A stretch of DNA of 20,034 nt from a virus, in IMG/VR virus record IMGVR_UViG_3300030085_000252, positions 1-20,034 of that record. One strand, given 5' to 3'. The translations under genes were made by a program, and so were the position numbers. Numbering within the stretch: the first letter of the stretch is position 1; each line of letters opens with the position of its first letter. Positions 1 through 20,034 of the stretch are shown piece after piece. A model generated the notes under the pieces. That model was not told where the DNA came from. It made no database searches and saw only the letters and a program-made list of their open reading frames with translations.

Positions 1-37
1 AATCAAGGTCTTGCAAGTAGTTCTTAATGTTTACCAT
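1..37 (-). CDS. Start of an unknown gene running off the left edge
   Basis: An ATG at 37 opens a leftward reading frame (MVNIKNYLQDLD) that leaves the window. The upstream sequence contains GGAGGAAAG seven bases before the ATG, a strong ribosome site matching the other leftward genes. It overlaps the stop of the HNH gene by about 14 bases, which fits the tight packing of this operon. Too little is visible to suggest a function. Confidence 0.6.
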   Translation of the reverse strand, partial: MVNIKNYLQDLD

Positions 38-362
38 ATAAGTCTTTCCTCCAATGTTTCTCTTCAAATGTTACTCTAGCATGGCAGTTAGCGCATAAGA
101 TTTCACATTTACCCATCTCTTCTTTGAGTCTAATTTTAGATTTACTGTGCCTACTAAATGTCATCTTTTCTATGTCACTCCCTATCTGAAAACTTTTTTC
201 ATCTGGGTTCTTGTGGTGAAAATGTAAAGAGGCATGATGCTCCTTAAAGCCACAACGCTTACATCCCTTCATTAATTTAAACCTACGTAGTATTTTCATA
301 CCGCGCTGATACCTTCTCCTAGACCTGTCTCTCCATATTTTTCTTTGTACTTCCTGAGACAT
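24..362 (-). CDS. HNH endonuclease
   Basis: The 112-residue basic protein is a probable HNH nuclease that cleaves DNA. A zinc-type pair C34-x2-C37 (GCKRCGF) is followed by the ββα-metal core: LHFHHKNP near residues 47-53 with the catalytic His pair, then CEILCANCHARVTFEE near 86-101, where C90-x2-C93-H94 completes the metal site. The N-terminus is rich in Arg and Lys, as expected for DNA contact. The length suits stand-alone phage HNH proteins. I chose the ATG at 362; a GTG at 377 would add five residues and overlap the integrase stop. It could be a homing-type endonuclease or a nuclease used in packaging or host DNA attack. It lies far from the terminase genes, so a homing or selfish role seems somewhat more likely, but that is inference. 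Confidence 0.88.
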   Translation of the reverse strand: MSQEVQRKIWRDRSRRRYQRGMKILRRFKLMKGCKRCGFKEHHASLHFHHKNPDEKSFQIGSDIEKMTFSRHSKSKIRLKEEMGKCEILCANCHARVTFEEKHWRKDLYGKH

Positions 363-369
363 CTTACTT

Positions 370-1311
370 CTACCCACTGTGTTTATCCCTTCTTTTTTCT
401 AATGCATTGCTTGCACCACTAAATGTGTTGACTAGATATGGCTTAACTGAATCAGGATTCTTGTGCCCTGTTACTTGCATCAACTCAAGAGTCTGAACAC
501 CTGCCTCTACCATCTCAGTGATTGCAGTCCTACGTAGATCCATAGCTGTCAGTTTCTTTGGTAGTCCTGCAGCTTCCTTGACTTCATTGATTGCATCATC
601 GATGTGGTCTATTGGATATGGCACGTATGCTCCTGCCACTGGTGTAGTCTTGGGTGCTACGTAGTCTTGGAATCCAAAGTCCTGACTCTGTTGCCTGAGC
701 ATAGAAAGTAGATCATCAGGTATCGGTAAATGTACATCAGCACCACGTTTACTTTGTGTTAAATCAACACGTTGTGCGTCAAAGTTAATGTTGTCCCAAG
801 TCAGGGTACGCATGTCTCCGACACGCTGCGCCCACTCGTATGCCATGTGCACAATCAACCCAATGCTACGCCACTTGAAGTTGCCGTATGCTGTGTCAAG
901 AAAAGACACAACCTGGTCACGAGTCCACTTGACTTTGCGTGGCTTAGTATTCTTCGTTTCAATCAGGCGCACTGGGTCATTGTCCATTACGTCTCGCCTC
1001 ATGCTATACTTCCATGCAGTAGACAGGACAGCCTTACGATAATTAGCTGTACGTACACCTGACTTAAGCCATTTCTCATAAGCTAAGTTTGTGTGTCTAG
1101 CTTTGATGCTACGCACTGTGTAGTTACCTAAGAGTCTACCCTCTACGTTAGTCTTAAGTATTATATCTAAATGTTTCTCATAATCTTTCTGTGACTTAGC
1201 ACTTAAGCTGCGGAAGTTATTACTGTGTAAGTAGAACTTCACTATCTCAGATAGCTTTGATGTATGTTTTGGTATGTCTACCACTTTCTCCTCACTTTCC
1301 AATATGCCCAT
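370..1311 (-). CDS. int: Tyrosine recombinase / phage integrase
   Basis: This 313-residue protein is a site-specific recombinase expected to cut and join DNA through a phosphotyrosine and to integrate the phage at an attachment site. The N-terminal half (about 15-120) looks like a SAM-like core-binding domain. The catalytic half shows Arg I in AQRVGDMRTLTW (R163), the beta-hairpin Lys in QSKRGADV (K188), box II as MDLRRT (R260), the late His in VTGHKNP (H283) and the nucleophile in KPYLV (Y292). The usual box II His of HxxR is Met here (M257). I chose the ATG at 1311; a TTG at 1323 is also possible, and neither has an ideal ribosome site. No att site is evident beside it, as flanking genes abut closely. 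A role in lysogeny is inferred. Confidence 0.93.
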   Translation of the reverse strand: MGILESEEKVVDIPKHTSKLSEIVKFYLHSNNFRSLSAKSQKDYEKHLDIILKTNVEGRLLGNYTVRSIKARHTNLAYEKWLKSGVRTANYRKAVLSTAWKYSMRRDVMDNDPVRLIETKNTKPRKVKWTRDQVVSFLDTAYGNFKWRSIGLIVHMAYEWAQRVGDMRTLTWDNINFDAQRVDLTQSKRGADVHLPIPDDLLSMLRQQSQDFGFQDYVAPKTTPVAGAYVPYPIDHIDDAINEVKEAAGLPKKLTAMDLRRTAITEMVEAGVQTLELMQVTGHKNPDSVKPYLVNTFSGASNALEKRRDKHSG

Positions 1312-1362
1312 GCTTCTAAGCAATGTCCTTTACCTATCAGCATATCAATGAAATACACTATG

Positions 1363-1545
1363 TTAGGCTTTCCCTCTTTCTGCCACTGGTGGTTCCTTGC
1401 GCTGAACGTCTGATTGTTTTGTCCTCCTAGTATCACGTTTATCAGAACGCTTAGTGCTGTTAGTATTCTCTTTAGGTAGATCCCCAAGCCTATCAGTAAT
1501 GTCATCATGGGGATCGTCTTTCGGATCGATTTCATCATCTGTCAT
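1363..1545 (-). CDS. Small charged hypothetical protein
   Basis: The 60-residue product is highly charged and probably disordered: an acidic N-terminal half (MTDDEIDPKDDPHDDITDRL) gives way to a Lys/Arg-rich tail ending VAERGKA. It has no recognised domain. The ATG at 1545 follows TAGGTG at suitable spacing. A TTG at 1605 in the same frame would add a hydrophobic 20-residue N-terminus but has no ribosome site. Another frame is also open across part of this stretch, so the assignment is not certain. It lies about 50 bases upstream of the integrase and is probably cotranscribed with it. Confidence 0.5.
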   Translation of the reverse strand: MTDDEIDPKDDPHDDITDRLGDLPKENTNSTKRSDKRDTRRTKQSDVQRKEPPVAERGKA

Positions 1546-1611
1546 AGTACACCTATGTGTACCAAGAATATGTAGATAAAAGGCCACAGAATAAATAAAG
1601 ACCAAAGGTAA

Positions 1612-1818
1612 CTAAAAAAGGGGTTCATTGTTTTCGTCCAATACATCGCGTCTAAAATAATTAGTGTTACTTCTCCAAGGTAATTCTATATCGTTTACTC
1701 CATCATCTTCATGCGACTTAGGTAGTAAACCCATAGCTTCCATATGGCTCAGTAAACTAACTGGCAACTGAGGTATCTCCATATTTGGAAGACTGTCTAT
1801 AATTTTTCTTGTCTTCAT
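1612..1818 (-). CDS. Hypothetical small protein
   Basis: The 68-residue protein begins MKTRKIIDSLPNMEIPQLPV and ends DENNEPLF. It has no domain I recognise, no membrane segment and an overall acidic composition. The ATG at 1818 was chosen because TTGGAGAGACAG precedes it, a clear Shine-Dalgarno; a longer start at 1866 lacks one. The gene begins inside the 3' end of its upstream neighbour, sharing 62 bases in another frame. Function unknown. Confidence 0.68.
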   Translation of the reverse strand: MKTRKIIDSLPNMEIPQLPVSLLSHMEAMGLLPKSHEDDGVNDIELPWRSNTNYFRRDVLDENNEPLF

Positions 1819-1966
1819 CTGTCTCTCCAAAACACTCCTTGATATAAACAAAATTATTTTTAGCATACATCTTTTTCAAATGCAATATATCCTTACGGCT
1901 ATCGCTTGAGTGATAAGCAAGCATCTTCTTTGTTGCCTTACTGTATATGTCTAATGCGTAGTACAT
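1757..1966 (-). CDS. Hypothetical small protein
   Basis: The 69-residue product (MYYALDIYSKATKKMLAYHS at the N-terminus) is a Lys/Tyr-rich soluble protein without a recognised domain. TAGGAACAGCT before the ATG is a reasonable ribosome site, and that site overlaps the stop of the upstream 102-residue gene, suggesting translational coupling. The last 62 bases are shared with the next gene in another frame, unusually long for this operon, so the true C-terminus may differ if a sequencing indel is present. Function unknown. Confidence 0.62.
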   Translation of the reverse strand: MYYALDIYSKATKKMLAYHSSDSRKDILHLKKMYAKNNFVYIKECFGETDEDKKNYRQSSKYGDTSVAS

Positions 1967-1974
1967 AGCTGTTC

Positions 1975-2283
1975 CTACACGTTGATATATTGATGTGTGT
2001 TCATAGTGTATTCAATACCCATCTCGTAGTCGGGGAAGCTAGAATACAACTCTGATAATGCATCTACTGTAACCTTTACATTATTTAGAAGTACTCCCTC
2101 CGAATCTTGGTAATCACCATCGTCAAAGACAGGTATAACTGTCACTATCTCTTTCCAGTGTTTCCATTTGTGATTCTCTGGCTTATCGTCAGGGTTCAGA
2201 CATTTGCGGTGTCTCTCGTACACAAATATAACTGCATCGTGATGGTCACCTACTTTTACTTTATATGTCTTGTCTTCCAACAT
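1975..2283 (-). CDS. Hypothetical protein
   Basis: The 102-residue protein starts MLEDKTYKVKVGDHHDAVIF and is rich in charged and aromatic residues, with a predicted mix of beta strands (VKVGDHHDAVIFVYE, KEIVTVIPVFDDGDY). No domain is recognised and there is no signal peptide. The ATG follows GAGGAG seven bases upstream, a strong ribosome site. It lies 11 bases after the PP-loop gene and is probably in the same transcript. Function unknown. Confidence 0.75.
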   Translation of the reverse strand: MLEDKTYKVKVGDHHDAVIFVYERHRKCLNPDDKPENHKWKHWKEIVTVIPVFDDGDYQDSEGVLLNNVKVTVDALSELYSSFPDYEMGIEYTMNTHQYINV

Positions 2284-2294
2284 TATTTTCTCCT

Positions 2295-3080
2295 CTATAA
2301 TAATTTAAGTTGTACTGGTTCTTTGTATACTTCATCTAATCTAGGATGTAGCACATCTCCAAATTCTATATCACAAAAGTTACCACAATCAGGCATGATC
2401 ATCTTTTGTTTACGCCCTGCGTTTGGATCTAGTTCATCCAAGAATACTCCTCTAATACAGCTATTGCCTACCTCTCTTTCTGCTTTAGCCATTCTGTCAA
2501 ATGTCTCAGGGAAGTCTGTCCTTATCTTGTTCCAGTATCCCATGCCACCTTTGACACAGCCAATACAATTGTTGTTACCATAACCTAACTCATACATCTT
2601 AGGTCTTCGTATTCCTTGCTTCTCAAGATAGTAAAGACATGCAGGTTTATCCATTCTCTGTTCTATCAAAGGGAAGATAGGTTTAGCTGCAGGGTATTGC
2701 TCTTGAAAACGTATGGCTCTGTTTACTTCTTTCTTTGTATACTCGAAGCCAAACACTTGAGCAGAATATTCTTCCTGTCTCTCTATTCTTTGTCTTACCA
2801 TCTTCTTTAGTACAAGCGTACATCTTGCACCCCCAGGGCCATTTACATACTTGTCTTTCAGTATGACATCGAACTGGTCTTTATGTTTGGGTGCTCTGTC
2901 TACTCTTATCTCCTTCCCATACCAATCTTCACATTGTTCTTTAAATCTTTTGTTATCGTCATGAGCACTATCAATGGCAAAGTATATAGGCTCAACATTA
3001 TCTATACCATATTCATCAATAGCTAACTTAGTAGCTACTGCACTTGTCACACCTGCACTCCACCATGCTATAACTTTCAT
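2295..3080 (-). CDS. PP-loop ATPase, PAPS reductase family (phage type)
   Basis: This 261-residue protein belongs to the phosphoadenosine-phosphosulfate reductase / PP-loop superfamily, which activates substrates by adenylation. The P-loop-like signature is WSAGVTSA at residues 7-14, a variant of the usual SGGxDS. Further conserved features are the central RCT (C87), a C172-x2-C175 pair in NNCIGCVKGGMGYWNK and C232-x3-C236 in DCGNFC, which could bind an Fe-S cluster or zinc. The length is normal for the phage version. Real sulfate assimilation is doubtful because no partner genes are visible. Roles in nucleotide or nucleic-acid modification, as for related thiolation enzymes and DndC, are inference. 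AGGAG lies six to seven bases before the ATG, which overlaps the stop of the 37-residue gene (ATGA). Confidence 0.85.
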   Translation of the reverse strand: MKVIAWWSAGVTSAVATKLAIDEYGIDNVEPIYFAIDSAHDDNKRFKEQCEDWYGKEIRVDRAPKHKDQFDVILKDKYVNGPGGARCTLVLKKMVRQRIERQEEYSAQVFGFEYTKKEVNRAIRFQEQYPAAKPIFPLIEQRMDKPACLYYLEKQGIRRPKMYELGYGNNNCIGCVKGGMGYWNKIRTDFPETFDRMAKAEREVGNSCIRGVFLDELDPNAGRKQKMIMPDCGNFCDIEFGDVLHPRLDEVYKEPVQLKLL

Positions 3081-3190
3081 TTCTTTCTCCTACCCTTATT
3101 AGCCATGTGCTCTACTATTCTTTTGTTTGAGCATATGACAAGAACATATCCATCCTTATCATAAGCTACCCACTTCTTCTTGCGTTGCAT
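3077..3190 (-). CDS. Very small basic protein (37 aa)
   Basis: The 37-codon frame encodes MQRKKKWVAYDKDGYVLVIC followed by a short basic tail ending KGRRKK. Its stop overlaps the start of the PP-loop gene as ATGA, and that gene's ribosome site lies within it, so the two should be translationally coupled. It opens five bases after the double stop of the preceding 57-residue gene. An AGAGGTAG stretch upstream is a plausible but distant ribosome site. The clean fit into the gap and the coupling argue that it is real. The protein is strongly basic with one hydrophobic strand (GYVLVI). Function unknown. Confidence 0.62.
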   Translation of the reverse strand: MQRKKKWVAYDKDGYVLVICSNKRIVEHMANKGRRKK

Positions 3191-3195
3191 TATTA

Positions 3196-3369
3196 CTACT
3201 CTACCTCTAGTTCTAGGCACGCTAGTGTCTCACTCTTGTTTGATACAAGCACAGCAGCTTCACTCATTGCTGCAACGCATTCCTCTTGACTAGCGTATGT
3301 CTCAACGTGGTAGTACTTCACCGTTTGAGAAGTCACTAGTAGTTGCATCCATACTAACGCCCAAACCAT
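3196..3369 (-). CDS. Small protein with hydrophobic N-terminus (57 aa)
   Basis: The 57-residue product begins MVWALVWMQLLV, a short hydrophobic stretch that may be a membrane anchor or weak signal peptide. The rest is polar and carries two cysteines, in QEEC (C31) and LACLELEVE (C51). The ATG overlaps the stop of the upstream HTH gene as TAATG, and the gene ends with tandem TAG TAA stops. This fits the coupled layout of the operon. The arrangement of hydrophobic start, a Glu-Cys in the middle and a Cys near the end resembles the 66-residue protein at 15706. Function unknown. Confidence 0.6.
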   Translation of the reverse strand: MVWALVWMQLLVTSQTVKYYHVETYASQEECVAAMSEAAVLVSNKSETLACLELEVE

Positions 3370-3596
3370 TACGCTACATCCTCAGAAGAACGCCATACAT
3401 AACGTGTGTAACGCTGTCCTGTCACTGGGTGTCTACTCTTGATACCATCAATAGTGTACCCTAGCTTACGCAACTCACTGATACGTTTCGGGAATGACTG
3501 TATGCTGTAGTCAAGCAATGCTTCACGCTGCGTCAATCCTTTGGTTGCTTTAAGGTGATTAAGTATCATGTCGTACTGTGTAGTTTTTTTAGCCAT
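3369..3596 (-). CDS. Helix-turn-helix protein (HTH_39-like)
   Basis: The 75-residue protein resembles small phage winged-helix proteins of the HTH_39 type. A first helix YDMILNHLKATKG leads to the pair LTQREALLDY / SFPKRISELRKLGY, with the recognition helix in the second, followed by a beta-wing ending QRYTRYVW. It would bind DNA as a regulator or replication accessory; its target is unknown. The ATG at 3596 was chosen because AAGGAG lies seven bases before it. The start overlaps the preceding gene by eight bases. Confidence 0.75.
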   Translation of the reverse strand: MAKKTTQYDMILNHLKATKGLTQREALLDYSIQSFPKRISELRKLGYTIDGIKSRHPVTGQRYTRYVWRSSEDVA

Positions 3597-3813
3597 TGTT
3601 TGTCTCCTTTTTAATAGCTGCAAATATGTCTCGCAGTTTTTGCGTAGACTCTGGTGGTATGCTCAGTGTTTCACCTGTAGCATCATGTGTGATTACGAGT
3701 CGGTCATTGTTCCACAATGTAGCTTGCCATCCGTAACCTAAACTTTCATTCTTTAATACTGTAGTGTACCCATCATCTGATATGATTGCACCTTGTTTTG
3801 TTTTGTAGTTCAT
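3589..3813 (-). CDS. Hypothetical small protein
   Basis: The 74-residue protein looks mostly beta-stranded (GAIISDDGYTTVLKNE, WQATLWNNDRLVITH) followed by a C-terminal helix (TQKLRDIFAAIKKE). No domain is recognised. An AAGGAG ribosome site lies eight bases before the ATG, and the ATG overlaps the stop of the upstream gene in an ATGA junction. Function unknown. Confidence 0.72.
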   Translation of the reverse strand: MNYKTKQGAIISDDGYTTVLKNESLGYGWQATLWNNDRLVITHDATGETLSIPPESTQKLRDIFAAIKKETNNG

Positions 3814-4145
3814 TGCTGTGTCTCCTTCTGTTTATCTGCAATGTCGTGTACTCTTTCCATGAATACAGCTAATGCCACATTAAAATCTGTAAGGCTACAG
3901 TTTTCCGCAACATCTCTAATATTATCCCAGAAATCATACTTGTGTGGTTTTCTTGCCACAGTTCCAGGATTTGGCTTGCTGTCTATAACTTCCTTAGCTG
4001 CAACATCTATCGCACCAGTGAATGTGTTAAGCCACTTGAGTAGGTTAGGCTTGTCTGTTGGTACTTCTACCATGTCAGCTTTAATCTTCTTAGCCTCAGC
4101 TTGTGTGCCTACCCATTCGCCTTGCTTGTTCATGTATAGTCTCAC
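3810..4145 (-). CDS. Conserved-looking phage protein (111 aa)
   Basis: The protein starts MRLYMNKQGEWVGTQAEAKK and continues VEVPTDKPNLLKWLN, a pattern I associate with small conserved proteins of marine phages. No enzymatic motif is visible. The C-terminal half contains two likely helices (YDFWDNIRDVAENC, NVALAVFMERVHDIADKQ). The start shown is a GTG overlapping the upstream stop (GTGA), with AGGAAG close by; the ATG at 4133 is an alternative that removes four residues. Function unknown. Confidence 0.75.
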   Translation of the reverse strand: MRLYMNKQGEWVGTQAEAKKIKADMVEVPTDKPNLLKWLNTFTGAIDVAAKEVIDSKPNPGTVARKPHKYDFWDNIRDVAENCSLTDFNVALAVFMERVHDIADKQKETQQ

Positions 4146-4354
4146 CTTCCTAATGCCTCCTTCAAATCTTCCTCAGTTATTTCTTTGACATACTGCCAAT
4201 CATAGATGTCTTCATCTGTGCCTAGACGTGGCTTGAAGTAACCTACAGATCCTACTTCACCCATGACAACCTTCGCTGCGTTGGATGCATCTATGTCACT
4301 GTAGCCTAAGAACATGACAGCCTTGCCGTTTTTGTGATATGTCTTAACTTGCAT
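4142..4354 (-). CDS. Hypothetical small protein
   Basis: The 70-residue acidic protein begins MQVKTYHKNGKAVMFLGYSD and ends EEDLKEALGR. No domain is recognised. GGAGGAG lies eight bases before the ATG, giving a strong ribosome site, and the start overlaps the previous gene's end by 11 bases. Its stop overlaps the start of the next gene (GTGA). Function unknown. Confidence 0.72.
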   Translation of the reverse strand: MQVKTYHKNGKAVMFLGYSDIDASNAAKVVMGEVGSVGYFKPRLGTDEDIYDWQYVKEITEEDLKEALGR

Positions 4355-4529
4355 TTAGTATCTCCTCCAATTGATTGATAATCACATTGCCTTTACAAAT
4401 TTTTTCTACTGCTAGGTGTCTCTCCTCCTCAGTCTTGAACGGAGATACAACATCTACTTCCAGTTGTTTGAAGCTACGTGCTACGTTAACTATCTTCTGT
4501 CTGTTAAAGAATAAATCTTGTAGTTGCAT
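4344..4529 (-). CDS. Hypothetical small protein
   Basis: The 61-residue protein appears largely helical (DLFFNRQKIVNVARSFKQLE, then EEERHLAVEKICKG and NQLEEILNAS). No domain is recognised. GAGGAGG lies nine bases before the ATG, within the 3' end of the 33-residue gene. Function unknown. Confidence 0.68.
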   Translation of the reverse strand: MQLQDLFFNRQKIVNVARSFKQLEVDVVSPFKTEEERHLAVEKICKGNVIINQLEEILNAS

Positions 4530-4530
4530 C

Positions 4531-4632
4531 TCAATAGTCCTCCTCTAATCCTGACCATATGTATGCTAGGTATCTCCAAAAGGTTTTACCGAATGCTTCA
4601 TTCATTATGTCTTCTAGTTCTTGTTCAGTCAT
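4531..4632 (-). CDS. Very small acidic protein (33 aa)
   Basis: The 33-codon frame encodes MTEQELEDIMNEAFGKTFWR followed by YLAYIWSGLEEDY. Its ATG overlaps the methyltransferase stop (ATGA), and AAAGGAGG eight bases upstream is one of the best ribosome sites in the operon. Its end leads into the next gene two bases later. The peptide is acidic and amphipathic with a Trp/Tyr-rich middle. It could be a regulator or partner of the methyltransferase, but that is only neighbourhood inference. Confidence 0.7.
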   Translation of the reverse strand: MTEQELEDIMNEAFGKTFWRYLAYIWSGLEEDY

Positions 4633-5714
4633 TGTGTTTCCTCCTTTAGTCCTTCAAAGATATACTTGATAACATCAACTGTCCATCCGTTGCCTAGCAT
4701 TTTGTAGCGTTGTGTGTTACTTACGCCACAGGTATACCCATCAGGCACAGTTTGTAATCTCTCACATTCAGTCACAGTAAGCTTACGCCAATGCATATTG
4801 TCTATGCTATCCCATTCGTGTCTGTCGTAGGACAAACGCCCTCCTGTCCTGACACACTTAGACTTGTCACGTATCTCTACTTTAGGTTGATTGTGTCCAC
4901 CTGTTGTAGCTCTTAAAGAGGGTGATTTACCTTCAGCAGCGTACACTCTGTTGATCATTGCATACTTATCATTTAGCTTTGCATCGCCTATATGTATTAA
5001 CCCATCTTTACTTTTTTGTTCAGGTACATATCCAATAGCGTAGCCATGCGTACCTGCACAGACTGTGCCTGACTTACCATCAACATCGTGTATCGTATTA
5101 GCTTGACTGCGATAGTCAGGGTTGAGCATATCAGGGTTCTTGTCACTGGATCTACGCTTTTCCTGCAAGTATTCACCTGCACGATAGAACTCTGCTGTCT
5201 CTTCTTCTAGTATATCTTTGAGCATAATGCCTTTGTCTTCTGGCAGTCCATCAAAGGGAATGTTTGTCCAGTAAAGCCTCTTGCGGTTCTGCGCTGAGAC
5301 AAGGTTGCTGTTTATCTCCACAGGTTCTACACCTAGATAGTCTGTGATAACTTGCTCACTCTCCTTCTTCATCTTGACATTCTCAAGTAGGAAATACTTT
5401 GGCTTGAGTGCCTTAAGCAATCTGTCAAACTCAAAGAATAATTTACTGCGTGGATCATCAAAGTTTAAACCTTTACCGCCAAAACTAAAGCCTTGACATG
5501 GTGAGCCACCAATCAGCAAATCGATTTTTGGTAACTCACTTGGGTCTATCTCTTTGACATCACCTAAGTGTATCATGTCAGGGTAGTTTCTCTTAGCAAC
5601 TTGGATTGCATACTTGTCAATCTCCGCTGCAAAATATTTGTTAACTGGTATGCCTAGCTTATCTAGTGCAATCTGCCCACAAGACATACCATCAAATAGA
5701 CTTAATACGTTCAT
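4629..5714 (-). CDS. DNA cytosine-C5 methyltransferase
   Basis: This 361-residue enzyme should transfer methyl from S-adenosylmethionine to C5 of cytosine in DNA. Motif I is LFDGMSCG (6-13), motif IV GGSPCQGFSFGG with the catalytic Cys73, motif VI ENV (111-113), motif VIII QNRKRLYW (142-149), motif IX TECERLQTVPDGY and motif X MLGNGWTVDVI (about 339-349). The region between VIII and IX (about 150-315) should hold the target-recognition domain, so specificity cannot be read. The ATG at 5714 was chosen because GAGGAG precedes it; a start at 5753 lacks one. No cognate restriction enzyme is visible nearby, so an orphan methylase protecting phage DNA from host restriction or altering regulation is the likeliest reading. 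Confidence 0.95.
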   Translation of the reverse strand: MNVLSLFDGMSCGQIALDKLGIPVNKYFAAEIDKYAIQVAKRNYPDMIHLGDVKEIDPSELPKIDLLIGGSPCQGFSFGGKGLNFDDPRSKLFFEFDRLLKALKPKYFLLENVKMKKESEQVITDYLGVEPVEINSNLVSAQNRKRLYWTNIPFDGLPEDKGIMLKDILEEETAEFYRAGEYLQEKRRSSDKNPDMLNPDYRSQANTIHDVDGKSGTVCAGTHGYAIGYVPEQKSKDGLIHIGDAKLNDKYAMINRVYAAEGKSPSLRATTGGHNQPKVEIRDKSKCVRTGGRLSYDRHEWDSIDNMHWRKLTVTECERLQTVPDGYTCGVSNTQRYKMLGNGWTVDVIKYIFEGLKEETQ

Positions 5715-5926
5715 GTTTGTCTCCTCTCGTCTGCTCTGTCTGTGTACGTGCAATAACCCTCGTCAATCAATCGTTTTGCTGTACGTCCAAAGTATCCTTG
5801 CAGTTTCCACGCTAACCCAGTGTCTATTAGGTATTGCCAAGCTGCAGTCTCTTCCTCGTAGTCTGCCATGACTAGTTGCTCACAAATTTGAACTGCTAAT
5901 TCTGGTGTGAAATGATACTCTTTCAC
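5711..5926 (-). CDS. Small conserved phage protein (71 aa)
   Basis: The helical 71-residue protein has the stretch AWQYLIDTGLAWKLQGYFGR followed by TAKRLIDEG, which I recognise as recurring in many unrelated phages without assigned function. It starts with GTG at 5926, supported by GAGGTG six bases before and a GTGA overlap with the upstream stop. It overlaps the methyltransferase start by four bases. There are no cysteine clusters or membrane segments. Function unknown. Confidence 0.78.
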   Translation of the reverse strand: MKEYHFTPELAVQICEQLVMADYEEETAAWQYLIDTGLAWKLQGYFGRTAKRLIDEGYCTYTDRADERRQT

Positions 5927-6333
5927 TGTGTCACCTCTTCTACTTTCTTAAATAAACTTTCTGCTTGTGCATTAGTAAGCTTGTACTCGTTACGATTAGA
6001 TGTACTAGATATATCTTTGACAATCCAAGGCATCTTGGGTGCTTTAGAATTGTAGCCAACAAGCTTGAGTTTCATACCTTGAGTGTTCGCAATTTTGTCC
6101 ACGTCAAAGTTGTATAAACCTGCCATATCTTTCAAGTCTTTTTGTTCTTTCGTTTCTGCACCATCAAGTAACACAGTCACTTTGTAAGTAGCCTCACCTC
6201 CGTTATAAGTACAGTTACCAACATGGATCCTATCAATTGGTATATGAATTGTCTCCTCAAATGGATGCGTTAATAGTACACCCTGCATTTCATTACGTAG
6301 ATTTTTTAGTTGCTGTTTAGTAAAGTTAGTCAT
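5923..6333 (-). CDS. Hypothetical phage protein (136 aa)
   Basis: The protein starts with a helix (MTNFTKQQLKNLRNEMQGVL) and then forms predicted beta strands (IHIPIDRIHVGNCTYNGGEA, TYKVTVLLDGA). A central Lys/Asp-rich helix and the segment GMKLKLVGYNSKAPKMPWIV follow. The organisation resembles a family of small phage proteins of unknown role. TAGGAG lies before the ATG, overlapping the stop of the upstream 56-residue gene. Function unknown. Confidence 0.78.
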   Translation of the reverse strand: MTNFTKQQLKNLRNEMQGVLLTHPFEETIHIPIDRIHVGNCTYNGGEATYKVTVLLDGAETKEQKDLKDMAGLYNFDVDKIANTQGMKLKLVGYNSKAPKMPWIVKDISSTSNRNEYKLTNAQAESLFKKVEEVTQ

Positions 6334-6345
6334 TGTTATTGTCTC

Positions 6346-6516
6346 CTATAAGTTGGGTTTAAAAAATAGTTTAGTCTCTAATTCTGTCTTAATAAATTCT
6401 GCTTCCTCTTGTGTTATCATAATCCAAGCAAACGGATGTTTCTTTGAATATTCTGCAATCTTAATCAGCATTTTGTGCGATGGATTATCTTTGTATTTTT
6501 GTATTAACTTACTCAT
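6346..6516 (-). CDS. Small hypothetical protein (56 aa)
   Basis: The 56-codon frame encodes MSKLIQKYKDNPSHKMLIKI, then AEYSKKHPFAWIMITQEEAE and a short Lys-rich tail. AAGGAG lies nine bases before the ATG, and the TAG stop lies inside the ribosome site of the next gene, the coupling pattern seen elsewhere here. The protein is basic and probably helical. Function unknown. Confidence 0.66.
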   Translation of the reverse strand: MSKLIQKYKDNPSHKMLIKIAEYSKKHPFAWIMITQEEAEFIKTELETKLFFKPNL

Positions 6517-6529
6517 TGTTGTTGTCTCC

Positions 6530-7246
6530 TTATGCGTCTACTACAAATCCAGTTTTGTCTTTCTTGGCTCTACCCTTTGCCACCAAACCTACGATTGAAT
6601 TGCTAGGGTCAAGAAAGCGTAAGTCATCTTTGTCTCCGTCCGTGACATTTATGCCACGCCACTTAGGTTGCTTGTACTCCTTACGGAATACCACTGCTGC
6701 ATTCATACCATTGTCGAGTGCATCTTGTAACTTGTCGGCATACTGGACATTCGCACCTGAGTATGACCAAGTTAGATGATAGTTGAATATGTCCTTAGTC
6801 TTTCTGTTAGAAATCTTGGTGTAGTCGTAGAATTGTACAGATGGAAAAAACTCAAATACAGTGTGTGCATCAAATCTGATATTCTCCCATCTTATGTCCG
6901 TTGTGCCGTTCAACCTGACGCATGGCTGAATGCCACGCTTCTCACAATAGGCTTCAAATTTTAGAATATCATCTAATAGTTGACGCATAAAGCTTGACCT
7001 ATCACGATAGAACCATTCAGTCTTACGCATTCGTGCAGCTTGCACATTGTTGAACGCTCCACGCCCTGCTGTAAACAAACAAGCGTCAATACAGTTTGCT
7101 TGCTCAGCCATAGGGCAAGAGTTGTATTGCTTACCCTCAACCATAACTTTCCAAGGCACCATATATAGTATGGCTGTAAGGTATTCGCTTCCATCACCTT
7201 TGATTGTTTTGGCATTAGTGCCAACACCTAATAATTTGTATGTCAT
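6530..7246 (-). CDS. Conserved phage protein with Cys-x7-Cys-x3-Cys motif
   Basis: The 238-residue protein matches a widespread phage family I recognise by pattern but cannot assign a function to. Residues 8-24 (VGTNAKTIKG...) precede a cysteine cluster, C44-x7-C52-x3-C56 in NSCPMAEQANCIDACL, followed by TAGRGAF. Then come VQAARMRKTEWF, VRLNGTTDIRWE near 110-121 and FYDYTKISNR near 139-148. The three-cysteine cluster suggests a metal or Fe-S site, and a radical-SAM-like or phage Gp37/Gp68-like relation is possible but unproven. AAGGAGGTG precedes the ATG, the best ribosome site in the operon. It lies two bases from its upstream neighbour and should be strongly expressed early. Confidence 0.82.
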   Translation of the reverse strand: MTYKLLGVGTNAKTIKGDGSEYLTAILYMVPWKVMVEGKQYNSCPMAEQANCIDACLFTAGRGAFNNVQAARMRKTEWFYRDRSSFMRQLLDDILKFEAYCEKRGIQPCVRLNGTTDIRWENIRFDAHTVFEFFPSVQFYDYTKISNRKTKDIFNYHLTWSYSGANVQYADKLQDALDNGMNAAVVFRKEYKQPKWRGINVTDGDKDDLRFLDPSNSIVGLVAKGRAKKDKTGFVVDA

Positions 7247-7248
7247 GT

Positions 7249-7620
7249 TTACACCTCCTTATAATATGCCGCACGATACAAATCAGCACTGGGTATTTCA
7301 CCCTCTAGTGCAGCCCATATTCTCTTCCAATCACCTTTATAAGCTTTACGTTCTAGTAACACTTTGTCATCGTCACCATGTAGCACTGTAATTGCTCCGT
7401 TGAGTAAAATCACTTTTATTGTTGCCGCCCCAGTTTCCGTAAAGTTGGATGTTATTAGATCATAATCGTCTGATACTTTTTTTGTATCAGGATCAACACG
7501 CATTAACGTTTGTAAATCAGAATACATCATGTCGCATTCATTAACGTCAATCGTATCTGTTAACGTACCATTGGCTTGTTCATAGAAAGTGTAGCCATCA
7601 CTTGTCTTGTATATATTCAT
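7249..7620 (-). CDS. First clear leftward gene; hypothetical (123 aa)
   Basis: The 123-residue protein begins MNIYKTSDGYTFYEQANGTL and contains strands TGAATIKVILLNGAITVLHG and a C-terminal DWKRIWAALEGEIPSADLYR. No domain is recognised. It is the promoter-proximal intact gene of the leftward operon. AGGAGG lies seven bases before the ATG. Just upstream sits a long inverted repeat with a CCTCCC loop able to pair with that ribosome site, suggesting its translation may be controlled by leader structure. Confidence 0.76.
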   Translation of the reverse strand: MNIYKTSDGYTFYEQANGTLTDTIDVNECDMMYSDLQTLMRVDPDTKKVSDDYDLITSNFTETGAATIKVILLNGAITVLHGDDDKVLLERKAYKGDWKRIWAALEGEIPSADLYRAAYYKEV

Positions 7621-7627
7621 TGTCTGT

Positions 7628-7694
7628 CCTCCTATGTTACTTCATGAGGGTGCACCTACTTGGGAGGTTTTTAGATGCACCCACAAAAAGTAAC
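7628..7694 (-). promoter_or_regulatory. Structured leader with anti-Shine-Dalgarno loop
   Basis: Reading leftward, GTTACTT (7694-7688) pairs with AAGTAAC (7642-7636), and inside it GGGTGCA (7682-7676) pairs with TGCACCC (7654-7648). The two 7-bp stems are perfect and separated by a symmetric 5/5 internal loop. The apical loop contains CCTCCC (7667-7662), complementary to the AGGAGG ribosome site (7633-7628) of the gene starting at 7620. The layout resembles a translational switch or protein-binding leader. A simple terminator is unlikely because no U-tract follows. Confidence 0.55.
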
Positions 7695-7698
7695 GTCT

Positions 7699-7878
7699 TT
7701 AGTAAGTCACACCCCAAGCCCATACGTCAAGCAGCGTAAGGATAGGTTGGCCTATCTTAGCTCAGGGTGTAACCGAATAGTCACAATCTGTTAGCTCAAA
7801 CATGTGCACATCTGTGTACTGTGCATAGTAACCACCCTTTAAGAGCACCCTATAGACAAGGAATTCCCAGTCCTGTCC
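7699..7878 (-). pseudogene. Stop-interrupted coding-like stretch
   Basis: One leftward frame reads GQDWEFLVYRVLLKGGYYAQ, then YTDVHMFELTDCDYSVTP, TGA (7764-7762), AKIGQPILTLLDVWAWGVTY and TAA (7701-7699). The residue mix looks protein-like on both sides of the TGA, while the other two frames close at once. The only in-frame starts are a GTG at 7848 and an ATG at 7803, neither with a ribosome site. A TAA at 7879-7881 closes the frame upstream. A perfect hairpin GATAGG-CCAA-CCTATC begins six bases after the TGA. TGA is an ordinary stop elsewhere in this phage. A decayed gene is the simplest view; programmed readthrough or a short 28-residue peptide remain possible. Confidence 0.4.
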
Positions 7879-7998
7879 TTACAGGTTAGCCCACTCAATT
7901 AAGAGAAATCGGCAAGATACGTTCATCATGAGTATATTATCACACATACTAGGTGGCTTACTATATTCTGTAAGACTTTGAGTATTTCTTTTATTTGT

Positions 7999-8043
7999 TA
8001 GTCGTTGTTTGTTGTTCTTTCTAGTTAGTCGTTTGTAGTCGTT
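7999..8043. repeat. Three direct repeats TAGTCGTT
   Basis: TAGTCGTT occurs at 7999-8006, 8026-8033 and 8036-8043 (AACGACTA on the minus strand), spaced 27 and 10 bases apart. They lie in a stretch open on the minus strand for 73 codons (7879-8100), which encodes a low-complexity Asn/Lys/Arg-rich sequence without a ribosome site. I therefore read them as DNA repeats, perhaps binding sites, more than as part of a protein. Confidence 0.4.
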
Positions 8044-8100
8044 TAGTCTGTTATTCTTTTGATAGGGCTTTTCACCGTATCCGTCTGAAGGTGTCTGCAT

Positions 8101-8139
8101 CTAATCAAGATCAAGAGTTATTAAACTTACTTTGATTAG
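8101..8139. repeat. 8-bp perfect inverted repeat CTAATCAA / TTGATTAG
   Basis: CTAATCAA at 8101-8108 and TTGATTAG at 8132-8139 are exact complements separated by 23 bases. The arms resemble a dimer operator or a weak stem-loop; no U-tract supports a terminator. It lies in the leader of the leftward arm. Confidence 0.4.
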
Positions 8140-8315
8140 AAGTTTTTCGCTTCCGATGAAACTACATTAACCCGAACATCTTTTGAATTGCAATAGGTTT
8201 TTTTAGACTATCTTATAAGTTATTGAATTTAAAAGAAAAGAAATTTGTTTGTTCTTGTTACGTTTCCAAAAACCTGGAATGTTCTCATTTTGTTCTTAAA
8301 AACCAGTAGCTAGAC

Positions 8316-8358
8316 ATTATATATAGGTACGTGTAGAGAAAGCTATTTTGTGATCACA
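8316..8358 (-). promoter_or_regulatory. Candidate leftward promoter with upstream palindrome
   Basis: On the minus strand a perfect TATAAT (8321-8316) is preceded by alternating TA. The -35 position (about 8340-8345) is poor. The palindrome TGTGATCACA (8358-8349) is centred about 44 bases upstream of the expected transcription start near 8309, roughly where a class II activator binds. Predicted from sequence only; it would drive the leftward operon. Confidence 0.4.
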
Positions 8359-8436
8359 TATTGTATGTGTGTACATACACGTCTAGTGGTGTATTTTGTG
8401 ATCACACTTGTATGGGTATGCTTTTTTGTGATCACA
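8345..8436. promoter_or_regulatory. Three operator-like copies of TTTTGTGATCACA
   Basis: The perfect palindrome TGTGATCACA occurs at 8349-8358, 8397-8406 and 8427-8436, each preceded by TTT; the 13-base block TTTTGTGATCACA is identical in all three. Spacings are 48 and 30 bases, near whole helical turns, so they may lie on one face of the helix. Between the first two sits GTATGT-GTGT-ACATAC. The half-site resembles CRP/FNR-family half-sites but lacks their central spacer. They look like operators for a phage or host regulator that I cannot name. Confidence 0.6.
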
Positions 8437-8585
8437 CTATAACCATTGAAGCTATATCAGTAGCAGAACATAACAATATCAATAGTTTACAAGCTAAAAC
8501 AACTCTTAAAATTACAATAAATATTTATGCAGCGTGAGAACCAATAAAGAAAAGCTAATAAAATCAAAGACTTATAAGGATTGAT

Positions 8586-8629
8586 GGGGTAGGGGGCAAG
8601 GGCCAGGTGGGGGGTATACGTTACGTATA
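8586..8629 (+). other. G-quadruplex motif followed by a palindrome
   Basis: Four G-tracts, GGGG (8586-8589), GGGGG (8592-8596), GGG (8600-8602) and GGGGGG (8609-8614), are separated by loops of 2, 3 and 6 bases. They fit the canonical G3+N1-7 pattern within very AT-rich DNA. Immediately after comes TATACG-TTA-CGTATA (8615-8629), an exact inverted repeat with a 3-base centre. The pairing of the two is striking and could mark a structural or replication signal. Confidence 0.5.
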
Positions 8630-8707
8630 TATGTACAAATACACACACGAGATTTTTTGCACTGGGTAATCCTAATGTGTTGCACATATGTCACTATTAC
8701 ATAAAAA

Positions 8708-8731
8708 GTTACTAAAGTTACGTAAGGTTAC
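8708..8731 (+). repeat. Three helically phased GTTAC repeats
   Basis: GTTAC occurs at 8708-8712, 8717-8721 and 8727-8731, each preceded by AA, AA and AG, with 9- and 10-base periods. They end about 22 bases before the -35 box at 8754, a position suited to activator binding. The repeats are short, so chance is not excluded. Confidence 0.35.
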
Positions 8732-8753
8732 CTAAATTAATACTGAGGATTCC

Positions 8754-8781
8754 TTGACAAACAGTTGACACTTTATATAAC
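8754..8781 (+). promoter_or_regulatory. Sigma70-like rightward promoter
   Basis: TTGACA at 8754-8759 is followed after 16 bases by TATAAC at 8776-8781. Start would be near 8788, inside a GGGGGTAAGGGGG stretch (8785-8797). A second TTGACA at 8765-8770 lacks a matching -10 box. Consensus quality is high for the AT-rich context. Confidence 0.5.
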
Positions 8782-8804
8782 TATGGGGGTAAGGGGGTAT
8801 GTAT

Positions 8805-8996
8805 AACATTAATGTTATTACATAATAATATATTTATACATAAAATACTTAAACATTAAATGTAATACATATAGTAATAATACTTATTGTTAAGATATAT
8901 AATAATATTAATAATATATTAAAACATTAAATGTAATACATAGGATAATAATATATTATTTATATTGTTGACAGTATTAAAACACTAATGTTATAC
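8805..8996. repeat. AT-rich palindromic repeat cluster, possible origin or operators
   Basis: Four related repeats occur: AACATTAATGTT (8805-8816, a perfect 12-bp palindrome), two copies of a 21-bp repeat at 8851-8871 and 8922-8942 that are identical and carry ACATT-A-AATGT, and AACACTAATGTT (8981-8992). Between them the DNA is almost pure A/T. Iteron-like repeats beside an unwinding-prone segment suit a replication origin. However, the last copy sits between the -35 and -10 boxes of the promoter at 8968, and the first lies just past the start of the promoter at 8754, which suits repressor operators. Confidence 0.5.
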
Positions 8997-8997
8997 T
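8968..8997 (+). promoter_or_regulatory. Sigma70-like rightward promoter overlapping a repeat
   Basis: TTGACA at 8968-8973 and TATACT at 8992-8997 are separated by 18 bases; the start would be near 9004. The palindromic repeat AACACTAATGTT (8981-8992) fills the spacer, so a protein bound there should block polymerase. It is the best-placed promoter for the rightward arm. Confidence 0.5.
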
Positions 8998-9002
8998 TAC
9001 CT

Positions 9003-9042
9003 TAGTTACAATATATAATAATTATAAAACTTGTTGTAACTA
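9003..9042. repeat. 9-bp perfect inverted repeat TAGTTACAA / TTGTAACTA
   Basis: TAGTTACAA (9003-9011) and TTGTAACTA (9034-9042) are exact complements with a 22-base AT-rich spacer. It lies at the expected 5' end of transcripts from the promoter at 8968 and includes the GTTAC motif seen at 8708. It could be an operator or a leader stem-loop. Confidence 0.4.
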
Positions 9043-9136
9043 CGTGTGTAGATTACTCTGTGTAAGTTAGAACCACAGTGTCTCCTCCTCCCTCTATATG
9101 TAGTTTGTACTTATGCCTACGTAGTCTACACACGTA
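9041..9136 (+). promoter_or_regulatory. Long hairpin before the first rightward gene
   Basis: TACGTGTGTAGATTAC (9041-9056) pairs with GTAGTCTACACACGTA (9121-9136) through 16 positions with a single T-G mismatch that would be a G-U wobble in RNA. The 64-base loop holds a nested CTGTG/CACAG stem and the pyrimidine tract TCTCCTCCTCCCTC, which is complementary to Shine-Dalgarno sequences. It ends 32 bases before the ATG at 9169. It is probably a leader regulatory structure, or a processing site. Confidence 0.45.
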
Positions 9137-9168
9137 TTTGTATAAATTATTTAAACTTTTTCTTGACA

Positions 9169-9426
9169 ATGGATAAATCCAAAGTAAAACTATATGCATC
9201 CGAAGATGTGTTAACAGACTTTTACAATGCATTAGCTAACAATGACGCTCGTGCGATACGTAAAGTTCACATTCCAAAGTCGGATGTGTTTTACGTTAGA
9301 GAAGCAATATATAATCGTACTGGTGAGTGGTACACACTGGACCACGTTGAACGTGCCATGTATCTTGAAGGTATGTTAACTAAAGATGAAGTACTAGATC
9401 CAGACAGGGAACGTGAATATGGATAG
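9169..9426 (+). CDS. Conserved hypothetical protein, first rightward gene
   Basis: The 85-residue protein (MDKSKVKLYASEDVLTDFYN at the start) contains AIRKVHIPKSDVFYVREAI and RTGEWYTLDHVERAMYLEG, segments I associate with conserved small proteins of marine phages. It looks helical and soluble. No ribosome site precedes the ATG; the bases before it read TTCTTGACA, and a TATAAA at 9141 could give a very short leader. A TTG six bases earlier is a less attractive start. It is the promoter-proximal gene of the right arm. Function unknown. Confidence 0.8.
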   Translation: MDKSKVKLYASEDVLTDFYNALANNDARAIRKVHIPKSDVFYVREAIYNRTGEWYTLDHVERAMYLEGMLTKDEVLDPDREREYG

Positions 9427-9778
9427 TAATATGAAATTACCTATAGCACTTGTAGTAGCGATGGGTGCACAACTAGCAGGTGGTGTGTGGTGGGTATCAC
9501 AACAAGCTGCTACGATAGAAAGCTTAGAAGAGTCAGTCTCACAGTTTGCTAGTAAGATGGCTGTAGAGGATAGCGTTAATCTCAAGCGTGACGTGCAAGA
9601 CAACATGGATTACATCGATGGTGCGTTTGCTGAGATAGAAGAACTGTGGGAAGAAACAGAAAGTTTAACTCTCACGATAGGCAAGATCACTGCCATACAA
9701 CAGAGATTAGCTTTGTTGGAGAACACCATGAAGTTTATGAATCGTGACCACATGGATATGATGGACCCAAGAGATTAG
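9419..9778 (+). CDS. Single-pass membrane protein with coiled coil
   Basis: The 119-residue product has a short N-terminus, a transmembrane segment LPIALVVAMGAQLAGGVWWV (about 7-26) and a long heptad-rich helical tail with many Glu and Leu (SLEESVSQFASKM onward, ENTMKFMNR near the end). This N-in, C-out layout resembles inner-membrane spanins or holin-associated proteins, but no lysis gene is visible nearby. The ATG at 9419 follows AGGGA eight bases upstream and overlaps the previous stop by eight bases; a GTG at 9413 and an ATG at 9431 are alternatives. The function is inferred only from topology. Confidence 0.78.
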   Translation: MDSNMKLPIALVVAMGAQLAGGVWWVSQQAATIESLEESVSQFASKMAVEDSVNLKRDVQDNMDYIDGAFAEIEELWEETESLTLTIGKITAIQQRLALLENTMKFMNRDHMDMMDPRD

Positions 9779-9780
9779 CG

Positions 9781-10065
9781 ATGGCAACAACTAAAGATGT
9801 AGAAAGACTACCCAGTGGTAAGTTAAAGTATCGTGGTGAGATATTCCCAGGGTACAACAAACCCAAAAAAACACCTGGCGCTGCCAAGAAGTCAGCCGTG
9901 TTAGCTAAGAAGGGTGAGCAGGTAAAGGTAGTTCGTTTCGGTGATCCTAATATGAGTATCAAGAAGGATAACCCTGAAAGACGTAAAAGCTTTAGGGCTA
10001 GACACAATTGTGATACAGCAACTGACAAGTTTACTGCAAGATATTGGAGTTGTAAAGCATGGTAA
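9781..10065 (+). CDS. Conserved basic phage protein (DUF6321-like)
   Basis: The 94-residue Lys-rich protein has the conserved C-terminal block VVRFGDPNMSIKKDNPERRK, then SFRARHNCDTATDK and RYWSCKAW. The two cysteines (HNC and WSC) and neighbouring His may bind metal. I recall this block in cyanophage and pelagic phage proteins, probably under DUF6321, but the accession is from memory. The start follows the previous stop by two bases and has only a weak ribosome site. It may be a nucleic-acid-binding or virion-associated protein. Confidence 0.8.
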   Translation: MATTKDVERLPSGKLKYRGEIFPGYNKPKKTPGAAKKSAVLAKKGEQVKVVRFGDPNMSIKKDNPERRKSFRARHNCDTATDKFTARYWSCKAW

Positions 10066-10241
10066 AGAAAAAGAGTACAGTTAATGCTGCAGGTAACTAC
10101 ACCAAACCGACAATGCGTAAGAACTTATTTAACCGGATCAAAGCAGGTGGTAAGGGTGGAAGCCCTGGACAATGGTCAGCACGTAAAGCGCAGATGCTTG
10201 CCAAACAATATAAAGCCAAAGGTGGAGGCTACAAATCATGA
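10059..10241 (+). CDS. Small basic protein, DUF5872-like N-terminal block
   Basis: The 60-residue protein contains GGKGGSPGQWSARKAQMLAK followed by QYKAKGGGY, a signature I recall from the first half of DUF5872 proteins. It is very basic. The ATG overlaps the preceding stop by seven bases, and its stop overlaps the next ATG (ATGA). The second DUF5872-like block is in the gene at 10319, separated by a 24-residue gene. Function unknown; a DNA-binding role is plausible from charge. Confidence 0.78.
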   Translation: MVKKKSTVNAAGNYTKPTMRKNLFNRIKAGGKGGSPGQWSARKAQMLAKQYKAKGGGYKS

Positions 10242-10312
10242 GAAGATACATAAAGAGATTGTGGTGTGCGATTATCAATCGTAAGTGTCACCCAGAATGT
10301 GATTGCTGCTAG
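10238..10312 (+). CDS. Cysteine-rich 24-residue peptide
   Basis: The 24-codon gene encodes MRRYIKRLWCAIINRKCHPE followed by CDCC. Five cysteines in 24 residues, with the C-H-P-E-C-D-C-C tail, suggest metal or Fe-S binding, while the front (MRRYIKRLWCAII) is basic and amphipathic and may touch membrane or nucleic acid. GGAGG lies nine bases before the ATG and the start overlaps the previous stop as ATGA, so translation is well supported. It is too short for most gene finders. Function unknown. Confidence 0.65.
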   Translation: MRRYIKRLWCAIINRKCHPECDCC

Positions 10313-10318
10313 GTAACT

Positions 10319-10657
10319 ATGAGAGCACCACAGAAGTCATTAAAGAAGTGGGGTGACCAGAAATGGAGAACCAAGAGTGGTAAACCTTCTACGCAAGGTC
10401 CTAAAGCTACTGGTGAACGTTACCTCCCTAGTGCGGCTATTAAGTCTCTTAGCAGTAGCGAGTATGCAGCTACAACCAGAGCTAAACGAAAAGGCAAGGC
10501 GGCAGGTAAGCAGCATGTATCTCAACCTAAGAAAGTCGCAGATAAAACTAGACGATTTAGAGCGAACAAAGGTGGTGTCGCTAAAAGCCCAAAGCAACAA
10601 GCAGCTATCGCTATTAGTATGAAGAAACGTGGTGTTAAACCAAAGGGTAAGAAATGA
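10319..10657 (+). CDS. Basic conserved protein, DUF5872-like C-terminal block
   Basis: The 112-residue protein is rich in Lys, Arg and Ser. Its core, WGDQKWRTKSGKP, then GERYLPSAAIKSLSSSEYAA and GKAAGKQHVSQPKKVADK, matches the second half of DUF5872-type proteins as I recall them. The start lies six bases after the stop of the cysteine peptide; the stop overlaps the next ATG. It ends KPKGKK like several neighbours. A role in DNA condensation or the virion interior is a guess from charge. Confidence 0.78.
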   Translation: MRAPQKSLKKWGDQKWRTKSGKPSTQGPKATGERYLPSAAIKSLSSSEYAATTRAKRKGKAAGKQHVSQPKKVADKTRRFRANKGGVAKSPKQQAAIAISMKKRGVKPKGKK

Positions 10658-10803
10658 CTTTATCAAAACAAAGTAAATCAAAAGTAAAAAAAGTAATTAA
10701 AGGTTTAAACAAAGCTTCTAAGTTACACGCAGGTCAAGCAAAGACTTTAAAAGGTATAGTTGGTAATGGCAAAACGAAAAGACCCAAAAGTAGGAACAGG
10801 TAA
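10654..10803 (+). CDS. Small basic protein (49 aa)
   Basis: The 49-codon frame encodes MTLSKQSKSKVKKVIKGLNK, then ASKLHAGQAKTLKGI and a basic tail. It starts by ATGA overlap with the previous stop, with AAGGGTAAGAA as a plausible ribosome site, and overlaps the next gene by about 38 bases. The AS-x-LHAGQAKTLK segment looks like a conserved helix. It belongs to the run of basic proteins in this arm. Function unknown. Confidence 0.68.
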   Translation: MTLSKQSKSKVKKVIKGLNKASKLHAGQAKTLKGIVGNGKTKRPKSRNR

Positions 10804-11071
10804 AAAACCTAAAGGGTCTGGACGTAGATTATACACAGACGAGAACCCTAAAGATACAGTATCGATTAAGTTTGCTACTATGGAAGACGCAAGAGCTACC
10901 GTAGCTAAAGTAAAAAGAATAAAGAAGCCTTACGCAAGAAAGATCCAAATATTGACCGTAGCAGAACAACGTGCTAAAGTCATGGGCAAAACAGCGATAG
11001 CAAATGTCTTCAGACAAGCTAAAGCAGAATTGCGAAGGAAACACAAGAAAGATGCCGTATCTACAAAGTAA
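10766..11071 (+). CDS. Conserved basic phage protein (101 aa)
   Basis: The protein starts MAKRKDPKVGTGKKPKGSGR, continues RLYTDENPKDTVSIKFAT, and then has the helix EDARATVAKVKRIKKPYARK. Those blocks I recognise from cyanophage-like and pelagic phage genomes as conserved but uncharacterised. It is strongly basic. The ATG at 10766 is preferred; a TTG at 10760 adds two residues. It overlaps the next gene by 20 bases. Function unknown, possibly DNA-associated in the virion. Confidence 0.8.
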   Translation: MAKRKDPKVGTGKKPKGSGRRLYTDENPKDTVSIKFATMEDARATVAKVKRIKKPYARKIQILTVAEQRAKVMGKTAIANVFRQAKAELRRKHKKDAVSTK

Positions 11072-11756
11072 CATACCGTACTTCAAAGCATGGGTACGTA
11101 GAGAATACACGAAGAACTTAGAAGATTATCACGGAGAGTTTTTACATTGTATGGTCATAGGTGTAACCACCATGCCAAACAGAACGTTAAGCTTTCAAGT
11201 TATATTTACTGGATGCGAGTCAGACTTCGATGACTCAGAAAATGTACATGGTGGTGCGATGTGGGCGAGGATGCCTCTGACTGCACTTGTAGCTGATACC
11301 CCCTTAGAGGAATGGCCTGAAGAGTTACCGCCATATATGGCACAACCTTGGGATTGTATGTCTCACACGCATTCAGTATACAAGTTGGAACGAGCAAGCC
11401 CAGCGCCTTGGATAGCTAAAGTAGATGGTGAGTTCTACCCTGCAAAGTATTACTTTACGGTAGACTACACAGATAATGAAGTAGCAGATGATCCTGCACA
11501 GCATAAACAATCTCATGTTTTGGAGTTGTTAGATGCAGGTAAGTACACAGGTAACATGGTTGCGTTACCCAATAATAGAGTGAGAGTAACTCACCCAGCT
11601 TGGTTTGAAACTGGAGAAGGTGCGCCAGACTTTAAACCAAACCAACATATGTATAACTCAAAAGAAGACGTAGACTATGTATGGGATACGCAACGAGTGT
11701 TTAACAATCTATATAGTGAGGATATAACAGATGATGAAGAAGAAGGGTTACGCTAA
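11052..11756 (+). CDS. Conserved marine phage protein of unknown function (234 aa)
   Basis: I recognise this protein by pattern from marine phage genomes: it begins MPYLQSNIPYFKAWVRREYT and includes MVIGVTTMPNRTLSFQVIFT, VHGGAMWARMPLTALVAD, MAQPWDCMSHTHSVYKLER, DGEFYPAKYYFTVDYT and LPNNRVRVTHPAWFETGEGA. The high content of Trp, Tyr, Pro and Gly suggests a compact beta-rich fold. I chose the ATG at 11052; the frame is open further up but overlaps a real gene. It has no catalytic motif I can name. Its position in the late arm before structural genes suggests a virion or assembly function. Confidence 0.85.
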   Translation: MPYLQSNIPYFKAWVRREYTKNLEDYHGEFLHCMVIGVTTMPNRTLSFQVIFTGCESDFDDSENVHGGAMWARMPLTALVADTPLEEWPEELPPYMAQPWDCMSHTHSVYKLERASPAPWIAKVDGEFYPAKYYFTVDYTDNEVADDPAQHKQSHVLELLDAGKYTGNMVALPNNRVRVTHPAWFETGEGAPDFKPNQHMYNSKEDVDYVWDTQRVFNNLYSEDITDDEEEGLR

Positions 11757-12039
11757 AGGCGGCATGAAGAAAAAAGGTTATGCCAAGGGCGGTATGAAAA
11801 AGAAGGGCTACGCAGCAGGTGGCTTGAAGATGGTCAAAGGCAAAGACGGAAAGATGGTTCCGTTTTACGCTGCTGATGGCAAAGGCAAAATGGCTAACGG
11901 TGGTATGGCTAAAAAGAAAAAGAAAAAAGGCTACGCAATGGGTGGAGCTAATATGAAAAAGAAGGGTTACGCTAAAGGCGGTAAAACCAAAGCTAATGCA
12001 GGTGCATCCGTTCCACCAAACAGAAAGGCTCGTAAATAA
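11731..12039 (+). CDS. Lys/Gly repeat protein (MKKKGYAKGG repeats)
   Basis: The 102-residue protein is built from MKKKGYAKGG repeats: three adjacent copies at the N-terminus, a partial copy (KKKKGYAMGG) and one more near residues 75-84, with a short nonrepetitive segment KMVKGKDGKMVPFYAADG between. It is very basic and probably disordered, suited to binding DNA, RNA or polyanions. Similar KKGYAKGG tracts occur in other marine phages. It overlaps the upstream gene by 26 bases and its stop overlaps the next ATG (TAATG). Function unknown; DNA condensation or a structural role is possible. Confidence 0.85.
   Translation: MMKKKGYAKGGMKKKGYAKGGMKKKGYAAGGLKMVKGKDGKMVPFYAADGKGKMANGGMAKKKKKKGYAMGGANMKKKGYAKGGKTKANAGASVPPNRKARK
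11734..11982 (+). repeat. 30-base coding repeats with varied codons
   Basis: Copies of the MKKKGYAKGG-encoding unit lie at 11734-11763, 11764-11793, 11794-11823 (with AAGG in place of AKGG) and 11953-11982, with a degenerate copy near 11917-11946. Synonymous codons differ between copies (GGT/GGC, TAC/TAT, GCT/GCC, AAG/AAA) while residues are kept, so selection acts on the peptide and the duplication is not recent. Confidence 0.85.
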
Positions 12040-12329
12040 TGTCAGACTTAACTAAAGAGCAAGTAGATGCAATAGAGGCATTAGGTTATACTGTAATAGG
12101 TAACACAGCACTAGACATAAATAAAGCTATCGTTATGGATAAACCAGAAAGAGACGGTGGTTTTGTAACTGATGTACCAGAACTAGAGGCTATACTATCA
12201 GGTACAGCTACAGTTGAAACTGTACGTGCAAGAAACGAAAAAGGTCACTACATTGCAGATGATCCTGATACACCTGAGAATGAAGCTTGGACAACTAAAG
12301 TAGTTAAAAAAGTTAAAGGCAAAAAGTGA
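12039..12329 (+). CDS. Conserved hypothetical protein with ADDPDTPENEAW tail
   Basis: The 96-residue protein starts MSDLTKEQVDAIEALGYTVI and has a compact first half, including VPELEAILSGTATVETV. The tail block RNEKGHYIADDPDTPENEAW, ending KKVKGKK, is a motif I associate with marine phage proteins, often at C-termini of virion-related products. It starts by TAATG overlap and its stop overlaps the next GTG. Function unknown, possibly virion-associated. Confidence 0.78.
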   Translation: MSDLTKEQVDAIEALGYTVIGNTALDINKAIVMDKPERDGGFVTDVPELEAILSGTATVETVRARNEKGHYIADDPDTPENEAWTTKVVKKVKGKK

Positions 12330-12691
12330 CAATACTATCAGACGCTAAATTTTTCTCAGCAGCTAAGGATCTTAGCGCAACTTCGGGTGGGGCTAGTGGT
12401 AACGTTATATACACTTGCCCCAATAATTTTGTTAGTCTGATTAGATTTTTACATGTATCAAATGGGGCATCTTCAACTAAGAAGTATAGTCTTCAATGGT
12501 ACGAGGCTTCAACAACAACTTATCATTTAATTGTAGATGAAGGTAGTCTTGCAGCTAATACAATACAAAACGTAATAGAAGGTGGGGCATATCTAGCCTT
12601 ATCTGAAGGAGACAAGATTGTAGGTTTTGAAGAGTCTAGCTCAGACTTTCAAGTAACGCTTTCTGGAGAAGAGCATTACCAACCTACATAA
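12326..12691 (+). CDS. Probable virion protein with YTCP motif
   Basis: The 121-residue beta-rich protein resembles small phage virion proteins: NVIYTCPNNFVSLIRFLHVS, then KYSLQWYEASTTTYHLI, SLAANTIQNVIEGGAYLAL and SEGDKIVGFEESSSDFQVTL. The order (YTCP, tandem strands, GDK) is typical of a jelly-roll or Ig-like decoration or tail fold. It starts with GTG overlapping the previous stop (GTGA), with AAAGG upstream. The exact virion position is not determined. Confidence 0.72.
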   Translation: MTILSDAKFFSAAKDLSATSGGASGNVIYTCPNNFVSLIRFLHVSNGASSTKKYSLQWYEASTTTYHLIVDEGSLAANTIQNVIEGGAYLALSEGDKIVGFEESSSDFQVTLSGEEHYQPT

Positions 12692-12784
12692 CGGCTATTC
12701 CGTATTGTCTCTACTAACCTAACGTTAGTTATGTATAACTATGTATGCCCAAAAAGACAGGGCTAACATAGGAGAATATACATA
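12692..12784 (+). other. Untranslated spacer before the DUF1127 gene
   Basis: These 93 bases separate two transcriptional neighbours that are otherwise nearly contiguous. They contain the perfect palindrome CTAACGTTAG (12719-12728) and a small stem GCCC/GGGC (12747-12750 with 12760-12763). A TATAAC lies at 12734-12739 but has no -35 box at the right distance. It could allow separate control of the DUF1127 gene. Confidence 0.4.
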
Positions 12785-12949
12785 ATGTTTAGAAGAATAT
12801 TTGATAGATTAGTAGAAGCAAGAGCAGAGTCAGCTAGACGTAAGATTGCACGTATGCAACTTTACAAGATGACTGACAGAGAGCTACGAGACTTAGGTAT
12901 AGGTAGATGTGATATAGAAAGAGTTATACTGACAGGTAAAGCTCTTTGA
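12785..12949 (+). CDS. DUF1127 (YjiS-like) small protein
   Basis: The 54-residue basic protein has an Arg-rich helix FRRIFDRLVEARAESARRKI followed by the signature QLYKMTDRELRDLGIGRCDI, which matches the DUF1127 pattern (L-D-R-E-L-x-D-I/L-G-hydrophobic-x-R-x-D-I). Family members are small Arg-rich proteins common in Alphaproteobacteria, and some bind RNA and influence sRNA turnover and stress responses. AGGAG lies ten bases before the ATG. The preceding 93-base spacer sets it apart from the virion-like genes. A phage copy might adjust host RNA metabolism, which is inference. Confidence 0.82.
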   Translation: MFRRIFDRLVEARAESARRKIARMQLYKMTDRELRDLGIGRCDIERVILTGKAL

Positions 12950-13000
12950 AAAACACAATCAGTTCTCTGATGATACTAGGAGTACTTTTGGAGGAGGCTC

Positions 13001-13459
13001 GTGGACCCAGTAACAATTATCGGTGGTGCAACCGTAGCCTTCAATGCGTTGAAGAGAGGTTTTCAAGTAGGTAAAGACCTACAAGATATGTCAGGACAGT
13101 TGACCCAATGGGCAAGTGCTATGAGTGACTTGTCCTATGCCGAACAAAAAAATAAGAACCCTCCTTGGTGGAAAGCACTCAACGGACAATCTGTTGAGGC
13201 AGAAGCCCTAGAGATATTTACAGCTAAGAAGAAAGCTCAGGCTATGCGTCAGGAGCTAAAAGATTGGATCTCGTTTAGTATGGGACCGTCAGCTTGGGAT
13301 GAACTGGTAGCCACTGAGGGTAAGATACGTAAACAGAAAAAAGAACAAGAGTATCGTAAAGCAGAGATACAAGAAGCTATTATAACTTGGGGCGTAACAG
13401 GTTTGCTTTTACTTACAGGGCTTGGTATCTTTGGCTTTATATTATATATGGTGGCATAA
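13001..13459 (+). CDS. Conserved phage protein with C-terminal membrane segment
   Basis: The 152-residue protein starts at a GTG behind GGAGGAGG. The N-terminal part (MDPVTIIGGATVAFNALKRG) is followed by helical segments with KNPPWWKAL and EAEALEIFTAKKKAQAMRQE, a Lys/Glu-rich linker and a terminal transmembrane segment AIITWGVTGLLLLTGLGIFG. I have seen this layout (small, WW-containing, with a membrane tail) in T7-like and other marine phages; function is not established. A holin-like or virion-associated role could explain the tail. Confidence 0.78.
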   Translation: MDPVTIIGGATVAFNALKRGFQVGKDLQDMSGQLTQWASAMSDLSYAEQKNKNPPWWKALNGQSVEAEALEIFTAKKKAQAMRQELKDWISFSMGPSAWDELVATEGKIRKQKKEQEYRKAEIQEAIITWGVTGLLLLTGLGIFGFILYMVA

Positions 13460-13831
13460 ATGACAAGAAATTTAACTGAGAAGCAACAAAAGTTCCTTGA
13501 GGTTTTGTTTGATGGTGCAGGTGGCGATGTTGTACAAGCTAAGAAACTAGCAGGGTACGGTGATGGCACTAGCACTACATCTATTGTAGAATCGTTGAAA
13601 GATGAGATAGGTGACAGAACACGTAGCTACTTTGCACGTACAGCACCCAAAGCTGCAATGGCTATGGTGGGTGCATTAAGTGATCCTACAGAACTAGGCA
13701 TACGAGATAAGATGTCAGCTGCTAAAGACTTGCTTGATCGGGCAGGACTAGGTAAAGTAGAAAGAGTAGATGTATCGTCATCTAGTGGTGGCGTATTTAT
13801 ACTACCATCAAAAGAAGGAAAGAACGAATAG
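13460..13831 (+). CDS. terS: Terminase small subunit-like protein
   Basis: The 123-residue protein has the N-terminal LTEKQQKFLEVLF with GDVVQAKKLAGYGDG, which resembles the HTH start of phage terminase small subunits. Then come a helical core with APKAAMAMVGALSDP and MSAAKDLLDRAGLG, and a C-terminal beta stretch GVFILPSKE. It would recognise the packaging site and stimulate the large subunit. It starts directly after the preceding stop. Its TAG stop overlaps the ATA that I propose as the start of the next gene. It sits two genes ahead of the terminase large subunit, supporting the call. Confidence 0.8.
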   Translation: MTRNLTEKQQKFLEVLFDGAGGDVVQAKKLAGYGDGTSTTSIVESLKDEIGDRTRSYFARTAPKAAMAMVGALSDPTELGIRDKMSAAKDLLDRAGLGKVERVDVSSSSGGVFILPSKEGKNE

Positions 13832-14253
13832 TTAAATACCGTGAGTCATTAGGATACTGGGAATTACCTAAACCACACAAGGGTGCAGAAAAAGATTGGC
13901 ACGTAATAGCTAGAGTAACTAGGACAGTGCCTTTCGGATATAAAGTGCATCCTGACAATGATAAGATACTTGAGCCTATTGTAACAGAGTTAGAAGCATT
14001 AGAACTTGCAAAGAAACATCTTATGCAGTACTCTTACAGAGAAGTAGCACTGTGGTTAACAAAACAAACAGGTAGGTACATATCTGATACAGGGCTAAAG
14101 AAAAGAGTAGACATTGAGCGAAAACGTAAGAAAGCAGCTACAATTAAACGCAAGCTTGCCAAAAGGCTCGAAGAGACGCTACAAGAAATCAAGAAACTTG
14201 AAGAAGAATGTATCGGAGCCTATACAAGCAGAGCTAACGAAGCAAGAGCCTGA
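13828..14253 (+). CDS. HTH protein in the terminase cassette with a non-standard start
   Basis: The open frame runs from 13786; no ATG, GTG or TTG occurs before GTG at 13927. Upstream codons encode protein-like sequence: VKYRESLGYWELPKPHKGAE, then KDWHVIARVTRTVPFGYKV. An ATA at 13828 overlaps the previous stop as ATAG and lies seven bases after AAGGAA, so I propose it as the start (141 residues); a GTG start at 13927 would give a 108-residue truncated version. The body has LMQYSYREVALWLTKQTGRY, an HTH-like pair, then ISDTGLKKRV and a Lys/Arg/Glu-rich coiled coil. It probably acts with the terminase in DNA recognition, inferred from position. Confidence 0.75.
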   Translation: MVKYRESLGYWELPKPHKGAEKDWHVIARVTRTVPFGYKVHPDNDKILEPIVTELEALELAKKHLMQYSYREVALWLTKQTGRYISDTGLKKRVDIERKRKKAATIKRKLAKRLEETLQEIKKLEEECIGAYTSRANEARA

Positions 14254-15703
14254 AGTAGAAGTTGTAGCAGCAGAAGTCAAAGCACCTGAGTTTGACGTTG
14301 ATGTTGCACAGGACATCGTGTTTAAGCCAAACCCAGGTCCACAGACAAACTTCCTATCCGCATCTGAAAGGGAAGTTTTGTACGGTGGGGCGGCTGGCGG
14401 TGGTAAGAGTTTTGCGATGCTGGCTGACCCACTTCACGGTTTAAATGATCCTAACTTTAGTGGTCTACTTGTTCGTCATACTACTGAAGAACTTAGAGAG
14501 CTTATACAGAAGAGTCAAGAACTTTACCCTAAAGCTGTACCAGGTATCAAGTGGTCAGAACGTAAGTCACAGTGGATTGCACCTAGAGGTGGTAGACTGT
14601 GGATGTCGTACCTCGACAAAGACATGGACGTAACACGATACCAAGGTCAAGCGTTTAACTGGATTGGCTTTGACGAGTTAACACAGTGGCCTACACCCTA
14701 CGCTTGGGATTATATGCGGTCACGACTTCGTTCAGCATTTAGTTCTCAGCTAGGTTTATACATGAGAGCTACAACAAACCCAGGTGGCAACGGACATCAG
14801 TGGGTTAAGAAAATGTTTATTGATCCATCTCCTGCTGGTCAACCTTTTTGGGCAACCAATATTGAAACAGGAGATACTATAAAATTTCCTAAAGGGCATA
14901 GTCGAGAGGGACAGCCCTTGTTTAAGCGTAGGTTCATACCTGCTAGTTTGTTTGATAACCCTTATCTTGCAGACAGTGGCGATTATGAAGCAATGCTATT
15001 ATCATTGCCTGAGCATCAAAGAAAGCAGTTACTAGAAGGTAACTGGGATGTTAACGAAGGAGCAGCATTTCCTGAATTTGATAGAAGCATACACGTTGTG
15101 GAGCCATACAGTATTCCTAAATCATGGGTTAGATTTAGAGCTTGCGACTATGGTTACGGCTCCTACACTGGAGTTTTATGGATCGCTGTTTCACCAAGTG
15201 AACAACTGGTTGTCTACAGAGAGCTATATTGTTCTAAGGTTACAGCTACAGATTTAGCAGATATGATTATTGAAGCTGAATCAGAAGATGGTACTATGAG
15301 GTACGGTGTGTTGGACTCATCCCTCTGGCATAAAAGAGGTGATACTGGCCCATCACTTGCAGAGCAGATGAACATGAAGGGATGCAGATGGCGTCCTTCA
15401 GATCGCTCTCGTGGTTCTAGGGTTGCTGGTAAGAATGAGATACACCGTAGGTTGCAGGTGGATGAGTTCACCGAAGAGCCTAGACTCGTGTTCTTCTCCA
15501 CCTGCACGAATACTATAGCGCAAATCCCTGCGATTCCGCTAGACAAAAAGAATCCTGAAGACGTAGATACAAATGCTGAGGATCACTTGTATGATGCATT
15601 ACGTTACGGTATAATGACTAGACCAAGAAGTTCTATATGGGATTTTAATCCTGCAACACAACGCTCTGGCTTTCAAATGTCAGACCCAACATTCGGATAC
15701 TAA
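14198..15703 (+). CDS. terL: Terminase large subunit (ATPase and nuclease)
   Basis: This is the DNA-packaging motor protein. With the TTG at 14198 as start it has 501 residues. Walker A is YGGAAGGGKS (62-71), Walker B WIGFDE (155-160) and the coupling motif ATTNPGG is at 191-197. The nuclease domain shows RACDYGYG (about 314-321), VLDSSLW (D373) and the C-terminal acidic pair in EDHLYDALRY (D462, D466). It hydrolyses ATP to translocate DNA into the head and cuts concatemers. The start is unclear: TTG codons at 14114, 14156 and 14198 are in frame and none has a good ribosome site, and the homologous-looking sequence begins near SEPIQAEL. The overlap with the HTH gene is at least 56 bases. Confidence 0.93.
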   Translation: MKKNVSEPIQAELTKQEPEVEVVAAEVKAPEFDVDVAQDIVFKPNPGPQTNFLSASEREVLYGGAAGGGKSFAMLADPLHGLNDPNFSGLLVRHTTEELRELIQKSQELYPKAVPGIKWSERKSQWIAPRGGRLWMSYLDKDMDVTRYQGQAFNWIGFDELTQWPTPYAWDYMRSRLRSAFSSQLGLYMRATTNPGGNGHQWVKKMFIDPSPAGQPFWATNIETGDTIKFPKGHSREGQPLFKRRFIPASLFDNPYLADSGDYEAMLLSLPEHQRKQLLEGNWDVNEGAAFPEFDRSIHVVEPYSIPKSWVRFRACDYGYGSYTGVLWIAVSPSEQLVVYRELYCSKVTATDLADMIIEAESEDGTMRYGVLDSSLWHKRGDTGPSLAEQMNMKGCRWRPSDRSRGSRVAGKNEIHRRLQVDEFTEEPRLVFFSTCTNTIAQIPAIPLDKKNPEDVDTNAEDHLYDALRYGIMTRPRSSIWDFNPATQRSGFQMSDPTFGY

Positions 15704-15705
15704 AT

Positions 15706-15906
15706 ATGAAATCATTTGTTGTTGTAATAAGTATGTGGGGTAACACAGGCACAGAATGGGTTTACACAGGTAACCAATATATAATGCAAGAATTATTTAC
15801 TAAAGAGCAATGCAAACAAATAGTGCAAAGTTCTAATTGGAAAAAGTATGAACAGAATGAGTACTATGGTTTACAATTTGATTGTTTTAATAAGGATAAC
15901 CGATAA
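15706..15906 (+). CDS. Small protein with hydrophobic start and two cysteines
   Basis: The 66-residue product begins MKSFVVVISMWG, a short hydrophobic segment that may be a signal or anchor, then TGTEWVYTGNQYIMQELFTK and ends near FDCFNKDNR. Two cysteines (C36 in KEQC, C60 in FDC) may form a disulfide if exported. The layout resembles the 57-residue protein at 3196. It starts two bases after the terminase stop and ends in a TAATG overlap with the portal gene. Function unknown. Confidence 0.68.
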   Translation: MKSFVVVISMWGNTGTEWVYTGNQYIMQELFTKEQCKQIVQSSNWKKYEQNEYYGLQFDCFNKDNR

Positions 15907-18011
15907 TGGCAGAAATAGACGATATATCTTTTGACACAGATGATGTAGTAGCAGCAGAAACTGAAGAAGATAAACTCTTTGAAAGTGTGAATAGTATTGT
16001 TTCATTTGTAGGAGATAGATACAAACGTGCAGAAGATGCTCGTTTAGGAGATGAAGATCGTTGGATGAGAGCTTACCGTAACTACAGAGGTATATACGGA
16101 CCAGACGTTCAATTTACTTCATCAGAAAAATCAAGAGTATTTGTGAAGGTAACTAAGACAAAAACACTAGCTGCTTATGGTCAGATAGTAGATGTCTTAT
16201 TTGGTAACAACAAGTTTCCTCTTTCTGTAGATCCATCTATATTACCTGATGGTGTAGCTGAGTCAGTACATATTAATTTAGACCCTAATGCAGAAAAAGC
16301 CTCAGAAGAGTTAAAGACTACTTTTACTACAGAAACAAACAAACCATATCTTATTACACCAGACACAAAACTAAAACCTGGTGAAACACTCTATGATCTA
16401 GAAAAGAAGATGGGTAGTGTAAGTGATAAACTTTCATCTGTATCTGAAAAAGTAATTGAAGGCGATGGTACAACTCCTACTAGTGTAACATTTCATCCTG
16501 CTATGGTAGCAGCTAAGAAGATGGAAAAGAAAATACATGATCAGTTACAGGAGTCAGGTGCAACAAAACATCTAAGATCTATGGCATTTGAGATGGCATT
16601 GTTAGGCACAGGTGTAATGAAAGGACCGTTTGCAATAGATAAAGAGTATCCTAACTGGGATGACAATGGTGATTACGATCCTTTAACAAAAACTGTACCG
16701 TCTACTAATCATGTAAGCATTTGGAATTTTTATCCTGACCCTGAAGCGACATCAATGGATGACGCTGAGTACGTTATTGAAAGACATAAACTTTCTAGGA
16801 ATCAATTACGTGCATTAAAAGATAGACCATACTTTATCGAAGATGCTATTGAAGAAGCTGTAGCTACTGGCTCAGATTATGTTCGTAAGCACTGGGAAAT
16901 GAAGATGGAAGACGATGATAGTATTTCTTCAGAAAGTGAAAGATGGGAAGTACTAGAGTTTTGGGGCTACGTAGATAAAGAGGTACTAGAAGAAAACGGT
17001 ATAAAGATACCTAAAGAACTACAAGACTTGTATGAGATAAGTGCTAACATCTGGACAGTAAACGGTAGAGTTATTCGATGTGTACTAAATCCATTTAAAC
17101 CTGCACGTATACCATACTACGCAGTTCCTTTTGAGCATAACCCTTACTCCTTCTTTGGTGTAGGTATTGCAGAAAACATGGATGACACACAAACGTTGAT
17201 GAACGGTTTCATGCGAATGGCTGTTGACAATGCTGTTCTTTCTGGTAATCTTCTGATTGAGATTGACGAAACCAATCTAGTGCCAGGACAAGACATGAGT
17301 GTACATCCTGGCAAGGTCTTTCGCAGACAGGGCGGTGCGCCTGGTCAAGCAATCTTTGGCACTAAGTTTCCAAACGTTGCAGGTGAAAACATGCAGTTAT
17401 TTGATAAGGCAAGGGTATTATCAGATGAGTCAACAGGCTTTCCATCTTTTGCTCACGGTCAAACAGGTATACAGGGTGTGGGGCGTACTGCCTCTGGTAT
17501 TTCTATGCTTATGTCTGCTGCCAACGGTAGCATCAGGACTGTTGTAAAGAATGTAGATGACTACCTTATTTCACCTTTAGGTAAAGCTTTCTTTTCTTTT
17601 AACATGCAGTTCGACTTTGATGAAAGCATAAGAGGCGACTTAGAAGTTAAAGCTAGTGGTACAGAAAGTCTTATGGCTAATGAAGTACGTAGCCAACGCT
17701 TGATGCAGTTCTTACAGGTAGCACAGAATCCAGTGCTTGCTCCGTTTGCAAAAATGGATTACATTATTAGAGAGATTGCTAAAAGTATGGATCTTGACCC
17801 TGATAAAATTACTAACTCGATGCAGGATGCAGCTATACAAGCTGAGATAATGAAGGGCTTCCAACAACCTATGCAACCACCGCCAATGCCACCTGAAGGT
17901 GCTCCAGCAGGTGCAGATGTTCAAGACCCAACAGGTGCAGGGGGAGGTAATATTGGTACAGGTGTAGCACCTACTCCAGATGAGCCAGGGTTTACAGGTA
18001 ATGTCGCTTAA
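15906..18011 (+). CDS. Portal protein
   Basis: The 701-residue protein is the presumed dodecameric head-vertex ring through which DNA passes, with which the terminase docks. Recognisable segments include DRWMRAYRNYRGIYGPDVQF, KSRVFVKVTKTKTLAAYGQI, MAFEMALLGTGVMKGPF, NHVSIWNFYPDPEATSMDDA, FEHNPYSFFGVGIAENMDDT and QTGIQGVGRTASGISMLMSA, the order expected for large phage portals. The acidic N-terminus and Pro/Gly/Met-rich tail (QQPMQPPPMPPEG) suit flexible ends. It follows the terminase as usual. The ATG overlaps the previous stop (TAATG). Confidence 0.9.
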   Translation: MAEIDDISFDTDDVVAAETEEDKLFESVNSIVSFVGDRYKRAEDARLGDEDRWMRAYRNYRGIYGPDVQFTSSEKSRVFVKVTKTKTLAAYGQIVDVLFGNNKFPLSVDPSILPDGVAESVHINLDPNAEKASEELKTTFTTETNKPYLITPDTKLKPGETLYDLEKKMGSVSDKLSSVSEKVIEGDGTTPTSVTFHPAMVAAKKMEKKIHDQLQESGATKHLRSMAFEMALLGTGVMKGPFAIDKEYPNWDDNGDYDPLTKTVPSTNHVSIWNFYPDPEATSMDDAEYVIERHKLSRNQLRALKDRPYFIEDAIEEAVATGSDYVRKHWEMKMEDDDSISSESERWEVLEFWGYVDKEVLEENGIKIPKELQDLYEISANIWTVNGRVIRCVLNPFKPARIPYYAVPFEHNPYSFFGVGIAENMDDTQTLMNGFMRMAVDNAVLSGNLLIEIDETNLVPGQDMSVHPGKVFRRQGGAPGQAIFGTKFPNVAGENMQLFDKARVLSDESTGFPSFAHGQTGIQGVGRTASGISMLMSAANGSIRTVVKNVDDYLISPLGKAFFSFNMQFDFDESIRGDLEVKASGTESLMANEVRSQRLMQFLQVAQNPVLAPFAKMDYIIREIAKSMDLDPDKITNSMQDAAIQAEIMKGFQQPMQPPPMPPEGAPAGADVQDPTGAGGGNIGTGVAPTPDEPGFTGNVA

Positions 18012-18195
18012 ATCTTTTGTAAATAATAAAAAAGAGTGGGATGCGTTCTGTGAAGAAATAGATTCAGAGATTGCAGATCTACATAAACGTTTAGAGCAAT
18101 CAGAAAGTATAGCAGAGATACATCAAACTCAAGGTGGTATACGTGCGCTACGTAGATTAAAATATATGAGGGAAAAAGTTAATGGCAGCAAATAA
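18001..18195 (+). CDS. Small coiled-coil protein after the portal
   Basis: The 64-residue protein begins MSLKSFVNNKKEWDAFCEEI and continues as a charged helix with SEIADLHKRLEQSE, ending GGIRALRRLKYMREKVNGSK. Small helical proteins of this kind follow the portal in several marine phages; roles are unknown. I chose the ATG at 18001; an ATG at 17980 would extend it into the portal. It overlaps the portal end by 11 bases and the next gene by 14. A scaffold or connector role is possible. Confidence 0.72.
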   Translation: MSLKSFVNNKKEWDAFCEEIDSEIADLHKRLEQSESIAEIHQTQGGIRALRRLKYMREKVNGSK

Positions 18196-19960
18196 AGAAG
18201 AAGACCAAATGATTATGGCTTTTATGGTGGACGATGGTAAGGATGTAGATCCTGTATCAGGTAATGAAGTTCCACCAGGTTCTTTAGCTAAAGAAGTAAG
18301 AGATGATATTCCTGCACAATTATCAGAAGGTGAATATGTAGTACCTGCTGATGTTCTTCGTTTTTATGGTATGAAGTTCTTTGAAGACTTACGAGAGAAT
18401 GCTAAGATAGAGTTAGCTAGAATGGAAGCAGAGGGACGTATTGGTGGACAACCTGTAGATGCAGCAGTAGGTGGCTACATGACAGGGCAGCCTACTCAAT
18501 CAACAACACCTGATCCCTATGAACAGCAGAGGATGATGTATAGACAAGGCGCACCTGTTGCTATGGGTAATGCAGGTTATTCTCCAGGCGGCACTGTAGG
18601 TTCTAATATATTAAATCCTACTGTATCTGCTGTAGCTTCTGCTTTACCTGCTGTGGTTAACCCTGCAAATTCAACTGGAAATGCAGCAAACACAAATATA
18701 AATACAAACATACCAAAACCTATAGAACTAGATGGCGTAACGTATATGCCTCCTAGTAACTATTATGTAGGATCTAGCTTGTTCGGTTCTGCACCTAGTC
18801 TTAAACCTCCGTTTACTCCTGTAACTTTGTATGGTCCTAACGGTGAAATAGTTGAAGCTAAAACTCAGGCAGAGTACGATAAATATATAAGTGAAGGATA
18901 TAAAACAACACAGACTATTACAGAACAAGAACCTATTGCATATGAATCGGACAACGAGGATATAAATCAAGAAGTAGCAAACCTAACTACTATTTCACAA
19001 CAAGCTGAAAGAGAAGAGTATGCTAAAAACTTTGAAAGTGCTCTAGCAGGTACAGCTAGTGATGAAACTTACATAGACATATACGGAAATTTAGCTACTC
19101 AACAAGCCACACTCACTGGCATGGCTGCAATGAATCCTATGGTTGCTCCTGTAATACTTAAAACACTAGCAGATAGAAAAAAATTAAACGCTGCTCTAGA
19201 AAAGAAATATGGAGCCAACTGGAAGACAGATCCAAAATATGCAGACTTAGCCGCAAAGTTTAAAGAAATAGATGAAATGAGTATGGCAGACAGACTTAAA
19301 GCAGGGTTTGGTAAGTTTAAAGAAGATATGAGTAACATTTTTAAAGGTAAGTCTTTAGAAGAAAAAGCACAAGATTATCAACCTGAGTATAGTGTGTATG
19401 GACTTTCTATGGGTGGACCACAACCAACAGTGGAACAGATAAGCGCTGCAATTGGTGATAACGCTAATCTAAGTGGTATAATTAATACAGACTCTGGATT
19501 TGTAGCAATGTTAACGCCTCAAGAACAAAGAAATTTTGATGCTGCTGTAAGAATGGGTAATGGTTCAGTAGCTAGACACTACGCTATAATAAATGCATCT
19601 AGAATAAAACGTTTACTAAGGGACGGTTTAGATGGTTTAAACAAGGGTGAAAGAGAAAAACTTGGTCTTGATAAACCTATAACAACTACAACACCAGCTA
19701 ACGTTTTACCAGATGAAGAACCACCAAGTGGTAGCCAACAAGCTCAAGATAATCAATCAACTGCAGCAGATATTTTAGAACAACTACAGGAAGATAAACC
19801 TAACATCATAGCAAGCTCATCTACTCCAGCCGAAACAGCAGATAATATAGCTGAATTAGAAACTGCACTTTCAGCATCAAGCCAAAACCCTTCTGGTCAA
19901 ATAAGCTTGAAGGATGGTGGACTAGCTAGTAAACCTAAAAAGAAAAAGAACAAAAAATAA
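18182..19960 (+). CDS. Virion-associated protein with EYVVPADV block (592 aa)
   Basis: The 592-residue protein carries an N-terminal conserved block, NEVPPGSLAKEVRDDIPAQL followed by SEGEYVVPADVLRFYGMKFF and RMEAEGRIGG, that recurs in marine phage structural regions. A long low-complexity region rich in Pro, Thr, Asn and Gln follows (about 90-250). A helical middle includes KEIDEMSMADRLKAGFGKF, and the end is a Lys-rich tail (GGLASKPKKKKNKK). It lies between the portal and what is probably the next head gene. The ATG follows AGGG nine bases upstream. It may be a virion or internal scaffold-like component; I cannot choose. The Lys-rich tail echoes the basic proteins of the early right arm. Confidence 0.78.
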   Translation: MAANKEEDQMIMAFMVDDGKDVDPVSGNEVPPGSLAKEVRDDIPAQLSEGEYVVPADVLRFYGMKFFEDLRENAKIELARMEAEGRIGGQPVDAAVGGYMTGQPTQSTTPDPYEQQRMMYRQGAPVAMGNAGYSPGGTVGSNILNPTVSAVASALPAVVNPANSTGNAANTNINTNIPKPIELDGVTYMPPSNYYVGSSLFGSAPSLKPPFTPVTLYGPNGEIVEAKTQAEYDKYISEGYKTTQTITEQEPIAYESDNEDINQEVANLTTISQQAEREEYAKNFESALAGTASDETYIDIYGNLATQQATLTGMAAMNPMVAPVILKTLADRKKLNAALEKKYGANWKTDPKYADLAAKFKEIDEMSMADRLKAGFGKFKEDMSNIFKGKSLEEKAQDYQPEYSVYGLSMGGPQPTVEQISAAIGDNANLSGIINTDSGFVAMLTPQEQRNFDAAVRMGNGSVARHYAIINASRIKRLLRDGLDGLNKGEREKLGLDKPITTTTPANVLPDEEPPSGSQQAQDNQSTAADILEQLQEDKPNIIASSSTPAETADNIAELETALSASSQNPSGQISLKDGGLASKPKKKKNKK

Positions 19961-19982
19961 TTCCATATAACAATAAGGATAC

Positions 19983-19996
19983 CCAGCTTCGGCTGG
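19983..19996 (+). promoter_or_regulatory. UUCG tetraloop hairpin before the last gene
   Basis: CCAGC (19983-19987) and GCTGG (19992-19996) form a perfect 5-bp stem closed by TTCG, the very stable tetraloop. No U-tract follows, so a classical terminator is unlikely. Placed in the only gap between structural genes here, it could stabilise an mRNA end or be a processing site upstream of a highly expressed head gene. Confidence 0.55.
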
Positions 19997-20018
19997 CCCC
20001 AACATAAGGAGAAACAAA

Positions 20019-20034
20019 ATGGCAGAACAAACAG
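20019..20034 (+). CDS. Start of a further gene at the right edge, probably structural
   Basis: An ATG at 20019 opens a frame reading MAEQT before the window ends. It follows AAGGAG (about nine bases before) and a stable hairpin. Its position after the portal and the 592-residue protein suggests a major capsid or other head gene, but only five codons are visible. Confidence 0.5.

Follow-up and report, generated by a model that had tools for sequence, protein, structure and literature searches.

The stretch of DNA analysed here (the window, 20,034 nucleotides of the 20 kb virus record IMGVR_UViG_3300030085_000252) carries a terminase cassette with the gene order terS, small protein, terL and portal. 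This order, together with sequence similarity, identifies the window as a contig of an HMO-2011-type marine phage. In a DNA search, the cassette most resembles those of two Roseobacter phages, CRP-603 and CRP-2, at 78% nucleotide identity across 87% of its queried length, followed by CRP-207, CRP-9, CRP-1, HMO-2011 and CRP-345. The small terminase subunit gene terS (13460–13831, plus strand) encodes 123 amino acids ending in KEGKNE before a TAG stop, matches phrog_2538 (E=1.3e-4) and is homologous to the annotated terS of CRP-603, CRP-2 and CRP-207. It is followed by a gene that we call mid (13828–14253, plus strand), for a 141-amino-acid protein between TerS and TerL, and by the large subunit gene terL (14114–15703, plus strand; phrog_979, E=6.5e-56). 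terL most likely starts at TTG 14114, which is kept in close relatives, aligns with the ATG start of HMO-2011 TerL and gives a 140-base overlap with mid; the starts of the cassette would thus be ATG, ATA and TTG. The database annotations of CRP-603 and CRP-207 place the terL start further downstream than this conserved TTG. Elsewhere in the window, a lysine- and glycine-rich open reading frame (ORF) with repeated KKKGYAKGG-like units lies at 11731–12039, and an ORF resembling a tyrosine-recombinase integrase at 370–1323 on the minus strand; the phage may be temperate, a lifestyle reported for CRP-3.

The mid frame is open from a TAG at 13783 to the TGA at 14251–14253, and its first conventional start is the GTG at 13927–13929 (plus strand). 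As an earlier note on this DNA had pointed out, no in-frame ATG, GTG or TTG lies upstream of that GTG; the upstream part comprises 33 codons counting an ATA at 13828–13830 (plus strand), which shares bases with the terS stop TAG (13829–13831) as ATAG. The AAGGAA that the note placed seven bases before the ATA is found at 13815–13820, and a putative Shine-Dalgarno (SD) element, AAAGAAGG, spans 13811–13818 (plus strand) in the terS codons AAA GAA GGA, nine bases before the ATA, with an anti-SD duplex of −5.7 kcal/mol. Overlapping starts of the kind invoked for comparison are also real, namely GTGA at 12326–12329 and TAATG-type junctions at 12039 and 15906 in the window, and the gene junctions of CRP-207 include 12 at −1 and 9 at −4. 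Structured RNA at the junction gave no signal and no Rfam match: the window junction folds no better than shuffled sequences (z 0.39), and RNA structure is weaker at ATA junctions than in the flanking sequence (−7.8 vs −12.2 kcal/mol). Using ARAGORN, no tRNA able to read AUA at initiation was found in the window, in 50 of the 55 kb of CRP-207 or in three short loci.

An ATA over a stop in one sequence is cheap, requiring only that terS ends in NNA TAA or NNA TAG. Five scans of viral contigs provided about 400 loci with 253 distinct junctions, including two loci (L021 and L105) whose contigs begin inside terS and which, left unclassified by the script, were assigned by eye. All 120 of the distinct junctions without an early canonical start have an in-frame ATA exactly over the terS stop, conserved as ATAA or ATAG, an overlap of start and stop such as defines termination-reinitiation pairs. 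Conversely, where mid has a canonical start at +5 (ATG in 52 loci, GTG in 11, TTG in 9), GTA stands over the stop in 72 of 72 loci because terS ends in GAG there. No locus in this frame lacks both the ATA and a canonical start. Judged from these junctions, the ATA is present across relatives far beyond chance.

Other lineages start mid differently. The earlier note had suggested comparing N-termini with homologues that carry an ATG at this position; homologues with an ATG do exist, although in CRP-603 and CRP-2 it lies two codons downstream (TAA-GT-ATG-AAC-CGT in CRP-603) and in the kin of HMO-2011 it takes the form ATGA. At the position of the CRP-603 ATG the window has AAA, two substitutions away. 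Further forms are ATGAGTAG/ATGACTAG, ATG at +7 and a start in the terS frame. Where mid lies in the terS frame and an ATA is useless to the gene, terS ends in GAA as often as in GAG (6 and 6 representatives). Within the set L202–L320, the mid start is unusually changeable, with ATG, GTG or TTG at +5, ATG at +7, terS-frame starts, ATGAGTAG, ATGA and ATA all occurring at terS/mid junctions.

A sequencing or assembly error behind the missing ATG is ruled out by about 190 loci and by the complete genome of the cultured phage CRP-207. Because gene finders look for ATG, GTG and TTG, such a start is missed in annotation, for example in CRP-207. In that annotation (L401 48065–48480, minus strand), the 257 bases after terS are empty, and the annotated 52-amino-acid ORF gp62 corresponds to the C-terminal part of mid.

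We then used third-base A/G changes in 115 terS genes of ATA lineages as a test of synonymous constraint, with nine Lys/Glu columns as controls. No such change occurs at K-6, E-5 or E-1, counted back from the terS stop, vs 5–19 changes at each of the control columns. The K-6 and E-5 codons form the SD AAAGAAGG, and E-1 supplies the A of ATA. The SD codons AAA and GAA are invariant in 120 of 120 ATA junctions, and the first base of ATA has never changed in 115–120 sequences. More specifically, none of the 111 Glu codons at E-1 ends in G, while the remaining Glu codons of these terS genes are GAG in 354 cases and GAA in 511, and in four sequences where E-1 has turned into Gln (CAA) the A of ATA is kept. 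In contrast, canonical-start lineages vary at all three sites (AAA/AAG 33/32, GAA/GAG 60/5 and GAG/GAA 59/6, respectively). A putative non-AUG start is thus conserved together with an SD at a fitting distance, as in genes with conserved AUN starts.

To place the ATA state on a phylogeny, a tree of 103 representatives was built with IQ-TREE from mid (from its conserved Trp onward) and the TerL N-terminus, leaving out the start codons. ATA appears on it four times separately, in the clades of the window, of CRP-207 and of L236–L245 and in L296. Four changes are needed, forced by well-supported branches, and the range over bootstrap trees is 4–4, from a bootstrap that is not fully settled. The mutual exclusion of ATA and canonical starts agrees in 4 of 4 independent pairs (sign test p=0.125, significance being out of reach with four changes). 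With canonical-start outgroups, the simplest reading is four gains of ATA, though the counts alone do not separate gain from loss.

Regarding the product, mid proteins of HMO-2011-type relatives have about 140 residues and lie between TerS and TerL. Structure prediction from an alignment of the loci of the viral contig scans (mean pLDDT 78) gives the core, YSYREVAxWLSxxTGRYISHxGLKKR, two helices in a helix-turn-helix arrangement followed by a long C-terminal helix (predicted helices at residues 52–64, 70–81 and 87–126). We found no family for the protein in Pfam or PHROGs and no match in a PDB sequence search; Foldseek against the PDB gave nothing significant for the model, with weak helix-turn-helix matches to serine recombinases and to G20c TerS (6ejq, the best TerS structure match, probability 0.38, E 3.4). 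In CRP-212 (L011 2018–3883) and CRP-738 (L012 2000–3871), a longer TerL follows terS directly, and the N-terminus of the CRP-212 TerL matches the protein that the kin of the window encode as a separate overlapping gene: mid aligns with residues 11–74 of this fused, 621-residue TerL (hhalign probability 97.8, 63 columns). Furthermore, the fused TerL matches phrog_979 from position 49, and the TerLs of the window and HMO-2011 only from 113–116. Given both matches, mid most likely represents the DNA-binding N-terminal domain of TerL, carried on a gene of its own, and its homology and gene position suggest a role in packaging.

Two readings would do without initiation at the ATA. In one, translation starts at GTG 13927 and the similarity upstream is a remnant; GTG 13927 is indeed the first conventional start in the window, and CRP-207 has been annotated likewise with a short downstream ORF (gp62). 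The sequence upstream of this GTG, protein-like according to the earlier note, proves to be under the same purifying selection as the rest of mid: pN/pS for codons 5–32 vs codons 33–90 is 0.327 vs 0.329 where Trp lies at codon 10 (53 sequences) and 0.208 vs 0.185 where it lies at codon 9 (56 sequences), with values of about 1 or more in the other two frames. W11, P14 and W24, which belong to this upstream part, are invariant in relatives as distant as HMO-2011. Moreover, the GTG is not conserved, most window-like relatives carrying ATA (Ile) there. Where ATA loci have a later canonical start, its position ranges from codon 6 to codon 91 (mostly codon 33–91), and 8 of 119 have none, so the ATA loci share no alternative canonical start. 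We therefore reject GTG 13927, which is unconserved and would remove three invariant residues, and give this reading next to no credence. In the other, a −1 ribosomal frameshift near the 3' end of terS produces a TerS–mid fusion and mid dispenses with a separate start. In favor of this, every ATA locus has mid in the −1 frame relative to terS, and in the window this frame stays open as far back as 13783 and contains A AAA and A AAG steps. However, the absence of a clear slippery heptamer, already remarked on in the earlier note, holds: the window has no XXXYYYZ heptamer and none is common to the relatives. The codon before AAC GAA TAR varies freely (ACA, ACG, TCA, TCG, GCA, GAA, GAG, CAG, AAG, ATA), and of 119 distinct loci, 46 have the −1 frame closed within five codons of the stop and 21 within two, which in the latter leaves only AAC and GAA/CAA to slip on. 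No stimulating downstream RNA structure was found at the window junction compared with shuffles or at ATA junctions compared with flanks. Nor is the frame relation between terS and mid conserved, HMO-2011 having a different one; relatives have a separate ATG start for mid, and what is conserved, the SD and the A of ATA, is what initiation requires. Frameshifting is rejected as the shared mechanism, there being no conserved slippery site and the −1 frame often being closed near the stop, and we regard it as very improbable.

The remaining alternatives accept a non-AUG start and differ in which codon is used or why it is kept. The CRP-207-like branch might start at another AUN codon, as ATT stands at the position of the CRP-603 ATG (+5) and a second ATA at +2 is common. 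Neither is invariant in this branch (GTA in L153, L157, L181, L183 and L201), whereas the −1 ATA is present throughout it, and the window has neither; use of these codons in place of the ATA over the stop is rather unlikely, and in a CRP-207 subclade they could serve instead of the −1 ATA or along with it. Alternatively, the AUA start may be merely tolerated after loss of an ATG and persist because terS commonly ends in GAA TAA, without any selection for a weak start. In its favor, an ATA over the stop arises for free from NNA TAA or NNA TAG; against it stand the lack of G-ending codons at E-1, the change of Glu to Gln while the A stays, and the presence of ATA in four separate clades. The terS stop also bears on this reading. 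An ATG at the mid start is one transition away, from TAA to TGA, as GAA-TGA would create the canonical overlap ATGA. In ATA lineages, terS ends with TAA in 104 cases, TAG in 16 and TGA in none, despite 11 changes between TAA and TAG, and none of these junctions has taken the one-step route to ATG. TGA is otherwise frequent: in CRP-207 it ranks second among the stops (25 of 68, with TAG at 8), and in ATA loci 107 of 120 mid genes and 23 of 98 terL genes carry it. By this informal test, the lack of TGA suggests that a stronger start of mid is selected against. On the side of tolerance, TGA is rare at the terS stop of canonical-start lineages as well (1 of 65), and its avoidance could have another cause. 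We consider tolerance alone possible, if somewhat doubtful.

We thus favor, as a probable reading of these comparisons, the AUA at 13828 as the real start of mid, to which ribosomes come by termination-reinitiation from terS and whose weakness selection maintains. The proposal of the earlier note, an ATA start over the terS stop with neither frameshift nor downstream GTG, passed every test that we ran; the tight regulation that the note called usual for such starts may apply here too. Ribosomes finishing terS would stop at UAG 13829–13831, and AAAGAAGG in the last terS codons would hold or re-recruit them. Reinitiation on the overlapping AUA would use the ordinary initiator tRNA, with fMet and a C:A mismatch at the third base, presumably under the control of IF3, and would depend on translation of terS. 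Because AUA is a poor start, ribosomes would make little mid product relative to TerS; together, the stop overlap, the SD within terS, the low structure and the weakness of AUA elsewhere lead us to expect low, terS-coupled output. The mid protein would then contribute to packaging as a DNA-binding domain split off from TerL, and selection would preserve the AUA and its weakness alike, low dosage being the presumed purpose. Whether the AUA is an attenuator that replaced a canonical start in several lineages (four on the tree), with ATG kept out by selection and a low mid:TerS ratio as the result, seems to us an evenly balanced question.

The window thus appears to hold a packaging gene that starts with AUA, a codon hardly ever used for this, in a widespread marine phage group in which many relatives have kept the AUA and separate branches have acquired it, a pattern suggesting a deliberately weak start. 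If AUA initiation is real, abundant marine phages would have AUA starts as a conserved class, for which relatives with ATG, GTG, TTG or ATGA would be natural controls, making start strength, reinitiation and terminase stoichiometry directly testable.

Both ingredients of this arrangement, AUA starts and the coupling of stop and start, are known; in the open-access literature we found no report of their combination and no matching case of a phage gene with an AUA/ATA start. The orfA/orfB pair of IS911 has an AUU start in a gene overlap, together with frameshifting. This mobile element likewise has a weak non-AUG start where two genes overlap, and it differs in start codon, in genes and in that the window lacks a frameshift signal. 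Among pairs with a −4 overlap (ATGA/GTGA), the shared start and stop bases, the SD inside the upstream gene and products that likely act together are common features with the window (PMC6728339, PMC10666635, PMC12548453), and termination-reinitiation needs overlaps or very short distances (PMC10666635). In the parts of these surveys available to us, such overlaps are described as NTG with TGA; if the stop is TAA or TAG, a −4 overlap requires ATA or a different NTA codon, which is not listed there. Streptomyces sigR is reported to have a GTC start under IF3 control, likewise a non-canonical start limiting protein output, with a different codon and in a cellular regulator (PMC5472188).

In E. 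coli, infC and pcnB have conserved AUU starts with low initiation efficiency. These conserved non-AUG AUN starts are likewise accompanied by an SD (as cited in PMC13009471). AUA starts themselves are used in vivo in Staphylococcus aureus, in infC, ccpN and citZ, where reporters for ccpN and citZ reach about 10% of AUG and, in rich medium, ccpN reaches up to 30% (PMC13009471), and IF3 is known to favor strong third-base pairs (PMC10158994). The S. aureus infC and ccpN genes likewise combine a conserved AUN start, an SD and a low initiation efficiency kept over evolution (PMC13009471). Their AUA sites have extended SDs, whereas the SD here is moderate (−5 to −6 kcal/mol), which counts against our explanation. 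Unlike the AUN starts of S. aureus and E. coli, the AUA described here is fused to the preceding stop as AUAA or AUAG and lies in a phage packaging operon.
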